Source of the DNA: Oscillospiraceae bacterium
GTDB lineage: Bacteria; Bacillota; Clostridia; Oscillospirales; Ruminococcaceae
Assembly: GCA_017847835.1 (NCBI GenBank)
Contig: JAGASH010000005.1
Span: 372,001 to 436,000, forward strand
Direction of reading: 5' to 3'
Length of the DNA stretch: 64,000 nt
The position numbers and the translations under genes are program-made. Positions 1 through 64,000 of this stretch are shown piece by piece. The notes beneath the pieces were generated by a model, which was given only the letters and a program-made list of their open reading frames with translations, was not told where the DNA came from and ran no database searches. Every line of letters starts with the position of its first letter. Position 1 is the stretch's first letter.

Positions 1-1062
1 ACCTTCAGCGGAAACGCATTGAAGCTGGTAAACAGAAAAAAGCCCATCGGCGAGGAGCTTCGGCTGCTCTATGTCGCGATGACGCGCGCTCGTGAAAAGC
101 TGATTATGATTGCTCCGATAACCGAGAAAAAACTCGCGGAAATCCCCGACAACAGCTTCGAGCCGGACGAGATTTTTGAGCAAAGTATACCGTTTCGCTG
201 GATTTTGAGCTCGCTTATGAGAAAATGTTCCGTGAGCGAAACAAAAGCTGACAAAAAAACCGTGAGAGAGTATTCGTTTGATGATTTGCCGCTGGAGCTG
301 AATGTGATAAACGACGAAAACTACGCGGATTACGTCGGCAATCCCACGGACAAGCTCTGCGATGATAACGGGGAATTCGACGATGATTTTGATGAAGAAG
401 CGAAAGCGCTTTCCGATTTGATTTCAAAGCCGTATCACAATATCGATGAAACGCGCCGTCAAGCAAAATTCTCGGTGACCGAGCTTGCCCACAAAACCTC
501 TCAAATCCCGTTTACTCTCACGAAACCTGCATTTGCTCTGTCGGGAAAAATGAGCGGCGCAGACCTCGGAAACGCTTATCATCACTGTATGGAGCATATC
601 TCGTTCGATATCGCGAGAAATTCCCCCGCAGGCGAACTTGTCGACAATATCGCAGCTGAGCTTTGCAGACTTTGCGACGAGGGCAAAATAACCGAGGACG
701 AGCTGAACTGCATAAAACCGGAAAAAATCGCGGGATTTTTCACAAGCAATCTCGGAAAACGTCTGCTCAAAAGCGTTAAAATCGAGCGGGAATTTCCGTT
801 TTACGCTGAGCTTGAAGGCAGCGAAATTGACGATAATCTGAGCGGTGTGATTGGTGTTCAGGGAAGAATTGACGCGTGCTTCGAGGAAAACGGAAAGCTT
901 GTCGTCATCGACTACAAAACGGACTACGACATAAACGCCGAAAAGGACGCTTATGAAAAACAGGTAAAAATTTATGCAGGGGTTTTGCCGATGCTGCTTG
1001 GAAAAAGCGTTTCGCAGACCTATTTGTATTCATTTTCGGAAGGAAAAGAAATCTTGCTATGA
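1..1062 (+). CDS. addA: AddA helicase/nuclease, C-terminal part (5' truncated by window)
   Basis: This is the C-terminal third of the AddAB (RexAB-type) double-strand-break repair helicase-nuclease, which resects DNA ends for recombination. The frame is open from base 1, so the start lies outside the window. The helicase motif VI region LLYVAMTRAREKL is near the beginning. Near the end is the RecB-family nuclease signature GRIDACF..KLVVIDYKTDY, whose Asp and DYK residues bind the metal. The acidic linker between them is typical of AddA. Its stop codon overlaps the ATG of the next gene (ATGA), so the two are translationally coupled. The assignment as AddA rather than another UvrD/RecB-like nuclease is confident because both motifs occur in this order at the C terminus. 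Confidence 0.93.
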   Translation, partial: TFSGNALKLVNRKKPIGEELRLLYVAMTRAREKLIMIAPITEKKLAEIPDNSFEPDEIFEQSIPFRWILSSLMRKCSVSETKADKKTVREYSFDDLPLELNVINDENYADYVGNPTDKLCDDNGEFDDDFDEEAKALSDLISKPYHNIDETRRQAKFSVTELAHKTSQIPFTLTKPAFALSGKMSGADLGNAYHHCMEHISFDIARNSPAGELVDNIAAELCRLCDEGKITEDELNCIKPEKIAGFFTSNLGKRLLKSVKIEREFPFYAELEGSEIDDNLSGVIGVQGRIDACFEENGKLVVIDYKTDYDINAEKDAYEKQVKIYAGVLPMLLGKSVSQTYLYSFSEGKEILL

Positions 1063-2309
1063 AAAAAATACTTGCAATTGTAATTTCAATTTTGACAGCG
1101 GTTGTTATATCGGCAGCGGCTTTCGCGGAAAACGCGGGCTTTGCCGTGGAAAGCGAGGCTGTAAGTCCTGCAAAAACGCCGTATGACAAAAACTACGTTA
1201 AAATTATGTGGAACACAAGCGAGGCTTCAACGGCAGGAGTGCCGCTGAGCGAAAACGGGTATTTGTACGTTCCCGTCGGAAATAAGCTAAACAAGCTGTC
1301 CGAAAAGGACGGAAAAATCATAGCCTCGGTTGAATTTGAAGAAAAAGTGAGCGAGAACTACAAGGGCGCAATCCTCGGAAACACGCTTGTACAGCCGACG
1401 CGTACGGGAATTTGCGTTGTTGATACCGAGCAGATGAGCCTGCTTAATTTCAAAAAATTCGGAGAAATCGTGACCGATGTCGCGGTGCTTGACAACCTTG
1501 TTTTTTTCGGTGTGAGAACCGCTGAAAATTACGCATTTTACTGCGTTGATTTGAGCAAAAATCTTGACATAATCGCGGAGTTCAAATCCGAAAATCAGCC
1601 GTCCTCGCCAGCCCTTTTCAACAATTTTGTCGTGTTTTCAAGCGGAGAAAAGCTGGTTTGCTATTCGATTTCCGACAAAAATTTCATCGAAAATCAAATC
1701 GGTGTTAAAACGAACTACGTTTTTGCGGGAAAATACGCGATTTTTATGAGCGGCGACGACGGGAATATGTACAAGCTGCGGCTGCTCGATGACGGTAAAG
1801 CTGAGGACGACTCGCTGCTGAAATGCGAGGTCGGCGGTGTGCTCACGGCTCCCGCAGAAACCGACAATCGGCTTTACGTCGGCTCAACAGAGGGATTTTT
1901 CGTGCTCGACGGGTTGAATATGGATATCGAAAAAAAGTTCCCGCAGATGAAAAATTCCTGCGCGCCCGTGATTACTCTCGGAACAGGACTTAGAATTTAC
2001 ACGGCTGCTCCCGTTGAAAGCGACGGCGGAAAGTGGTATCTTTACGGTATTCTCGACAGCGACACCGAGCAAAGTGTGAACGAAATTGCGAAAATCATCG
2101 ATTTCAGGAACGGCAAAATCACCGTTTCCGACAGCGGAATTATGTTTTTCCGCGACAATCTCGGGCAAATCTGGGCAATCTCCACACCCGAAACCGATTA
2201 TCTCGCAATCGTCCTCAAAATCATTATCACAATCGCAATCATTGTTTTCCTCGTGCTGATAATCAGAGCTTGGGTGAAAAAACATTCCGAAAACAAGCCG
2301 AAAATCTGA
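1059..2309 (+). CDS. Secreted, C-terminally anchored beta-propeller (PQQ-like) protein
   Basis: This 416-residue protein starts with a signal peptide (MKKILAIVISILT...AAAFA). The body has repeated short strands of the kind found in PQQ/WD-like propellers, such as GYLYVPVGNKLNKLSEKDGKII and NRLYVGSTEGFFVLDG. The end carries a hydrophobic segment (about residues 382-403, LAIVLKIIITIAIIVFLVLII) followed by a basic tail, so the propeller should sit outside the membrane. The ATG overlaps the addA stop. No catalytic motif is visible and I do not assign a function; a scaffold or cell-surface sensing role is only a guess. The pairing with addA by a 4-base overlap suggests co-transcription rather than functional linkage. 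Confidence 0.7.
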   Translation: MKKILAIVISILTAVVISAAAFAENAGFAVESEAVSPAKTPYDKNYVKIMWNTSEASTAGVPLSENGYLYVPVGNKLNKLSEKDGKIIASVEFEEKVSENYKGAILGNTLVQPTRTGICVVDTEQMSLLNFKKFGEIVTDVAVLDNLVFFGVRTAENYAFYCVDLSKNLDIIAEFKSENQPSSPALFNNFVVFSSGEKLVCYSISDKNFIENQIGVKTNYVFAGKYAIFMSGDDGNMYKLRLLDDGKAEDDSLLKCEVGGVLTAPAETDNRLYVGSTEGFFVLDGLNMDIEKKFPQMKNSCAPVITLGTGLRIYTAAPVESDGGKWYLYGILDSDTEQSVNEIAKIIDFRNGKITVSDSGIMFFRDNLGQIWAISTPETDYLAIVLKIIITIAIIVFLVLIIRAWVKKHSENKPKI

Positions 2310-2316
2310 AAACAGG

Positions 2317-2345
2317 TTGATTTTTTCGGGCAAAAGTTGTATAAT
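2317..2345 (+). promoter_or_regulatory. Promoter of the aldose-epimerase-like gene
   Basis: TTGATT (2317-2322) and TATAAT (2340-2345) are separated by 17 bases. The spacer begins TTTTCGGG, as in several other promoters of this window. The start codon follows about 37 bases downstream of the -10. Confidence 0.8.
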
Positions 2346-2382
2346 TAAGGCAATCAGATTTTATAAATTCAGGAGGTATTTT

Positions 2383-3240
2383 ATGGAAACCATACTCAAA
2401 AACAAAACCTGTTCCGCGAAAATTTTCTCGAAGGGTGCGGAGCTGAAATCGCTTTGCGTGAACGGCAGAGAGCTTATGTGGAGCGCAGACCCTGCATTCT
2501 GGGCAAACACCTCTCCCCTGCTGTTCCCGATGATAGGAACACTCAAAGGCGGCAAAACGCTTATCAACGGCAAGGAGTACGCAATCTCCAAGCACGGCTT
2601 TGTCCGCGACTTTGAGCACACCGCCGAGAAAATCACCGATGATACCGCGGTTTTCTCGCTTTCGCAGAATGATACCACAAAGGCGATGTTCCCGTTTGAT
2701 TTCAAGTTCACAATCAAATACGAGCTTACAAATGACGGTATTAAAATCACGCAGACCGTCAAGAACAACAGCTCCGAGGAAATGCCTTACTGTATCGGCT
2801 GTCACCCTGCGTTTGCTGCTCCCGGTGAGTTCACCGATTACCGGCTTGAATTCCCCGAAACCGAAACCGCGAATATCCCGAACTACAACAAGGTGACGGG
2901 TGTTTACGAGCCGAATAACCGCCGTGTTATCATCGAAAACTGCAAGACAATGCCGCTCAATCACGAAATGTTCTACAACGACGTTCTCTATATGGAACAC
3001 CCCGTTTCCCGCTCGGTTTCGCTTCTTGACAAGGAAAACAAGGGTGTTCGCGTGGATTTCCCCGACTTCACGGGACTTGGTATCTGGCAGTTCAAGGACG
3101 CGCCGTTCCTGTGCATTGAGCCGTGGTGCGGTTCGCAGGACTTTGAGGACTGCTCGGGTGTTTTCGCAGAAAAACAGGGCATAGAAATTCTCGGTGCGGG
3201 CGAGGAAAAGTCCTACGTTTACACAATTTCCGCTGTATAA
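2383..3240 (+). CDS. Aldose 1-epimerase family protein (galactose mutarotase-like)
   Basis: This 285-residue protein belongs to the LacX/YphB-like branch of the aldose 1-epimerase fold, which interconverts sugar anomers or acts on hexose phosphates. Typical stretches are LMWSADPAFWANTSPLLFP near the N terminus, KHGFVRD, the active-site region CIGCHPAF, and CIEPWCG near the C terminus. The ATG at 2383 is preceded by a strong AGGAGG; an in-frame start at 2317 would lie inside the promoter and is rejected. The gene has its own promoter and a strong terminator, so it is monocistronic. The substrate cannot be read from sequence. Confidence 0.85.
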   Translation: METILKNKTCSAKIFSKGAELKSLCVNGRELMWSADPAFWANTSPLLFPMIGTLKGGKTLINGKEYAISKHGFVRDFEHTAEKITDDTAVFSLSQNDTTKAMFPFDFKFTIKYELTNDGIKITQTVKNNSSEEMPYCIGCHPAFAAPGEFTDYRLEFPETETANIPNYNKVTGVYEPNNRRVIIENCKTMPLNHEMFYNDVLYMEHPVSRSVSLLDKENKGVRVDFPDFTGLGIWQFKDAPFLCIEPWCGSQDFEDCSGVFAEKQGIEILGAGEEKSYVYTISAV

Positions 3241-3245
3241 AAAAT

Positions 3246-3280
3246 GTCGGATATCCGAAAAGATATCCGACTTTCTTTTT
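3246..3280. terminator. Bidirectional terminator
   Basis: A perfect 10-bp stem (GTCGGATATC / GATATCCGAC) with a 6-base loop is followed by TTTCTTTTT. It lies between the convergent epimerase-like gene and the AraC regulator, and an A-rich stretch on the other side lets it serve both strands. Confidence 0.9.
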
Positions 3281-4139
3281 ACGACTTTTTGATAATCGGC
3301 AGCCAGACCTCGCTTCTGTAATCAGCGGACTGCTGGTCGCCTGCGGGATAAACCTCGACATCAGGCGCAGGAGCGTACTCGTAACCCGACGACGGAAGCC
3401 ACTCCGAGATTATTCTCTGCTGTGTTTCCTGAATTGCCGTCGGCACGGGACCTGTTGCCTCGAAAACAGCGTAGGTCGTTTCGGGGACGATGTACTCGCT
3501 CATTCCCTCGGGCACGGGTGCGTCGGTTGCAACACAGATGAAATACGCGTCATAATCGCCGTTTGTGCAGGTCGAAACACCGAGTATACCGTTCGGCTCT
3601 TTACCCTGCAAAAGCGCGAGGAGCTTCGGAATACCTCCCGACGCGCCTACCTCCGCCCACAGCTTCGGGCAAATTTCAAAACAGTTGTCCATCGTCATTT
3701 TCTCGGTCGATTTGTAGCCGACAATTCTGAATGCTTCCTTTTTGATAATTCTGTAATTCATCGCTTTTTCTCCTTTTATCGAAAATGTGAAGATGATTTT
3801 CGGGAACGTATTGAGCGAAACTCCGTCTTTTTTTGCCTCGCTCGGAGAAATCCCGTGAACTGCGCGAAAAGCTCTCGTAAAGGCTGTCGGCGAGTCATAG
3901 CCGTATTTCAGCGCCGTGTCGAGAACCTTTGCTCCCTCGGAAAGCTCAAAAGCGGCAACCGACATTTTCCTTCTGCGAACGTATTCTCCGAGCGTTACCC
4001 CAGTGATAAACGTGAACATTCGCTGAAAGTGAAACGACGAACAAGCCGCAATCGCCGCGAGTTTTTCGGGATTTATCTCCTCTGAGAGATGTTCTTCGAT
4101 GTATTCCATCGCTTTGTTCATTCCGTCAATCCATTCCAT
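3279..4139 (-). CDS. AraC-family regulator with GyrI-like effector domain
   Basis: This 286-residue protein has an N-terminal pair of helix-turn-helix motifs of the AraC/XylS type (YIEEHLSEEINPEKLAAIAA, then VLDTALKYGYDSPTAFTRAF...HGISPSEAK), followed from about residue 125 by a GyrI-like/SOUL effector-binding domain (YRIIKKEAFRIVGYKS, ending in EVYPAGDQ and EVWLPI). This Rob/BltR-like arrangement usually senses small hydrophobic compounds. A GTG at 4148 would give three more residues, but GGAGG touches that codon. The ATG at 4139 has correct spacing from GGAGG, so I use it. It is divergent from fbp, and the two promoters lie back to back, but nothing shows that it regulates fbp. Confidence 0.88.
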   Translation of the reverse strand: MEWIDGMNKAMEYIEEHLSEEINPEKLAAIAACSSFHFQRMFTFITGVTLGEYVRRRKMSVAAFELSEGAKVLDTALKYGYDSPTAFTRAFRAVHGISPSEAKKDGVSLNTFPKIIFTFSIKGEKAMNYRIIKKEAFRIVGYKSTEKMTMDNCFEICPKLWAEVGASGGIPKLLALLQGKEPNGILGVSTCTNGDYDAYFICVATDAPVPEGMSEYIVPETTYAVFEATGPVPTAIQETQQRIISEWLPSSGYEYAPAPDVEVYPAGDQQSADYRSEVWLPIIKKS

Positions 4140-4227
4140 TTCTCTCACCCTCCGATATCATTGTACAACATTTTCCCTGAAAAGTCCTCTTAAAAAGCGT
4201 GCGGCTTCTGCGAGATATTTCATTTCT

Positions 4228-4256
4228 ATTATAGCATTTTTTCCTGTTCTTTGCAA
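4228..4256 (-). promoter_or_regulatory. Promoter of the AraC-family regulator
   Basis: On the minus strand TTGCAA (4251-4256) and TATAAT (4228-4233) are 17 bases apart, leaving a leader of about 80 bases before the ATG at 4139. Confidence 0.75.
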
Positions 4257-4262
4257 TAGTAC

Positions 4263-4291
4263 TTGATTTTTTCGGGAGATTGTGGTATGAT
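4263..4291 (+). promoter_or_regulatory. Promoter of fbp
   Basis: TTGATT (4263-4268), a 17-base spacer starting TTTTCGGG, and TATGAT (4286-4291). It is directly back to back with the araC-type promoter. Confidence 0.78.
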
Positions 4292-4297
4292 TATACT

Positions 4298-4347
4298 AGA
4301 GAAGTTTGTTTTTACAGGCTTCTCTGTCTTGAAAAGTAATCGATTAC
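4298..4347 (+). promoter_or_regulatory. fbp leader: small hairpin plus 12-bp palindrome (candidate operator)
   Basis: The leader contains a 7-bp hairpin (AGAGAAG 4298-4304 / CTTCTCT 4319-4325) and then the perfect palindrome GTAATCGATTAC (4336-4347) with a central CG. It resembles LacI/CcpA-family operators and lies 21 bases before the start codon. Binding is an inference. Confidence 0.5.
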
Positions 4348-4368
4348 ATTTCCGAAAGAGGTAAGAAT

Positions 4369-6294
4369 ATGGATACCAGATATCTGAATTTGCTTGCGCG
4401 GGAGTTCCCGACAATAAACAGCGCAGCAAGCGAAATAATAAATCTCTCGGCTATACGAAGCCTTCCCAAAAGCACGGAATACTTTTTCAGCGATATTCAC
4501 GGTGAGCACGAGGCTTTTATTCATATGCTCAGAAGCGCTTCGGGCGTTATCCGGAAAAAACTCGACGACAGGCTTTCTTCAACGGTTTCCGAGGAAGAAC
4601 GCGAAAATCTTTCAGCGCTTATCTACTACCCCGAAAGCGAGTTGAAACGGCTGAAATCCGAGAAAGTTGTCGATGAGAAGTGGCTTAAAACCACGATTTA
4701 TCGGCTTGTTCTCGTCTGCGAACGCGTTTCCTCAAAATACACCCGCTCCCGCGTCAGAAAACGCGCTCCCAAGGATATGGTGTACATTCTCGACGAGCTT
4801 CTGAACGTCACCGACGACATCAACAAAGAGCTTTACTATGATGAAATCATAAACACAATTCTCGGAACGGGCATTGCCGAGCGGTTCATTATTTCAATCT
4901 GCAAGACTATCCAGTCGCTTGCGCTTGACACGCTTCACATTATCGGCGATATCTTTGACAGAGGTCCCAGAGCCGACATCATTTTTGACGAGCTGGAAGC
5001 GCTCCACGATGTTGACATTCAATGGGGAAATCACGATATTTCGTGGATTGGTGCGGCTTCGGGCAACCCCGCGCTTGTCGCAAACGTTATCAGAATTGCT
5101 ATGCGCTACAACAGCTTCGATTTGCTGGAGGACGGCTATGGACTTAATCTGAGAGCGCTCGCTGTTTTCGCAGCCGAGGTCTATAAAAACGACGACTGCG
5201 CGCTGTTTTATCCGAACACGCTTGACGACAACATCTATGACGCGGTTGACAACAGTCTTGCCGCGAAAATGCACAAAGCGATTACGATTATCCAGCTGAA
5301 GCTCGAAGGCAAGCTGATTGACGCGCACCCCGAATGGAATATGTCCGAGCGAAACCTGTTCAAGAGGGTTGATTTCGAGAATTGCACAATCGAGGAAAAC
5401 GGCAAAATCCACACGCTGAAGGACAGAAATTTCCCGACCGTTGACAAAAACAACCCGCTTGAATTGTCGGACGGTGAAAAGGAGCTGATGAACGTCCTCA
5501 CAAATTCCTTCAAGCACAGCGAAAAGCTCAACAGGCACATTTGTTTCCTGCTCTCGCACGGCTCGATGTACAAGATTTTCAACGGCAATCTGATGTTCCA
5601 CGGCTGTATCCCGATGAAGGAAAACGGAGAATTTGCCGAGATGAATATTCTCGGGAGAAAGTACGGCGGGCAGGCGCTTTTCGATATCATCGACAAAATC
5701 GTCAACAACGCTTATTACGAATACGACAAGAAAAATCTCGCTTTTGACAAGGATTTTATCTGGTATCTCTGGTGCGGTGAAAATTCTCCGCTCTACGGCA
5801 AGGACAGAATGGCGTTTTTCGAGCGCACGTTTCTCGACGACAAAGAGCTTCACAAGGAAACGCACAACCCGTATTACCGCCTGAGTGAAAACATCAAAAT
5901 CTGCGAAATTATCCTGCGGCACTTCGGTTTGAGCGAGCACGGTCACATCATAAACGGGCACGTTCCCGTTAAAATCAAGGACGGCGAAAGCCCCGTAAAA
6001 GCGGGCGGAAAGCTGTTCGTTATTGACGGCGGTATCTCAAAAGCGTATCAGCCGACCACCGGAATTGCAGGCTACACGCTGATTTACGACTCGCACAGCC
6101 TCAGCCTTGCCGAACATAAACCGTTTGTCACGGGACAGTACAACAGCTCTCCGACGGTACGCGTTGTCGAGAATATGAAAGAGCGCGTCAACATCTCCGA
6201 CACAGACAAAGGTATCGAGCTGCTCTCACAGATAAACGACCTGCGCGAGCTTCTCGAAGCGTACAAAAACGGCACAATCAAGGAAAGAACATAA
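4369..6294 (+). CDS. fbp: Fructose-1,6-bisphosphatase, class III (Firmicutes type)
   Basis: This 641-residue enzyme hydrolyses fructose 1,6-bisphosphate to fructose 6-phosphate, the committed step of gluconeogenesis. Class III enzymes are calcineurin-like metallophosphatases of about 640-670 residues, matching this length. The metal-binding signatures are visible: FFSDIHGEHEAF near residue 43, HIIGDIFDRGPRAD around residue 191, and WGNHDISWIG around residue 218, with GHVPVK and VIDGGISKAY near the C terminus. The ATG at 4369 follows AAAGAGG. It has its own promoter, a leader palindrome and a strong terminator, so it is a single-gene unit. Confidence 0.96.
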   Translation: MDTRYLNLLAREFPTINSAASEIINLSAIRSLPKSTEYFFSDIHGEHEAFIHMLRSASGVIRKKLDDRLSSTVSEEERENLSALIYYPESELKRLKSEKVVDEKWLKTTIYRLVLVCERVSSKYTRSRVRKRAPKDMVYILDELLNVTDDINKELYYDEIINTILGTGIAERFIISICKTIQSLALDTLHIIGDIFDRGPRADIIFDELEALHDVDIQWGNHDISWIGAASGNPALVANVIRIAMRYNSFDLLEDGYGLNLRALAVFAAEVYKNDDCALFYPNTLDDNIYDAVDNSLAAKMHKAITIIQLKLEGKLIDAHPEWNMSERNLFKRVDFENCTIEENGKIHTLKDRNFPTVDKNNPLELSDGEKELMNVLTNSFKHSEKLNRHICFLLSHGSMYKIFNGNLMFHGCIPMKENGEFAEMNILGRKYGGQALFDIIDKIVNNAYYEYDKKNLAFDKDFIWYLWCGENSPLYGKDRMAFFERTFLDDKELHKETHNPYYRLSENIKICEIILRHFGLSEHGHIINGHVPVKIKDGESPVKAGGKLFVIDGGISKAYQPTTGIAGYTLIYDSHSLSLAEHKPFVTGQYNSSPTVRVVENMKERVNISDTDKGIELLSQINDLRELLEAYKNGTIKERT

Positions 6295-6299
6295 AAACT

Positions 6300-6331
6300 C
6301 CCGTCGGGTTTATCGCCCGACGGGATTTCTT
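6300..6331. terminator. Terminator shared by fbp and the aryl-acid operon
   Basis: A 9-bp stem (CCCGTCGGG 6300-6308 / CCCGACGGG 6316-6324) with a 7-base loop is followed by ATTTCTT. On the other strand it is followed by GAGTTTTTAT, so it also ends the minus-strand operon. Confidence 0.9.
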
Positions 6332-6818
6332 ATAGCGTGATGTAATGCGGGATTATGTCCTCGTAGCTCCCGTCCTTCATCAAAAATCCGTTCGGGATAA
6401 CGCCGAGCTGCACAAATCCGAGCTTTCTGTAAAGAGCAAGCGCAGGTTTGTTGGAACTCACCACAGCGTTGAACTGCAAAATCCCGAAACCGAGCGTTTT
6501 TGCAGTTTTCATACAGTCGCGGACGAGAATTTCACCGATGTGCTGCCCGCGCAAATTCTTTTTCACGGCATAACTCGCGTTGCACAAATGCCCGCAGCGA
6601 CCGATATTGTTCGGGTGAAGTATGTACAGTCCGACAACCGCGCCGTTTTCATCAACGGCAACTCCCGTGTAGGACTGGCTTTGGAAGAACGCCTCACCTG
6701 TTTTCTCGTCAAGCAAATCAAGCTGCGGGAAGGCGTTTCCCTCCTCGACAATTTCGTTCCAAATCGAAACCGCCTGCTTGATATCTTCCGAACAGTATTT
6801 TCTTACAACAATTTCCAT
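6330..6818 (-). CDS. GNAT-family N-acetyltransferase
   Basis: This 162-residue protein is a single GNAT domain. The start (IVVRKYCSEDIKQAVSIWNE) matches the beta1-alpha1 region, the acetyl-CoA loop is NLRGQHIGEILV around residue 90, and ALALYRKLGFVQLG is the usual motif B near the end. It is the last gene of the maoC-iorA-iorB-paaK operon, one base after paaK. The substrate is unknown. Its place in the operon is compatible with acetylating an aromatic amine or amino acid, but that is speculation; such genes are often passengers. Confidence 0.87.
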   Translation of the reverse strand: MEIVVRKYCSEDIKQAVSIWNEIVEEGNAFPQLDLLDEKTGEAFFQSQSYTGVAVDENGAVVGLYILHPNNIGRCGHLCNASYAVKKNLRGQHIGEILVRDCMKTAKTLGFGILQFNAVVSSNKPALALYRKLGFVQLGVIPNGFLMKDGSYEDIIPHYITL

Positions 6819-6819
6819 A

Positions 6820-8061
6820 TCAATTATTTCTCAAATCCGTCACGCGCTTTGTCTTTTTCTCGCTTCTCGGAAGCGTGCCAATCGGCACTACGATTACCTT
6901 CGGCGTCATTCCTATCATCGACTTGAACAATTCGAGAATTTTCTTTGTGATTTCGTCAAAGCTGTAATTTCCGTCGCCCTCGACCGTCAGAAGCATAACG
7001 TCACGGTTGTTGTCGTCGTCGCGGGCAATCGTCACGCTGTACTCGCTCGACGCGCCCTCAACCTTGCTCAAAATCTCCTCAACCTGCGACGGGAACATAT
7101 TCACGCCGCGAACCTTGAACATATCGTCGCTTCTGCCCTTGATGATGTCAATTCTCGGGAAGTTGCTCCCGCACGGGCATTTTTCTGGGATAATCCGCGA
7201 CAAATCGTGCGTTCTGAAACGAATAAGCGGCGCGCCCTCTTTAACCAGAGTTGTAATGACGATTTCGCCTTCTTCGCCGTCAGGCACGGGTTCGCCGGTC
7301 ACAGGGTCGATGATTTCGATGTAAATATAGTCGTCCCAATAGTGAATTCCCGACTCATTTTGGCAGTTTATGCCGATTCCCGGACCGTAGATTTCGGTAA
7401 GACCGTATATGTCGTACAGCTCAATTCCGAGCTCCTCGTGAATACGCGCTCTCATCGCGTCACTCCAGCGCTCCGAGCCGATTATTCCCTTTTTCAGACA
7501 AATCTTGTCGAGAAGTCCGCGTTTCGTGACTTCCTCACCCAGCATAAGCGCATAGGAAGAAGTCGCCGCGATGACGGTTGATTTGAGGTCAATCATCATT
7601 TTGAGCTGCTTTTCGGTGTTGCCGGGACCCATAGGAATTGCCATTGCTCCAAGCCGCTCACAGCCCGCCTGAAAGCCAATTCCCGCAGTCCACAGACCGT
7701 AGCCGGGGGTTATCTGTATCCTGTCGTTTTTGGTAATTCCAGCCATTTCGTAGCAGCGCGCAAACATTATCGCCCAATCGTCAACATCTTTCGCGGTGTA
7801 CGGAATGATAACAGGCTGTCCAGTCGTGCCCGAGGACGAGTGTATACGCACGATTTCGCTCTCGTCACAAGCCATAATCCCGAGCGGATACGCGTTTCTG
7901 AGGTCGTTTTTCTCCGAAAACGGCAGCTTCAGAAAATCCTCCTGCGACTTTATCCCGTCAATTCCTAGCGACTTGTACTTCTCGCCGTAATAGCTTCCCG
8001 ACTTAATCAGCCGCTTTACCTGCCTGTCAACCTGTTCAATCTGCGTTTCATTCAGCTGCAT
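6820..8061 (-). CDS. paaK: Phenylacetate-CoA ligase family (PaaK)
   Basis: This 413-residue AMP-forming ligase activates aryl acids such as phenylacetate or indoleacetate to their CoA thioesters. The ATP-binding motif HSSSGTTGQPVIIPYT is near residue 75, the second adenylate motif IYGLTEIYGPG is in the middle, and DLSRIIPEKCPCG and RGVNMFPSQVEEIL are characteristic of PaaK. It starts 14 bases inside iorB, which indicates coupled translation, and has AGGAG upstream. Pairing with IorAB is common in anaerobes, where the two enzymes can run towards aryl-CoA disposal or towards reductive carboxylation of aryl acids to make aromatic amino acids. Confidence 0.92.
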   Translation of the reverse strand: MQLNETQIEQVDRQVKRLIKSGSYYGEKYKSLGIDGIKSQEDFLKLPFSEKNDLRNAYPLGIMACDESEIVRIHSSSGTTGQPVIIPYTAKDVDDWAIMFARCYEMAGITKNDRIQITPGYGLWTAGIGFQAGCERLGAMAIPMGPGNTEKQLKMMIDLKSTVIAATSSYALMLGEEVTKRGLLDKICLKKGIIGSERWSDAMRARIHEELGIELYDIYGLTEIYGPGIGINCQNESGIHYWDDYIYIEIIDPVTGEPVPDGEEGEIVITTLVKEGAPLIRFRTHDLSRIIPEKCPCGSNFPRIDIIKGRSDDMFKVRGVNMFPSQVEEILSKVEGASSEYSVTIARDDDNNRDVMLLTVEGDGNYSFDEITKKILELFKSMIGMTPKVIVVPIGTLPRSEKKTKRVTDLRNN

Positions 8062-8635
8062 AGCTTGCTCCTATCCGCTCTCCCTTTTGGAAAGCCGCTA
8101 TATTTTGTTCAAGAAATTTCTTCGGAACGCGCTTTTCGATTTCACCGAGAATTTGCTCGCGTGAAACACCGAGCTTTTTCGCCCCGCACGCAACTCCGAG
8201 TATCGCAATATTGAAAAACTTCGACGAGCCGAACTCCCTGCAAAGTTCCTCCGCGTCCACGATAATTGCGTTTTTCACCTTGTTTTTGAGGTAATCGACA
8301 GACTCCGCGCCATTGTAGCTCATATCGTTTACAGGCTTCACGGGAACGCTGTTTGCGATAACCGTGCCGTTTTCCTTCAAAAGCGGCAGATTTCTGACAG
8401 CCTCGGCGGGTTCAAACGCGAGAATAAGGTCGGCGGTTTTGCTCGGGATAAGCGGTGAAAACGCGCTTTCTCCGATACGAACGTGACTTGTAACCGAGCC
8501 GCCGCGCTGTGCCATTCCGATTGTTTCGGCGGAGTGAACGACTTCTCCCGCCTGCATAAATGCCGCTGCAATCAGCTTTGACGCGAGAACTGTTCCCTGT
8601 CCTCCGACGCCGCACAAAAGTATGCTCTTATCCAT
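8048..8635 (-). CDS. iorB: Indolepyruvate:ferredoxin oxidoreductase, beta subunit
   Basis: This 195-residue subunit is the gamma-domain partner of IorA (2-oxoacid:ferredoxin oxidoreductase family). The N terminus SILLCGVGGQGTVLASKLI and GMAQRGGSVTSHVRIG are typical. With IorA it converts aryl pyruvates plus CoA and oxidised ferredoxin to aryl-acetyl-CoA, CO2 and reduced ferredoxin, reversibly. A GTG at 8644 would be in frame, but GGAGG overlaps it. The ATG at 8635 is spaced correctly and is chosen. It overlaps iorA by 8 bases and paaK by 14. Confidence 0.94.
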   Translation of the reverse strand: MDKSILLCGVGGQGTVLASKLIAAAFMQAGEVVHSAETIGMAQRGGSVTSHVRIGESAFSPLIPSKTADLILAFEPAEAVRNLPLLKENGTVIANSVPVKPVNDMSYNGAESVDYLKNKVKNAIIVDAEELCREFGSSKFFNIAILGVACGAKKLGVSREQILGEIEKRVPKKFLEQNIAAFQKGERIGASYAAE

Positions 8636-10427
8636 TCGTATCACCTCCGACAGGTTTTATCGCGCTCACAGGGCAAATCTGCGCGCAAAGTCCGCAGCCC
8701 GTGCAGAGCGTCGCATCAATCGAAATGCCGTCGCTGCCCGCAGAAAGCGCAGGACAGCCGATTTCGCTGATACACGTTTCGCACATAACGCAGCTCTCGT
8801 CCACCGTCATCTTTTTCGCCGACTTTTCAACCGCTATGCAAGGCGACTTGAAGATAATCGCTTTCACTCCGTCAAGCTCAGCGCACTCCTTTACCGTTTT
8901 AACCGCCTCGTTCAAATCAAGCGGGTCAACCGTCACGATTTTCGCAACGCCGATACCTTCAAGCACCTTCGTCAAATCAACGCGCGAGGTGATGTCGTCC
9001 ATCAGATTTTTGCCCGTGCCGGGGTGCGGCTGATGTCCTGTCATCGCAGTCGTGGAGTTGTCGAGAACGCACAAAATCATATTCGCGCGGTTGTACACGG
9101 CGTTTACAACACCCGTCATTCCCGACGCGAAAAACGTCGAGTCACCGACAAACGCAAAGCAAGTCGTGTCTTTTTCAACGCGCCCGAAGCCCTGCGCCAT
9201 CGTAATTCCCGCGCCCATACACAAGCAGGTGTCGGTCATATCGAGCGGCATCGCGTTTCCGAGCGTGTAGCAGCCGATATCGCCGCAGAAAATCGCCTTT
9301 TTCCCGCTCATCGCTGTCTTAACCGCGTAAAATGAAGCACGGTGCGGACAACCTGCGCACAACACGGGAGGTCTTACGGGCAGCTTCGGCATATCCAAAA
9401 AATCTCGCTTTTCCGCAGACTTTTCACCCAGAAATTCGCCGATTATTTCCGTGGCAATATCCGCAGAATTTTCTCCCGACAGCTTGCCGTTATCGGTTGT
9501 TTTGCCGAAGATTTTTACAGGCAAATGATGTTTTCCCGCAATTTTCAGCAGATTTTGTTCAATGTAAGGGCTGAGTTCCTCGAAACAAAGCGCTTCTTCG
9601 ACTTTTTCGAGAACCGAAAGCGCGAATTTCTCGGGGAACGGGTGAGGTGTGGAAATCTTTGCCAGAACAACGTCCTCGCGATTTTGCAGGTACTCCTTCG
9701 CGTAAGCCCAGCTCACTCCCGAAGCGAAAACCGCTTTTTTGCCCGAACCGCAAGCGAAATTCAGCCCGCTGTCCGAGAAATCCTCGCCGATTTCGGGATT
9801 TCGCTTTTCAATCATCTCGTGGTTCATAAACGAAAGCCTCGGGAAAATCACCCATTTCTTCGAGTCCTTGACAAAGCCCTCATAAGAACGCGGCTCGGCA
9901 CCGTCAAATTCAACCGATGCATAAGCGTGGCAGACGCGGGTTGTCGGGCGGAAAATCACGGGTGTGTGGTATTTTTCCGAGCAGTCGAATGCCTGCTGTA
10001 TCATCTCAAACGCTTCCTCGGGGCTTGACGGGTCAAACACGGGTATCCGCGCAAACTCCGCGAAAACACGCGTGTCCTGCTCGGTCTGCGATGAAATCGG
10101 TCCCGGGTCGTCCGCGACAACCACAACCATTCCGCCCTTTACGCCGACATAAGCCAGCGACATCAGCGGATCGGAAGCGACATTCAGCCCAACCTGTTTC
10201 ATCGTGACGAGCGTTCTCGCACCCGAATAAGCAGCCGCTGCCGCAACTTCCAGAGCCGCTTTCTCGTTCACCGACCACTCCGCGTAAACCTCGGGCGACT
10301 TGTACTTGACGATATTCTCGATAATTTCGGACGACGGTGTTCCCGGATAGCCCGCGCAGACCTTAACTCCCGCTTTGAGCGCTCCGAGGGCAATCGCGCC
10401 GTTTCCCATAAGATATTCTCTGTTCAT
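8628..10427 (-). CDS. iorA: Indolepyruvate:ferredoxin oxidoreductase, alpha subunit
   Basis: This 599-residue subunit has the normal IorA build. An N-terminal pyrimidine-binding domain (GNGAIALGALKAGVKVCAGYPGTPSSE) is followed by a central linker and a TPP pyrophosphate domain (GDIGCYTLGNAMPLD, CMGAGITMAQG, VGDSTFFASG). A C-terminal ferredoxin-like domain carries two [4Fe-4S] sites (CVMCETCISEIGCP and CTGCGLCAQICP). It transfers electrons between aryl-pyruvate oxidation and ferredoxin in the cytoplasm. It follows maoC by 18 bases. Confidence 0.96.
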   Translation of the reverse strand: MNREYLMGNGAIALGALKAGVKVCAGYPGTPSSEIIENIVKYKSPEVYAEWSVNEKAALEVAAAAAYSGARTLVTMKQVGLNVASDPLMSLAYVGVKGGMVVVVADDPGPISSQTEQDTRVFAEFARIPVFDPSSPEEAFEMIQQAFDCSEKYHTPVIFRPTTRVCHAYASVEFDGAEPRSYEGFVKDSKKWVIFPRLSFMNHEMIEKRNPEIGEDFSDSGLNFACGSGKKAVFASGVSWAYAKEYLQNREDVVLAKISTPHPFPEKFALSVLEKVEEALCFEELSPYIEQNLLKIAGKHHLPVKIFGKTTDNGKLSGENSADIATEIIGEFLGEKSAEKRDFLDMPKLPVRPPVLCAGCPHRASFYAVKTAMSGKKAIFCGDIGCYTLGNAMPLDMTDTCLCMGAGITMAQGFGRVEKDTTCFAFVGDSTFFASGMTGVVNAVYNRANMILCVLDNSTTAMTGHQPHPGTGKNLMDDITSRVDLTKVLEGIGVAKIVTVDPLDLNEAVKTVKECAELDGVKAIIFKSPCIAVEKSAKKMTVDESCVMCETCISEIGCPALSAGSDGISIDATLCTGCGLCAQICPVSAIKPVGGDTNG

Positions 10428-10445
10428 CTATGTAATTCCTTTCAG

Positions 10446-10871
10446 TTATTTCCGCTTCATAATGCTTTCGGTCACGTTTTTCAGCACAAGCTCTCCACTA
10501 TGATTGAACACCTCAATCGTCACCTCTAAAATTCCGTTGTACTCGTTTCGCGGAGTTATCGCGGTAACCTCTGCCGTTCCCGTCAAAACATCTCCCGCAA
10601 ACACCGGCTTGAACCACTCGATTTTCGTGGATTTTCCCGCGATAAGCTGTTCTCCTGCAAAATCAAGCTGAACGTAATTTGCCCAGACAGCCAGAAACGA
10701 CATAACTCCCGAAGCAAGCGGTTTGCCGAATTTCGTGGTTTTCGCGAAATCCGCGTCGGTGTGAACGGGAATGTTGTTGAACCGCCGCGAAAACGCAAGC
10801 ATTTCCTCTTCCTCGATTACAGCGGGCGAAATCTCGATTTTCGCGCCGATTTTTATTTCATCAAGAAACAT
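10446..10871 (-). CDS. MaoC-like hot-dog domain protein
   Basis: This 141-residue single hot-dog domain has the hydratase/thioesterase signature FNNIPVHTDADFA around residue 40 and GKPLASGVMSFLA after it. MaoC-family proteins hydrate enoyl-CoAs or hydrolyse acyl-CoAs. The longer frame starting at 10904 lies over the promoter; AGAGGG supports the ATG at 10871. It is the first gene of the ior-paaK operon, so an aryl-CoA or aryl-acrylyl-CoA is the likely substrate, but hydratase and thioesterase cannot be told apart from the sequence. Confidence 0.85.
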   Translation of the reverse strand: MFLDEIKIGAKIEISPAVIEEEEMLAFSRRFNNIPVHTDADFAKTTKFGKPLASGVMSFLAVWANYVQLDFAGEQLIAGKSTKIEWFKPVFAGDVLTGTAEVTAITPRNEYNGILEVTIEVFNHSGELVLKNVTESIMKRK

Positions 10872-10894
10872 ATTTTTCCCTCTTTTCCCACATA

Positions 10895-10923
10895 ATTTTA
10901 CCACATTTTACAAAATAAGTCAA
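10895..10923 (-). promoter_or_regulatory. Promoter of the maoC-ior-paaK operon
   Basis: On the minus strand TTGACT (10918-10923) and TAAAAT (10895-10900) are 17 bases apart, with TGTGG just before the -10 (extended -10 type). It starts immediately after the hydrogenase terminator. Confidence 0.75.
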
Positions 10924-10939
10924 GTGCCAAGCAAACAAA

Positions 10940-10970
10940 AGCGGCCTTTTTAAAAGACCGTTTTTGTGTA
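10940..10970 (-). terminator. Terminator of the group-B hydrogenase gene
   Basis: Stem CGGTCTTTT / AAAAGGCCG as read on the minus strand, where the one irregular pair is a G-U wobble; on the plus strand it would be a C-A mismatch. CTTTTGTTTG follows, so it acts on the minus strand. Confidence 0.8.
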
Positions 10971-10994
10971 TTATTCAAAAATCGATTTTGTTCA

Positions 10995-12419
10995 TCATTT
11001 CAGTACGGAAACCGCATCGGTAATCGTCTTTTCCATTGCTTCCTTGCCGTACTTGTCAACCTCGGACTTGTCCTTTGCGCCGTGCGTCAGGCAGCCCGCG
11101 CCGCCGATACAGCCGCCCACGCAAGCCATACCCTCGATGAAATTCACGTCCAGAACGCCCTTGCTCTTCTTCAGCAGCGCAAGTCTGCACTCCTCGATAC
11201 CGTCGCACGAAATCGCTTTCAGCTCGAAATCGGATAGTCCCTGTTCTTTCAGGCTCTCTGCAACAGCGTCCGAAAGTCCTCCGCAGCGCGCGAAAATTCT
11301 TCCGTAGTAGGAAGCGTTGTCCAGAACGCCCTCGTCAAGCGTTGTGATATCGATATCGCGGCTGTCGAACAGCGCCTGAAGCTCCTCGAACGTCAAAACC
11401 GAGTCGATATACGGCTTGACATCTTCCTTCTGGAACTCCATTTTCTTCGCGGTGCACGGACCGATGAACACGATTTTCGCGTCCTTGTCGGTCTGCTTTA
11501 TGTACTTTGCAATCGCCGCCATCGGTGACAGATTGTGAGATACGTTTTCCTTCATTTCGGGGAAATTCTTATGAACAAACTCAACAAATGCAGGACAGCA
11601 AGAGCTTGTCAAAAATCCCTTTTCCGTGAGCTCCTTGCCCTCTGCAAGAGCAACCATATCAGCTCCCAGAGCCGCTTCAACAACCGTGTGGAAGCCGAGC
11701 TGCTTGATACCTGTGATTACCTGTCCGAGCTTTGCGTAGTTGAACTGGCTGGAAATCGACGGCGCTACAACCGCGTACAGCTTGTAGCTTCTGCCCTGCT
11801 GGCTCTTTCTGATAAGGTCGATTACGTTGAGCATAAACGACTTCTCCATAATCGCGCCGAACGGGCACTGGTAAACGCAAGCGCCGCAGGAAATGCACTT
11901 TGAGTTGTCGATAACCGCAGCCTTGTTCTCGTTCATCGAAATTGCCTTTACCTTGCAGGCACTCTGGCAGGGACGAGTACGGCTTACAATCGCGGTGTAC
12001 GGGCAAACCTTCGCGCACGAGCCGCACTCCTTGCACTTGGTCTTGTCGATATGGGCAACGTGGTTGTGGTCGAAGGAAATCGCGCCGAATTTGCACACGT
12101 CCTCGCAGCGGTGAGCCAAGCAGCCGCGGCAGGCATTTGTGACTTCAAATCCGCCGACGGGACACTCGTCGCACGCAACCTCGATTACCTCGATTACGTT
12201 CGGGTTAAGCGGATTTCCGCCGATTGCGAGCTTTACGCGCTCCGCTAAAATCGCTCTTTCCTTGTAAACGCAGCAGCGCATTGTCGGAACGTTTCCGGGA
12301 ACGATGATTGACGGGATATTCAACAGATTGTTGAAAAGCGTATCAGCCCAAGCCTGACGCGCAACCTCGCGAAGCACCTTATATTTCAGATATTGAATTT
12401 TGGTATCAAATTTTCTCAT
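10995..12419 (-). CDS. [FeFe] hydrogenase, group B-like, monomeric
   Basis: This 474-residue protein carries an H-cluster domain with variant signatures: TSSCCPAF (residues 271-278) for L1, IGPCTAKKME (319-328) for L2 and EGMACVGGCIGG (429-440) for L3. The N-terminal part is rich in cysteines: CDECP near residue 84, CRGCLAHRCEDVC (97-109), CKECGSCAKVCP (129-140) and CISCGACVYQCP (175-186), enough for three or more [4Fe-4S] clusters. All four H-cluster cysteines and the proton-path cysteine appear present. Group B enzymes are cytoplasmic and presumed ferredoxin-linked but poorly characterised biochemically. The gene is monocistronic with its own strong promoter and terminator and no maturases nearby. 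Confidence 0.9.
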   Translation of the reverse strand: MRKFDTKIQYLKYKVLREVARQAWADTLFNNLLNIPSIIVPGNVPTMRCCVYKERAILAERVKLAIGGNPLNPNVIEVIEVACDECPVGGFEVTNACRGCLAHRCEDVCKFGAISFDHNHVAHIDKTKCKECGSCAKVCPYTAIVSRTRPCQSACKVKAISMNENKAAVIDNSKCISCGACVYQCPFGAIMEKSFMLNVIDLIRKSQQGRSYKLYAVVAPSISSQFNYAKLGQVITGIKQLGFHTVVEAALGADMVALAEGKELTEKGFLTSSCCPAFVEFVHKNFPEMKENVSHNLSPMAAIAKYIKQTDKDAKIVFIGPCTAKKMEFQKEDVKPYIDSVLTFEELQALFDSRDIDITTLDEGVLDNASYYGRIFARCGGLSDAVAESLKEQGLSDFELKAISCDGIEECRLALLKKSKGVLDVNFIEGMACVGGCIGGAGCLTHGAKDKSEVDKYGKEAMEKTITDAVSVLK

Positions 12420-12479
12420 AGCAATCCTTTCCTTTACATTTATTTACAGCGGTTTTCCCGCATCATCTCAATCTCTTAT

Positions 12480-12508
12480 ATTATATAATTTTTTGTCGTC
12501 AATGTCAA
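12480..12508 (-). promoter_or_regulatory. Promoter of the group-B hydrogenase gene
   Basis: On the minus strand a perfect TTGACA (12503-12508) and TATAAT (12480-12485) are 17 bases apart, about 60 bases before the start codon. Confidence 0.85.
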
Positions 12509-12578
12509 GTGAATTTCGGGAAATTGACAAAAAAATCAAATAATGTCAATACAGCGCGGTTTTATGCGGAAAAATCGC

Positions 12579-12607
12579 TTGACAAAATCCGACAATAGTT
12601 ATACAAT
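12579..12607 (+). promoter_or_regulatory. Promoter of the small gene at 12660
   Basis: TTGACA (12579-12584), a 17-base spacer and TACAAT (12602-12607). It is a strong consensus match divergent from the hydrogenase promoter. Confidence 0.82.
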
Positions 12608-12659
12608 TAATATATAACGGTTATGCGTTTTTATCATTCAATAATCCGAGGTGAACAAT

Positions 12660-12971
12660 TTGTATAATATCGGCAGGAATAATTCGGGAGTTTTTGAAGT
12701 AACTTTTGAAAAGTGGGTTTGCCCACACGACAGCTTTGACCCTGTTTTCCCTTTTGCAAAGACTGCCGCTGAGCTTTCGGACGCAAAAGTGAGAATTGTC
12801 GACGATTTTTTTGAATACGAAATCTCAAACGAGGACTTTTGCGTTGTGCTTTGCTGGAACAGTGGATTTACAATTATGGCTTACGTCAAGCGCGAAAACG
12901 AGCACGGTCTGGCTTATGAAAAGCTCAAAAATGCTTGTAACTGCATAAATTGCGAGCTGTCATTTCACTAA
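12660..12971 (+). CDS. Hypothetical protein, about 103 residues
   Basis: I do not recognise this small protein. It is soluble, acidic, with aromatic residues and scattered cysteines (WVCPHDSFDP, CVVLCWNSGF, NACNCINCELS). The spacing of the C-terminal cysteines (CNCINC) could bind a metal but matches no family I know. The start is uncertain: GAGGTG sits at 12648-12653, which suits the TTG at 12660, while the GTG at 12651 overlaps the ribosome-binding site. It has a near-consensus promoter, so it is probably expressed, and lies between the hydrogenase gene and feoAB. No terminator is visible before the feo promoter. Confidence 0.65.
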   Translation: MYNIGRNNSGVFEVTFEKWVCPHDSFDPVFPFAKTAAELSDAKVRIVDDFFEYEISNEDFCVVLCWNSGFTIMAYVKRENEHGLAYEKLKNACNCINCELSFH

Positions 12972-13008
12972 ATTTCAGCAGATTTTGTAAAAAATTTTCC
13001 GGTTAGTC

Positions 13009-13037
13009 TTGACAAATCATTTTGAATGATGTATAAT
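13009..13037 (+). promoter_or_regulatory. Promoter of feoAB with spacer dyad
   Basis: TTGACA (13009-13014) and TATAAT (13032-13037) with a 17-base spacer. The spacer contains the inverted repeat ATCATT-TTG-AATGAT (13016-13030). A repressor bound there would cover the promoter. An imperfect dyad TTAGTTAG...AAACTTAA lies just downstream (about 13037-13060). Either could be an iron-regulator site, but neither fits Fur or DtxR consensus well. Confidence 0.72.
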
Positions 13038-13086
13038 TTAGTTAGTCAAAGCAAACTTAATTGTGTAGAATTTTGGAGATGTATAT

Positions 13087-15435
13087 ATGACACTTAGAGA
13101 GCTTGAAATCGGCAAAACCGCCGTAATTAAAGAAACGGGCGGAGAAGGCTCTTTGCGGCAGCATTTCCTTGATATGGGAGTTATTCCCGGCGCTGAAATC
13201 ACCGTTGTGAAATACGCGCCGATGGGCGACCCGATGGAGCTTTGTATTCAGGGATACGAGCTTACGCTGCGGCTTGCAGACGCGGAAAAAATCCTCGTCG
13301 AGCCGATTGAAAAAAAGGAAAAATCACCCATTCCCGCAAAGGAAGCCAAGCGCAAAAAAGCTCACCCCGGTCTTGGCGAGGGCGGAAAATACCACGTCAA
13401 AGCCGATGAAAACCCGCTCCCCAAGGGCACTCAGCTCACCTTCGCGCTTGCGGGAAACCAGAACTGCGGCAAAACCACGCTGTTCAACCAGCTCACAGGC
13501 TCAAATCAGCACGTCGGAAATTTCCCCGGCGTCACCGTTGACCGAAAGGACGGCTCGATTAAAAATCACCCCGAAACCCTCGTCACGGATTTGCCCGGAA
13601 TTTACTCGATGTCGCCCTATACAAGCGAGGAAATCGTCACGCGCGAGTTCATCATCAACCAAAAACCCAAGGGTATCATCAATATCGTTGACGCGACAAA
13701 TATCGAGCGAAACCTCTACCTCACAATGCAGCTTATGGAGCTTGACGTGCCTATTGTGCTTGCGCTGAATATGATGGACGAAATGCGCGACAACGGCGGC
13801 TCGGTACATATAAACGAGCTTGAAGATATGCTAGGAATACCCGTCGTTCCCATTTCCGCGGCAAAAAACGAGGGTATAGATGAGCTTGTTGACCACGCAA
13901 TTCACGTCGCTTATTATCAGGAGCGTCCCGGAAGAATTGATTTCTGCGACAAAAGCGACTGCGGCGGCGCTGTTCACCGTGCGCTTCACGGCATTATGGA
14001 GCTTATCGAGGACCACGCAAGAGCCGCCGATATCCCGCTTCGTTTTGCCGCAAGCAAGCTGGTCGAGGGTGACGCGCTGATTGAAGAAGCGCTTAAACTT
14101 TCTCAGAACGAGAAAGAAATGCTCGAACACATCATCTGTCAAATGGAAGAAGAACGCGGTCTTGACCGAAGCGCGGCAATCGCAGATATGCGGTTTAGGT
14201 TTATCAGCAAGCTCGTCCGCGAAACCGTTGTCAAGCCTCGCGAAAGTCGTGAACACGAGCGCAGCAAGAAAATCGACAGGCTGCTCACGGGTAAATTCAC
14301 GGCAATTCCGATGTTCGTGCTGATTATGGCGGCGGTGTTTTTCCTCACGTTCAACGTTATCGGAAAGTTCTTCCAAGACCTGCTCGAAAGCGGTATAGAC
14401 CTGCTTATCGAAGCTGCCGACAAAGGGCTTTCCGCGATAAATGCAAACGAGGTGCTTCACTCGCTGCTGATTGACGGTGTTCTCGCGGGTATCGGAAGCG
14501 TGCTGAGCTTTTTGCCCGTAATCGTCACGCTGTTCTTTTTCCTGTCGCTGCTCGAAGACAGCGGGTATATGGCGCGCGTCGCTTTTGTTATGGACAAACT
14601 GCTCCGAAAAATCGGTCTTTCGGGACGGAGCATTGTGCCGATGCTTATCGGCTTCGGCTGCACGGTGCCGGGAATTATGGCTTCGCGCACGCTCCCGTCC
14701 GAACGCGACAGAAAGCTTACAATCCTGCTCACACCGTTTATGAGCTGCTCGGCAAAGCTCCCGATTTACGGCTTTTTCACGTCGGTTTTCTTCCCCGATT
14801 TCGCGGGAATTATTATGGTCGGGCTGTATTTCGGAGGTATTCTGACGGGAATTATCGTCGCGCTGTTCTCGCGCGGAGTGCTGTTTAAGGGAGAAGCCGT
14901 GCCGTTTGTAATGGAGCTTCCGAATTACCGTCTGCCCGGCGCGAAAAACGTCGCAATGCTGCTCTGGGACAAGGCAAAGGACTTTTTGCAAAGAGCGTTC
15001 ACGGTAATTTTCATCGCGTCGATTGTGATATGGTTTTTCCAGAATTTCAACTTCAGCTTCCAGCTCACCGACAACTCTCACGACAGTATTCTTGCGGCAA
15101 TCGCGGGCTTTATCGCGCCGATTTTCATTCCGCTCGGTTTCGCTGACTGGAGAATTTGTACCTCGCTTATTTCGGGATTTATGGCAAAGGAAAGCGTGGT
15201 TTCATCACTTTCCGTGCTGTTCGGAAGCACAGCGGAATTACAAGCGCTGCTCACCGTTCCCGACGCTGCTGCCCTGCTCACATTCTGCCTGCTGTACACA
15301 CCGTGCATTGCGGCTATTTCCTCGGTTAAACGCGAACTCGGCGGTAAATGGGCGGTCGGAATTGTCGTCGAGCAATGCCTGATTGCGTGGCTTGCCGCGC
15401 TAATCGTCAGAAGTATCTGCCTGCTGTTCGTCTGA
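13087..15435 (+). CDS. feoB: Fused FeoA-FeoB ferrous iron transporter
   Basis: This 782-residue protein joins a FeoA-like SH3 domain (residues 1-75, TLRELEIGKTAVIKETGG...HFLDMGVIPGAEI) to a full FeoB. After a Lys/Pro-rich linker comes the G domain, with G1 AGNQNCGKTTLFN, G2/G3 FPGVTVDRKDG and DLPGIYS, and G4 LALNMMDEM. The C terminus is a polytopic membrane domain with the two Gate regions, including GFGCTVPGIMASRTL and the motif TPFMSCSAKLPIYGFF. It imports Fe2+ with GTP hydrolysis controlling the pore. FeoA is usually a separate gene in proteobacteria; fusions occur in Firmicutes. Its 3' end overlaps the convergent yolD-like gene by 36 bases. Confidence 0.96.
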   Translation: MTLRELEIGKTAVIKETGGEGSLRQHFLDMGVIPGAEITVVKYAPMGDPMELCIQGYELTLRLADAEKILVEPIEKKEKSPIPAKEAKRKKAHPGLGEGGKYHVKADENPLPKGTQLTFALAGNQNCGKTTLFNQLTGSNQHVGNFPGVTVDRKDGSIKNHPETLVTDLPGIYSMSPYTSEEIVTREFIINQKPKGIINIVDATNIERNLYLTMQLMELDVPIVLALNMMDEMRDNGGSVHINELEDMLGIPVVPISAAKNEGIDELVDHAIHVAYYQERPGRIDFCDKSDCGGAVHRALHGIMELIEDHARAADIPLRFAASKLVEGDALIEEALKLSQNEKEMLEHIICQMEEERGLDRSAAIADMRFRFISKLVRETVVKPRESREHERSKKIDRLLTGKFTAIPMFVLIMAAVFFLTFNVIGKFFQDLLESGIDLLIEAADKGLSAINANEVLHSLLIDGVLAGIGSVLSFLPVIVTLFFFLSLLEDSGYMARVAFVMDKLLRKIGLSGRSIVPMLIGFGCTVPGIMASRTLPSERDRKLTILLTPFMSCSAKLPIYGFFTSVFFPDFAGIIMVGLYFGGILTGIIVALFSRGVLFKGEAVPFVMELPNYRLPGAKNVAMLLWDKAKDFLQRAFTVIFIASIVIWFFQNFNFSFQLTDNSHDSILAAIAGFIAPIFIPLGFADWRICTSLISGFMAKESVVSSLSVLFGSTAELQALLTVPDAAALLTFCLLYTPCIAAISSVKRELGGKWAVGIVVEQCLIAWLAALIVRSICLLFV

Positions 15436-15822
15436 AAAATCAATAGCGAAAACATCGTCAAGCGGGATTTCCTCGCCGCTCATCAAAACAAGCAGCCGCG
15501 CGGTTTCATCGATTTTCTTCACAAAACCGCGCACTGTCAGATACGCGCCGCCGATTTTTCGCTTGTCTGCAATAAAATATGTCACCGCGATTTCCCGCTC
15601 GGGGATTTCGCGGATTTTTTTCGTCTGTCGGTCAAGATAATCGCGCTCGTCCTCGGACAGCTCGATTTTTTCATCAACAAGCCGCGCTGTTTCGCCCACA
15701 GCCTCGTCGTAACCCGTGAGCGCCGCAAACGGAGCAAACTGTGCCGCCCGTTCAAGCCCGCTCATTCGCGCTCGGACAGGCTCGGGACGCGGCAGGTTTA
15801 TCATATCGTCGTACTTTCCCAT
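15400..15822 (-). CDS. YolD-like protein
   Basis: This 140-residue protein has the YolD-like N terminus (YDDMINLPRPEPVRARMSGLERAAQFAPFAAL) and a C-terminal beta-rich part. YolD-like proteins are encoded next to Y-family polymerases in Firmicutes and may act as UmuD-like partners; the function is not well established. It starts one base after the polymerase stop, so the two are co-translated. Its last 36 bases run antisense to the end of feoAB, an unusual convergent overlap with no terminator. Confidence 0.88.
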   Translation of the reverse strand: MGKYDDMINLPRPEPVRARMSGLERAAQFAPFAALTGYDEAVGETARLVDEKIELSEDERDYLDRQTKKIREIPEREIAVTYFIADKRKIGGAYLTVRGFVKKIDETARLLVLMSGEEIPLDDVFAIDFSDEQQADTSDD

Positions 15823-15823
15823 T

Positions 15824-17290
15824 TCACGCTCTGTGACCGCCTATCTGCGAATTTCTGCTTCGCGCGGTCGCGCCCTCCTCCAAGCTCATTCCGCGAAATA
15901 CCGCGTTTTTCCCGTACTTTTCCTTAACCCGAAGCACCGCCTTCTGCACGCTTTTCTCCCGTTCGAGAAACTCGTTTTCGCGCTCGGTTTTTTCATAGTC
16001 GGTGAACAGGCTGAGCTGCTCGAAATCCTCGCGTTTTTGCTTCTCGGGAACAACCCCGCACGCGCAAATCGTTATCCTGCGAACCGTCATTTTCCTGTCG
16101 CAAATCCGCTCGAAAAGTCCCACAACCGCGCTGCTTATCAAGCGTGACGAAGCGGTTTCGCGGTCGAGGTTCACCGTGCCGTGAGAGTGTACGGGAACGG
16201 CTCTCCCGTAGCGGTCAACCGAAAATTCCCCCGAATAATCCCCGCCGCAGTTTTCCTTATCGTATCCGACAGTAAGCGTGAACTGCCGCGTCACAAGACC
16301 TTTTCTCGTCAAATCCAGCGCGAGCGCGTCCGACATCTCCTTGACAATCAGCCGCGCTTTTTCGTAAGGATACGGCTCGGTGAGCACCTGCCCGCTGCTT
16401 ATGCTGTTTGCGCTCGGACGATAACGCTTGATGTCCTCGATTTTGCACGGCTCATACCCCCACGCGTGGTCAATCAGCAGCTCTGCGTTCACCCCGAAAA
16501 GCCTGTACAGCAGCGCTTGATTGTTCAGCGAACACCGCGCAACATCTCCCATTGTGAACATTCCGTTTGCAGCGAGCCTTTTTGAGATACCGCCGCCTAT
16601 TCTCCAGAAATCCGTAATCGGCTCGTGCTCCCACAGCAGCTTTCGGTAGCTCGTTTCGTCAAGCACGGCAATCCGCGCTCCGTCCTTGTCCGCGGGCATT
16701 TTCTTCGCGACAATATCCATCGCGACCTTTGCCAGAAACATATTCGTGCCCACGCCCGCAGTCGCCGTAATTCCCGTTGATTTGAGCACGTCGCGGATTA
16801 TCATCAAAGCGAGTTCCCGTGCGGATTTATTGTAAGTTTTGAGGTAATTTGTCGCGTCTATGAACACCTCGTCAATAGAATAAACGTGGATATCCTCAGC
16901 CGAGATATATTTCAGATAAATCTCGTAAATTCTCGCGCTGTACTCTATATAATAAGCCATTCGCGGCGGTGCTACGACATAATCAACTGCGAGATTTCTG
17001 TTTTGCTTCAGCTCCTCGTCAAAGACCGATTTCCCCGAAAACATCTTCCCCGGTGTAAGTCTTCTGCGGGCTTGGTTCACCTCGCGAACCTTCTGCACAA
17101 CCTCGAAAAGCCGCGCTCTTCCCGCAATCCCATACGCTTTCAGCGACGGAGATACCGCAAGGCAAATCGTCTTTTCCGTGCGGCTTTTATCCGCGACAAC
17201 AAGGTTTGTTTTCAGCGGGTCAAGTCCGCGCTCAACGCACTCAACCGACGCATAAAACGACTTCAAATCTATGCAAATGTACACGCTCAT
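15824..17290 (-). CDS. Y-family DNA polymerase (UvrX/DinB-like)
   Basis: This 488-residue translesion polymerase shows the palm motifs YICIDLKSFYASVECV at the N terminus and the second catalytic site VYSIDEVFIDAT around residue 138. Fingers and thumb follow (GVGTNMFLAKVAMDIVAKK, a helix-hairpin-helix region near WRIGGGISKRLAANG), then a little-finger domain and a clamp-interaction-like QLSLFTD near residue 427. The YolD partner downstream points to the UvrX/YqjW group rather than the housekeeping DinB. Such genes are often damage-inducible. Confidence 0.9.
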   Translation of the reverse strand: MSVYICIDLKSFYASVECVERGLDPLKTNLVVADKSRTEKTICLAVSPSLKAYGIAGRARLFEVVQKVREVNQARRRLTPGKMFSGKSVFDEELKQNRNLAVDYVVAPPRMAYYIEYSARIYEIYLKYISAEDIHVYSIDEVFIDATNYLKTYNKSARELALMIIRDVLKSTGITATAGVGTNMFLAKVAMDIVAKKMPADKDGARIAVLDETSYRKLLWEHEPITDFWRIGGGISKRLAANGMFTMGDVARCSLNNQALLYRLFGVNAELLIDHAWGYEPCKIEDIKRYRPSANSISSGQVLTEPYPYEKARLIVKEMSDALALDLTRKGLVTRQFTLTVGYDKENCGGDYSGEFSVDRYGRAVPVHSHGTVNLDRETASSRLISSAVVGLFERICDRKMTVRRITICACGVVPEKQKREDFEQLSLFTDYEKTERENEFLEREKSVQKAVLRVKEKYGKNAVFRGMSLEEGATARSRNSQIGGHRA

Positions 17291-17333
17291 ATTTTTCCCC
17301 CGCTTTGTTCACGCAACTATTTCTTGTGAATAT

Positions 17334-17362
17334 ATTATAACCCATTTCCCCGAAAAAATCAC
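17334..17362 (-). promoter_or_regulatory. Promoter of the polymerase-yolD operon
   Basis: On the minus strand GTGATT (17357-17362), a 17-base spacer TTTTCGGGG... and TATAAT (17334-17339). The -35 is weak, which fits a regulated gene. Confidence 0.6.
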
Positions 17363-17387
17363 TGGGCAATTTAAACGAAAATTTTAT

Positions 17388-17400
17388 GAACATTTTGTTC
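17388..17400. promoter_or_regulatory. LexA-like dyad with non-standard spacing
   Basis: GAAC and GTTC half-sites occur here with five bases between them. The Firmicutes LexA box has four. It lies about 25 bases upstream of the polymerase -35, so it is only a weak SOS-box candidate. Confidence 0.25.
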
Positions 17401-17461
17401 TTATTTGTCATAATTCTGAACCTGATTATCCAAATGTTCATCTTTACAGATAAATATGAGG

Positions 17462-17488
17462 TATATCGATACAAATAATACCGATATA
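17462..17488. promoter_or_regulatory. 27-bp inverted repeat upstream of rex (candidate operator)
   Basis: TATATCGATA and TACCGATATA face each other around a 7-base centre, 12 bases upstream of the rex -35. It does not match the clostridial Rex box (TTGTTAA-N4-TTAACAA), so an unknown regulator is possible. Confidence 0.4.
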
Positions 17489-17500
17489 TCAAAAAAGCAA

Positions 17501-17529
17501 TTGCATTATTTTTAAAGTTGTGTTATAAT
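17501..17529 (+). promoter_or_regulatory. Promoter of the rex-adhE-hydS operon
   Basis: TTGCAT (17501-17506), a 17-base spacer and TATAAT (17524-17529), placing transcription start about 15 bases before the rex ribosome-binding site. Confidence 0.78.
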
Positions 17530-17553
17530 CGAATTAAGAAAGGAGGAGGCGAA

Positions 17554-18153
17554 ATGAACGAGGTATCAAGAGCTGCTCTCGGCAGACTGCCGATGTATCT
17601 GAGATATCTGAAAGACGTTCAAACCGAAAACATTTCCGCGACAAAAATCGCAGAAGAACTTGGTTTGGGCGAGGTTCAGGTGCGCAAGGACCTGGCTGCC
17701 GCAAGCGGAAAAGGGCGCCCTAAAATCGGCTATGAAACCAAAGCGCTCATCGAACGGCTTGAGGTTTGTCTGGGACAGAAAAACCACTGTCGGGCAATTC
17801 TCGCCGGCGCAGGAAAGCTCGGACGAGCTCTTCTCGACTACGAGGGCTTCTCGGACTACGGTCTGGAAATCGCCGCCGCTTTCGACTGCGACGACGCTGT
17901 GGGAACCTCTGAGGCGGGAAAACCGATTTATCCGCTGGAAAAAATGCGGGACTTCTGCCGCGAAAACGGTATAAAAATCGGTATAATCACCGTTCCGAAA
18001 GAGGCGGCGCAGGAGGTTTGCGATTTGATGACCGAAAACGGTATCACCGCAATCTGGAGCTTCGCGCCGATTAATCTCAAAGTGCCGAAGGGTGTGGCAT
18101 TAAGGCAGGAAAATCTGGCATTATCACTGGCTCATCTAAATCAACAAATATAA
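17554..18153 (+). CDS. rex: Redox-sensing transcriptional repressor Rex
   Basis: This 199-residue repressor senses the NADH/NAD+ ratio and controls fermentation genes. The N-terminal winged helix is recognisable (RLPMYLRYLK, IAEELGLGEVQVRKDLA, GKGRPKIGY). The NADH-binding Rossmann domain has AILAGAGKLGRALLDY and the C-terminal helix FAPINLKVPKGVALRQENLA. A longer frame from 17518 covers the promoter; AGGAGGAGG supports the ATG at 17554. It heads an operon with adhE 23 bases downstream, so it probably controls adhE and itself. No good Rex box was found in the leader. Confidence 0.95.
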   Translation: MNEVSRAALGRLPMYLRYLKDVQTENISATKIAEELGLGEVQVRKDLAAASGKGRPKIGYETKALIERLEVCLGQKNHCRAILAGAGKLGRALLDYEGFSDYGLEIAAAFDCDDAVGTSEAGKPIYPLEKMRDFCRENGIKIGIITVPKEAAQEVCDLMTENGITAIWSFAPINLKVPKGVALRQENLALSLAHLNQQI

Positions 18154-18176
18154 TTATAAAACGGAGGTAAAGTAAC

Positions 18177-20846
18177 GTGAAGAACAAAACTTATGACATC
18201 GTTGACGGTGTGGAAAAGCTCGAGCAAGCATTCGCGCGCGTAAGAGAAGCGCAGAAGAAGTATGCGGAGTACACACAGGAGCAGGTTGACAAAATCTTTC
18301 TGGCGGCAGCTGTTGCTGCGGATAAAATGAGAATTCCGCTCGCAAAAATGGCTGTTGAAGAAACAGGAATGGGTGTGGTTGAGGATAAGGTTATCAAAAA
18401 CCACTACGCTTCCGAGTACATCTACAACGCTTACAAGGATACAAAGACCTGCGGCGTTATCGAAGAGGACAAGGCTTACGGTATCAAGAAGGTTGCAGAG
18501 TCAATCGGCGTTGTTGCGGCGGTTATCCCGACCACAAACCCCACTTCAACCGCAATCTTCAAAACTCTTATCTCTCTGAAAACCCGCAACGGTATCATCA
18601 TCAGCCCTCACCCCCGTGCAAAGAAGTGCACGATTGAAGCGGCAAAGGTTGTTCTTGAAGCTGCTGTTGAGGCAGGCGCTCCCGAGGGAATTATCGCTTG
18701 GATTGACGTGCCCTCGCTCGAAATGACAAACCTCGTTATGAAAGAGGCTGACATTATCCTCGCAACAGGCGGCCCCGGAATGGTTAAGGCAGCTTACTCC
18801 AGCGGCAAGCCCGCTCTCGGTGTAGGTGCCGGCAATACCCCCGCTATCATCGACGATACCGCTGATATTCTCCTCGCGGTAAGCTCGATTATTCACTCCA
18901 AGACCTTCGATAATGGTATGATTTGCGCTTCCGAGCAGTCGGTTATCGTTCACAAGAACATCTACGACAAGGTAAAGAAAGAGTTTATCGCTCGCGGCTG
19001 CTACTTCCTCAATCCCGAGGAAACCGAAAAGGTTCGCAAGACTATTATCATCAACGGCGCGCTGAACGCGAAAATCGTAGGTCAGAAGGCTCACACAATC
19101 GCAAAGCTCGCAGGCGTTGACGTTCCCGAGGGAACAAAAATCATCATCGGCGAGGTTGAGAGCGTTGAACTTTCCGAGGAATTCGCTCACGAAAAGCTCT
19201 CCCCCGTTCTCGCAATGTATAAGGCAAAGGATTTGCAGGACGCTTTCGCAAAGGCTGAACAGCTTATCGCAGACGGCGGCTACGGTCACACCTCTTCCAT
19301 TTATCTCGATGTGGCAACCGGCGAAGAAAAAATCCACGAATTTGCTGAAAGAATGAAGACCTGCCGTATTCTCGTAAATACTCCTTCTTCTCACGGCGGT
19401 ATCGGTGACCTGTACAACTTCAAGCTGAAGCCCTCGCTCACTCTGGGCTGCGGCTCCTGGGGCGGAAACTCCGTTTCGGAAAACGTCGGAGTAAAGCACC
19501 TGCTGAACATCAAAACGGTTGCCGAAAGGAGAGAGAATATGTTGTGGTTCAGAGCGCCTCAGAAGGTTTACATAAAGAAAGGCTGCCTGCCCGTTGCCCT
19601 TGAAGAACTGAAGAATGTTATGGGCAAGAAAAAGGCATTCATCGTTACCGACAGCTTCCTGTACAAAAACGGCTATGCACAGCCGATTATCGATAAATTG
19701 AACGAGCTCGGAATTGAGCACGCAGCGTTCTTCGACGTTGAGCCCGACCCCACTCTCGCTTGCGCAATCAAGGGTGCTGAGCAGATGACCGCTTTTGCTC
19801 CCGACTGCATTATCGCGCTCGGCGGCGGCTCCGCAATGGACGCAGCAAAGATTATGTGGGTTCTTTACGAGCACCCCGAGGCTGACTTTATGGATATGGC
19901 AATGCGCTTTATGGATATCAGAAAGCGTATCTACACCTTCCCGAAGATGGGTGAAAAGGCATACTTCATCGCAGTTCCCACCTCTGCGGGTACAGGCTCC
20001 GAGGTTACTCCGTTTGCCGTTATCACCGATGAAAAGAGCGGTATCAAGTATCCTCTCGCAGACTACGAGCTGCTCCCGAATATGGCAATCATCGACACCG
20101 ATTTCCATATGAGCGCTCCCAAGGGACTTACCGCAGCTTCCGGTATCGACGCTGTTACTCACGCTCTCGAAGCATACGCTTCCATTATGGCTACCGATTA
20201 CACCGACGGTCTTGCTCTCAGAGCGCTGAAAGTTATCTTCAAGTATCTGCCCCGCGCTTATGAAAACGGTCAAACCGATGTTGAAGCACGCGAGAAGATG
20301 GCAAACGCAGCAACAATGGCAGGTATGGCGTTCGCAAACGCATTCCTCGGCGTATGCCACTCGATGGCTCACAAGCTCGGCGCATTCCACCACCTGCCTC
20401 ACGGTGTTGCAAACGCTCTTATGATTGAAGAGGTTCTTCGCTTCAACGCTTGCGAAGTTCCCACAAAGATGGGCTCTTTCTCGCAGTACGACCACCCGCA
20501 CACTCTCGCTCGTTACGCTGAGGTTGCCGAGTATCTCGGAATTGAAGGCAAGAACGACGAAGAAAAGCTCGAAGGTCTTATCAAGGCTATCAACGACCTC
20601 AAGGCTAAGATTGGCATAAAGAATTCTATCAAGGAATACGGTATCGACGAGAAGGACTTCCTCGACAGACTCGACGATATGACCGAACAGGCATTCGATG
20701 ACCAGTGCACCGGCGCTAACCCGCGCTATCCGCTGATGAGCGAAATCAAGCAGATGTATCTCAACGCTTACTACGGCGACAAGCATTTCACCGAAATCGA
20801 AACTCCCGCGACAACTGCAAAATCTCGCGGCAAGAAGAGCAAGTAA
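18177..20846 (+). CDS. adhE: Bifunctional acetaldehyde/alcohol dehydrogenase AdhE
   Basis: This 889-residue enzyme reduces acetyl-CoA to acetaldehyde and then ethanol with NADH. The N-terminal aldehyde dehydrogenase half has the catalytic cysteine in DNGMICASEQ (Cys250) and PTTNPTSTAIFK. After the linker, the iron-dependent alcohol dehydrogenase half has IIALGGGSAMDAAKIMW, the iron ligands in GIDAVTHALEAY, and GVCHSMAHKLGAFHHLPHG. AdhE normally assembles into spirosomes. The start is a GTG at 18177 preceded by ACGGAGG. Codon use is noticeably more biased (GGC, AAG, CTC) than in its neighbours, as expected of a very highly expressed gene. Confidence 0.97.
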   Translation: MKNKTYDIVDGVEKLEQAFARVREAQKKYAEYTQEQVDKIFLAAAVAADKMRIPLAKMAVEETGMGVVEDKVIKNHYASEYIYNAYKDTKTCGVIEEDKAYGIKKVAESIGVVAAVIPTTNPTSTAIFKTLISLKTRNGIIISPHPRAKKCTIEAAKVVLEAAVEAGAPEGIIAWIDVPSLEMTNLVMKEADIILATGGPGMVKAAYSSGKPALGVGAGNTPAIIDDTADILLAVSSIIHSKTFDNGMICASEQSVIVHKNIYDKVKKEFIARGCYFLNPEETEKVRKTIIINGALNAKIVGQKAHTIAKLAGVDVPEGTKIIIGEVESVELSEEFAHEKLSPVLAMYKAKDLQDAFAKAEQLIADGGYGHTSSIYLDVATGEEKIHEFAERMKTCRILVNTPSSHGGIGDLYNFKLKPSLTLGCGSWGGNSVSENVGVKHLLNIKTVAERRENMLWFRAPQKVYIKKGCLPVALEELKNVMGKKKAFIVTDSFLYKNGYAQPIIDKLNELGIEHAAFFDVEPDPTLACAIKGAEQMTAFAPDCIIALGGGSAMDAAKIMWVLYEHPEADFMDMAMRFMDIRKRIYTFPKMGEKAYFIAVPTSAGTGSEVTPFAVITDEKSGIKYPLADYELLPNMAIIDTDFHMSAPKGLTAASGIDAVTHALEAYASIMATDYTDGLALRALKVIFKYLPRAYENGQTDVEAREKMANAATMAGMAFANAFLGVCHSMAHKLGAFHHLPHGVANALMIEEVLRFNACEVPTKMGSFSQYDHPHTLARYAEVAEYLGIEGKNDEEKLEGLIKAINDLKAKIGIKNSIKEYGIDEKDFLDRLDDMTEQAFDDQCTGANPRYPLMSEIKQMYLNAYYGDKHFTEIETPATTAKSRGKKSK

Positions 20847-20858
20847 GGAGGAAGTTAT

Positions 20859-21608
20859 ATGAATCTTGATAAAGTAATTGCGGTTCGCAACACAAAGACA
20901 ATTTATCGCGACGGCGACAAGTGCATAAAGCTGTTCAACGAGGATTTCTCAAAGGCTGACGTTCTCAACGAGGCTCTCAATCAGGCAAGAGTTGAGGAAA
21001 CAGGGCTCAATATCCCGAAAATCATCGAGGTTACCACGGTTGACGGAAAGTGGGCTATCGTTTCCGAGTTCATCAAGGGCAAGACGCTTTCTCAGCTTAT
21101 CAAGGAAAACCCCGCTGAGAAAGAGAGATATCTCGAAGAATTCGTTGATTTGCAGCTTATGGTTCAGTCCAAGACCTGCCCTATGCTCAACAAGCTCAAA
21201 GACAAGATGAACCGCAAAATCGCCGAGGCTGAAATCGACGCGACAACACGCTATGACCTCCACACCCGCCTTGAAGGTATGCCCAAGCACAACAAGCTCT
21301 GCCACGGCGACTTCTGGATGTCGAACATCATCATCGCTGAGGACAACACTCCTTACATTCTCGACTGGGCACACGCAACTCAGGGCAACGCTTCCGCTGA
21401 CGCTGCGAGAACTTACCTTTTGTTCTGGCTCAACGGCGATATCGACGGCGCAAAGAAGTACCTCGACTTGTTCTGCAAGAAGAGCGATACCGCAAGACAG
21501 TACGTTCAGAAATGGATGCCTATCGTAGCTGCTTCGCAGTCCGTCAAGGGCAACGCAAAAGAACGCGAGTTCCTGCTCTCTTGGGTTGACGTAGTAGATT
21601 ACGAGTAA
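20859..21608 (+). CDS. APH/protein-kinase-fold kinase of the hydS operon
   Basis: This 249-residue protein has a small kinase fold. A short N-lobe (IYRDGDKCIKLFN with the Lys, WAIVSEFIKGKTLSQLI hinge) is followed by a catalytic loop LCHGDFWMSNIII and a metal site YILDWAHAT, as in aminoglycoside/choline-kinase-like enzymes. In Ruminococcus albus the equivalent gene in the hydS unit is annotated as a serine/threonine kinase. It follows adhE by 12 bases with GGAGG. Together with the phosphatase at 23633 it probably forms a phosphorylation switch read out from HydS; the substrate is unknown. Confidence 0.85.
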   Translation: MNLDKVIAVRNTKTIYRDGDKCIKLFNEDFSKADVLNEALNQARVEETGLNIPKIIEVTTVDGKWAIVSEFIKGKTLSQLIKENPAEKERYLEEFVDLQLMVQSKTCPMLNKLKDKMNRKIAEAEIDATTRYDLHTRLEGMPKHNKLCHGDFWMSNIIIAEDNTPYILDWAHATQGNASADAARTYLLFWLNGDIDGAKKYLDLFCKKSDTARQYVQKWMPIVAASQSVKGNAKEREFLLSWVDVVDYE

Positions 21609-21617
21609 TTCTTTTCC

Positions 21618-21644
21618 CCGCGCCGTTTGAAAAAGGCGGCGCGG
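21618..21644 (+). terminator. Intra-operon GC hairpin (possible attenuator)
   Basis: An 8-bp stem CCGCGCCG / CGGCGCGG lies between the kinase and the next gene and is followed by CGGATTTATTCTATTTT. The T-rich tail is interrupted, so it could attenuate or mark a processing site, lowering expression of the downstream sensor genes relative to adhE. Confidence 0.5.
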
Positions 21645-21688
21645 CGGATTTATTCTATTTTGACACTTTTTATAAGGAGATTATGATA

Positions 21689-21934
21689 ATGAAAGTTACT
21701 ATCTGCATCGGCAGTTCCTGCCACTTAAAAGGTTCAAGACAGGTTGTTGAAAGACTTCAGTCGCTCGTAAACGAAAACGGTCTCACCGATACAGTTGAGC
21801 TCGGCGGTACTTTCTGTATGGGCAAGTGCCAGCAGGGCGTCTGTGTTACCGTTGACGACGAGTTTTATTCCGTTTCTCCCGAAACCGTTGACGCGTTCTT
21901 CAAGGAGAATATTCTCGCGAAGCTCGGCAAGTAA
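21689..21934 (+). CDS. Thioredoxin-like [2Fe-2S] ferredoxin
   Basis: This 81-residue protein has the thioredoxin-like [2Fe-2S] fold of NuoE/HydC C-terminal domains. The four ligands are visible as CIGSSCHLKG near the N terminus and FCMGKCQQGVC in the middle. AAGGAGA lies only two bases before an ATG at 21683, so the second ATG at 21689 is the likelier start. It sits between the kinase and hydS in the operon and is the natural electron carrier or redox input for HydS. Confidence 0.88.
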   Translation: MKVTICIGSSCHLKGSRQVVERLQSLVNENGLTDTVELGGTFCMGKCQQGVCVTVDDEFYSVSPETVDAFFKENILAKLGK

Positions 21935-21963
21935 CCGCATTTATCAAGGGAGGAAACTGATTT

Positions 21964-23640
21964 ATGGCGGATTATCTTACTCTGAGAAAATCCAACTGCA
22001 AAAACTGCTATAAATGTATTCGTCACTGCCCCGTGAAATCAATTCGTTTTTCGGGCAATCAGGCGCATATTATCGGAAACGAGTGTATTCTCTGCGGACA
22101 ATGCTTTGTTGTCTGCCCGCAAAACGCAAAACAGATTAAGGACGATACCGAAAAGGTAAAGGTTCTTCTGCAAAGCGGTGCGCCCGTTTATGTAAGCCTT
22201 GCGCCGTCCTTTGCCGCGAATTATAAGGGAGTCGGCATTGAAGCAATGCGCGAAGCCCTCAAAAAGCTCGGATTTTTCGACGTTGAGGAAACGGCAATCG
22301 GCGCGACTATCGTTAAAAAGGAATACGAAAAGATGCTGAAAGACGAAAAGCGCGATATCGTGATTTCGTCCTGCTGTCACTCGATAAACCTGCTTATACA
22401 GAAATATTTCCCGACGGTTCTCCCCTATCTTGCGGACGTGCTTTCACCTATGCAGGCGCACTGCAAGGATATCAAAAAGCGCAATCCTCAGGCGAAAACC
22501 GTTTTCATCGGGCCTTGCGTTTCCAAAAAGGACGAGGCGGATTATTACGCGGGAATTACCGACGCTGTGCTCACTTTTGAGGAGCTCACAAGCTGGCTCA
22601 AAGCAGAAAATATCGAGCTCAGAGCCGAGCGTGATACCGAGGAAAAGAGCCGTGCGCGCTTTTTCCCGACAACCGGCGGTATTCTGAAAACAATGGACTG
22701 CGACGCTGCGGATTATACCTATCTTGCAATCGACGGCGTGGAAAACTGTATAGCAGCGCTTCGTGAAATCGAAAACGGCGGCATAAAGAACGCGTTTATC
22801 GAGATGTCCGCTTGTATCGGAAGCTGCGTCGGAGGCCCTGTTATGGAGAAAAATCACCGCTCTCCTGTCAAGGACTACGCGGCAATCGCAAGTTATGCGG
22901 GCAAAAAGGACTTTGACGTTGATATGCCCGACTCGGTTGAGATAAGAAAATCGTTCGGCATTATCGAAAAGAAGCTTCCCACTCCCACCGAAACCGAAAT
23001 CAACTCGATTTTGCGTCAGATGGGCAAATTCAAGGAAGCGGACGAGCTGAACTGCGGCTCTTGCGGCTATGACACCTGCCGCGAGAAGGCAATCGCGATT
23101 TATCAGGGAAAAGCCGAGATTTCGATGTGCCTGCCGTTCCTCAAAGACAAGGCGGAGAGCTTCTCGGACAATATCGTAAACAATACCCCGAACGGACTTA
23201 TTGTACTGAACGAAAATCTCGAAGTTCAGCAGATAAACGCGTCCGCGAGAAAGATTATGAATATCCGTGCAGAAAGCGACGTTCTCGGCGAACAGGTCAT
23301 CAGAATTATGGACCCGAAGCCGTTTATGGACGTGCTTCAGACGGGCAAGGATTTGCGCGACTTCAGAACATATCTTGCCGAATATAACAAGTATGTCAAA
23401 TATACAATAATTCACGACAGGGATTATCACCTGCTTATCTGCATTATGCGTGATGAAACCGAGGAGCAGACCGCTCGCCGTCAGAAGGACGATTTCAGCC
23501 GCCAGACCGTGGAAATTGCGGACAAGGTTGTTGAAAAGCAGATGAGAATTGTTCAGGAAATCGCGTCGCTGCTCGGAGAAACCGCTGCTGAAACCAAAAT
23601 CGCACTTGCAAAGCTGAAGGAGAGTATTTCCGATGAATAA
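21964..23640 (+). CDS. hydS: Sensory [FeFe] hydrogenase with PAS domain (HydS, group C)
   Basis: This 558-residue protein begins with two [4Fe-4S] motifs (CKNCYKCIRHCP, 12-23; CILCGQCFVVCP, 41-52). The H-cluster domain has variant loops SSCCHS (135-140), IGPCVSKKDE (182-191) and MSACIGSCVGG (281-291). Another cysteine cluster CGSCGYDTC...MC (364-389) is followed by a PAS domain (about 400-515) and a C-terminal helical tail. Group C hydrogenases of this build are thought to sense H2 and signal rather than produce it. The usual TSCCPxW loop has His-Ser after the CCs, consistent with a sensor. GGAGG precedes the ATG, and its stop overlaps the phosphatase start by 8 bases, so the two are coupled. 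Confidence 0.93.
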   Translation: MADYLTLRKSNCKNCYKCIRHCPVKSIRFSGNQAHIIGNECILCGQCFVVCPQNAKQIKDDTEKVKVLLQSGAPVYVSLAPSFAANYKGVGIEAMREALKKLGFFDVEETAIGATIVKKEYEKMLKDEKRDIVISSCCHSINLLIQKYFPTVLPYLADVLSPMQAHCKDIKKRNPQAKTVFIGPCVSKKDEADYYAGITDAVLTFEELTSWLKAENIELRAERDTEEKSRARFFPTTGGILKTMDCDAADYTYLAIDGVENCIAALREIENGGIKNAFIEMSACIGSCVGGPVMEKNHRSPVKDYAAIASYAGKKDFDVDMPDSVEIRKSFGIIEKKLPTPTETEINSILRQMGKFKEADELNCGSCGYDTCREKAIAIYQGKAEISMCLPFLKDKAESFSDNIVNNTPNGLIVLNENLEVQQINASARKIMNIRAESDVLGEQVIRIMDPKPFMDVLQTGKDLRDFRTYLAEYNKYVKYTIIHDRDYHLLICIMRDETEEQTARRQKDDFSRQTVEIADKVVEKQMRIVQEIASLLGETAAETKIALAKLKESISDE

Positions 23641-24805
23641 TCTTTGCGTGGACATTGGCTACAAGAGCATAAATCATTACGGAGAGCAGCTCTGCGGCGA
23701 CCACGTTGACGTTGTCGAGCAGGGCGAGGACTCTTCGGTAATCGTGCTTGCAGACGGTCTTGGAAGCGGTGTTAAGGCGAGTATCCTGTCAACGCTCACC
23801 TCGAAAATCATTTCGACAATGATGGCTGAGGGGCTTTCGCTTGAAGACTGCGTTGAAACAATCGCGGCTACTCTGCCTATCGACAGCCAGCGCGGCGTTG
23901 CATATTCCACGTTCACCATAATTCACCTTATCGGAAACGAAACCGCGGAGCTTATTCAATACGACAACCCGAAGGTTATTCTTATACGCGACGGTGAAAA
24001 CTACGATTACCCGAGAACCGAAATGCACATCGGCGGAAAAAAGATTTTCCGTTCTTCGATTAAACTGCGCGAAAACGACCATTTTATCGCGGTAAGCGAC
24101 GGCTGCCCTCACGCGGGAATAGGCACGGGCTACAACTTCGGCTGGGAGATGAAGGACATAACCGCCTTTATGGAGCCGATTTCGCTTGCCGGGTACACCG
24201 CGAAAACAATCTCCACAATTCTCGTGGACGAGTGCGCGCGGCTTTACGGAAACAAGCCCGGCGACGACGCGACAGCCTGTGTTGTGAAAATACGCCGTCG
24301 TGAACCGATGAATATTCTCTTTGGTCCTCCGTCAAACCGCGACGACTGCGACCGAATGATGTCGCTTTTCTTCTCGAAAGAGGGCAAGCACATCATCTGC
24401 GGCGGTACAACCTCGACCATTGCCTCAAAATATCTCAACAAGCCCATTAAGGCAAGTCTGAACTTCGAGAGCTCGGACGTGCCGCCGATTGCCGAGATTG
24501 AGGGCGTGGATTTGGTTACCGAGGGTGTAATCACGGTGAACAAGGTGCTGACCTACGCGAAGGATTACCTCGCGGACAACTCGCTCTACGACAAGTGGAG
24601 CACCAAAAAAGACGGCGCGGCGCTTATCTGCCAGCTTCTTTTCGAGGAGGCAACCGACATCAATTTCTACGTCGGAAGAGCCGTCAATCCCGCTCACCAG
24701 AACCCCGACCTGCCGATAAATTTCAACATTAAGATGAACCTTGTCGAGGAGCTTTCAAAGTGTCTGAAATTAATGGGCAAGCGAATTAAAGTAAGCTATT
24801 TCTAA
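23633..24805 (+). CDS. SpoIIE/PP2C-type serine phosphatase of the hydS operon
   Basis: This 390-residue protein has an N-terminal PP2C-like SpoIIE phosphatase domain. Metal-site motifs are VIVLADGLGSGVKA, IAVSDGCPHAG and PGDDATACVVKI, ending near residue 220. A further 165 residues form an accessory domain I do not recognise (DRMMSLFFSKEGKHIICGGTT, EGVITVNKVL). It overlaps hydS by 8 bases. With the kinase gene upstream it makes a plausible reversible phosphorylation pair controlled by the PAS hydrogenase. It is the last gene of the operon before a strong terminator. Confidence 0.88.
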   Translation: MNNLCVDIGYKSINHYGEQLCGDHVDVVEQGEDSSVIVLADGLGSGVKASILSTLTSKIISTMMAEGLSLEDCVETIAATLPIDSQRGVAYSTFTIIHLIGNETAELIQYDNPKVILIRDGENYDYPRTEMHIGGKKIFRSSIKLRENDHFIAVSDGCPHAGIGTGYNFGWEMKDITAFMEPISLAGYTAKTISTILVDECARLYGNKPGDDATACVVKIRRREPMNILFGPPSNRDDCDRMMSLFFSKEGKHIICGGTTSTIASKYLNKPIKASLNFESSDVPPIAEIEGVDLVTEGVITVNKVLTYAKDYLADNSLYDKWSTKKDGAALICQLLFEEATDINFYVGRAVNPAHQNPDLPINFNIKMNLVEELSKCLKLMGKRIKVSYF

Positions 24806-24810
24806 TAAAC

Positions 24811-24846
24811 AAGCGCCGTTCCCGAAAGAGCGGCGCTTTTTAATAA
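24811..24846 (+). terminator. Terminator of the rex-hydS operon
   Basis: Stem AAGCGCCG / CGGCGCTT with a loop of about a dozen bases, followed by TTTAATAAATTT. Confidence 0.88.
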
Positions 24847-24851
24847 ATTTA

Positions 24852-24956
24852 AAGGCTGTTGAGAAATCGTCAGATGCAAGGAACACACGCAACGGCTAGG
24901 CTTTGTGCCTGCCGCTGCGTGTGTGACGCCGCAGATGGCGGTTTATCGACAGCCTT
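24852..24956. repeat. 105-bp imperfect palindrome (long hairpin element)
   Basis: The ends AAGGCTGT (24852-24859) and ACAGCCTT (24949-24956) are exact inverted repeats, extended imperfectly inward (TGAGAAATCG against CGGTTTATCGA). A second long arm pair ACACACGCAACGGC / GCCGCTGCGTGTGT differs at one position. The right end overlaps the stop codon of the lysR-type gene. It has the look of a dispersed non-autonomous element or very long hairpin and encodes nothing. Confidence 0.65.
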
Positions 24957-25881
24957 ACTTGATATTTCGTCTTTTTGAGTTGGCAAGCTCGGTAATGAAC
25001 TGATTATCAAGTTCCGTGAGCTTGTAATCCTTGCGGCGAATAAGTACGTCCTTGTAAAGACGAGTGTTGTCACGGCAGCTTTTCTGAACAAGCCCGTATC
25101 TGTCGAGAACTTTCTGCGGCGCGGACGAAACCCACATAAACGTGTTCGTGTTTTCGCTCAGCAGCTCAAACTGACTGCACCTCTCGAACACGAAAATCCG
25201 CTTGTCAATATCGTCGGGCAGCTCTTCCTTGCGGACAGTTGCAAGAGGAAGCGACGGGACATACGGGTCAGCGTGGGCAATCTCCGTGTACGCTTTCAAA
25301 TCTTTAAAGCGAATATCCTCTTTTGCGGCAAGCGGGTGTTCCCTGCTCATAATCAGCACATAGAAAAACTCCGCGACAAGCTCCCCGACAAGACCTTTTT
25401 GTGCGAGCATCTGCTTGAAATGCGTGTCATAATTCTCCGCATAACGGATAATTCCGAGATTAAAGTCCGCTTCAAGTATATTTTTTATCGCACGCATAGC
25501 GTTTGTTTCCTTGTAAACAAGGTCAAACGGCGCGTCCTGCTTGATTTCCTTGGAAAAATTGACAAACGCTTCCGAAATATAGCTTGTTCTCGGCACGGAT
25601 ATCGAAAAACTCTGCGTAACCGTCGAGCCGTTTTTGTAAATCGCCTCAACCTCGTCAATCTGCGTCAAAATCTTGTTAGCATAGCCGATAAACTTTTCAC
25701 CCTCGGGAGTAACCGTCATTCCTCTTGCAGAACGCTCGAAAATCGTTATCCCGAGATTTGCTTCAAGCTCTTTTATAGCACGGCTCAAGTTAGGCTGTCC
25801 CATATAGAGATTTTCCGCAGCCTTGTTAAGCGAGCCTGTTTTCGCGATTTCAGACGCGTATTTTAAATGAAGTATGTTCAT
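24955..25881 (-). CDS. LysR-family transcriptional regulator
   Basis: This 308-residue regulator has a typical N-terminal winged helix-turn-helix (LKYASEIAKTGSLNKAAENLYMGQPNLSRAIKELEANLGI) with a linker helix, then the two-subdomain effector domain (SFSISVPRTSYISEAFVNF; GELVAEFFYVLIMSREHPLA). Its stop codon is inside the long palindrome. It stands alone with its own promoter, and its targets are unknown. The divergent neighbour is the clostripain-type protease, a possible target. Confidence 0.92.
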   Translation of the reverse strand: MNILHLKYASEIAKTGSLNKAAENLYMGQPNLSRAIKELEANLGITIFERSARGMTVTPEGEKFIGYANKILTQIDEVEAIYKNGSTVTQSFSISVPRTSYISEAFVNFSKEIKQDAPFDLVYKETNAMRAIKNILEADFNLGIIRYAENYDTHFKQMLAQKGLVGELVAEFFYVLIMSREHPLAAKEDIRFKDLKAYTEIAHADPYVPSLPLATVRKEELPDDIDKRIFVFERCSQFELLSENTNTFMWVSSAPQKVLDRYGLVQKSCRDNTRLYKDVLIRRKDYKLTELDNQFITELANSKRRNIK

Positions 25882-25922
25882 TTCCTGTTGTCCTTTTCAC
25901 TTTATTATCTTGTCCTATTTTA

Positions 25923-25951
25923 AATATATCACAGTTTTTTTCTCTTGTCAA
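25923..25951 (-). promoter_or_regulatory. Promoter of the LysR-type gene
   Basis: On the minus strand TTGACA (25946-25951), 17-base spacer, TATATT (25923-25928). Confidence 0.72.
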
Positions 25952-25996
25952 GAGAAATGACGTAAAATTTACACAAATGTTTATTTATTGCAATTC

Positions 25997-26025
25997 TTGA
26001 CAAATTATATAAAAAAGTGTATAAT
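25997..26025 (+). promoter_or_regulatory. Promoter of the clostripain-family gene
   Basis: TTGACA (25997-26002), 17-base spacer and TATAAT (26020-26025), a perfect consensus, 30 bases before the start codon. Confidence 0.88.
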
Positions 26026-26055
26026 GTATGCGGAAATTAATATTGGAGGTAAAAT

Positions 26056-28371
26056 ATGGACAGAAACAACAGACCTCACTCTCGTGACAAGAACGTTTCG
26101 GGTTCAAGCAACGGCGTTCATCGCAGAGGCTCGGGACTTGGCACAGGCAGAGTAGGCTCGCACGACTACTCATCGCAGGGCGCTTCTCACGGCTCACCGG
26201 CAAAACGTGCCGCTATCGGCGGAGGAAGCGGTCTTACGATAATCCTTTTGCTGGTGATTTTCTTATTCTCAAAATGCAGCGGCTCGGTTGATTTATCGGG
26301 CGGTAACAACGGAGGATACGGCGGCAATACCGGCACGAACAACTCCTATGTGAACGAATATGTCGGCGGCGGCGGAAGCGTAAACTATAACGTTGCTGAC
26401 GGCTCTCGCGCGAAAAGAACCGCGATTATGGGCTCAAACAGCGACGCCGTGACGATTATGGTTTATATGTGCGGAACCGACCTCGAGTCAAAGCACGGAA
26501 TGGCTTCCGCGGATATGGAAGAAATGCGCGCGGCAAGCTCAGGCTTCGGCGATAATTTTAACCTTATCGTCTACACGGGCGGCTGTAATAAATGGAAAAA
26601 CGGCGTGAGCTCCTCGGTAAATCAGATTTATCAGATTAAGGGCGGCAAAATCAAGACTCTTGTCGCGGACGACGGCAAAAAGTCGATGATAAAGCCCGAA
26701 ACGCTCACCTCGTTTATCAAATACTGCACGACAAACTTCCCCGCAAACCGCAAAGAGCTGATTTTGTGGGACCACGGCGGAGGCTCCGTGAGCGGCTTCG
26801 GATATGATGAAAAATTCTCGTCAAGCGGCTCTATGACGCTCGCGGGTATCGACAAGGCTCTCAAAAACAGCGGCACAACCTTCGATTTCATCGGCTTTGA
26901 CGCGTGCCTTATGGCAACCGCAGAAAATGCGCTTATGCTCAATGATTACGCGGATTATCTCATCGCGTCCGAGGAAACCGAGCCCGGTATCGGCTGGTAT
27001 TACACGAATTGGCTGACAAAATTTGCCAAAAACACCTCAATGAATACTCTTGACGTCGGCAAAAATATTATCGACGACTTCGTGTCGGAGTGCGCAAGAA
27101 AGTGCGCGGGACAGAAAACCACGCTCTCGATAATCGACCTCGCGGAGTTTTCGCACACCGTTCCCGAAAATCTCGCAGCGTTCTCAAATTCCGTCACCAC
27201 GAAAATCAATCAGAACGACTACAAGTCGGTTTCAGACGCACGTTATAACACAAGAGAATTTGCGACAAGCTCAAAAATCGACCAGGTTGACCTTGTAAAT
27301 CTCGCGGACAATATGAAAACCGCTGAGGGAAAATCGCTGAGCAATGCCCTCAAAAACGCGGTTAAATACAACCGCACCTCGTCGAATATGACAAACGCTT
27401 ACGGTGTGTCGATTTATTTCCCGTACAAGCGCACATCTTACGTTGACAAGGCCTGCGACACCTACGCTGATATCGGAATGAACTCCGAGTACGCCGAGTG
27501 TATCCGCAAATTCGCAAGCCTTGAAACCAGCGGACAAATCGCGGCGGGCGGCTCCTCGTCACCGATAACCTCAATTTTCGGCGGAAGCTCCTCCTACTCC
27601 TCGGGCAGCTCCGACATCATCGGACAGCTGATAAGCGGATTTTTAGGAGGTCGCTCAACGATAAACGGTCTTGACAAGAGCAACACCGCGTTTATGGAAG
27701 CGATTGACGAAAACAGCGCCTCGGAGTACCTCGCGAGCAACTATTTCGACGCGTCAAATCTTATCTGGGAGCAGAAAAACGGAAAGTATGTGATGACGCT
27801 TCCCGAAACGCAGTGGGAGCTGGTTCACGGGCTTGACAGAAATATGTTCTACGATGACGGCGAGGGCTGGGTTGACCTCGGAATGGACAACACGTTCAGC
27901 TTCGATGACGACGGAAACCTTATCGCGGACGACGAGCGTAACTGGGTTGCGATAAACGGACAGCCCGTTGCCTATTATCACACCGACACAATCAAAAACG
28001 CAGACGGAAGCTACACCGATATGGGATATGTTCCCGCGATGCTGAACGGAACGCGGGTTAATCTGATACTCGTGTTCGAGGGCAAAAATGCTTATATCGC
28101 GGGCGCGAACACCGATTACAGAAACGGCGAAACCGAAACGGTTGCCAAAAACCTCACAGAGCTGCAAATCGGCGACAAGCTTGATTTTATCTGCGATTTT
28201 TACAGCTACGACAAGGTTTACCGCGACTCCTACTATCTCGGTGAACAAATGACCGTGACCGACGATATGAAAGTAACAAATGTTGACGTGGGCAGCGGAA
28301 AAGTGCTGATAACCTACTGCTTCACGGATATATACAACCAAGAATACTGGACCCCCGCAATAGAAAAGTAA
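26056..28371 (+). CDS. Clostripain-family (C11) cysteine protease, membrane-anchored
   Basis: This 771-residue protein begins with about 55 polar, Gly/Ser/Arg-rich residues, then a single transmembrane segment (GLTIILLLVIFLFSKC, about residues 55-72), then a Gly/Asn-rich spacer. The peptidase domain has TIMVYMCGTDLESKHG, the catalytic His in LILWDHGGGSVSGFG and the catalytic Cys in FIGFDACLMATAEN. A Ser/Gly linker near residue 500-520 leads to a C-terminal beta-rich domain (VMTLPETQWELVHGLDRNMFYDDG). The long N-terminal tail before the membrane segment indicates a type II anchored surface protease, not a classical secreted one. Confidence 0.9.
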   Translation: MDRNNRPHSRDKNVSGSSNGVHRRGSGLGTGRVGSHDYSSQGASHGSPAKRAAIGGGSGLTIILLLVIFLFSKCSGSVDLSGGNNGGYGGNTGTNNSYVNEYVGGGGSVNYNVADGSRAKRTAIMGSNSDAVTIMVYMCGTDLESKHGMASADMEEMRAASSGFGDNFNLIVYTGGCNKWKNGVSSSVNQIYQIKGGKIKTLVADDGKKSMIKPETLTSFIKYCTTNFPANRKELILWDHGGGSVSGFGYDEKFSSSGSMTLAGIDKALKNSGTTFDFIGFDACLMATAENALMLNDYADYLIASEETEPGIGWYYTNWLTKFAKNTSMNTLDVGKNIIDDFVSECARKCAGQKTTLSIIDLAEFSHTVPENLAAFSNSVTTKINQNDYKSVSDARYNTREFATSSKIDQVDLVNLADNMKTAEGKSLSNALKNAVKYNRTSSNMTNAYGVSIYFPYKRTSYVDKACDTYADIGMNSEYAECIRKFASLETSGQIAAGGSSSPITSIFGGSSSYSSGSSDIIGQLISGFLGGRSTINGLDKSNTAFMEAIDENSASEYLASNYFDASNLIWEQKNGKYVMTLPETQWELVHGLDRNMFYDDGEGWVDLGMDNTFSFDDDGNLIADDERNWVAINGQPVAYYHTDTIKNADGSYTDMGYVPAMLNGTRVNLILVFEGKNAYIAGANTDYRNGETETVAKNLTELQIGDKLDFICDFYSYDKVYRDSYYLGEQMTVTDDMKVTNVDVGSGKVLITYCFTDIYNQEYWTPAIEK

Positions 28372-28378
28372 ACAAATA

Positions 28379-28410
28379 CCGCGCAGTGTAAAAGCTGCGC
28401 GGTTTGTTTT
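28379..28410. terminator. Bidirectional terminator between protease and rlmH
   Basis: Stem CCGCGCAG / CTGCGCGG with an 8-base loop, extended by A/T pairs on both sides (AACAAATA...TTTGTTTTT), between convergent genes. Confidence 0.9.
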
Positions 28411-28889
28411 TACTTGTGATACTTTGAATTTGCGTTGATTGAAAATGCTCGGTAAACCTGCTCGAAAAGCATAACTCTTGCTAATTCGTGCGGGAAAGTC
28501 ATCGGCGACATCGACAGCCGAAAATCACACTCGCGCTTGAAACTCTCCGACAACCCGAACGAACTCCCCACGATAAAATTCACCGTGGACGAGCCGCCGC
28601 AGCCGAGATTTTCCAGCTTTTTTGCCAGCTCCTCGCTCGAAAGCTCCTTCCCCTCAATGCAAAGCGCGATATTATATCCGCCCTTGCAAATCCCGCGAAG
28701 CTTGTTCGCTTCCGTTTCAAGAGCCGCGTCAATCTGCGTTTTCGAGGGATTTTGCGGCAAAAACGCAGGTTCAAGCTCCTTCACGGTCACTTTCGCGAAC
28801 GCAGACAAGCGTTTGAGATACTCGTCGCAGGCTTCGCGGAAAAAGCGTTCCTTCAGCTTGCCGAACGCGATAAAATTAACGTTCATCAT
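28410..28889 (-). CDS. rlmH: 23S rRNA pseudouridine-1915 N3-methyltransferase RlmH
   Basis: This 159-residue SPOUT methyltransferase methylates m3-pseudouridine 1915 in helix 69 of 23S rRNA. The C-terminal SAM-binding knot is clear: NFIVGSSFGLSESFK and LSMSPMTFPHELARVMLFEQVYRAFSI. The N-terminal VNFIAFGKLKERFFREACDEYLKRL is also standard. Two adjacent ATGs (28889, 28886) are possible. It overlaps the upstream carboxypeptidase gene by a few bases, so it is translated from the same mRNA. Confidence 0.96.
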   Translation of the reverse strand: MMNVNFIAFGKLKERFFREACDEYLKRLSAFAKVTVKELEPAFLPQNPSKTQIDAALETEANKLRGICKGGYNIALCIEGKELSSEELAKKLENLGCGGSSTVNFIVGSSFGLSESFKRECDFRLSMSPMTFPHELARVMLFEQVYRAFSINANSKYHK

Positions 28890-30328
28890 TTTCTTCTGTT
28901 TTTGTCGTTATAGCGCGGTGCCATCTGAATTTTACGGCGGCGGTTAAGCTCGCGGGCACGCTTTCTCTTTTTCTTTTCGACGTTTATCAGAACTATCAGC
29001 GCAATAAGCAGCGCAACAAACGCACAAACTCCCGCGATAAACCACGGTGAAGTCACGATTTTCATCAGCTTTTCTTTAAGCTCTGCGCCGAAGTCAAGCT
29101 CGATGTCCGTTTCCACAGCAAGCGGGATTTCCGTGAGAGTTTCTCCGTTGAGCCGAAGTTCAAGCTTTCCGACAACCGTTCCCTTGGAAATCGGAGCGGT
29201 CATAGCTTCAAGAGTTGGCTTTATAAGCTGGATTGAGGACTTGTCGAGGGATTTCGGCATAAGCGTGAAATAATCCTTCGTTGTGACAACGCCCACAGAG
29301 TCCGCGTCCTGTCCCTTCAGCACCTCAACTTGCATAATCTGCTCGTTTTTGCCGATAACCTGCGTATACTCAAACTCGCTGAAAGCCCATTCGTAAAGGT
29401 TGTAGTGGTCTGCGAAATTATAGTCGGAGTCGTCGCCCTCGGGAGTGTAATAAGGCGCTCCGAGCGTAACTAACATATAATTGTAGCCGTTGCGCTCTGC
29501 CGTTGTGACAAGCGCACGCGAGCCCGGCTCGGCATTTTCCCTGTCCCACTCGCCGTTTTTCTTGTGGATATAGCAGTCGATACTTCCCGTCTTTACGCCC
29601 TTTACACCCTCAAGATAAAATTCATCTGTTGATTTCATCAGCCTGTTTGTCTGGGTTTTTGTGTAACCGTCGGGATTGTTTTCATTTGCGGGCATTTCGT
29701 ACTCATAGGTCGAGCAGATTTTCATAAACGCGGGATAATTATCCATCGCGTACTTTGTGATTAAGTACAGGTCATAAGCCGTGGTGTACTGCTCCTCATC
29801 GTAAAGTCCGTGGGGATTTGTAAAATGCGTGTTCTTGCAGCCGATTTTCTCGGCGGTCTGGTTCATCATCGTGACGAAATTCGGGATACTTCCCTGCCCG
29901 ACATTATAAGCGAGAATATTCGCACCCTCGCAAGCGGAAGCCAGCATAAGCGCATACAGGCAGTCCTTATAGGTGAGGTTGTCCTGAAGCGGCTCAATGG
30001 CAGCCTCGGAAGCGCCGTATAAATTCGGGTTTCCCTCCCAGAATTCGTCAAAGCAGACATACGGGCACTCGACGGTCTGTTCAAGATTTTTCACCCGTTC
30101 AAGTGTAACAAGCGCCGTCATAATCTTTGCCGTCGAAGCGGGAACAAGTTTTTTGTCGATATTTTTCGCGACGATTTCAATTCCCGTGTCAAGATTTACC
30201 ATATAAACACCCTCGCTGTGAAGCTCAAAAGAGGGCGAAAAAGCGGCAAAAGAAGTAAATCCTGTAATTAGTAATGAAAATTGGAGTAAAAATGTAAAAA
30301 TAATTGTGAAATTTTTTAGCTTTCTCAT
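28886..30328 (-). CDS. D-alanyl-D-alanine carboxypeptidase (DacF-like penicillin-binding protein)
   Basis: This 480-residue low-molecular-weight PBP trims the terminal D-Ala of peptidoglycan stem peptides outside the membrane. It has a signal peptide (FTIIFTFLLQFSLLITGFTSFA). The three active-site motifs are ASTAKIMT (SxxK), SACEGAN (SxN type) and GVKTGSI (KTG). A C-terminal domain and one membrane helix (WFIAGVCAFVALLIALIVLI) follow, with a very basic tail. An integral C-terminal helix differs from the amphipathic anchor of classical PBP5. ATG at 30328 follows AAGGTGG. Confidence 0.93.
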   Translation of the reverse strand: MRKLKNFTIIFTFLLQFSLLITGFTSFAAFSPSFELHSEGVYMVNLDTGIEIVAKNIDKKLVPASTAKIMTALVTLERVKNLEQTVECPYVCFDEFWEGNPNLYGASEAAIEPLQDNLTYKDCLYALMLASACEGANILAYNVGQGSIPNFVTMMNQTAEKIGCKNTHFTNPHGLYDEEQYTTAYDLYLITKYAMDNYPAFMKICSTYEYEMPANENNPDGYTKTQTNRLMKSTDEFYLEGVKGVKTGSIDCYIHKKNGEWDRENAEPGSRALVTTAERNGYNYMLVTLGAPYYTPEGDDSDYNFADHYNLYEWAFSEFEYTQVIGKNEQIMQVEVLKGQDADSVGVVTTKDYFTLMPKSLDKSSIQLIKPTLEAMTAPISKGTVVGKLELRLNGETLTEIPLAVETDIELDFGAELKEKLMKIVTSPWFIAGVCAFVALLIALIVLINVEKKKRKRARELNRRRKIQMAPRYNDKNRRK

Positions 30329-30387
30329 ATAGACAAACCACCTTTTTTCGGTTAAAATATAATAAGGGAGATTTATTCATCTTTTCT

Positions 30388-30417
30388 ATTATAACATATT
30401 TTAAATGAAGTTGTAAA
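30388..30417 (-). promoter_or_regulatory. Promoter of the carboxypeptidase-rlmH operon
   Basis: On the minus strand TTTACA (30412-30417), 18-base spacer and TATAAT (30388-30393). Confidence 0.72.
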
Positions 30418-30491
30418 GTTTTTTTTGATATTGTAAGAAATTTGTAATATTTTTTCACAACCGCTCCCAAAAATTATATCGAGGTGGTCAG

Positions 30492-31208
30492 ATGATTTAC
30501 ATAACGGGCGATACTCACGCGGATTTCTCGCGGTTTAAAAACCCGTCACTGAGAAAACTCAGAAAAAACGACGCGCTTATAATATGCGGAGATTTTGGTT
30601 TTATCTGGGACGGCAGCCCGAAAGAGAAAAAGCTCCTGAAGAAAATCGGAAAGCTCCCGTATAACGTGCTGTTTGTCGAGGGCTCTCACGAAAACTACGA
30701 TTTGCTGGAACAGTATGAAATCACGGAATGGTGCGGCGGCAAAACGCGGCTTATCAGCGGCAGACTGCGGCAGCTTATGCGCGGACAGGTGTTCGAGATT
30801 GCCGAGAAAACGGTTTTCGCGTTCGGCGGCGGTCAGACGGACGATGTGTACGAGCTGACGGAAGGCTCAAACTGGTGGCAGAGAGAAGTCCCGAGCGAGG
30901 AAGAGCTCGCGAGCGGTCTGGAAAATCTTGAAAAAGCAGGAAATAAGGTGGATTTCGTGGTGACCTACGAGCCGCCCGCGAAAATGCGCGAGTTTCTCAC
31001 GGCAAACACCGAGCGAAACCGCATAAACACTTATCTCAGCGAGGTTTTCGATAAAATCGAATTCACGGGTTGGTTTTTCGGAAAGCTTCATATAAACAAG
31101 TTTATTCCGACAAAATATCACGCAGTTTACGACGGGATAGTTCCCGCCGATAACACAAAAATAAAAAAGAAAAAATCAGACAAGAAAGGTAGTAAACAAA
31201 ATGGCTGA
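30492..31208 (+). CDS. Calcineurin-like metallophosphoesterase
   Basis: This 238-residue protein has the metallophosphoesterase motifs IYITGDTHADFSRF, IICGDFGFIWDG and FVEGSHENYDLL (normally GNHD/E; here GSHEN). The last His motif lies in FFGKLHINKF. It ends in a strongly basic lysine tail (KIKKKKSDKKGSK), suggesting RNA or DNA contact. Its 3' end overlaps the YdbC-like gene by 8 bases. The substrate is unknown. Confidence 0.85.
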   Translation: MIYITGDTHADFSRFKNPSLRKLRKNDALIICGDFGFIWDGSPKEKKLLKKIGKLPYNVLFVEGSHENYDLLEQYEITEWCGGKTRLISGRLRQLMRGQVFEIAEKTVFAFGGGQTDDVYELTEGSNWWQREVPSEEELASGLENLEKAGNKVDFVVTYEPPAKMREFLTANTERNRINTYLSEVFDKIEFTGWFFGKLHINKFIPTKYHAVYDGIVPADNTKIKKKKSDKKGSKQNG

Positions 31209-31437
31209 AATTACATTTGAAATCACAAAATCGCTCGGAGTTATCTCCGAAACAGCAAAGGGCTGGACGCGCGAGCTGAATATGGTGAGCTGGAACGAGC
31301 GCGAGCCGAAGTTTGATATCCGCGACTGGAGCCCCGACCACACCCGTATGAGCAAGGGTGTTTCCCTTACCGAGGAGGAAATGAAGCAGCTTGTCGAGCT
31401 GTTCAACACGCGCGACGAAGAGGACTCCTTCGAGTAA
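31201..31437 (+). CDS. YdbC/PC4-like single-stranded nucleic-acid-binding protein
   Basis: This 78-residue protein belongs to the bacterial PC4-like YdbC family, which binds single-stranded DNA or RNA as a dimer. The match covers the whole length: FEITKSLGVISETAKGWTRELN, MVSWNEREPKFDIRDWSPDH and MSKGVSLTEEEMKQL. It is translated from inside the end of the phosphoesterase gene (8-base overlap), so the two are coupled and may act on the same nucleic acid. Confidence 0.9.
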   Translation: MAEITFEITKSLGVISETAKGWTRELNMVSWNEREPKFDIRDWSPDHTRMSKGVSLTEEEMKQLVELFNTRDEEDSFE

Positions 31438-31454
31438 TTTTCACCTGTAAAGAC

Positions 31455-31485
31455 AAAAAAGCGGGGTTTTCAGCCTCGCTTTTTT
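31455..31485. terminator. Terminator after the YdbC-like gene
   Basis: Stem AAAAAAGCGGGG / CCTCGCTTTTTT, loop of 7, with built-in A and T tracts that allow use on either strand. Confidence 0.88.
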
Positions 31486-31503
31486 AATTCAATGAAAGAA
31501 GCA

Positions 31504-31640
31504 CGCGGACAGCCGAAAAAGCCGTCCGCGCTTTGGGTATCTGAAACAGCCGCCGCGAACTTAAATCCGCCGCCTTCGGCTATTCTGAGGGTAAAGAGCT
31601 TAGCTCCCCGCCACCTTCGGCGCGGCTGTATTTTTTACCC
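31504..31640. other. Structured intergenic region with nested hairpins
   Basis: This gene-free stretch between convergent genes holds a GC hairpin (about 31505-31530, GCGGAC...GTCCGC), which can end transcription of the zinc-ribbon gene on the minus strand. A larger fold has outer arms CAGCCGC (31547-31553) and GCGGCTG (31622-31628), followed on the plus strand by TATTTTTTACC. Inside are two near-identical copies of CCGCCRCCTTCGGC. GGGTAAA (about 31590) could instead pair with TTTACCC (about 31634), giving a mutually exclusive alternative. No ORF here looks real. Confidence 0.55.
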
Positions 31641-31672
31641 TGCCGCATTTTATGCCGAAAGTGCCGAAAGCG

Positions 31673-32236
31673 TTACCATCTGTAATTTGTAATTCTGAAT
31701 GCTTTTTCAAAGCCCTCGCCGAGATTTTCAACCCATCTGACAATGTTGTCAAAGTTCCAGCCGATGAAGCACATAAATACCACAAATCCGATTATTACCA
31801 AGATAAACGCGATAAGCTCGAAAATAAGCATTGCACGGCAATAATTCTTCTTCGGCTGAGGTGTAGTGCTTCCAAAGCCCCAGACAAACAACAAAATCAA
31901 GCTGATAAGACCGAACCAAGTCGTAAGAATAACAGTTCCAACCCAGGAGCCAACGCTCATATGCTCATATCTCTCGGGAGCAGGCGCGTTATTATAGGGC
32001 TGCTGATACTGAGGAGCAGGGTTCTGATACATCGGCTGCTGATATGTATTCTGCATAGGCACAGAAGTCTGCGGAATGGGTGTGGGAGTGGGCTGAACGG
32101 GAACGGAAGCAGGCTGAACCGGCTCGGACTGCGGCTTGTTCAAATCAACCGCGCCCTCAATCTTCGTTCCGCACTCGGGACAAAACAAACCGTCACCGGA
32201 AACCAAAGTACCGCATTTAGGACATACTCTTTCCAT
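31673..32236 (-). CDS. Zinc-ribbon membrane protein
   Basis: This 187-residue protein starts with a zinc ribbon (CPKCGTLVSGDGLFCPECG). A 70-residue Pro/Gln-rich disordered linker follows, then two transmembrane segments (GTVILTTWFGLISLILLFVWGF and MLIFELIAFILVIIGFVVFMCFI) and a short amphipathic tail. This layout is common in Firmicutes and has no established function. It has its own promoter and stands alone. Confidence 0.85.
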   Translation of the reverse strand: MERVCPKCGTLVSGDGLFCPECGTKIEGAVDLNKPQSEPVQPASVPVQPTPTPIPQTSVPMQNTYQQPMYQNPAPQYQQPYNNAPAPERYEHMSVGSWVGTVILTTWFGLISLILLFVWGFGSTTPQPKKNYCRAMLIFELIAFILVIIGFVVFMCFIGWNFDNIVRWVENLGEGFEKAFRITNYRW

Positions 32237-32274
32237 ATATTTTACCTCTTTTCTGAAATTTTCTTGTTAAGTCA

Positions 32275-32303
32275 ATAATACCACATTTTTCCGCTGTTGT
32301 CAA
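32275..32303 (-). promoter_or_regulatory. Promoter of the zinc-ribbon gene
   Basis: On the minus strand TTGACA (32298-32303), 17-base spacer ACAGCGG... and TATTAT (32275-32280). Confidence 0.78.
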
Positions 32304-32324
32304 GACTTATTTTAACTCGGGTAC

Positions 32325-32353
32325 TTTACAAAAGCTGAAAAATATGTTAAAAT
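32325..32353 (+). promoter_or_regulatory. Promoter of the barnase-barstar operon
   Basis: TTTACA (32325-32330), 17-base spacer, TAAAAT (32348-32353), 33 bases before the barnase ATG. Confidence 0.7.
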
Positions 32354-32386
32354 ATATGTACATTTTATTTTGGAAAGGTGCATAAA

Positions 32387-32992
32387 ATGAGAAAATTTTT
32401 GTCTTTTTTGCTGACGCTGCTGTTATTATTCGGCATAGTCGGATGCAAAAACAATCCGAAAACCCAGAGCGTAAGCTATCCGACACCGAGTTCAAGCGAA
32501 TTTTCTTCGGAAACAAGTTCTTCGGTATCAAGTTCATCTGAAAATTCTTTGTCGACAAGTTCAGCCGATAGTTCTTCGTCGACAAGCACAGCCGAAAGTA
32601 CATCGGCAACGAGTTCGAGTGAAAGCTCAACGGAAAGCGCGATTATCGACGAGAACGGCTGTTTCACAAGCAAGGACGATGTTGCGCTTTATCTTTACGT
32701 TTACGGGCATTTGCCTAGTAATTTCATCAAGAAAAAAGACGCGGAAAAGCTCGGCTGGAGCGGAGGCTCGCTGGAGCCGTATGCACCGGGAAAATGCATC
32801 GGCGGTGACCGTTTCGGGAACTATGAGGGCTTGCTCCCGAAAAAGAGCGGGCGAACCTACACGGAGTGCGATATCGATACGCTCGGCAAAAAAAGCCGCG
32901 GCGCAAAGCGGATTGTGTTCTCAAACGACGGGCTGATTTACTACACTTGCGACCATTACGCGAGCTTTGAGCTGCTTTACGGGGAGGAGTAA
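32387..32992 (+). CDS. Barnase-type ribonuclease, lipoprotein-anchored
   Basis: This 201-residue protein starts with a lipoprotein signal peptide (MRKFLSFLLTLLLLFGIVGC, lipid cysteine at residue 20). About 65 residues follow made almost entirely of Ser, Thr, Glu and Ala (31-85), a flexible tether. The rest is a complete barnase domain: DVALYLYVYGHLPSNFI, APGKCIGGDRFGNYEG, SGRTYTECDI and LIYYTCDHYASF. The catalytic residues of barnase align: Glu73 with Glu160, Arg83/Arg87 with Arg171/Arg175, His102 with His190 and Lys27 with about Lys116. Four extra cysteines in the domain could form disulfides. The upstream GTG is rejected because GGAAAGG fits the ATG at 32387. Barstar follows three bases later. 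Confidence 0.93.
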   Translation: MRKFLSFLLTLLLLFGIVGCKNNPKTQSVSYPTPSSSEFSSETSSSVSSSSENSLSTSSADSSSSTSTAESTSATSSSESSTESAIIDENGCFTSKDDVALYLYVYGHLPSNFIKKKDAEKLGWSGGSLEPYAPGKCIGGDRFGNYEGLLPKKSGRTYTECDIDTLGKKSRGAKRIVFSNDGLIYYTCDHYASFELLYGEE

Positions 32993-32995
32993 TTT

Positions 32996-33274
32996 ATGAA
33001 AAAGTCGCTTTTGATTGACGGAAACTCAATCGCTGGCAAGGAACAGCTTCACGAAAGATTTGCGGCTGCGTTCGATTTTCCGGACTACTACGGAGCAAAT
33101 CTTGACGCGCTTTTCGACTGCCTCGGAGAGGTTCGCTGCGAGGCTGAAATCCGAATAATAAACGCGCGCGGGATTGCCGAGAAGTTCGGCGAGGATTACG
33201 CGGAGAATTTCAAGAGTGCGCTGCTTGACGCGCAAAGCGAGTTCAAAAACGTCCACGTTGAGTTTGTTGATTAA
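32996..33274 (+). CDS. Barstar-family ribonuclease inhibitor
   Basis: This 92-residue cytoplasmic protein is a barstar. The barnase-contacting segment FPDYYGANLDALFDCLGE carries the two conserved Asp residues equivalent to Asp35 and Asp39, and the C-terminal strand (NVHVEFVD) matches the family. It inhibits the ribonuclease before export and protects the cell. It begins 3 bases after the barnase stop with GGGGAGG as ribosome-binding site, stronger than that of barnase, which fits the need for excess inhibitor. Confidence 0.95.
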   Translation: MKKSLLIDGNSIAGKEQLHERFAAAFDFPDYYGANLDALFDCLGEVRCEAEIRIINARGIAEKFGEDYAENFKSALLDAQSEFKNVHVEFVD

Positions 33275-33280
33275 ACTGAG

Positions 33281-33308
33281 AAAGCTCCCGATTTGGGAGC
33301 TTTTTTGC
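33281..33308 (+). terminator. Terminator of the barnase-barstar operon
   Basis: Stem AAGCTCCC / GGGAGCTT with a 5-base loop and TTTT tail. Confidence 0.92.
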
Positions 33309-33330
33309 TATAGAAAACCGAAGCAATATT

Positions 33331-33372
33331 TTGTACCAAAGTCATCTTCGGGAACAAAAATCGTCCCTAGAA
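33331..33372 (-). repeat. Diverged copy of the X repeat downstream of tRNA-Leu
   Basis: Read on the minus strand, CTAGGGACGATTTTTGTTCC continuing CGAAGATGACTTTGG resembles the two X copies downstream of tRNA-Ser (CTAGGGGTGAATTTTTGTGC continuing CCGAAAAATTACTTTGC). It lacks the left hairpin arm of those copies. It lies about 45 bases beyond the Y hairpin, as X copy B does at the tRNA-Ser locus. Confidence 0.5.
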
Positions 33373-33416
33373 CATACTCTGAGCAAAACAGCCCACATCA
33401 AAGCGAGATTTGCGCA

Positions 33417-33488
33417 CCGCGGATTTTTGTGATTTCGTGCTAGTGTGACATTCTGTCACCTGCGAAATCATAAAAAACGCAGAAGAGG
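33417..33488 (-). repeat. tRNA-tail hairpin repeat Y, copy 1
   Basis: In the tRNA sense the element reads CTGCGTTTTTT, then an outer 8-bp stem TGATTTCG / CGAAATCA, a CAG bulge, the inner hairpin GTGACA-GAA-TGTCAC, an ACTAGCA bulge, and ends AAAATCCGCGG. Copy 2 at 39591-39660 has the same inner hairpin, bulges and flanks, but a different, still perfectly paired outer stem. Confidence 0.75.
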
Positions 33489-33510
33489 ACGGTTCTTCGA
33501 ACCGTCCTCT
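33472..33510 (-). terminator. Terminator of tRNA-Leu
   Basis: A 12-bp perfect stem AGAGGACGGTTC / GAACCGTCCTCT with a 3-base loop lies just downstream of the tRNA on the minus strand and is followed, after TCTGCG, by six Ts that belong to the Y repeat. Confidence 0.85.
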
Positions 33511-33520
33511 AGCACGCTGC

Positions 33521-33607
33521 TGGTGCCGGTGGTGGGGGTCGAACCCACACGCTGTTGCCAGCAACGGATTTTGAGTCCGTCTCGTCTGCCAATTCCAACA
33601 CACCGGC
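33521..33607 (-). tRNA. tRNA-Leu (anticodon CAA)
   Basis: On the minus strand the acceptor stem GCCGGTG pairs with CACCGGC, followed by A and an encoded CCA. The anticodon stem ACGGA/TCCGT carries the loop CTCAAAA, giving anticodon CAA (codon TTG). A long variable arm (TGCTGGCAACAGCG) and the T-loop GGTTCGACC agree with a class II leucine tRNA. It has a consensus promoter and a terminator and is transcribed alone. Confidence 0.96.
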
Positions 33608-33621
33608 GATTTTACCCTAAT

Positions 33622-33650
33622 ATTATACCACGTCTGCGCCGATTTGTCAA
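33622..33650 (-). promoter_or_regulatory. Promoter of tRNA-Leu
   Basis: On the minus strand TTGACA (33645-33650), 17-base spacer, TATAAT (33622-33627): perfect consensus 15 bases before the mature tRNA. Confidence 0.9.
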
Positions 33651-33669
33651 GGGGTTTCGCTGAATTTTC

Positions 33670-34215
33670 TCAAAAATAACGATATTCCTTGTAAATTTCA
33701 CCCGAGAAATCCTTCCACAAAAACAAACCGTTTTCGTAAACCATATATCCGTGAGGGCTGTTTTCCTTCGGGATTGACGTCGAGCCTGGGTTCATATAGA
33801 CGAAATTTTCGTGCTCCGTGCACTTCGGAACGTGCGTGTGACCGTTCAGGAGAATATCACCCTTGTGAAGCGGCGGGAGCTTGCTCTCGTTGAAATTGTG
33901 GCCGTGCGCCATAAAAATCGCACCCTTTTCAAGCGCCACAAAAGCGTACTCCGCGAGCACGGGAAACTCCAAAACCATCTGGTCAACCTCCGCCTCGCAG
34001 TTTCCGCGAACACATAAAATGTCGTTTTTGTATGCGTTCAGAAGCTCGATAACACGCTTCGGTGCGTAATCGCGCGGCAGGTCGTTTCGCGGACCGTGAT
34101 ACAGCAAATCACCCAGCAAAAGCAGTCGCTCGGCGTTCTCCTTGCGGAACGCTTCGAGCATTTTCTCACAGTAATACGCAGAGCCGTGAATGTCCGACGC
34201 AATTATCAATTTCAT
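33670..34215 (-). CDS. yfcE: YfcE-family phosphodiesterase
   Basis: This 181-residue calcineurin-like phosphoesterase carries the full motif set: IIASDIHGSAYY, LLLGDLLYHGPRND, CVRGNCEAEVD, FMAHGHNF and LNGHTHVPK, followed by MNPGSTSIPK. The family hydrolyses phosphodiesters with Mn2+; the physiological substrate is unsettled. Its ATG overlaps the yfhO stop (TGATG), so it is co-translated with that gene. Confidence 0.94.
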   Translation of the reverse strand: MKLIIASDIHGSAYYCEKMLEAFRKENAERLLLLGDLLYHGPRNDLPRDYAPKRVIELLNAYKNDILCVRGNCEAEVDQMVLEFPVLAEYAFVALEKGAIFMAHGHNFNESKLPPLHKGDILLNGHTHVPKCTEHENFVYMNPGSTSIPKENSPHGYMVYENGLFLWKDFSGEIYKEYRYF

Positions 34216-37109
34216 CAGCTGTCCTCCTCAAACGTGTCCTCGGGAATAACCGGAAGCTCACCCTCGTCGCTGACTGCCACAAAGCCTTCTTCAAGCTCGG
34301 GTTCAACTGCCTTAACCTCGTGTTCGGCAGCTTTCTCCACGGGAGCGGCAAAATCATCGGGAATTGAACCAAACGCGTCGTCCTCGTCCTCAATATCGGG
34401 AACTTCGGGAAACTCGGGAATGGTTTCGGGCTCTTCGGGAACGCTCTCGTTTTCATCAAAATCCTGTTCCGCCGAAACCTGTTCCGTAAGCGCTTTTTTA
34501 CGCTTGACGTGCTTCAAAATCAGGCTCAGCGCAATCATTATCAGCAGCATTCCAACACCCGCTGCCGTCATAATCAGTCCTGTTTTCATTCCCGCAGGGA
34601 AGAACGTCAGCTTTATCGTGTGCTCGCCCGCAGGAACATTCAGGCATAAAAGCGAGTCGTTTACAGCGGAAGCAATCGTGCACGGCTGTCCGTCAAGCTC
34701 TGCGCTCCAGCCCTCTTCGACGGGAATTGTCGTGAAAAGCGCGCGGCTTTGCTCTGTGTTCACCTTGATTTCAAACGAGGAATGACCTGTTTTGACAACC
34801 TCGCAGTTCTGACTGCCAAGCGTCTGCGTGAACTCCGAAAGCGCTTCCCTGTCAAGAACGTAAAACTGCGCGTCGCCGAAAATCATTTCCGAGTCATTCG
34901 GACGAAGCTCAATCTTGAACTCCTCGCCCGCCTTATAATCGCCGAGATATACTATGCAGTGATTTTCATTTCTGAAATAATTCCGCAGAATTTCCCCGTT
35001 GAGGAACATCTTGCACTCGCGCTCGTATTTTGTGGGAAGGTAAACGTATGCAGCGCCCGATTTCTGCATTTTAACGCTGAACGAAACGAATGCCTCATCG
35101 CTGCTGATACGCTTTTTGTAGGTGTAATAGCCGTCTGTGGTCGAGCCGATTGTGATGTTCTTGTTGTCGAAAACAACGTCGTTTATCGGCGAAAACAGCT
35201 CCAAATCGTCACCGAAATCCCTGCCGGCAAGAATTGACGCAAGACGCTGCTGGAACATAAACGGAGAGTCGCTGTAAATGCTGCTGCCGATAGCCTTTTC
35301 ATCGGCAAGATATGCAATCGGCAAAGCGTCAGGGTTCTTGTAAACACGCGCGTCAAACTGATTTGCCGCGGTGATTTCCTCGTCATACTGAACCGTTCTC
35401 TCGTCCTTTGCGATAACGTATTTCACGCCGAAAAGGTCGTCGGTTAGCAAGGTCGCGCCGTCATAGCGCGAATAGTGGTCGCGCGCGCCAAAGCCCAAAT
35501 CCGCGAGCAGGTTTATTATTTTTGTGTTGTAGGTGCTGGTGGAGTGCGAGAAACCGTAAAGTCCGACGGACATCGCGTCGTTTACCGTGCGATGATACGT
35601 CTTTTCCATTCGGTAGAAACTGCCGTCCTGCTCCCTGACTTGGTTTACAATACTTCTCGTCTGCTGAATATCGTGAGCGTAGCTGTCACGGTCGGAATAG
35701 TACACATCTCCGTGGATTTTGTAGACGTACATTCCCGCGTTGAGCAAAAGCTCCGCGCAAACCGCTATGCTAAGCGCAATTTTCATCGAGGTCTTTCTGT
35801 GGTTCTTCCTGAAGCCCGCCGAAAAAGCCGCGATAATTCCAAGCACAATCAGCGGCACTACAACCACAAGCGTCGTGTTGAAATGCTCACCGCCCGCGTA
35901 ATAATCGCTGAACAAAAGCACTCCGAGCAGTATCAGAAACGCTGTTCCTATTTGCTTCGGACGAACGCTCTCGATTTTCTCAAACGCTTCCGCGCCGAAG
36001 ATTATCAACAGGAAAATCACGGTAAACGAGTAGCGATACGGCATCCACACGGGCACTTGTCCGCCGTGCCAGAGCATATCGACAGGCTTGATGTACATAC
36101 AAAGCGTCATTACACCGAGCAAAAAGCCGCCCGCGATTTTTTGCTGTGCGGGAATTTTCTTGCACATAAAGTAAATCAGCACGAAAATCAGCGCAAGCGT
36201 GCCGCAGTAAAGCATCGGCAGGCCGTCGGGGCGCTCGGTGTCGTAGGTGCCGGGAAACAGCTTTATAAAGCTGTCCGCGATGTTGAAGTTCTCGACAAAG
36301 GAAAAGTCGGGTTTGTGACCGAGCTTACCGTTTTGAAGCGACTTGAACGCGGGGATTATCACGGCGCAGGACATCAGAATTGCCGAAACAGACGAAGCCG
36401 TGTAAACTCCCACAGCTCTGAAATAGTCCTTCACACCGCCGATTTTTCGCGAGGAAACATAGTAAATCGCGTACAGCGCCGAGAAAATTCCCACCATATA
36501 GCCGATGTAATAGTTCGCGATGAAAATGTACAAAACCGACAGCGTGTACAGCAAAAATCCGCGTTTTTGGCAAATGCGCTCAACACCCATTATCACGAGC
36601 GGCAGCGCAACAAGTCCGTCCAGCCACATCGGGTTTATAGTGTGCGCGACAAAATATCCGCAGAGCGCGAACATTACCGAGAACAGAATTGTCGTGTAAT
36701 CGGAGAAACCGCGGTGCTTTTTGAGGTAAAACGCAGCCGAAAGCCCAACCGCTCCCGATTTCACAAGGAGCATCACCATAACGCCCTCGGTGATAAATTC
36801 GCGCGGGAAAAGCCAGATTATGAAGTTGAACGGGCTTGCGAGATAGTAAGCAAACGTTCCGAAAAACTCGCCGGAAAGAGTTCCGCTCCAAGTGTAAAAA
36901 ATGCTCTCTTTTCCGCCCAGAACGTCGTACATATAGTCGAAATATGAAACGTACTGCGCGTTAAGGTCAAGCGCAAGAACGGATTTTTGTCCAATCGGGT
37001 ACACCCCGAAAAGAGCATAAGCCGCGAAAAGTATCGCGGCAGGGATTATAAAACTGAGCCAATAGGCTTTTTTTGATAAAACTATTTTTCCGAAAGAGGT
37101 CTTTTCCAT
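34215..37109 (-). CDS. YfhO-family polytopic membrane protein
   Basis: This 964-residue protein has an N-terminal block of about a dozen transmembrane segments (WLSFIIPAAILFAAYALFG, PLVIMGVERIC, YTASSVSAILMSCAVIIPAF and others). A large extracellular region follows, then a final membrane helix near residue 850 (GLIMTAAGVGMLLIMIALSLIL). YfhO proteins are GT-C-fold membrane enzymes linked to glycosylation of lipoteichoic acid or other surface polymers. The protein ends in a cytoplasmic tail of about 95 residues rich in Glu, Asp and Pro (PEEPETIPEFPEVPDIEDEDD), unusual for the family. The ATG at 37109 with GGTGAG fits better than the GTG at 37121. Confidence 0.9.
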   Translation of the reverse strand: MEKTSFGKIVLSKKAYWLSFIIPAAILFAAYALFGVYPIGQKSVLALDLNAQYVSYFDYMYDVLGGKESIFYTWSGTLSGEFFGTFAYYLASPFNFIIWLFPREFITEGVMVMLLVKSGAVGLSAAFYLKKHRGFSDYTTILFSVMFALCGYFVAHTINPMWLDGLVALPLVIMGVERICQKRGFLLYTLSVLYIFIANYYIGYMVGIFSALYAIYYVSSRKIGGVKDYFRAVGVYTASSVSAILMSCAVIIPAFKSLQNGKLGHKPDFSFVENFNIADSFIKLFPGTYDTERPDGLPMLYCGTLALIFVLIYFMCKKIPAQQKIAGGFLLGVMTLCMYIKPVDMLWHGGQVPVWMPYRYSFTVIFLLIIFGAEAFEKIESVRPKQIGTAFLILLGVLLFSDYYAGGEHFNTTLVVVVPLIVLGIIAAFSAGFRKNHRKTSMKIALSIAVCAELLLNAGMYVYKIHGDVYYSDRDSYAHDIQQTRSIVNQVREQDGSFYRMEKTYHRTVNDAMSVGLYGFSHSTSTYNTKIINLLADLGFGARDHYSRYDGATLLTDDLFGVKYVIAKDERTVQYDEEITAANQFDARVYKNPDALPIAYLADEKAIGSSIYSDSPFMFQQRLASILAGRDFGDDLELFSPINDVVFDNKNITIGSTTDGYYTYKKRISSDEAFVSFSVKMQKSGAAYVYLPTKYERECKMFLNGEILRNYFRNENHCIVYLGDYKAGEEFKIELRPNDSEMIFGDAQFYVLDREALSEFTQTLGSQNCEVVKTGHSSFEIKVNTEQSRALFTTIPVEEGWSAELDGQPCTIASAVNDSLLCLNVPAGEHTIKLTFFPAGMKTGLIMTAAGVGMLLIMIALSLILKHVKRKKALTEQVSAEQDFDENESVPEEPETIPEFPEVPDIEDEDDAFGSIPDDFAAPVEKAAEHEVKAVEPELEEGFVAVSDEGELPVIPEDTFEEDS

Positions 37110-37113
37110 AAAT

Positions 37114-37521
37114 TTACTCACCGATTATTTTTACTATAACATATTTTTCGCGCATTCCGTCAAAATCGCCGTACATTATGTACTGACGAGGACCTAAATC
37201 CAGCTTTCCGTCCGAAATGGGTATCGTCACCGAAGAACCGAGGGCAATCTGTTTGAGGTGCTGTTTTCCGCGGTTTATGTAGTCAACCTCATAATCCGTT
37301 TCAACATCTGTCATCTTGTCCAGCATCAGCTTCCAGTCGTGATACAGGCACTCGTTATCATTTTCGAGGAAAACCGCAGACGTGGTATGCTGCGACGCAA
37401 CAACGCAAATTCCCTCTTTTATCATACTCCTGCGAACACATTCCTCAACCTCATATGACAGATTTAAAAACTGCTCCACATCATCTGTTGTTATGGTGAG
37501 AATTTGCTTGAAATGTTTCAT
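37114..37521 (-). CDS. YjbQ-family (UPF0047) protein
   Basis: This 135-residue protein matches the YjbQ/UPF0047 family over its whole length, with VVASQHTTSAVFLENDNECLYHDW (conserved His) and the C-terminal LDLGPRQYIMYGDFDG. Members are often annotated secondary thiamine-phosphate synthase because one can complement thiE mutants, but the natural role is unclear. It is four bases upstream of yfhO on the same strand. Confidence 0.9.
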   Translation of the reverse strand: MKHFKQILTITTDDVEQFLNLSYEVEECVRRSMIKEGICVVASQHTTSAVFLENDNECLYHDWKLMLDKMTDVETDYEVDYINRGKQHLKQIALGSSVTIPISDGKLDLGPRQYIMYGDFDGMREKYVIVKIIGE

Positions 37522-37542
37522 TTTTTGCCCTTTCCGCGAAAT

Positions 37543-38277
37543 TCACCGCTTCTTTATCGTAAGAATTCCTTCCTGAACAGCCGCGTAAATCGACCTTGCG
37601 CCGCCGTTAATTCCATAAACACCGTTTCCCGAGGGACGACCGCCCGTTATCTCGGGAACGCACGCGCCCGTTTGAGTTTCAAACTCCACGGCAACCGACG
37701 ATTTTTCCGAAACATACACGTCCACATCGCCTTTTCTAGACAAAATCGAGCTGTTTTTCATTGCAGCTTCGATATCAAGCGAAACAAACCCTTCCGTCGT
37801 CGAAATGCTGAACTGCGAAACCGCATTTTCAAACAGAATATCTCCGCTTTCGGTCAGGACTTTCACCAGCCTGCTGTCCACGCGACCGATTTTTACATCT
37901 CCCCCGCCCGTGACAACCGAAATCTCACGATAACTCCTCTCGGGAAGATAAACGCTCAGCCCGAACTTGCTCTGCGAGCCCGGAAACAGCGAAATCACAA
38001 ACTTTTCGTCCTCGGAAATCGAAATGCTGTTGTCACCGTGCTCGATTATCAGCGGAAGATTGTTTTTGTAGCAGACGCGGATTTTATCACCGCTGTACGG
38101 GATTATCTCAACGTTCAGCTTCAGCAGATTAATCTCAATATAATCGCACACGGAAAAGCTCTCGTCACCGTCGGCCGCGTTGTCGTGCTCCGCGTTTCTG
38201 AAAACATAAGCAAGCGCTCCGAAAATCACCGCTGCTGCCGCCGTAATAATCAGCAGTCTGTTCACGATTTTTTCCAT
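37543..38277 (-). CDS. DUF4097-type beta-solenoid protein, membrane-anchored
   Basis: This 244-residue protein has an N-terminal membrane segment (LLIITAAAAVIFGALAYVF) and a beta-rich DUF4097/putative adhesin domain (VVTGGGDVKIGRVDSRLVKVLTESGDILFENAVSQF...TTEGFVSLDIEA), with the regular G-D-V/I repeat expected of a beta-helix. The ATG at 38277 overlaps the preceding stop (TAATG) and has GAGG at the right distance; a TTG six bases earlier is rejected. Such proteins are often encoded with small membrane proteins in envelope-stress modules, as here. Confidence 0.83.
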   Translation of the reverse strand: MEKIVNRLLIITAAAAVIFGALAYVFRNAEHDNAADGDESFSVCDYIEINLLKLNVEIIPYSGDKIRVCYKNNLPLIIEHGDNSISISEDEKFVISLFPGSQSKFGLSVYLPERSYREISVVTGGGDVKIGRVDSRLVKVLTESGDILFENAVSQFSISTTEGFVSLDIEAAMKNSSILSRKGDVDVYVSEKSSVAVEFETQTGACVPEITGGRPSGNGVYGINGGARSIYAAVQEGILTIKKR

Positions 38278-38603
38278 TACCAATTCCTCAAAGCGTCGCA
38301 GCGACGTTTAATTTTCAGAAAAGAACGAGATATGATAAACCCGAGCTTTACAGCTAGAGCGCCGAGAAAAGCCGTCAGAAACGCGCCCGCAAGCCCGCCG
38401 AAAAGCATAACTTCGGGAGCGAGCTGCGTCAGCACGAAATCCGCCTTGAACATCAAAACCGCAACCCCGAGCACCGCCATCATCACCCCGAACGGTATCC
38501 CGATAACACACACCGCAAGCATTGCAAACATCACCGCAAAAACCACGGCAAATACAAGCCAGAAGCCCGTGTATAAAGCGGCAACCTTTAGCTTCTCGCG
38601 CAT
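38277..38603 (-). CDS. Small membrane protein (DUF1700/HAAS-cluster-like)
   Basis: This 108-residue protein is mostly two or three hydrophobic segments (LYTGFWLVFAVVFAVMFAMLAVCVIGIPFGVMMAVLGVAVLM, VMLFGGLAGAFLTAFLGALAVKLGFII) with a basic C terminus. A longer frame to 38708 runs into the upstream gene and is not used; the ATG at 38603 is 7 bases after that gene's stop. Position between a membrane gene and DUF4097 resembles the DUF1700-DUF4097 pairing of Firmicutes, but the HAAS helix-rich N terminus of true DUF1700 is missing. Confidence 0.68.
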   Translation of the reverse strand: MREKLKVAALYTGFWLVFAVVFAVMFAMLAVCVIGIPFGVMMAVLGVAVLMFKADFVLTQLAPEVMLFGGLAGAFLTAFLGALAVKLGFIISRSFLKIKRRCDALRNW

Positions 38604-38610
38604 ACCCCGC

Positions 38611-39225
38611 TCAGGATTCCTTGTTTTCGGTAATCGCGGGAGCTTCCGCGTCAACTTCGGTTGCAATTGCCACGGTTTCTTCAATTCCGCTTGCACCCGC
38701 GAGCGCAATTATATCCGCAGCACAGCCCAGAATAAATGCAGCTCCGAGCAGAATTGCCGAAACAGACGGAGTGAACACCGCGTTGTTGAAAGCATTCAGT
38801 CCGATTACAATGCCAATTCCGACAATCAAAAGTATCGGAATAAGCAGCAAAAACCACTTCTTGAAGCCCGCCTTTTTCATAGCGAACATATTCGGCAGCT
38901 TCAGTACACCGTAAACGCCCGCGAAAATGCCGACAATCAGCGTGAACACGTCCTGCATACTCTGCCACAGGAAAATGAAGCAAGCGCCCGCAGCAATTCC
39001 CAGAACCGCGGTTATCAGCATAGTGATGTTTTCTTTCTTTTCCTTCTTGAAAAGCCACAAAATCAGCGTGATAAGTCCATAAGAAGCAGCGATTATTCCG
39101 ATAATTCTAAGAACAATCTCCAATCCCCTGTCGTTGTAGACTATAAGGAAAAGTCCGCCGATAAGCTCCACCAGCGCCAGAAGCACCAGATTTCTTCTCA
39201 AACCCTTCAATTTATTAAGCTCCAT
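38611..39225 (-). CDS. Polytopic membrane protein (DUF308/HdeD-like)
   Basis: This 204-residue protein has about six transmembrane helices in pairs (LVLLALVELIGGLFLIV, IVLRIIGIIAASYGLITLILWLF, ITMLITAVLGIAAGACFIFLW, FTLIVGIFAGVYGVLKLP, WFLLLIPILLIVGIGIVIGL, VSAILLGAAFILGCAADIIAL) and an acidic tail. The internal repeat of helix pairs recalls the DUF308/HdeD fold. It is the first gene of a three-gene set ending in the DUF4097 protein; its function is unknown. Confidence 0.72.
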   Translation of the reverse strand: MELNKLKGLRRNLVLLALVELIGGLFLIVYNDRGLEIVLRIIGIIAASYGLITLILWLFKKEKKENITMLITAVLGIAAGACFIFLWQSMQDVFTLIVGIFAGVYGVLKLPNMFAMKKAGFKKWFLLLIPILLIVGIGIVIGLNAFNNAVFTPSVSAILLGAAFILGCAADIIALAGASGIEETVAIATEVDAEAPAITENKES

Positions 39226-39284
39226 TTTATAGCCCTTCTTTCAAAGTTTTTCAACAGCACCCGCTGTCCGATATATACATATTT

Positions 39285-39313
39285 ATTATAACTCTTTTTC
39301 CCGCTATTGTCAA
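39285..39313 (-). promoter_or_regulatory. Promoter of the 39225-37543 membrane gene cluster
   Basis: On the minus strand TTGACA (39308-39313), 17-base spacer ATAGCGGG... and TATAAT (39285-39290). Confidence 0.85.
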
Positions 39314-39361
39314 TACCTACGCAATCTTTTTGACTTTTTTAATGATTTTTAATTTAACCCC

Positions 39362-39390
39362 TTGACAAAACCGACGTTTTCGTGTATAAT
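39362..39390 (+). promoter_or_regulatory. Promoter of tRNA-Ser
   Basis: TTGACA (39362-39367), 17-base spacer, TATAAT (39385-39390): perfect consensus, 27 bases before the mature tRNA. Confidence 0.9.
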
Positions 39391-39417
39391 ATTAGTGTTG
39401 CGATTGCAGCAATATAT

Positions 39418-39506
39418 GGAAGCGTATCGAAGTGGTCATAACGGGACTGACTCGAAATCAGTTGTACCTCACGGTACCGTGGGTTCGAATCCCACCGCTT
39501 CCGCCA
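39418..39506 (+). tRNA. tRNA-Ser (anticodon CGA)
   Basis: Acceptor stem GGAAGCG pairs with CGCTTCC, then G and an encoded CCA. The anticodon loop CTCGAAA within ACTGA/TCAGT gives anticodon CGA (codon TCG). A long variable arm (TGTACCTCACGGTACC) and T-loop GGTTCGAATCC identify a class II serine tRNA. A 15-base palindrome (CCAGCG-TGA-CGCTGG) directly follows the CCA. Confidence 0.96.
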
Positions 39507-39526
39507 CCAGCGTGACGCTGGACCCT

Positions 39527-39568
39527 ATTTCGCCCCTAGTTTCTGCTAGGGGTGAATTTTTGTGCCCG
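39527..39568 (+). repeat. X repeat copy A, with tRNA-Ser terminator hairpin
   Basis: This 42-base unit contains the stem CCCCTAG / CTAGGGG (39533-39539, 39546-39552) followed by TGAATTTTTGTGCCCG. It works as the rho-independent terminator of tRNA-Ser and is repeated with one mismatch at 39692-39733. Confidence 0.85.
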
Positions 39569-39590
39569 AAAAATTACTTTGCAAGATTTT

Positions 39591-39660
39591 TCCTCTGCGT
39601 TTTTGTCGTTTTTGCAGGTGACACGATGTCACACTAGCACAAAAACGACAAAATCCGCGG
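39591..39660 (+). repeat. tRNA-tail hairpin repeat Y, copy 2
   Basis: It reads CTGCGTTTTT, outer 10-bp stem GTCGTTTTTG / CAAAAACGAC (39605-39614, 39640-39649), CAG bulge, inner hairpin GTGACA-CGA-TGTCAC, ACTAGCA bulge, and ends AAAATCCGCGG. It has the same order and orientation relative to its tRNA as copy 1 at 33417-33488. The window-scale ORF crossing it is not credible. Confidence 0.75.
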
Positions 39661-39691
39661 GTTGCTCGTTAATCCTGATTTGATATTGCTA

Positions 39692-39733
39692 ATTTCGCCC
39701 CTAGTTTCTGCTAGGGGTAAATTTTTGTGCCCG
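39692..39733 (+). repeat. X repeat copy B
   Basis: Near-identical (41 of 42 bases) to copy A at 39527-39568, including the CCCCTAG/CTAGGGG hairpin and ATTTTTGTGCCCG. The rest of the 39507-39785 region holds only these repeats and no gene. Confidence 0.85.
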
Positions 39734-39785
39734 CAAGCAACTTTTGTGCGTTTCAACCCGAGTTTTCTTCTTTTTTATAACAAAA

Positions 39786-39818
39786 AACTGCACCTGTTGA
39801 AAAAGGTGCAGTTCTTTT
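39786..39818. terminator. Terminator of the corA-HD-GYP operon
   Basis: Stem AACTGCACCT / AGGTGCAGTT with an 8-base loop; TTTTTTG follows on the minus strand and CTTTTTA on the plus strand. Confidence 0.9.
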
Positions 39819-39820
39819 TA

Positions 39821-41719
39821 TCAGTCCAGAATACCGTGAATAATCTCCTGAAAAACATAGGACGAAATCGGTTTTGTCACGAAGTCTGTCACACCGATTT
39901 CCGACAGCTCCGACAACGACGCTCCTTGCTTATCCGAAATCAGCAAAACTATCGGCAAATCGTGGTTTTGTCTGATTTTTGAAATTGCCGCTTTGATATC
40001 ATCGAACATCTGCGCGTCAAGCACCAGCAAATCCACGTTCATTTCACCGAGCAGCTTTAACAGTTCATCTTCGGTCTGCGTTCCGACAATATTGTAATCC
40101 GGGCTCTCGCTCAGCATATCAACAATCATTCTGATTGTGAACACCTGCTCGTCGGCAACAAGCACAGTCTTGCTTCGCAGCTCAGCCTGCCGCATTGTAT
40201 AGCCCTTGTCCTCGTCTATCATTCGGAGCATTATATCGGCAATCCGCGCGTCAAACTGCGTTCCCTTTCCGCTTTCTATTTCGTGACGGACTATTTGCTG
40301 CGGAAGCGCCTTTCGGTAGCTTCTGTCGCTTGCCATAGCGTCATAAGCGTCCGCTACTCCGACAATCCTCGCGACCTCGGGTATATTCTCACCCGCAAGT
40401 CCCATAGGATATCCCTTTCCGTCAAAACGCTCGTGATGAAATCTTGCCGCGTTGAGGATTGCGCCTTCCTTATAGATTTCTTTGAGGATATAATAACCCG
40501 TAATTGTATGTATTTTTATCTGACGGAATTCCTCGTCGTTGAGCTTTCCGGGCTTGTTTATTACCTCTTTCGGGACGCGGATTTTTCCCACGTCGTGAAG
40601 CAGTCCCGCGTAATAAACGTCCTTTTGCTCTTCCTCGGATTTTCCGAGCCTGCGCGCAATTTCACGCGAATAGTTCGCAACTCTCTGAGAATGTCCGTTT
40701 GTGTACCTGTCCATCGCGTCGATTATGCGGACAATCGTTTTGATGATATCGGTGTTCTGCTGTTTGAGCTGCTCGCGAACTCTCTGCTCGTTCTGAGAGC
40801 TTTCGCGCAGCCGTTTCATCATAAACGAGCTGAAAATCACGATTACTCCGAACACAGCCAGACAGACGATGATATTTCTGATAAGCATTCCGCGTATTTC
40901 GCTGAACAGCTTTGAGCTTTCGATAACCAAAACAACCCGCAAATCGTCCATTACGGTGTTGGTGAAAATCTTGCACTGCTGCCCGTTAATCACATAATCG
41001 AAAACCGAGCGCTCATCGGGAATTGAGTTCAGCAGACCGCCCATCTCGCTGTCCTCGAAATAATTCTTTCCGAGCTCGTCGATATTGTGATGAGCGACAA
41101 CCATTCCGTCCCGCACCACAATAAACCCGTAGCCCATATTATCAAGTCCCATCTGACTTGTGAGAGCCTGAATTTCGTTCAGCTCAATATCAAGAGAAAG
41201 AACCGAGTCGCCGTCCGACAGCATTCGGCTTACCGAAATCATAACGGTGTGCGTCTGCTCGTCAACATAAGGCGATACAATAACCGCGTTTCCGTGCGCT
41301 TTTTCAGCGGCAACGTACCAGTCGCGTTCCTTTGCAACATAGCCCGCGGGCGGAGTCCAGCCTATTCCGTCGATGTACTCACCCAGAACCCAGCCGTAAA
41401 TGCCCGTGAAATTCTTGTCGATATCGCTCATATATCGCTGCGACTCCTCAACAAGAAACGCCTCGATTTCCTTCGCGGTTTTGCCCTCTTTCATCAGATA
41501 CTCAACCGAAATCGACGTCACCTTCAGCACGTCCATTCCCTTGTTAAGATATCCGTTTAGCTGCTCCGTTTCATAAGCGAGAGCGTTTTCCCCGACCGAC
41601 TGAATATTTCTCACAGCGTTGTCGTAAAACGAAATGAAATTGTACACGGTAAATACCGCGAGCAGCGCAAGAATGACGACAATTGTCGTGAAAAACAACC
41701 GCTTTTCATTCGTTTTCAT
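39821..41719 (-). CDS. HD-GYP protein with extracellular sensor and C-terminal receiver domain
   Basis: This 632-residue protein has a transmembrane segment at 10-30, a dCache/PDC-type extracellular sensor (YGWVLGEYIDGIGWTPPAGYVAKERDWYVAAEKAHG, DEQTHTVMISVSRML) and a second transmembrane segment near residue 283. An HD-GYP c-di-GMP phosphodiesterase domain follows (NGHSQRVANYSREIA, LLHDVGKIRVP, HHERFDGKGYP). Unusually, a response-regulator receiver domain is at the very C terminus (VLVADEQVFTIRM, LLVLDAQMFD with the phospho-Asp, DFVTKPI with the conserved Lys). It follows corA by 24 bases. Confidence 0.9.
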   Translation of the reverse strand: MKTNEKRLFFTTIVVILALLAVFTVYNFISFYDNAVRNIQSVGENALAYETEQLNGYLNKGMDVLKVTSISVEYLMKEGKTAKEIEAFLVEESQRYMSDIDKNFTGIYGWVLGEYIDGIGWTPPAGYVAKERDWYVAAEKAHGNAVIVSPYVDEQTHTVMISVSRMLSDGDSVLSLDIELNEIQALTSQMGLDNMGYGFIVVRDGMVVAHHNIDELGKNYFEDSEMGGLLNSIPDERSVFDYVINGQQCKIFTNTVMDDLRVVLVIESSKLFSEIRGMLIRNIIVCLAVFGVIVIFSSFMMKRLRESSQNEQRVREQLKQQNTDIIKTIVRIIDAMDRYTNGHSQRVANYSREIARRLGKSEEEQKDVYYAGLLHDVGKIRVPKEVINKPGKLNDEEFRQIKIHTITGYYILKEIYKEGAILNAARFHHERFDGKGYPMGLAGENIPEVARIVGVADAYDAMASDRSYRKALPQQIVRHEIESGKGTQFDARIADIMLRMIDEDKGYTMRQAELRSKTVLVADEQVFTIRMIVDMLSESPDYNIVGTQTEDELLKLLGEMNVDLLVLDAQMFDDIKAAISKIRQNHDLPIVLLISDKQGASLSELSEIGVTDFVTKPISSYVFQEIIHGILD

Positions 41720-41743
41720 CGGGAACTCCTTTCCGCGAAACGC

Positions 41744-42691
41744 TTATTTGAATTTCTGGATAAAGTTTATCAGCAGTCCGACAAGCACCGATAAAACAGC
41801 GCTCAGCGCTATCGGAAACCACACGTTTGCCATAGGCAGACCGCCTGCATTTTCGTGCAGGTTCATTCCGTAAAAGCTGAATACAATCGTCGGGACGGCA
41901 ATGATAATGGTGATTGTCGTCATTCGCTTCATCACGATGTTGAGGTTGTTCGAGATAATGGAAGCGAATGTATCCATTGTGCCGCTCAGAATGTTCGAGT
42001 AAATTCCCGTCATCTCAATCGCCTGCTTGACCTCGATTATTACGTCGTCGAGCAAATCCTGGTCTTCCTCGTACAGCTTCAGATAACGTCCTCGCATAAG
42101 CTTTTCCAGCACCGCCTCATTTGATTTAAGCGATGTCGAGAAATAAACCAGCGACTTCTCCAGCCCGAGAAGCTGAATTAAACCCTTGTTTTTCATCGAG
42201 AGGTACATCTTTCCCTCGACGTAATTCGAGATTTTGTCGATTTGTTTGAGGTACTGCAAATAGCGCGCGGCAATTCTCCACAAAATCGTGAAAACAAAAC
42301 GAGTTCTCAAATTCGTGTGAATTCCCTTGACAACGCCCTTTGCAATCTCGTCGATAACCACGTTTTCCTTCGCGCTTACCGTTATGACATTTTCATCAGT
42401 GATGATAATCGACATAGGCGTTGTGGAATAGAGCAGCGTTTTGTCGGGGTCGTTGTCCTGCTCTGCGACAGGATAGTCCACGACAATCAGCGTCACGCCG
42501 TCGTCGCTTTCAATTCGCGACGGCTCTTCCTCATCGAGCGCGGCTCTGATGTAGTCACGGTCGATGTGCATATCCTCTTCAAGGTCGGAGATTTCGGTTT
42601 CGGTCGGGTTGATAACCGAAATCCAACAGCCCGCCTCGCGGTTTTCTATCTCACAAACCCTGCCCTCAATGTTTCTGTAATACTTTACCAT
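41744..42691 (-). CDS. corA: CorA-family magnesium/divalent cation transporter
   Basis: This 315-residue protein has a long cytoplasmic N-terminal funnel domain (YYRNIEGRVCEIENREAGCWISVINPTETEISDLEEDM) and two C-terminal helices, the first ending in the family signature GMNLHENAG (YGMN). CorA pentamers conduct Mg2+ (sometimes Co2+ or Ni2+) down the electrochemical gradient. It has a leader with a candidate small ORF and a good AAAGGAG. It is co-transcribed with the HD-GYP protein downstream. Confidence 0.94.
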   Translation of the reverse strand: MVKYYRNIEGRVCEIENREAGCWISVINPTETEISDLEEDMHIDRDYIRAALDEEEPSRIESDDGVTLIVVDYPVAEQDNDPDKTLLYSTTPMSIIITDENVITVSAKENVVIDEIAKGVVKGIHTNLRTRFVFTILWRIAARYLQYLKQIDKISNYVEGKMYLSMKNKGLIQLLGLEKSLVYFSTSLKSNEAVLEKLMRGRYLKLYEEDQDLLDDVIIEVKQAIEMTGIYSNILSGTMDTFASIISNNLNIVMKRMTTITIIIAVPTIVFSFYGMNLHENAGGLPMANVWFPIALSAVLSVLVGLLINFIQKFK

Positions 42692-42731
42692 TTCGGCACT
42701 CCTTTGCTGCTTCTCAATGCGAAAAGCCGGT

Positions 42732-42818
42732 TTATTTGCGCAAAGAACCTGCCGGGATTACAAGCGCGGCAAATTCTATGCAATTTCTACTTCGGCAAAT
42801 ACCGCCGTCCTCGCTCAT
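42732..42818 (-). CDS. Candidate 28-residue leader peptide upstream of corA
   Basis: An ATG at 42818 is preceded by AAAGGGGTGAG with normal spacing and opens a 28-codon ORF (starts MSEDGGICRSRN, ends VIPAGSLRK) that stops 40 bases before the corA ATG. It lies entirely inside the corA transcript, which starts near 42850. A well-placed Shine-Dalgarno sequence is better evidence than length alone. It may be a regulatory leader peptide or a genuine microprotein; no known Mg riboswitch is evident in the leader. Confidence 0.5.
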   Translation of the reverse strand: MSEDGGICRSRNCIEFAALVIPAGSLRK

Positions 42819-42856
42819 AATCTCACCCCTTTATCGATAAAACAATTTTTCATTTT

Positions 42857-42885
42857 ATTATACCATATTTCCGCAAAAAAAACAA
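42857..42885 (-). promoter_or_regulatory. Promoter of corA
   Basis: On the minus strand TTGTTT (42880-42885), 17-base spacer, TATAAT (42857-42862). The -35 overlaps the T-tract of the upstream terminator. Confidence 0.72.
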
Positions 42886-42905
42886 GCGTTTTTTTCAAAA
42901 CGCCC
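42875..42905 (-). terminator. Terminator of the acetyltransferase gene at 42917
   Basis: On the minus strand GCGTTTT / AAAACGC stem with a 4-base loop followed by TTGTTTTTTTT. Confidence 0.85.
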
Positions 42906-42916
42906 GATTTTTCTTA

Positions 42917-43342
42917 TCAATCATTTTTTGTAATCCACTGGCTCATTCCCGCGCCCCAGACCTCGTTTGGACGTTCACGGAAGCCGAATTGTTTGTAAAA
43001 CGGCTCTCTGCCGCTCGCAGACATCAGATAAAGCACGATTGTTTCGCCCTTTTCAAGCGTGTTGTACATAAAATCAATCGTCCTTTTCATCATTTCTTTG
43101 CCGATACCGCGGTGCTGATACTCCGGGATAACCATAACGTCCGTGATGAAATTCGCGTAGCTTCCGTCAGAGAGCACGCGTATCATTCCGATTGCCCTGC
43201 CGTTGTCGCGTACCGTGGTGATGTGAAATGCGTTGTTGAGCGCGTTGCTGGCAATCCTGTCCGACAGCACCATAAAATTCACCGCTCTGCGCATTTCCTT
43301 GTACTCTTCAAGGCTCGGTGCTTCGTCTATGTATTCTATCAT
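42917..43342 (-). CDS. GNAT-family N-acetyltransferase
   Basis: This 141-residue GNAT domain has the acetyl-CoA-binding loop VIPEYQHRGIGKEMM around residue 75 and GREPFYKQFGFRERPN as motif B. It resembles small-molecule acetyltransferases of the YhbS/PanM size class, but the substrate cannot be assigned. It lies downstream of ftsH with a terminator on either side, so it is probably monocistronic. Confidence 0.9.
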   Translation of the reverse strand: MIEYIDEAPSLEEYKEMRRAVNFMVLSDRIASNALNNAFHITTVRDNGRAIGMIRVLSDGSYANFITDVMVIPEYQHRGIGKEMMKRTIDFMYNTLEKGETIVLYLMSASGREPFYKQFGFRERPNEVWGAGMSQWITKND

Positions 43343-43365
43343 AAATTCCCTCTTTTTGCAAAATT

Positions 43366-43392
43366 CCGCTCCGCTTTTATCGCGGAGCGGAT
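43366..43392 (-). terminator. Terminator of the hpt-ftsH operon
   Basis: Stem CCGCTCCGC / GCGGAGCGG with a 7-base loop followed on the minus strand by AATTTTGC. Confidence 0.82.
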
Positions 43393-43397
43393 TGCTG

Positions 43398-45401
<2,004 letters not shown>

Positions 45402-45417
45402 TTAGACCACCTTTCCT

Positions 45418-45948
45418 TTATTCGGTTTTGTATATGCCTATATAAGGCAGATTTCTGTATTTCTGAGAAAAATCAAGCCCATAGCCGATAACGAAAAAAT
45501 CCTCGATTTCAAATCCCGTGTAATCGGCTTTGAAGCCCTCAACAACGCGTCTTGACGGTTTATCGAGAAGCGAAGCTACTTTAAGCGAGCGCGGTTTTCT
45601 CTCACCGAACAGCTTTTTCAGCGCACTGAGCGTTTTCGCGGTATCGACAATATCCTCGACAAGCACAACGTCCCGTCCGTTTACGTCGGGCAAACCGTTT
45701 TCGTCAACCGAAATTTCGCCCGAAACCGTGCCCGTATAGCTTGAAACCCGTATAAAACCGATTTCCAGCGGGCACTCGATTTGCCTGATAAGGTCGCAGA
45801 AAAACACACTCGCACCCTTCAGCACGCAGATAAACAGCGGATTTTTCCCCGCGTAATCCCGCGTAAGCTCCTCGCCGAGCGATTTCACGCGCGCCGCAAG
45901 CTCCTCGCGTGTAAAGAGAATTCTTTCAATTTCCTCGGGAACATACAT
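45418..45948 (-). CDS. hpt: Hypoxanthine phosphoribosyltransferase
   Basis: This 176-residue enzyme salvages hypoxanthine and guanine to IMP and GMP using PRPP. The PRPP-binding motif is VLVEDIVDTAKTLSAL, with FICVLKGASVFFCDLIR as the loop that binds pyrophosphate and VASLLDKPSRR near the base-binding end. Its own promoter is 27 bases upstream. FtsH follows on the same transcript. Confidence 0.96.
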   Translation of the reverse strand: MYVPEEIERILFTREELAARVKSLGEELTRDYAGKNPLFICVLKGASVFFCDLIRQIECPLEIGFIRVSSYTGTVSGEISVDENGLPDVNGRDVVLVEDIVDTAKTLSALKKLFGERKPRSLKVASLLDKPSRRVVEGFKADYTGFEIEDFFVIGYGLDFSQKYRNLPYIGIYKTE

Positions 45949-45974
45949 CTTGATGTCCTCCTACTCAATAAAAT

Positions 45975-46003
45975 ATTATAGCATACTTTTTCTCAAAATG
46001 CAA
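45975..46003 (-). promoter_or_regulatory. Promoter of hpt-ftsH
   Basis: On the minus strand TTGCAT (45998-46003), 17-base spacer ending TATGC, TATAAT (45975-45980). Confidence 0.8.
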
Positions 46004-46061
46004 ACGAATTTTCTGAATATTTAGTGAAAAATCAAAATCGCGTGACAATAGTTTTCAACAA

Positions 46062-47054
46062 TCAGCCTTTCTTCTCGTTAAAACCGCCGAAATGCTGTTC
46101 AATTTCTTCCACAAAACAAACTCCCTTGCGTATTGTGAAAAAGCGGTTTTTGCAGGGATTATACCTCGCCGAGCGCTTTTTCAGCAGCGAAACCGCCGTT
46201 TTTATCCGAAGCGCAGACGGCTCTACACCGCCGTTTGCGAGGATTTTCTTCACGGCGCGCGTCTTTATCGGCTCGGCGAGTTTATCAAGCTCATATGCCT
46301 CATAACCTTTTCCGCTTTCCGCGCTTTTTAAAGCCCTTTCGGAAACTCTTTCAAGATAATCGCTGTCAACACGCAAATTATTCGTCATTCTCGAAAATGT
46401 TCCCACTATCGACGGATTAATCTCTGCCATTTCGGGAAGAATTTTCAAGCGTATCCGATTTCTCGTGTAATCCTCCGAAAAATTCGACTTGTCCGTGACA
46501 AAATCCTGCTTTTTTTCCGCGAGAAATTCCTCGATTTCACGGCGCTCGATAAGAAGCAGCGGGCGGATTATCCGTCCTCTTTCGCGCGGAATACCGCAAA
46601 GTCCGCGAAGCCCCGTCCCGCGAATTAAATTCAGCAGCACCGTTTCCGCGTTGTCGTTTGCGTTGTGCGCTGTCGCAAGCACCGCGTTTTCACCGAAATG
46701 CGCGAGCGCTTCCTCAAAAAATTCATATCGCACCTTTCGCGCGGTTTCTTCAAGGCTTTCGTGCTTTTCGGAATATTCGCGGACGTTCTCGCGCTTTTTG
46801 CAGAGCGGAATTTCAAGCCTTTCGCACAATTCCGTGCAGAAGCGCTCGTCGCTGTCGCTGTCCTCGCCGCGAAGCCCGTGGTTTAGGTGACAAGCGGCTG
46901 TCGTAAAGCCGAATTCCCCAGAAAGCTCCGAGAGCGCAAGCAGCAAAGCTGTGCTGTCCGCGCCGCCCGAAAGCCCGCAGACAACCGTTTTCGCGGTTTT
47001 CATCGCCGACAGCTCCGAAAGTGCCGCTCTTACTTTCCCGATAAATTCACTCAT
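46062..47054 (-). CDS. tilS: tRNA(Ile)-lysidine synthase
   Basis: This 330-residue enzyme converts C34 of the CAU-anticodon tRNA-Ile to lysidine. The ATP pyrophosphatase P-loop VVCGLSGGADSTALLLAL is near residue 30, followed by CHLNHGLRGEDSDSDE and ATAHNANDNAETVLLNLIRGTGLRGLCGI. It is shorter than many TilS proteins, having only a reduced C-terminal domain. It begins 4 bases after dnaB and is the last gene of the rnj operon. Confidence 0.95.
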   Translation of the reverse strand: MSEFIGKVRAALSELSAMKTAKTVVCGLSGGADSTALLLALSELSGEFGFTTAACHLNHGLRGEDSDSDERFCTELCERLEIPLCKKRENVREYSEKHESLEETARKVRYEFFEEALAHFGENAVLATAHNANDNAETVLLNLIRGTGLRGLCGIPRERGRIIRPLLLIERREIEEFLAEKKQDFVTDKSNFSEDYTRNRIRLKILPEMAEINPSIVGTFSRMTNNLRVDSDYLERVSERALKSAESGKGYEAYELDKLAEPIKTRAVKKILANGGVEPSALRIKTAVSLLKKRSARYNPCKNRFFTIRKGVCFVEEIEQHFGGFNEKKG

Positions 47055-47058
47055 TTTC

Positions 47059-48429
47059 TCAGTTTCCGTTGTTATCGTACTTTACCTCAACGTTTGTAAA
47101 GCGTGTAAACTCACCCTGCCAGCCGAGGTATGCCGTGCCTGTTTCACCGTGACGGTTTTTCGCCACAATGCACTCGCAGACGTTCTGGTTCGGGTCGGTT
47201 TTGTCATAGTAAGCGTTTCTGTACAGGAACATAACGATATCCGCGTCCTGCTCGATTGAACCCGAGTCCCTCAAATCCGACAGAAGCGGCCGCTTGTCGG
47301 GACGCTGCTCGGGACCGCGGGCAAGCTGCGAAAGCGCGATTACCGGCACGTTCAGTTCCTTTGCCAGCACCTTCAATTGCCGCGTGATTTCCGAAATCTC
47401 GGCAACACGGTTTCCGTGGAAATTGCTCACGGACGTCATCAGCTGAAGGTAGTCAATAACCACAACTCCCAGATTTTTCATTCTGCGCAGCTTCGATTTT
47501 ATCGATGAAACGTTGCAGCCGGGTGTGTCGTCAATGTATATCGGAAGCTGCGAGAGCATATCTGCGCTCTCCATAATCTGCTTCCATTTATCCGCCGCGA
47601 CTTTTCCCGTTTTCATCGCTTCGGACGGCAAAAGCGCCTCGGAATTTATCATTCTCGCAACAATCTGCTCTTTCGACATTTCCAGACTGAACACGCAGAT
47701 TTGCTTGTCGCGATACTTTTTGCCGACGTTCACGGCAATGTTCATCGCAAACGACGTTTTTCCCATACCGGGACGAGCCGCAAGTATAAGCAAGTCCGAA
47801 CGGTTAAGTCCGAAAATCCTGCGGTCAAGCTCCATAAAGCCCGTCGGCAAGCCCGACATCACGGGTTGTCCGCCGTTTGCCGCCGTTACCTTTACAAGCT
47901 CGTTCAATGCTTTTACGCGGTCGAAAACTATGCCGCTGATGTGAGTGAGGCTCTTGTTTTCAACGCCCGCGCGAATATCGTAAATGCGCTGCTCCGCGTA
48001 ATCCACGATATCATTCGCGTTTTCCGAGCCAGCCGAAGCCGCGTCGATTATCTCCTTTGAAGCAAGGATAAGGCTTCTCAGAAGATATTTCTCGGTGACA
48101 ATTCCCGCGTATTTCGCAATCGAAGAAACGCTCGGAACCGCTTCCATAACCGTCGCGAGGTACTTTTTCGCGTCGTCTGCCGTTTCAAAAACACCCTGCC
48201 GCATACAAGCGTCCAGCACCGTCACCACGTCAATGCGCTCGCTTGTCATATACATCTGCGTCATAACAGCGAAAATGTCGCGGTTCAGCTGCGCGTAGAA
48301 ATGCTCCGGGTGCAGAGTGCCGACGATTTCTCCCAGCACTCCTCCGTCAAGCAGAACACACCCGAGAACCGACTGTTCGGCGTCGGGATTGTACGGGAGA
48401 TTTACCCCCGAAAGGTCGTAATCAGCCAT
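47059..48429 (-). CDS. dnaB: Replicative DNA helicase DnaB
   Basis: This 456-residue hexameric 5'-3' helicase drives the replication fork. The N-terminal primase-interacting domain (LPYNPDAEQSVLGCVLLDGG) leads to the RecA-like motor with Walker A ILAARPGMGKTSFAMN, Walker B VVIDYLQLM and motif H4 (DLRDSGSIEQDADIVMFLYR). Its ATG overlaps the rplI stop by one base. The order rplI-dnaB is conserved across Firmicutes. Confidence 0.97.
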   Translation of the reverse strand: MADYDLSGVNLPYNPDAEQSVLGCVLLDGGVLGEIVGTLHPEHFYAQLNRDIFAVMTQMYMTSERIDVVTVLDACMRQGVFETADDAKKYLATVMEAVPSVSSIAKYAGIVTEKYLLRSLILASKEIIDAASAGSENANDIVDYAEQRIYDIRAGVENKSLTHISGIVFDRVKALNELVKVTAANGGQPVMSGLPTGFMELDRRIFGLNRSDLLILAARPGMGKTSFAMNIAVNVGKKYRDKQICVFSLEMSKEQIVARMINSEALLPSEAMKTGKVAADKWKQIMESADMLSQLPIYIDDTPGCNVSSIKSKLRRMKNLGVVVIDYLQLMTSVSNFHGNRVAEISEITRQLKVLAKELNVPVIALSQLARGPEQRPDKRPLLSDLRDSGSIEQDADIVMFLYRNAYYDKTDPNQNVCECIVAKNRHGETGTAYLGWQGEFTRFTNVEVKYDNNGN

Positions 48430-48878
48430 TATCCCTCGTCCTCAACAGATACCGTGAACTTAGCCGTAACACCCGCGTAAAGACGAGCGTCTGCCGAAAA
48501 TGTACCGAAGCCCTCGATTTTCATCGGGATATTAATCTTTTTCTTGTCAACGTCAAGGTTGAGCGACTTTTTGATTGCCGCGGAAACTTCCTTTGAAGTA
48601 ACCGTGCCGAAAAGTCTGCCGTTCTGTCCCGCCTTTGCCTTAACCGAAATTGTCTTGCCTTCGAGCGCTTCGGCAATCGCTTTTGCGTTCGCGGTATCGA
48701 CATCGATTTTGTGCTGAGCGCTGTCCTTCTGACCCTGCAAAAGGTTGAGGTTTTTCGCGTTTGCTTCCTGCGCAAGTCCCTTCTTAATCAGGAAATTGCG
48801 TCCATATCCCTCTTTTACCTCTTTAATCTCACCCTTTTTGCCCGTGCCCTGAATGTCCTGCAATAAAATTACTTTCAT
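48429..48878 (-). CDS. rplI: 50S ribosomal protein L9
   Basis: This 149-residue protein is the L9 protein of the large ribosomal subunit. The N-terminal rRNA-binding domain starts [34 protein letters not shown], followed by the long connecting helix and a C-terminal domain ([13 protein letters not shown]). It lies between gdpP and dnaB, the standard Firmicutes arrangement. Confidence 0.97.
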
Positions 48879-48898
48879 TTTAAACTCTCCTTATTCTT

Positions 48899-50944
48899 TT
48901 ACTTGTCGGAAAGGTGCTCGTCAATCGCTTTGTGGAGCCTTTCGACAACCTCCTCCAGAGAAACATCGTAGAGCTGCGCGCCTGCCATTGACTGATGACC
49001 GCCGCCGTCGTCAACCTTATTTCCCATACTTTCCATAATAACCTGCACGTTGACCTTGCCCAGCGAACGCGCGCTGATACTCCAGCCGTTTTCTAAGGGA
49101 TAAACCGTAAACGACGCGTCAACGTTTCTGATATACAGCATTTCGTCCGCTGCCTGCGAACAAAGCACCCGTATTCCGTCATAATTGTCCTCGACAACCG
49201 CGATTGCACACCGTGAGCGGTAAATCTTTGCCGAGGATATGATTTCAGCTTTTTTCAGCTTGTTTTCAATCGACGTATCAAACAGCTTCTTTACCGAGAT
49301 TGTATCCGCGCCGATTTTCTTCAGATAAGCCGCCGCCTCAAACGTCGAAACACCCGAGCGCATTACAAAGTCCTTCGTGTCGAGAGTAATTCCCGCGAGA
49401 AGAGCCTCTGCTTCAAGCGGCGTGAGAAGCGTGTTGCTGCTGAAATACTGGATAAGCTCCGTCACAAGCTCCGCCGATGAAGAAGCGTTGCTTTCGTGAC
49501 ATTTCACGGCAGCCTCCGTTATCGCGCCCGCGCTCAGTCTGTGGTGGTCGATGATAACAACTCTGCTTTTCGGCGAAAGCTCGTAGAGGTCCTTGTCCTC
49601 CAGCTTTTTCAGAATATGCGTGTCCACGATTATCAGCACGGATTTTGACGTAATCCACTGCTCTGCCTCAGCCGGCTCGATAACCACGGGCGTGTCGTAC
49701 TCCGAGAACCTGTCGATAAGCTGTCCTGCATTTGTTTTTGTTCTGTCGTGAAAACGCGCAACCGTGTACGCAGGAATTCCCATTCGTCTGATAGCGCAGG
49801 TAAGACCGATTGCCGAGCCCACGCTGTCGAAATCGCCGAAAGCGTGTCCCATTATGTACACGGTATCGGCTGTACTGATTAAGTTTTTGATGTTCTCCGC
49901 GGCAAGTCGGATTTTAACTTTGCCCGTTCTCTCTTTTCCGGGTGAAATCGCACCGAATGCCGTGAAGCCGTTCGATGTTTTGACGAGAGCCTGGTCACCG
50001 CCTCGTTCAAGAGCCTTGTCAAGCATTTCCGAAGCGAAGCGTTCACCCTCGGCAAGCGTTGACGCGGTATCGCCGACGCCGATTGAAAGCGTAACAGCAG
50101 CCCTGTCGCGGACGATAATCTCGTGCGCTTTGTTGATAAGCGACATTTTCTCGTCAATCATCTCGTTAAGGTAACGTCTTTCGAGAACAATCAGGAATTT
50201 GTCGCCCGTGATTTTCTTCAAGACCGCCTTTTTCTCGGCGAAATACTCCTCGATCAGCCTGTCAACCTGAATAGTTACATAAGCGCGCTCGGACTCCTTT
50301 GCGCCCGAAAGCAGCTCCTCATAGTTATCAACCATAACTATCATAACCACGGGCTTGCCGTTTTCAAAGTCGTTGAGCAGTTTTTTGAAATCGGTTATTT
50401 CGCGGAAAATCAGCATTGTTATCGTGTCTTTTACCACGGTGCCGCTGTCCTTCGCGAAAATAAGCCGCTTTCTGATTTTCTCGTCAACCGCAAACTCGTG
50501 CGGCACTGAATACACTCTGAACCATCTGTCCCCGTAGCGGATTTCTCGTCCGTCCGAACCGAAAAGTTCCAGCGGCATATCGGTCACGGGGTCAATTGAG
50601 CTTCGGTCCTCGTTGGGCAGGAAAAACTGCTCGTTGAAGCCGTCGTTGCTCCAGATTATGCTTCTTCCGCTGTCAACAACCGCAATCGGAAGCGGAAAAC
50701 CGATAAGCGAAAGGCTGTCTGTTTCTCTGATTTCGCGGCTGAGCTGGTCGAAGTACCAATACTCGCTCTGCCTTATCTGAAGCAGTTTTCCCAGAGCAAG
50801 CGCAGAAATTCCCAGCAAAATCGGCAGAGTTATCCAGAACATCAGCGGCTCGCTTCGGAAAACGAACACGTCAACCGTTATCAGCAGTATTATCAGCGCG
50901 CAAACCGCTCCCAGAAGAATATTGCTCTTGTAGAAATTTCGCAT
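48899..50944 (-). CDS. gdpP: Cyclic-di-AMP phosphodiesterase GdpP
   Basis: This 681-residue membrane protein lowers c-di-AMP and thereby affects potassium homeostasis and wall stress. It has two N-terminal transmembrane helices, a degenerate PAS domain, a degenerate GGDEF domain (VTLSIGVGDTASTLAEGE) and a DHH-DHHA1 phosphodiesterase module: YIMGHAFGDFDSVGSAIG, LIIVDTH, VVIIDHH and DDGGGHQSMAGAQL. It is upstream of rplI and downstream of rnj, all on one transcript. Confidence 0.96.
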   Translation of the reverse strand: MRNFYKSNILLGAVCALIILLITVDVFVFRSEPLMFWITLPILLGISALALGKLLQIRQSEYWYFDQLSREIRETDSLSLIGFPLPIAVVDSGRSIIWSNDGFNEQFFLPNEDRSSIDPVTDMPLELFGSDGREIRYGDRWFRVYSVPHEFAVDEKIRKRLIFAKDSGTVVKDTITMLIFREITDFKKLLNDFENGKPVVMIVMVDNYEELLSGAKESERAYVTIQVDRLIEEYFAEKKAVLKKITGDKFLIVLERRYLNEMIDEKMSLINKAHEIIVRDRAAVTLSIGVGDTASTLAEGERFASEMLDKALERGGDQALVKTSNGFTAFGAISPGKERTGKVKIRLAAENIKNLISTADTVYIMGHAFGDFDSVGSAIGLTCAIRRMGIPAYTVARFHDRTKTNAGQLIDRFSEYDTPVVIEPAEAEQWITSKSVLIIVDTHILKKLEDKDLYELSPKSRVVIIDHHRLSAGAITEAAVKCHESNASSSAELVTELIQYFSSNTLLTPLEAEALLAGITLDTKDFVMRSGVSTFEAAAYLKKIGADTISVKKLFDTSIENKLKKAEIISSAKIYRSRCAIAVVEDNYDGIRVLCSQAADEMLYIRNVDASFTVYPLENGWSISARSLGKVNVQVIMESMGNKVDDGGGHQSMAGAQLYDVSLEEVVERLHKAIDEHLSDK

Positions 50945-50979
50945 TTTCTCACCGCTCTTTCAATCGGAAATAACTCGGC

Positions 50980-52881
50980 TTACAGTTCCATAATTATCGG
51001 CAAAATCATCGGGCTGCGCTTGGTTTCACGGTAAATATACTCGGAAAGCTCGTCGCGCATTGCCGCTTTGATGTTGCCCCATTCGCGGACGTTTCTGTTT
51101 GCAAGGTCTCCCAAAACCTGCTTCATCAGCTCGCGCGCGCCGTCAATCAGCTCCTCGCTCTCGCGGACGTACACAAAGCCGCGCGACACGATTTCCGGTC
51201 CCGAAACAACCTTTCCCGTTTCGCGCTCAATCGTTGCCGCAACAACCATTACTCCGTCCTCGGACAGGTGCTTTCGGTCACGCAGAACAACGCTTCCGAC
51301 ATCGCCCACGCCAAATCCGTCAACCAGCATCATTCCCGCAGGAACGCTGCCCGTCATCTTCATATCAACGCCGTCTGTTTCCAGAACATCTCCAAGCCCG
51401 CTCACGAAGATATTTTCCTCGGCAATGCCCATTCCCTGAGCAAGAATTGCGTGCTTTTTGAGGTGCTTGTACTCGCCGTGAATGGGAACGAAGAACTTCG
51501 GCTTTGTGAGCGAAATCATCATTTTCAGCTCTTCCTGACAAGCGTGTCCCGAAACGTGAACCTCGTACATACTCTCGTAAATAACCTCGGCACCCTGCTT
51601 CATCAGCTCGTTTACAACCTTTGTCACGAGCTTTTCGTTGCCGGGGATAGGGTTTGCGGAAATAATGATGAAATCGTTCGGATTAATCGAAACCTGCTTG
51701 TGGTCGCCGCTCGACATTCTCGAAAGCGCCGAAAGCGGCTCACCCTGACTTCCCGTCGTGACGATAACCAGCTCCGAAGGGTCGAAGCGGTTAATTTCGT
51801 CAATCTCGATAAGCGTGTTTCCGGGAACCTTGATATAGTTCAGCTCAACCGCCTTTGCGATAACGTTTGTCATACTTCTGCCCGAAACCGCGACTTTTCT
51901 TCCGCGGCGGACAGCCTCATCGATAATCTGCTGTATTCTGTGGATATTGCTCGAAAAAGTCGCGATGATGATACGTTTTCCCTCGGCTCTGTTGAACAGA
52001 CCGCGGAAGCTCTCGCCGACGCTCTTTTCGCTTTTCGTGTAACCGGGACGCTCAACGTTCGTGCTTTCGCTCATCAGCGCGAGCACACCCTTGTTGCCCA
52101 GCTCACCGAAGCGCGCCAAATCTATTATCCCGCCCTCAATCGGCGTGTAATCCACCTTAAAGTCACCTGTGTGAACGATAACACCCGCAGGTGTGTGAAT
52201 TGCAAGTGCGCAGGAGTCGGGTATCGAGTGGTTTACCCTGATAAACTCAACCGACATACAGCCCATTCGCACGTTATGGCGCGGCTCGACAACATTCAGC
52301 GAAGTCTGCGACAGCAATCCGTGCTCTTTGAGCTTGCCCTCGACAAGTCCAAGAGTAAGCCGCGTTCCGTAAATCGGCACGTTTATCTTTTTCAGCAGAT
52401 ACGGCAAAGCGCCGATATGGTCCTCGTGACCGTGAGTTATTACAATTCCGCGAAAACGCTCTCTGTTCTTTTCGAGATATGTGAAATCGGGCACAACCAA
52501 GTCCACGCCGAGCATATTTTCATCGGGAAACGCAAGTCCGCAGTCCACGATGAACATATCGTTGCAGCACTCGTAAACGTACAGGTTCTTGCCGATTTCG
52601 TTCAAGCCGCCGAGCGCCGTAAACTTGACGGGAGCCGAGCGCACGGGCTTTCTCTGTACGGGAGCAGTCTGTCTGTTTCTTCCGAGAACAGGCTCTCTCG
52701 CGGGCAGCTGACGCTTTGCGGGAACAACAGCCGCTCCTCTGCGGGTTCTGTCCGACGAACGGTCGTCCGTGAGCACAGGTCGCTTCACAGGCACGGTGTT
52801 ACGCTGTCTTTCCTGCTTATTCTGCTTTTCGGAATTGCCTTCTTTATCCGACAAAACCTTCTTGTTTGACAATAATCCCAT
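50980..52881 (-). CDS. rnj: Ribonuclease J
   Basis: This 633-residue beta-CASP metallo-beta-lactamase RNase performs 5'-3' exonucleolytic and endonucleolytic mRNA decay and 16S rRNA maturation. The zinc-binding motif is VITHGHEDHIGALPYLL, preceded by FIVDCGLAFPDE and followed by HTGDFKVDYTP. The beta-CASP motifs are ATFSSNIHRIQQI and YEVHVSGHACQEEL. A long Arg/Lys-rich N-terminal extension (about 80 residues, KQERQRNTVPVKRPVLTDDRSS) precedes the catalytic core. A frame extending to 52956 runs into the leader; AAAGGAA fits the ATG at 52881. Confidence 0.95.
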   Translation of the reverse strand: MGLLSNKKVLSDKEGNSEKQNKQERQRNTVPVKRPVLTDDRSSDRTRRGAAVVPAKRQLPAREPVLGRNRQTAPVQRKPVRSAPVKFTALGGLNEIGKNLYVYECCNDMFIVDCGLAFPDENMLGVDLVVPDFTYLEKNRERFRGIVITHGHEDHIGALPYLLKKINVPIYGTRLTLGLVEGKLKEHGLLSQTSLNVVEPRHNVRMGCMSVEFIRVNHSIPDSCALAIHTPAGVIVHTGDFKVDYTPIEGGIIDLARFGELGNKGVLALMSESTNVERPGYTKSEKSVGESFRGLFNRAEGKRIIIATFSSNIHRIQQIIDEAVRRGRKVAVSGRSMTNVIAKAVELNYIKVPGNTLIEIDEINRFDPSELVIVTTGSQGEPLSALSRMSSGDHKQVSINPNDFIIISANPIPGNEKLVTKVVNELMKQGAEVIYESMYEVHVSGHACQEELKMMISLTKPKFFVPIHGEYKHLKKHAILAQGMGIAEENIFVSGLGDVLETDGVDMKMTGSVPAGMMLVDGFGVGDVGSVVLRDRKHLSEDGVMVVAATIERETGKVVSGPEIVSRGFVYVRESEELIDGARELMKQVLGDLANRNVREWGNIKAAMRDELSEYIYRETKRSPMILPIIMEL

Positions 52882-53158
52882 AAAATTCCTTTCTTGAAAA
52901 AAGCGCAGAAATCCCCTTTTACAAAGCCGTAAAAAAGAGTATCTGCAAGACGGCAAGCCGCCTCACCATAGAATAAATATGTAGATGAACCAACCGCCGC
53001 GAAGAAAATAAATTAGTCAGAAAAAATGGTAAAAATGAACTTTAATTTTCCGCGATTTTTTAACCACAATATTTTTATCGGTTAATTCATATATAAAGAG
53101 GACAATTCCTCAATTTTCCAAATCAACATTTTCCGAAGCGAAAAAATACATACATATT
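52882..53158 (-). promoter_or_regulatory. Long 5' leader of the rnj operon
   Basis: About 270 bases separate the rnj promoter from its start codon. The leader is AT-rich with a GC patch near the gene (AGGCGGCTTGCCGTC and the small stem TTTTAC/GTAAAA). I see no known riboswitch and no convincing coding region. Autoregulation of RNase J through its own leader is a plausible inference. Confidence 0.5.
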
Positions 53159-53187
53159 ATTATACAACTTTTTTCCGAAAAAGTCAA
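53159..53187 (-). promoter_or_regulatory. Promoter of the rnj-gdpP-rplI-dnaB-tilS operon
   Basis: On the minus strand TTGACT (53182-53187), 17-base spacer TTTTCGG..., TATAAT (53159-53164). Confidence 0.82.
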
Positions 53188-53366
53188 GAGATTTTTTTCC
53201 AATCGTTTTTGCGTGCGGTTTCGCGGAAAAAGCCGCGCTCACCTGTTTTATCCGCTTGTTATTTCCTTTAATATCGGCGGTTTTGCAGCGAATTATATTT
53301 GCAGCCGGACGTTTCTCCGGAATTGTTATTAAAAAAACTTCAGCATTAGAAAGGCACAGCATATCT

Positions 53367-54500
53367 ATGAACCAGAAATTTGCAAAACTTTTTTCGGCGG
53401 CTGCAGCGGCACTCGCTGTCTGCTTTACGGCAGCTTTGTGCTGCTTTTACGCGGCGCTGCCGTGCAATATAAGCGTTCCCGCGGGAAAATTTGAGGGCGG
53501 CGGCTTCTCGATTGCAACCCTCAGACAAACCGACAGCGGTCTATGCTATTATCTCGGAAATATCCCCATAAAACCCGCTTCTGCCGTTGCCGCAAACCGT
53601 CCGAAGGTTACGCTCTGCGGCACTCCCTTTGGCATAAAAGTTCGCTCAAACGGTGTTATGGTTATCTCGGCTGCCGAAAATTCTCCCGCAGCAGCCGCGG
53701 GAATTAAAACAGGTGATGTGATAACGGAAGTGAACGGGAAAAGCGTCTGCACAAACGCGGAATTTGCCGAAGCCGTTCAGCAGAGCTCCGACGGGACAAG
53801 CATTGTCCTTGAACGCGGAGGTGGTGAAATCAGCATTGCCCTCACTCCCGAAAACCACGGCGGAAAGCTCAAAGTCGGGCTGTACGTCCGCGACAGCGCC
53901 GCAGGTATCGGCACTCTCACCTTTTACGACAAGGAAAGCGGAGTTTTCGGCGGGCTCGGACACGCTGTCAGCGATACCTCAACGGGCGGTGAAATCCCCC
54001 TCAAAAGCGGTGAAATCACCCGCGCCGAGATTTTTGACGTTGTAAAGGCAAAGGAAGGCACAGCGGGAGAGCTCTGCGGGAAAATCTTCTCGGAAAGCGA
54101 AATCGGAGAGCTTTCCCTCAACACATCGCAGGGTGTTTTCGGCACGCTTAACGAGCCGTTTGACGGGAAGGAGTACGAGGCTTCGTTCCGTCAGGAAGTC
54201 CACACGGGAAAAGCGGTCGTTCTCACCACAATTAACGGCAGCGAACCCCGCGAATATGACATCGAAATCGAACGCATAAATCTGTTCGGGCTGGACGGCT
54301 CAAAGGGTATGGTTATCAGGATAACCGACCCCGAGCTTCTCGAAGAAACAGGAGGAATTGTCCGCGGAATGAGCGGCTCTCCGATTATTCAGGACGGTCG
54401 CTTTGCGGGCGCTGTCACGCACGTTCTCGTCAACGACCCCACGCGAGGCTACGCGATTTTTGCCGAAAATATGCTCGAACAGGCAAAATCCGCGAATTAA
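53367..54500 (+). CDS. spoIVB: SpoIVB peptidase (S55 family)
   Basis: This 377-residue protein has an N-terminal signal-anchor (LFSAAAAALAVCFTAALCCFYAAL), a PDZ domain (AENSPAAAAGIKTGDVITEVNGKSV) and the S55 serine protease domain with the catalytic His in GVFGGLGHAVSD and the Ser in RGMSGSPIIQDG. In spore formers it cleaves SpoIVFA in the intermembrane space to activate sigma K. The ATG at 53367 is supported by position; GAAAGG is somewhat far upstream. Its presence suggests sporulation ability or its remnant. The 3' end overlaps clpC by 4 bases, convergent. Confidence 0.92.
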   Translation: MNQKFAKLFSAAAAALAVCFTAALCCFYAALPCNISVPAGKFEGGGFSIATLRQTDSGLCYYLGNIPIKPASAVAANRPKVTLCGTPFGIKVRSNGVMVISAAENSPAAAAGIKTGDVITEVNGKSVCTNAEFAEAVQQSSDGTSIVLERGGGEISIALTPENHGGKLKVGLYVRDSAAGIGTLTFYDKESGVFGGLGHAVSDTSTGGEIPLKSGEITRAEIFDVVKAKEGTAGELCGKIFSESEIGELSLNTSQGVFGTLNEPFDGKEYEASFRQEVHTGKAVVLTTINGSEPREYDIEIERINLFGLDGSKGMVIRITDPELLEETGGIVRGMSGSPIIQDGRFAGAVTHVLVNDPTRGYAIFAENMLEQAKSAN

Positions 54501-56812
54501 CGGTGATTTGCCGCTAAAATCCGCACACCGAAGCCGTTTTCCGTCGGGTAAACCTCAGCCCGTGAGTTGTCGGGAAGTTCGCCCGAAATTATCCTCCCGC
54601 CAAGCATATCCTCAATCTGCGAGGTTATTTTCCTCCGAAGCGGACGAGCTCCCATTTCCTCGTCGAAAGCGCTTTCGCAGAGCTTTTTCACGGCTTTTTC
54701 ATCGAACGAAAGCTCAATCCCGCGCGAAAGCGCTCTTTCGGCGACATTTTTCAGCATTTTGCGGCAAATTCTCTCCATATTTTCAGCCGAAAGCCGCTCG
54801 AAAACCACGATGTTGTCAATTCTGTTGAGCAGCTCGGGACGAAACGTCTTTTTGAGCGCTTTCATCACGTCCGACGAGCCGCCCGCGGTCTTCCCGAAAC
54901 CGACGCTTTTTTTCGACAGCTCCTCCGCGCCGATGTTGCCCGTCATAATGATAATCGTGCTTTTGAAATCTGCGGTTCTGCCGTCGGAACCCGTGAGCTT
55001 TCCGTCCTCCAGAATTTGCAGCAGCACGTTCAGCACCTCCGGGTGAGCCTTTTCGACCTCGTCAAAAAGCACCACGGAATAAGGCATAGAACGAACCTCC
55101 GCGATAAGCCGTCCCTCCTGCTCGCTGCCTACATATCCGGGAGGCGAACCGATTAGCTTTGACACGGAGTGCCGCTCGGTGAACTCGGACATATCAAAAC
55201 GAACAAGCCGCTTTTCATCGCCGAAAACCGCTTCGGCAGCCGCTCGGCAAAGCTCGGTTTTTCCCACGCCCGTTTGCCCGAGAAACAAAAACGAGCCAAT
55301 CGGGCGGTTCGGGTCGCGAAGTCCCGCCCTGCCGCGACGAACTGCGTTTGCTACAAGCGAAACTGCGTTTTCCTGCCCGATAACCCTCTCGCAAAGCCTG
55401 TCTTCAAGCCGCTCCAAGCGCTCGCTTTCGTTCTCGGTGAGCCGCTGCACGGGAATTCCCGTAATCATCGCGGCTGCTTTCGCGATGTCCTCCTCATCGA
55501 CAATAACCCTGTCACCGCGAAACCGCTCCTTGACAGTTCTGAGCAGCCCATTTCGCTCGGAGAGCCGTCCTGCGCGCGCTGCCGCAGCCGCCTCGTCAAG
55601 CAAATCTATCGCCTTGTCGGGCAAGCGTCTGTCGTTCATATAGCGCTCCGAGAGCGTCACCGCAGCACGGATTGCCTTGTCGGTGATGAAAGCCTTGTGA
55701 TACTCCTCAAATCGCGGTCTTAAACCGTTCAGTATGCCGATTGTCCGAGCCTCGTCGGGCTGCTCGACATTTATCGGCTGAAACCGCCGTTCAAGCGCGC
55801 TGTCCTTCTCGATAAAGCGACGGTACTCCTTGGTTGTGGTCGCGCCGATAAGGCAGATTTTCCCGCGAGCTAGCATAGGCTTCAACACGCTTGCCGCGTC
55901 AATCGCGCCCTCAGCAGCTCCCGTTCCCACAATCATATGAATTTCATCGATAAAGAGGATAATATCGGGATTTGAGGACGCTTCGTCAAGTACGCCTTTC
56001 AGGCGCTCCTCGAAATCACCGCGGTACTTCGCGCCGCTCAGAATTGCCGCCATATCAACCGAATAAACTCGCTTTCCGCAAAGCTCGGGAGGTACGTTTT
56101 CCGTGGCAACGCGCTGCGCGAAACCCTCGACAACCGCGGTTTTTCCGACGCCCGCGTCGCCGATTAAACAAGGGTTGTTTTTGCTGCGGCGCAGGAGAAT
56201 TTGCACCATTCGCTCGATTTCCGCGTCCCGCCCGATTACCGGGTCCAGCCGTCCCTCACGCGCAAGCCCCGTAAGCTCCACAGCATATTTCGCAAGCTGC
56301 GCGGGCTCGTTTTTCTGAACAGCGCGCTTTGGCTTGACATCGGGCTTTGCGGGAGCTTCGGAAAAGCGAGGAGGCTCGTATTTTTTCACGCAAATTCCCG
56401 CGTAAATCCGTGAAAGTGAATTTGCCGGGAGCATTGAATAAGCCGTGCTTGCCCTGTCCGCGAGAAGAGCCATCATAATATGCTCCGTGCCGACCGTGTT
56501 TTCACCGCGTGCCGAGGCAATCCCGCGAGCGTTTACAATCAGCTTTTTAAGGCGCGGTGAAAAATCCTTCTCGGACAGCGTGCAGGGTGTTCCCGCACCC
56601 GCTCTGTCCTTGAGCAGCAGCACAAGGTCGCGGAAAAACACGCCTTCCCGCGCAAGAGCAGCCCCCGCAGTACTTTCCGTGTTCTTGGCAAGCGCACAGA
56701 GCAAATGCTCGCTTCCGATATACTTGTGTCCCATCTGCCCCGCGATTGTCACCGCGTTTGCCAGCGCTTCCGCGACCTCGGCAGAAAAAGCCGGCGCGTT
56801 GTGATTATCCAT
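54497..56812 (-). CDS. clpC: ClpC-type AAA+ unfoldase
   Basis: This 771-residue Hsp100 protein has two N-terminal Clp repeats (KYIGSEHLLCALAKNTES; GENTVGTEHIMMALLAD), AAA domain 1 (CLIGDAGVGKTAVVEG, IILFIDEIHMIVG), a middle coiled-coil (RLSERNGLLRTVKERFRGDR) and AAA domain 2 (FLFLGQTGVGKTELCRAAAE, VVLFDEVEKAHPEV). The C-terminal D2-small domain follows (EEMGARPLRRKITSQIEDMLGG). It feeds substrates to ClpP. It is a single gene here, without the ctsR-mcsAB genes that usually accompany clpC. AGAGG supports the ATG at 56812; a GTG three codons earlier is rejected. Confidence 0.93.
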   Translation of the reverse strand: MDNHNAPAFSAEVAEALANAVTIAGQMGHKYIGSEHLLCALAKNTESTAGAALAREGVFFRDLVLLLKDRAGAGTPCTLSEKDFSPRLKKLIVNARGIASARGENTVGTEHIMMALLADRASTAYSMLPANSLSRIYAGICVKKYEPPRFSEAPAKPDVKPKRAVQKNEPAQLAKYAVELTGLAREGRLDPVIGRDAEIERMVQILLRRSKNNPCLIGDAGVGKTAVVEGFAQRVATENVPPELCGKRVYSVDMAAILSGAKYRGDFEERLKGVLDEASSNPDIILFIDEIHMIVGTGAAEGAIDAASVLKPMLARGKICLIGATTTKEYRRFIEKDSALERRFQPINVEQPDEARTIGILNGLRPRFEEYHKAFITDKAIRAAVTLSERYMNDRRLPDKAIDLLDEAAAAARAGRLSERNGLLRTVKERFRGDRVIVDEEDIAKAAAMITGIPVQRLTENESERLERLEDRLCERVIGQENAVSLVANAVRRGRAGLRDPNRPIGSFLFLGQTGVGKTELCRAAAEAVFGDEKRLVRFDMSEFTERHSVSKLIGSPPGYVGSEQEGRLIAEVRSMPYSVVLFDEVEKAHPEVLNVLLQILEDGKLTGSDGRTADFKSTIIIMTGNIGAEELSKKSVGFGKTAGGSSDVMKALKKTFRPELLNRIDNIVVFERLSAENMERICRKMLKNVAERALSRGIELSFDEKAVKKLCESAFDEEMGARPLRRKITSQIEDMLGGRIISGELPDNSRAEVYPTENGFGVRILAANHR

Positions 56813-56884
56813 AATTAACACCTCTTTACAAAATCAGGTAATTTTATTATGGACGCGCCGGCGGGGTTTATTCAGGGTAAAAAT

Positions 56885-56920
56885 AAATCCCGAGAAGAAC
56901 GCGTCTTGTCGGGATTTTTG
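56885..56920. terminator. Terminator of the AT-rich orphan gene
   Basis: Stem AAATCCCGA (56885-56893) / TCGGGATTT (56909-56917), with extra pairing AAGA/TCTT in the loop. ATTTATTTTTACC follows on the minus strand. Confidence 0.78.
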
Positions 56921-56969
56921 TTATCGGCGGGAAATGAGTCGTTTTCAACTTCTTTCCATAGAAATCAAG

Positions 56970-57470
56970 TCATTTTTCCGGCTTTTTCTTTTGTTCAGGT
57001 GATTTATTCCAATATATTGCCTTATTTTTTATTGCATACTCCATCTCTATGGCAAGTCGTTCTTCTTTATTTTGAGATTCAGATATAATTACAAAAAACA
57101 AAGACTTATATTTTTTACCAATATCATACCAAACTCTTTGCCTTATTGTAACAGGCTTATTCTTTGGTCTATCAAAAGTAAATATTACATCTCCATTATA
57201 ATTTTTATAACTACCTACTTTATTCCTGAATATCCCCTTTGAATATTCACTATTCGTTCTCATTTCTTTTCCAATATATCTACTTTGCCCAACATTCAAA
57301 CACACCCAACCCGAAGAAATATCTTTTGGAATTCCATAACACGCCCACACGCCTTCTGTTTTTAAATATTTTGAAAAATCCCCCACTACTTTTTTTACAT
57401 CTTCCGGAAAATTTCGTTTCTCCAAATTTATCTTTAGCGAAAGATTTCTCATTATACTTTTTGCAATCAT
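56970..57470 (-). CDS. AT-rich orphan protein, possible GIY-YIG-like fold
   Basis: I do not recognise this 166-residue basic protein with confidence. Composition is clearly more AT-rich than its neighbours, with many AAA, AAT and ATA codons, suggesting recent transfer. The stretch GVWACYGIP...WVCLNVGQSRYIGKEM vaguely follows the pattern of a GIY-YIG nuclease (G-[IV]-[YW] then [VI]-G-Q-S), and EERLAIEMEYAIKNKAIYWN could provide the late Glu and Asn. A strong GAGGTG precedes the ATG. It has its own terminator and no partner gene, so neither a toxin nor a restriction role can be argued from context. Confidence 0.68.
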   Translation of the reverse strand: MIAKSIMRNLSLKINLEKRNFPEDVKKVVGDFSKYLKTEGVWACYGIPKDISSGWVCLNVGQSRYIGKEMRTNSEYSKGIFRNKVGSYKNYNGDVIFTFDRPKNKPVTIRQRVWYDIGKKYKSLFFVIISESQNKEERLAIEMEYAIKNKAIYWNKSPEQKKKPEK

Positions 57471-57576
57471 ATAGACACCTCAATAAAATTTCAAAAACAG
57501 GTATAGTTATTCTGTCAAAATCACCTGTACATCGCAAGCTCAATGCTGTCCATATACTTAAGAAGCACTGTTTCGA

Positions 57577-58149
57577 TTATTCGCCTTTGCCTTGATTTTC
57601 CGCTTCTTCCTTTTTCTTCCTGAACACAAACAGCTTGCTCAAAAGATAATTCAGCACCAGCACAACGATTGTCGAGAGCACTTTCGCGCCGAATTCGTAG
57701 AAGAAATTGTGTATTCCCGTCAAATCAACCAGCAGGAACATTATCAGAATATCCACCGCCAGCGTGAACAGGCGCGAAGCGAAGAATTTCAGCGCTTCAA
57801 GAATTACAAAAGCACCTTTTTTGCGGCTTTGGAAAACGATTATTCTGTTGGTGAGGAACGCGAAAATGTTCGCGCAAATCCACGACAGCAAATTCGGCAA
57901 AATCGTGTTGCTGTCGACACCAAATCCCCTCGTAAGCTCATAAATCCAGCCAAGCCACGCGGGAACGCTCTCCGCGTTCGGGAAAATTATCCTGAACAGC
58001 GCGTAGCTCAGCATTGAAATAAGCGTAGTGCCCGCACCGAAAATCACATATAAAATAATCTCCCTGTTCTCACGGTAAAACTCGCGCCGTCCCTCGCGCG
58101 TTTTCAGCGATTTCAATATCTCCCCGAGCTCTTTTCCCTTGATTTTCAA
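57577..58149 (-). CDS. GtrA-family membrane protein
   Basis: This 190-residue protein has four transmembrane helices of the GtrA/DPMS3 type (EIILYVIFGAGTTLISMLSYALFRIIF, LPNLLSWICANIFAFLTNRIIVF, FFASRLFTLAVDILIMFLLV, LSTIVVLVLNYLLSKLFVF) and a charged C terminus. GtrA proteins help move lipid-linked sugars across the membrane. The start is a TTG at 58149 with GGAG eight bases upstream; no ATG fits. No glycosyltransferase gene lies next to it. Confidence 0.9.
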   Translation of the reverse strand: MKIKGKELGEILKSLKTREGRREFYRENREIILYVIFGAGTTLISMLSYALFRIIFPNAESVPAWLGWIYELTRGFGVDSNTILPNLLSWICANIFAFLTNRIIVFQSRKKGAFVILEALKFFASRLFTLAVDILIMFLLVDLTGIHNFFYEFGAKVLSTIVVLVLNYLLSKLFVFRKKKEEAENQGKGE

Positions 58150-58182
58150 TTCATCATCTCCGAATTTTCTTGTATTTCTTAT

Positions 58183-58211
58183 ATATTAGCATACTTTACT
58201 AAAAATTGCAA
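58183..58211 (-). promoter_or_regulatory. Promoter of the gtrA-like gene
   Basis: On the minus strand TTGCAA (58206-58211), 17-base spacer ending TATGC, TAATAT (58183-58188). Confidence 0.65.
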
Positions 58212-58240
58212 TACAAAAACTGCTTTTTTTGTCAAAACTA

Positions 58241-58269
58241 TTGACAGAAATTATTTTTTGAGTTATAAT
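58241..58269 (+). promoter_or_regulatory. Promoter of the TerY-type triad
   Basis: TTGACA (58241-58246), 17-base spacer, TATAAT (58264-58269): perfect consensus, leaving a leader of about 70 bases. Confidence 0.87.
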
Positions 58270-58347
58270 TAAGATTGTATAGCGTAATATAATTCAGCGC
58301 TTATTTTATAATAAGGTTATGCGGCAACCGGAAACGGAGGAAAAAAT

Positions 58348-58989
58348 ATGTCGGATTACATCAGAAGGCTTCCCGTGTATCTGCTGCTTGATTGCAGCGG
58401 CTCTATGGCGGGTGAACCTATCGAGGCAGTTAAACAGGGAATTAAAACGCTTGTATCGGAGCTGAAAGGCGACCCGCAGGCGCTTGAAACCGCGTTCCTG
58501 TCGATTATCACGTTCGACAGCTCCGCAAGACAGATAAGCCCGCTCACAGAGCTTATGCTGTTCAAGGAGCCGCAGATTTCGGCAGGTGGAGCAACCGCGC
58601 TCGGCGGTGCGCTCAAAATTCTCGCGGACTGCGTTAAAACCGAGGTTCGCACGTCTACCGCAATCCAGAAAGGCGACTGGAAGCCGCTCGTATTCCTTAT
58701 GACGGACGGCGCGCCTACCGATAACCTTGACGAGGGTATAGACGCGATAAAGCAGGTGTCCGTGGGCAATATCATCGCTTGCGGCGCGGGTGCAAACGCA
58801 AACGCAAACACGCTCAAAAAAATCACCAACAACGTGCTTATGATGAACAATCTCACGGCAGGCGATATGGCACAGTTCTTCGCGTGGGTTTCGAGCTCAA
58901 TCAAGGCTTCTTCCAAGAGTATCGACGCAAAACCCGGCGAGGCTGTTCAGCTTCCGCCGCCGCCTCAGGGATTTGTTATCGTTCCGTAA
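58348..58989 (+). CDS. TerY-type von Willebrand factor A domain protein
   Basis: This 213-residue protein is a single VWA domain with the metal-ion-dependent adhesion site LLLDCSGSMAGEPI at residue 12 onwards, the Thr in ISAGGATALGGAL and the Asp in FLMTDGAPTDN. It resembles TerY of the tellurium-resistance gene families. It is the first gene of an operon with a PP2C phosphatase and an atypical kinase. This is the TerY-phosphorylation triad described by comparative genomics, which is thought to build a signalling complex on the VWA scaffold. Confidence 0.92.
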   Translation: MSDYIRRLPVYLLLDCSGSMAGEPIEAVKQGIKTLVSELKGDPQALETAFLSIITFDSSARQISPLTELMLFKEPQISAGGATALGGALKILADCVKTEVRTSTAIQKGDWKPLVFLMTDGAPTDNLDEGIDAIKQVSVGNIIACGAGANANANTLKKITNNVLMMNNLTAGDMAQFFAWVSSSIKASSKSIDAKPGEAVQLPPPPQGFVIVP

Positions 58990-59007
58990 TCGGATTTGGG
59001 TGAATTT

Positions 59008-60345
59008 ATGGATAAAACCGATATCACAAACGCTCCCGAGCTAAACGAGGAGCAGCTTTCGGTAACGATTGACGATACCGAAAACAAGAATTGCCCGACT
59101 GATGACGAAAAAACCGAGAGCGCTGTTCCCGCGGAAAATACTTCCGAGGAGCAAAAACGGCTTTCGGATATGGAAGTTATCGAGCATACGGCAAATATCT
59201 GGCAATATAAGGAAATTGTTGACGATAAGACCGAGCAGCACTCCGAGTATCATCAAAAGCGCACGGTTATGCCGTTCGGCGAGATAATCGGCGCAAGAGT
59301 GCGCGGGAAAAAGCACAAGCACGAGGGCACAAACTGCGACGATTTCTTTGAAACCGCGGTGACGGACGACTGCTTTATTGCGGCTGTCTGCGACGGAGCC
59401 GGTTCAAAAAGGCTTTCGCGGATAGGTTCGCGCGCTGCGTGCGAAACGGCAGCGGCTTTCCTGAAGGATAAGCTGGAGAAGCTTTTCTACGAGCTTCCCG
59501 CGATTAAAGACGGGCTTTCGGCGGATTTGAAATCCACGGAATTTATGGCTGCCTGCGGGAGAATTGCCACGCTTGTGCGGCAGTCCGCGCGAGAGGCTTT
59601 TTCGGCTCAGCAGGACGCGCTAGCAAAGATTGTCGATGATGAAAACTACGAGAAAGCGCTCGGCAGAAAGCCTACGATTTCAGACCTTTCCACGACATTT
59701 CTCGCGGCGGTTGTCGTGCCGCTTGTAATCGACGGGGAAAAGCGAAATTTTATGGCTTGCGTGCAAATCGGCGACGGCTGTATCTGCGCGATTGACAGCA
59801 AAGCAGACGCTTCCTCGTGTCTGAAATTAATGGGCGAAGCGGACAGCGGGAAATACTCGGGCGAAACCGATTTTCTCTCCGAGAAAAATACCGACCAACA
59901 GTCCCTTGCCGCGAAAACCCGCGTGAGCAGAGGTTCTTCGGATATAATAATGCTGATGACGGACGGTGTTGCCGACGACTATTTCCCTGCCGTGCCGAAG
60001 ATGAAGCGGCTTTATCTCGACCTCGGACTGAACGGAATTATCCCGATGAAGGGTGAACTTTCCGCGGGCGAGGACCCCGCTCCAATCCGTTTTCACTCGG
60101 TTTCAATGAGCAGACAGAGCGTTGCCCTGCAATACGCGAAGCAGCTGCTCTCCGACGACTCAGCCGAAGCCGTGGACGCGCTCTGGGACAAGCGCGAAGC
60201 ACTTCGCTGCCACTCGCTCGAAGCGTTTCGTATGAACATCGGCGACACGCCCGAAGAACGGCTTCGCGTGTGGCTCGACAACTACAACGAACGCGGCAGC
60301 TTCGACGACAGAACGCTTGTTGTGATAAGACAAAATGATGATTAA
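59008..60345 (+). CDS. PP2C-family protein phosphatase of the TerY triad
   Basis: This 445-residue protein has about 85 acidic, disordered N-terminal residues followed by a PP2C domain. Metal-site motifs are KHEGTNCDDFFE, FIAAVCDGAGSKRLSRIGSRAA and IIMLMTDGVADDYFP, with the last Asp in SFDDRTLVVI. The family's usual GxGxxG-type spacing is kept, so it is probably active. The ATG at 59008 fits the upstream GGGTGA better than the TTG at 58996. It lies 18 bases after the VWA gene and 21 bases before the kinase gene. Confidence 0.9.
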   Translation: MDKTDITNAPELNEEQLSVTIDDTENKNCPTDDEKTESAVPAENTSEEQKRLSDMEVIEHTANIWQYKEIVDDKTEQHSEYHQKRTVMPFGEIIGARVRGKKHKHEGTNCDDFFETAVTDDCFIAAVCDGAGSKRLSRIGSRAACETAAAFLKDKLEKLFYELPAIKDGLSADLKSTEFMAACGRIATLVRQSAREAFSAQQDALAKIVDDENYEKALGRKPTISDLSTTFLAAVVVPLVIDGEKRNFMACVQIGDGCICAIDSKADASSCLKLMGEADSGKYSGETDFLSEKNTDQQSLAAKTRVSRGSSDIIMLMTDGVADDYFPAVPKMKRLYLDLGLNGIIPMKGELSAGEDPAPIRFHSVSMSRQSVALQYAKQLLSDDSAEAVDALWDKREALRCHSLEAFRMNIGDTPEERLRVWLDNYNERGSFDDRTLVVIRQNDD

Positions 60346-60366
60346 AAGCAGCTTTGGGGGTAAAAT

Positions 60367-61842
60367 ATGCTCAGCGGCAGCGTGTTGACAGCCGTTCTTG
60401 AAAACGGCAGCACAATTGAATATGTGTACGACGCAAACGCTCCTCGCGGCGGTATGAAGCACACCTTTTTCACTCCCGACAGGCGCTTTGCAGTGCAGTT
60501 TTTCAATAATCCCGCAGACTCGCTCAACCCGCGCCTGCAAGACCGCATAAGAACGATTGTCGGCTTATACAATCCGACTCTTTCCGAAGCGGACGGCGGC
60601 GCGCTCGGCAATACCGAAAAGACCGCGGAGTATTTCAGACAGCGCTTTTGCTGGCCTGTCGCGATTGTTCAGCAGCCCGAATTCGGCATAGTCTGCCCGA
60701 CCTATCCCGCGAACTTTTTCTTCGACAGCACGGCTTCGCTTGTCCTCAACCTCAACGGCAAGGACAAAAAATCGAACTGGTTCACGGGAAGAAACCGCAG
60801 ATATCTCGCACCCGCAGAACGCGGTGATTTCAGGACAATGCTCGGCACGGCAATCAGCCTTTGCCGCTCCGTCCGCAGAATGCACCAAGCAGGTCTTGCG
60901 CACTCGGATTTGTCCTGCAACAACGTGCTGATTGACCCGAAAAGCGGCTCAGCGGTTGTTATCGACATCGACAGCCTTGTCGTGCCGAACAAATACGCGC
61001 CCGAGGTTGTCGGGACGCGCGGCTATATCGCGCCCGAGGTGCTTGCCTCAATGAACCTTGACAGCGGTGACGCAAACCGTGCTCTTCCCTGCGTTCAGAC
61101 GGATTTACACGCGCTTCCCGTGCTGATTTACGAGTATCTTTTCTTCCGGCACCCGCTTATCGGTCCGAAGATTTACTCCGAAAACAGCGCCGAAGAGGAC
61201 GATTTCCTCGCGCTCGGCTCTATGGCAACGTTTATCGAAAATCCGAATGATACCTCAAATCGTCCTCCCGACCTCAGCGTAACAATACAATCGCTTTCAA
61301 CGGGACTGGAACGGCTGTTTCTGAGAGCGTTTGTCGACGGACTTCACAATCCCGCCGAACGTCCCACGGCAATGGAATGGGAAAGCGAGCTGCTGCGCGC
61401 TTGGGACAGGCTCGTGCCGTGCGCAAACCCGAACTGCGAGAAAAAGTGGTTTATTCTGCGCGATGAAAGTAATCCCGTCTGCCCGTTCTGCAAAACGCGG
61501 CTTTCGGGCAAAATCATCACGCTCAATTTCAAAAGCGAAATGCGCGGCAAAAAAGGCGTGTTCCGCGATAAATCTCAGGTTGTCGTGTACGACAGAATGC
61601 CTCTCTACGACTGGCAGGTGTACGCAAACGTCCACAACGACGAAAAAGCCGACAGGACGCTGCGCGCTTATACCGCTTTCTACAACGGAATGTGGCTGCT
61701 TGTCAACAACTCGGTTGAGGGAATGCTCTCGCCGTCGGGAAGACTTGTTCCTTCGGGCAGCGCAATTGAGCTGAAAGACCGAACCGTTTTCAGAATGACA
61801 GGCAAGGAAAACGGGCTGCTTTGCGAGGTTACGGAAACCTGA
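60367..61842 (+). CDS. Atypical protein kinase with zinc ribbon (TerY triad)
   Basis: This 491-residue protein has a kinase-like domain in its first 340 residues. The catalytic loop is AHSDLSCNNVLI, the metal-binding triplet is VVIDIDSL (DID instead of DFG), and GTRGYIAPEVLA is the activation segment end. A zinc ribbon follows (CANPNCEKKWF...NPVCPFCKTRL, about residues 357-380), then a C-terminal beta-rich domain. This build is the kinase of the TerY-phosphorylation triad. It is the natural opponent of the PP2C gene upstream. Confidence 0.9.
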   Translation: MLSGSVLTAVLENGSTIEYVYDANAPRGGMKHTFFTPDRRFAVQFFNNPADSLNPRLQDRIRTIVGLYNPTLSEADGGALGNTEKTAEYFRQRFCWPVAIVQQPEFGIVCPTYPANFFFDSTASLVLNLNGKDKKSNWFTGRNRRYLAPAERGDFRTMLGTAISLCRSVRRMHQAGLAHSDLSCNNVLIDPKSGSAVVIDIDSLVVPNKYAPEVVGTRGYIAPEVLASMNLDSGDANRALPCVQTDLHALPVLIYEYLFFRHPLIGPKIYSENSAEEDDFLALGSMATFIENPNDTSNRPPDLSVTIQSLSTGLERLFLRAFVDGLHNPAERPTAMEWESELLRAWDRLVPCANPNCEKKWFILRDESNPVCPFCKTRLSGKIITLNFKSEMRGKKGVFRDKSQVVVYDRMPLYDWQVYANVHNDEKADRTLRAYTAFYNGMWLLVNNSVEGMLSPSGRLVPSGSAIELKDRTVFRMTGKENGLLCEVTET

Positions 61843-61857
61843 TTATTATGCCAAAAC

Positions 61858-61877
61858 GCGGATTTTCCGCTTTATTT
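61858..61877 (+). terminator. Short terminator after the TerY triad
   Basis: A 5-bp stem GCGGA / TCCGC with a 3-base loop is followed by TTTATTT. It is short, so read-through into the P-ATPase gene is possible. Confidence 0.45.
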
Positions 61878-61894
61878 ACAGAAAGGAACAACCA

Positions 61895-64000
61895 ATGAAG
61901 AAATTCGGACTTACAGACAGTGAAGTTGCCGAAAGCAAACAGAAATTCGGCGATAATTCAATGACAGAAAAAGCCTCCGAGAGCTTTTGGGATAAACTGA
62001 AAGACAATCTCGGCGACCCGATGATAAAAATTCTTATCGTGGCGCTTCTTATAAACGTTGTGCTGGCAATTCTCGGCATAACGGGCGTTATCAAGGAGGG
62101 CGCGCCCGAATGGTTTGAGCCGCTGGGCATATTCATAGCAATCTGCCTTGCTACGCTCGTTTCCACGTTCTCCGAGTACAGAAACGAAAACGCGTTCCAG
62201 AAATTGCAGGAAGAAGCCTCGCGCATTATGTGCAAGGTGTACAGAAACGGCGTAATCTCCGAGGTTGCGATAAACGACATCGTTGTCGGCGACGCGATTT
62301 TGCTTCAGTCGGGCGACAAAATCCCCGCTGACGGTATCATCATCGACGGCGATATCAAGGTTGACCAGTCGGTTCTTAACGGAGAAAGCCGCGAGGCAAA
62401 GAAAACAACCATTCCGGACGGCTGGACGGACACCGACGACAATATCAATTTCGACAACGAGCACAAGGTTTTCCGCGGCGCTGTCGTTTGCTCGGGCAAC
62501 GCAGTTATGCAGGTTACGGTTGTCGGCGACAAGTCGGTTTACGGAAAGATTGCAAGCGAGCTTCAGACCGACGACGACCGCGAAACTCCCCTCAAAGTCA
62601 AGCTCACAAAGCTCGCAAACGGTATCTCGAAATTCGGCTATATCGGCGGTGTTGCAATCGCAATCGCAATGCTGGTTAAGACGCTTTTCCTTGCTCCCGG
62701 CGGAGTTGAAGCAGTTCTGTTCGCAGGCGGAGAATTTCAGTGGGTAGCACTGATAAACGCGGTAATTCAGGCGATTATGCTTGCGGTTATCATCATCGTA
62801 ATGGCAGTTCCCGAGGGACTTCCGCTTATGATTGCGATTGTTTCGGCTCAGAATATGGGAAAAATGCTCAAAGACAACGTTCTTGTACGCAAGGTTGCCG
62901 GTATCGAAACCGCAGGCTCGCTGAACATTCTGTTCTCCGATAAAACGGGCACGATTACCAAGGGCAAGCTCGAAGCAATCAACTTCCTTGACGGCGCTGT
63001 AAACGAGTACAAGACAATGAACGACGTTGACGGAAAGCTCAAAGATTTGCTCGCGCTGTCCATTCACAAAAACACGCTGTCTATCATCAGCGGTGAGGGC
63101 AAGGACAGAAAGGTTCTCGGCGGAAACGCAACCGAGCGCGCTATTCTCGGCTATGCTGTCGATAACCCGTCAAATGCGGACGTAATCGCAGTCGGCAATA
63201 TCCCGTTCAACTCCACAAACAAATATTCTGCAACTCAGGTTGACGGACAGTATTCGCTTTCGCTTATCAAGGGCGCGCCCGAAAAGATTTTGCAGCGCTG
63301 CTCTCACTATTACGACAAGGACGGAAACAAGCAACCGTTTGATATGGCGGCTCTCAACGCGAAAATTGACGAGCTTGCAAACCGTGCAATCCGTGTTCTT
63401 GCGCTTGCAACAAGCGAGGACGCTCTCGGAGAGGACTCGCTTCCCGACGGAAACAACTGGACGCTCGTGGGCTGTCTTGGCATTCGCGACGAGGTTCGTC
63501 CCGAGTCCGTCACCGCAATCAAAGAGGTCAAAGGCGCGGGAGTGCAGGTTGTTATGATTACCGGCGACCGCAGAGAAACCGCTGTTGCAATCGCAAAGGA
63601 AGCGGGACTTATCGACGACGAAAAGACAAATCTTATGCTCACGTCCGATGAGCTGTCGAAGATGTCCGACGAGGAAATCAAGGCGAAGCTCAAGGATATC
63701 CGCGTAATCGCGCGCGCACTTCCCTCCGACAAGAGCCGTCTTGTACGTCTTGCACAGGAACTCGACCTTGTTGCAGGTATGACAGGTGACGGTGTAAACG
63801 ACTCACCCGCGCTCAAAAAAGCAGACGTCGGCTTTGCGATGGGCGGCGGCACCGAGGTTGCAAAAGAGGCTTCGGATATCGTTATCCTCGACGACAACTT
63901 CAACTCAATCGACCGTGCAATCCTCTACGGACGCACAATCTTCAACTCAATCAGAAAATTCATCGTATTCCAGCTTACAATCAACGTTGCGGCGGTTCTT
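61895..64000 (+). CDS. Calcium-transporting P-type ATPase (PMCA-like), 3' truncated by window
   Basis: The frame is open from the ATG at 61895 to the end of the window (702 codons), so the last transmembrane helices are missing. It is a P2-type ATPase: an N-terminal actuator domain (KIPADG, VLNGESREAKK in the TGES position), PEGLPL in the fourth transmembrane segment, the phosphorylation motif LFSDKTGTITKG, and the hinge MTGDGVNDSPALKKADVG. The family usually exports Ca2+. The TGES motif reads NGES here. GAAAGG precedes the start. It lies 52 bases after the kinase gene, on the same strand. Confidence 0.93.
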   Translation, partial: MKKFGLTDSEVAESKQKFGDNSMTEKASESFWDKLKDNLGDPMIKILIVALLINVVLAILGITGVIKEGAPEWFEPLGIFIAICLATLVSTFSEYRNENAFQKLQEEASRIMCKVYRNGVISEVAINDIVVGDAILLQSGDKIPADGIIIDGDIKVDQSVLNGESREAKKTTIPDGWTDTDDNINFDNEHKVFRGAVVCSGNAVMQVTVVGDKSVYGKIASELQTDDDRETPLKVKLTKLANGISKFGYIGGVAIAIAMLVKTLFLAPGGVEAVLFAGGEFQWVALINAVIQAIMLAVIIIVMAVPEGLPLMIAIVSAQNMGKMLKDNVLVRKVAGIETAGSLNILFSDKTGTITKGKLEAINFLDGAVNEYKTMNDVDGKLKDLLALSIHKNTLSIISGEGKDRKVLGGNATERAILGYAVDNPSNADVIAVGNIPFNSTNKYSATQVDGQYSLSLIKGAPEKILQRCSHYYDKDGNKQPFDMAALNAKIDELANRAIRVLALATSEDALGEDSLPDGNNWTLVGCLGIRDEVRPESVTAIKEVKGAGVQVVMITGDRRETAVAIAKEAGLIDDEKTNLMLTSDELSKMSDEEIKAKLKDIRVIARALPSDKSRLVRLAQELDLVAGMTGDGVNDSPALKKADVGFAMGGGTEVAKEASDIVILDDNFNSIDRAILYGRTIFNSIRKFIVFQLTINVAAVL

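Follow-up and report, generated by a model that had tools for sequence, protein, structure and literature searches.

The tandem tail repeats of Escherichia coli tyrT (rtT RNA) are confined to one locus and consist of long units echoing the tRNA 3′ end; the tails described here likewise hold repeated units behind tRNA genes, but these are dispersed over many tRNAs and echo only the CCA. The closest published parallel found, going by the accessible text of the source, is from the archaeon Methanopyrus kandleri, where a palindrome CGTTA-N9-TAACG about 10 bp behind half of the tRNA genes has been proposed as a 3′ maturation signal (PMC5217627). As in that case, numerous tRNA genes of a single genome are directly followed by the palindromic repeat treated here, named element C. 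The archaeal motif, however, is described at a fixed distance, whereas element C comprises 49–67 nt, lies mostly behind another hairpin and has partly variable arms.

As far as the accessible literature describes them, REP and BIME sequences (PMC2817692, PMC3733652, PMC12306157) share with element C that they are short intergenic palindromes forming mosaics with other palindromes. REP elements are usually present in more than 100 copies, and BIME units alternate in orientation (PMC2817692); unlike these, element C occurs in about 20 copies, runs in one direction, is bound to tRNA and transfer-messenger RNA (tmRNA) tails and has neither the GTAG/CGTC tag nor a Y1 transposase that could be found. 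A tRNA-tail family of the REP/BIME type is not mentioned in the accessible text of the REP/BIME literature searched, and a literature search on palindromes and repeats behind tRNA genes gave no description of such a tRNA-tail repeat family. Two further systems resemble single aspects of the tails, again as far as the available text of the sources goes. When ICEKp1 integrates at the 3′ end of a tRNA gene, the original tail comes to lie on the distal side of the island (PMC13023037), but this concerns single events and one terminator, whereas here mosaics of repeated units, including a palindrome, are found at many tRNAs. Hairpins attributed to template switching (PMC8794818) show the multi-base double changes, loop inversion and perfect stems also encountered in element C; they belong to ribosomal RNA genes, whereas element C is a dispersed repeat.

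Two copies of element C in the window

The window is a 64,000-nucleotide stretch (C8:372001-436000) from the 2.18-Mb, 23-contig assembly of an Oscillospiraceae bacterium, designated G000; G001, G012, G016, G018, G019 and G051 are relatives from the same genus. A preliminary description of the window had reported two similar sequences in the same orientation behind tRNA-Leu and tRNA-Ser. This observation is confirmed, the units being located at 33482–33417 on the minus and 39595–39660 on the plus strand, with the following features.

33341..33391, minus strand: module A remnant, a CTAG-type terminator hairpin 3′ of the Leu copy (E 5e-5, 79% identity)
33417..33482, minus strand: element C, Leu copy, long form, 66 nt (BLAST, folding, covariance model 82.9 bits)
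33427..33432, minus strand: variable six-base block in the 3′ arm of the Leu copy, paired to the 5′ block except for one A.C
33445..33459, minus strand: inner hairpin GTGACA-N3-TGTCAC of the Leu copy (sequence, pair count)
33468..33473, minus strand: variable six-base block in the 5′ arm of the Leu copy, TTATGA (copy alignment)
33484..33510, minus strand: module B, a GC-rich terminator-like hairpin directly 5′ of the Leu copy (terminator scan; a similar hairpin stands ahead of many other copies)
33521..33607, minus strand: tRNA-Leu (CAA), the gene ahead of the first element C copy (ARAGORN; Rfam RF00005)
39418..39506, plus strand: tRNA-Ser (CGA), the gene ahead of the second element C copy (ARAGORN)
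39508..39570, plus strand: module A, with hairpin CCAGCGTGACGCTGG directly 3′ of the tRNA-Ser CCA, then the CTAG terminator hairpin
39595..39660, plus strand: element C, Ser copy, long form, 66 nt (BLAST, folding, covariance model 88.9 bits)
39604..39609, plus strand: variable six-base block in the 5′ arm of the Ser copy, TGTCGT (copy alignment)
39618..39632, plus strand: inner hairpin GTGACA-CGA-TGTCAC of the Ser copy (sequence, pair count)
39645..39650, plus strand: variable six-base block in the 3′ arm of the Ser copy, fully paired with the 5′ block
39692..39733, plus strand: second module A terminator hairpin, 3′ of the Ser copy (terminator scan)

Each copy lies 3′ of its tRNA and runs in the direction of the gene, and in both cases a terminator-like hairpin is placed between tRNA and element. 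The module A remnant on the Leu side is homologous, as judged by eye, to the tail directly 3′ of tRNA-Leu(CAA) in G016. Both copies fold into a stem of about 20 pairs, made up of CUGCG/CGCGG and then a U-rich/A-rich helix containing the variable part. Compared with shuffled sequences, this fold is clearly favored (z of −6.6 and −5.1, with 0 of 200 shuffles as good); three example copies reach −24 to −31 kcal/mol, each beating all 200 of its shuffles. The outer stems had initially been described as 8 and 10 bp long and perfect in each copy. Pairing as such holds and is complete in the variable block of the Ser copy, whereas the stem is longer than described and carries one U.U position in both copies and, in the Leu copy, also one A.C.

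Copy number and host range of the family

Read on the tRNA strand, element C runs from CTGCGTTTT through a variable block of six bases and TTTCG, or a close variant, to the loop region, and returns through CGAAA and the six bases complementary to the block to AAA-G/T-CCGCGG. Both window copies are of the long form (65–67 nt), whose loop region holds the inner hairpin GYGACA-N3-TGTCRC; that of the short form (49–50 nt) is mostly CACAAGCA or CACTTCGCA. With the Ser copy as query, BLAST against its own genome returned 10 places including the copy itself, and 19 strong places (E ≤2.9e-8) were obtained with a covariance model that, like the first alignment, was built from 15 of the 20 G000 copies. 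The twentieth copy, 3′ of tRNA-Gly(ccc), is a weak match (E 0.27) split by an inserted hairpin (L010). The family is thus larger than first reported and, since the model search scored the best 150 of 3980 candidate places, the 20 copies in G000 are a minimum. Copy counts from the other genomes are likewise minima, as the best 121–150 of several thousand candidate places were scored in each genome and stricter filters were applied in the searches over 40 genomes. From a listing of copies by regular expression, chance matches were dropped by eye, and L028, a real copy missed by the expression, was retained. Stem pairing was tabulated for 38 copies (20 short, 18 long), leaving out L010 with its hairpin insert, L264 (inner palindrome replaced), L070 (cut by a contig end), the degenerate L247 and the weak match at G016:C1:5440.

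Within the genus, 6 of the 43 genomes surveyed match at E ≤0.001 and 37 do not. Three of the six, namely G000, G016 and G019, are many-copy carriers, one of these assemblies being 73% complete. G012 has a single match, located 3′ of a tRNA 3′ fragment; matches in G018 and G051 are weak, and none of those examined in G018 lies behind a tRNA. By the HD-domain protein encoded beside the Ser copy, G016 and G019 are the nearest relatives of G000 (89–91% identity). A model search of 16 genomes from other families of the order did not detect element C. In a pattern scan of a collection of genome contigs, at least 111 stretches were found and all were scored with the model; among the matches listed, three are real, all in G016 or G019, and the best of the others reaches 28.2 bits. 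Phages and plasmids gave no element C match, further viral-contig searches gave none either, and the IMG/VR viral contigs gave 10 stretches of which none is convincing, as the best has only 22.4 bits. Hence, an origin of element C from a phage, plasmid or viral contig was rejected.

Location behind tRNA and tmRNA genes

In G000, 16 of the 20 copies are found 29–134 nt 3′ of an intact tRNA or tmRNA gene and share its strand. Another three lie 3′ of tRNA 3′ fragments, one at a tRNA-Leu fragment on C7 and a tandem pair at a tRNA-Asn fragment on C8, and the remaining copy (C8:29423) follows tail modules without a tRNA. All 16 copies behind intact genes run with the gene, and so do the fragment-associated ones. 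The chance of at least 15 of 20 copies falling at such sites is about 5e-37, taking as background 300 nt behind 29 genes and treating copies as independent. Conversely, 14 of the 28 tRNA tails of G000 hold a whole element C, in one of the 14 split by an insert. Among the copies listed for the relatives, 7 of 8 in G019 are behind an intact tRNA or tmRNA gene; in G016 this applies to 5 of 11, with three others behind fragments and three without a recognized tRNA. The fragments were identified by eye, and two of those in G016 are weak, with 10 bases (L067) and about 8 bases (L069). Accordingly, the suggestion in the preliminary description of a tRNA-tail element is strongly supported in G000 and less so in G016.

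tRNA tails as mosaics of units

Side-by-side comparison of the tRNA tails of G000, G016, G019 and G001 shows that many tail units start exactly after the tRNA CCA. Module A consists of a small hairpin directly behind the CCA and then a terminator-like hairpin with CTAG tip and T run. Ahead of element C there is usually module B (GAGGACGG...CCGTCCTC) or a hairpin resembling it, and the CTGCGTTTT of the element provides part of the T tract of module B. An oriented count of hairpin B gave 20 hairpins, including one spurious case (L060, a tRNA T-arm). Modules A and B and element C occur in changing combinations, corresponding to the combining of palindromes with other palindromes known from BIMEs. 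Tandem arrays of module A are found in G016, with at least three units behind tRNA-Leu(cag) and three behind tRNA-Arg(cct). Tails of G001 are of like build with other sequence and also have tandem units, and none of 24 contains element C. Both hairpins A and B in the window satisfy the rule of the terminator scan, and a run of at least four T directly 3′ of element C, a feature of intrinsic terminators, is found in none of the real copies listed.

The 25 matches to module A in G000 comprise 16 in tails of tRNAs, tmRNA or tRNA fragments, one beside the tRNA-less copy of element C and eight elsewhere, one of the latter being behind a further tRNA fragment. Module A is, therefore, not confined to tRNAs.

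Pairing pattern of the arms

Covariation between the two arms is strong. For 15 of the 20 G000 copies, a value of 0.270 was obtained compared to 0.089 for shuffled and at most 0.069 for slid alignments; for the short form, represented by 18 distinct copies of G000, G016 and G019 (20 short rows minus two duplicates), it was 0.430 compared to 0.127 and at most 0.121, respectively. Variation of the short copies is concentrated in six adjacent stem pairs, in which 107 of the 108 cells are paired; 52 cells are double changes, none is G-U and one is unpaired. The 108 cells of the long-form block contain 2 G-U and 27 unpaired ones. Terminator hairpins from the same tails show a different pattern: 55 of type A have 29 G-U, 4 A-C and 18 other mismatches, whereas the stems of the 38 element C copies have 6 G-U, 11 A-C and 26 others, the G-U to A-C ratios (29:4 versus 6:11) being significantly different (Fisher 2.4e-4).

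Copies whose arms no longer pair had been named in the preliminary description as evidence that would contradict its structural reading; the family shows such copies in part, with a difference between the two forms. Among the 18 long copies, 10 have a broken variable block, versus only 2 of 20 short ones (Fisher 0.0045), the latter being identical tandem copies with one A.C mismatch. Among the broken copies, L057 is scored with several mismatches through a one-base deletion and has one mismatch if gapped. In six of the 10 broken long copies, the 3′ block is known as the 5′ block of another copy. Three of these differ from their own 5′ block by 3–5 bases and are chimera-like, as expected if copies were joined inside the inner hairpin, while the three others differ by one base and may be simple mutations. 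Seven of the 21 block types are found in more than one genome. On the other hand, the same gene can be followed by different blocks, as with tRNA-Thr(ggt) (TTAAAT in G016 versus TGGCAA in G019) and tmRNA (TTTCAT in G000 versus TTAAAT in G016). In the tandem copies behind tRNA-Tyr of G016, the loop is nearer to the inverted than to the direct consensus, with scores of 12 and 5, respectively.

Outside the block, wobble pairs do occur. On the transcribed strand, U.G predominates at two positions of the stem foot, and another five cells of short copies are G-U or U-G. Moreover, all differences in 79 aligned bases between G000 and G016 at tRNA-Leu(taa) amount to two double changes, single changes being absent, a pattern that selection would also give. 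These wobble pairs, the two G-U cells of the long block and the tRNA-Leu(taa) double changes are compatible with RNA selection. The corresponding explanation is that the hairpin acts as an RNA after terminator read-through, as 3′ barrier, processing site or tRNA-linked small RNA, with pairing under selection. In line with this are the strong covariation in both sets of copies, their constant direction relative to the tRNA and a report on E. coli rRNA operons which, in its accessible text, has small RNAs between double terminators (PMC8144298). Nevertheless, both window copies stand behind a terminator-like hairpin, element C is missing from most tRNA tails of G016 and G001, and a search of the window and four loci against Rfam 15 brought only tRNA and tmRNA to the cut-off, by which a known RNA family was rejected. 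RNA selection is not shown by the pairing data, because the short-copy block has 0 of 108 G-U cells where terminator hairpins have 29 G-U versus 4 A-C, and because 10 of 18 long copies are broken. The hairpin acting as RNA is, therefore, considered unlikely, although it ranks first among the alternatives to the favored explanation. No evidence was found for the small RNA proposed initially, and the first interpretation, which took the two-sided changes as a sign that RNA or single-stranded DNA structure is selected, does not follow here, given the G-U-free multi-base double changes of the short form, the broken long stems and an inverted loop.

According to the accessible text of PMC8794818, template switching yields multi-base double changes and loop inversions; a table there marks single double changes, as well as a double change combined with loop inversion, as not significant. 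The block-wise double changes, the broken chimera-like stems and the inverted loop of element C fit template switching at least as well as selection. Template switching alone does not account for the sharp six-base edge of the variable block.

Turnover of tails at the same tRNA

Comparison of corresponding tRNA genes in the sister genomes reveals presence and absence of the palindrome at the same tRNA, by which the mobility suggested in the preliminary description is supported. Behind tRNA-Leu(CAA), G000 has hairpin B and element C, whereas G016 has module A only and the more distant G001 is also without hairpin B and element; the terminator remnant and the sequence following it are homologous between G000 and G016. 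The junctions in the element-free tail of G016 are altered, and no target duplication was seen there by eye. At tRNA-Ser(CGA), one long copy in G000 compares with a short plus a long copy in G019 and none in G016. At tRNA-Pro(cgg), hairpin B and element C follow directly in G000 and G019, and module A in G016; on another contig of G016, a B-element unit follows a 10-base tRNA-Pro end and has the block CTCCGT, identical to that of G019.

Some of the tails that differ are close to integrase-like genes. The tails of tRNA-Thr(cgt) and tRNA-Ser(gga) bear the element in G000 and are different in G016, where the match to an integrase-like frame sets in within about 300 nt of the former and about 120 nt behind the latter gene, with matches below the model cut-off in both cases. 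In G000, a Phage_integrase gene adjoins the tRNA-Asn fragment. A comparable displacement is described in the accessible text on ICEKp1, where the tRNA terminator is shifted by the integrating element to its distal side (PMC13023037). On the basis of these few genomes, we infer that tails are exchanged through islands and through recombination between repeated units, with the palindrome being carried along.

Alternatively, element C might be a miniature transposon of the REP/MITE type which inserts by the terminators of stable RNA genes and is served by a transposase in trans. A short palindromic repeat of about 20 copies, its presence or absence at one tRNA among sister genomes and a copy that itself carries an inserted hairpin (L010) would be in line with this. 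However, the Y1 transposase family PF01797 was detected in 0 of 5 genomes, whereas the control search was positive in 5 of 14 known genomes, and a GTAG/CGTC tag inside the copy and within 8 nt of either end is present in 0 of 38 copies. On these two results REP/RAYT identity was rejected. In addition, hairpin B or a similar one is usually ahead and a single orientation is kept, all G000 copies behind intact genes and fragments running with the gene where BIME units would alternate; the copy number of at least 20 in G000 is also not that of REP elements, and the tRNA-Leu(CAA) locus shows no target duplication. Hence, insertion as a miniature transposon appears quite unlikely.

The cassette-like mosaics could also reflect a site-specific process. 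In the broader version, tRNA and tmRNA genes would be followed by small non-coding cassettes that start exactly at the CCA and are exchanged site-specifically, the palindrome and its unconstrained block of six bases serving a putative recombinase as the single-stranded hairpin for this exchange; such an exchangeable tail system is deemed very unlikely. In the narrower version, element C would be a recombination site read as folded single-stranded DNA, similar to the attC sites of integrons, and would join tail cassettes behind tRNA genes. The conserved structure with free sequence in a six-base block between constant tracts, the restriction of the short-form block to Watson-Crick pairs without G-T and the tail mosaics themselves would agree with this. 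In integrons, the R box pair of attC is RYYYAAC ... GTTRRRY. This pair is present in 0 of 38 copies, and the integron integrase TIGR02249 was above cut-off in 0 of 3 genomes. Matches below the cut-off, present in 3 of 3 genomes and equally in 14 of 14 controls, represent other tyrosine recombinases; identity with attC was rejected on both features. Furthermore, the visible joins are at CCA-like sequence or the inner hairpin and not at one point of the element, and the broken long copies demonstrate that pairing can be lost, making an attC-like site highly improbable.

Finally, a double-stranded or cruciform palindrome acting as supercoil sink or protein site, as proposed for REP/BIME, would agree with copies behind stable-RNA genes assumed to be strongly transcribed, a perfect variable block in 18 of 20 short copies and constant T and A tracts, but is most improbable in view of half of the G000 tRNA tails being without a whole copy, 37 of 43 genus genomes without a match at E 0.001 and an orientation that should be irrelevant, yet is constant.

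Origin and possible role of element C

The explanation that we favor, and to which about an even chance is assigned, regards element C as palindromic DNA repeats located mostly in terminator-bearing tRNA and tmRNA tails, with tails likely exchanged and arms probably kept complementary by template switching more than by RNA selection. In this course of events, integration at a tRNA 3′ end and recombination between copies would move a tail unit, and template switching, by copying one arm onto the other, would renew the stem. Transcription would be ended by hairpins A and B, while the palindrome would be mostly a passenger supplying part of the T tract behind hairpin B with its CTGCGTTTT. Reading element C as a passenger is based on the lack of a T run behind it, the terminator-like hairpin ahead of it in both window copies and its absence from half of the G000 tRNA tails; that it is a passenger repeat of tail units kept palindromic by hairpin-directed mutation is about evenly balanced in our estimation. 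The terminator-like hairpins of the tails have an obvious, predicted use; no such use is apparent for the palindrome. As a whole, the interpretation given in the preliminary description is partly supported.

For the genomes studied, element C represents a dispersed palindromic repeat with an uncommon location in the tails 3′ of tRNA and tmRNA genes, which applies to 19 of the 20 G000 copies when fragments are included. It also allows the inference of RNA selection from “compensatory” changes to be tested in a compact natural setting, as the wobble signature that RNA selection should leave is found in the terminator hairpins and absent from the variable block in the same tails. Turnover of tRNA tails in these genomes proceeds by whole units, and integrating islands are probably involved in part of it.

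Further Tail Units and Variant Copies

Besides the palindromic element, another tail unit of about 270 nt, unrelated to it, occurs at seven places across the source genome G000, its nearest relatives G016 and G019, and the more distant G001.

Places of the ~270-nt tail unit (genome:contig:position)
G000:C22:134024-134295 (locus L027)
G000:C12:3443-3712 (locus L025)
G016:C4:164460
G016:C5:155848
G016:C8:111691
G019:C26:7542
G001:C48:573

At the six inspected places (all but G016:C8:111691), the gene immediately in front of this unit is tRNA-Ser(tga), tRNA-Asn, tRNA-Pro(tgg) or tRNA-Gln(ctg). The unit closes with an inverted T-arm-like GGTTCAAATCCCC. In addition, single tRNA genes of G016 (L254, L241), G019 (L263) and G001 (L287, L283) are followed by tandem arrays of terminator-like units of about 90-105 bp each, with unit-to-unit junctions that are CCA-like or CA.

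Altered copies of the element itself were found behind tRNA-Gly(ccc) in G000 (L010, G000:C22:16390-16465), where the 5' arm carries an inserted GC-rich hairpin, and in the tRNA-Leu(taa) tail of G019 (L264), where the constant CAGCGTTTT and AAAAGCCGCGG at the outer ends flank a wholly different palindrome. Half elements, retaining only the 3' or only the 5' arm, are joined to other tail sequence at L018, L020, L022 and L028 of G000, as expected for deletions between repeated units. Hairpins resembling the short form are also present in G018, a further genome of the genus (L053, L056, L062), each with another GC-rich hairpin before or after it; they stand in repeated context, not behind tRNA genes, and may represent a distant relative or a different repeat.

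Finally, similar pieces of tRNA 3' sequence (GAACCAGAGGGTCG-GGGTTCGAATCCCTC) stand in front of the element or module A (a small hairpin behind the tRNA CCA plus a terminator-like CTAG hairpin) at L051 in G012, another genome of the genus, L060 in G016 and L292 in G000, and these pieces are apparently old island ends.
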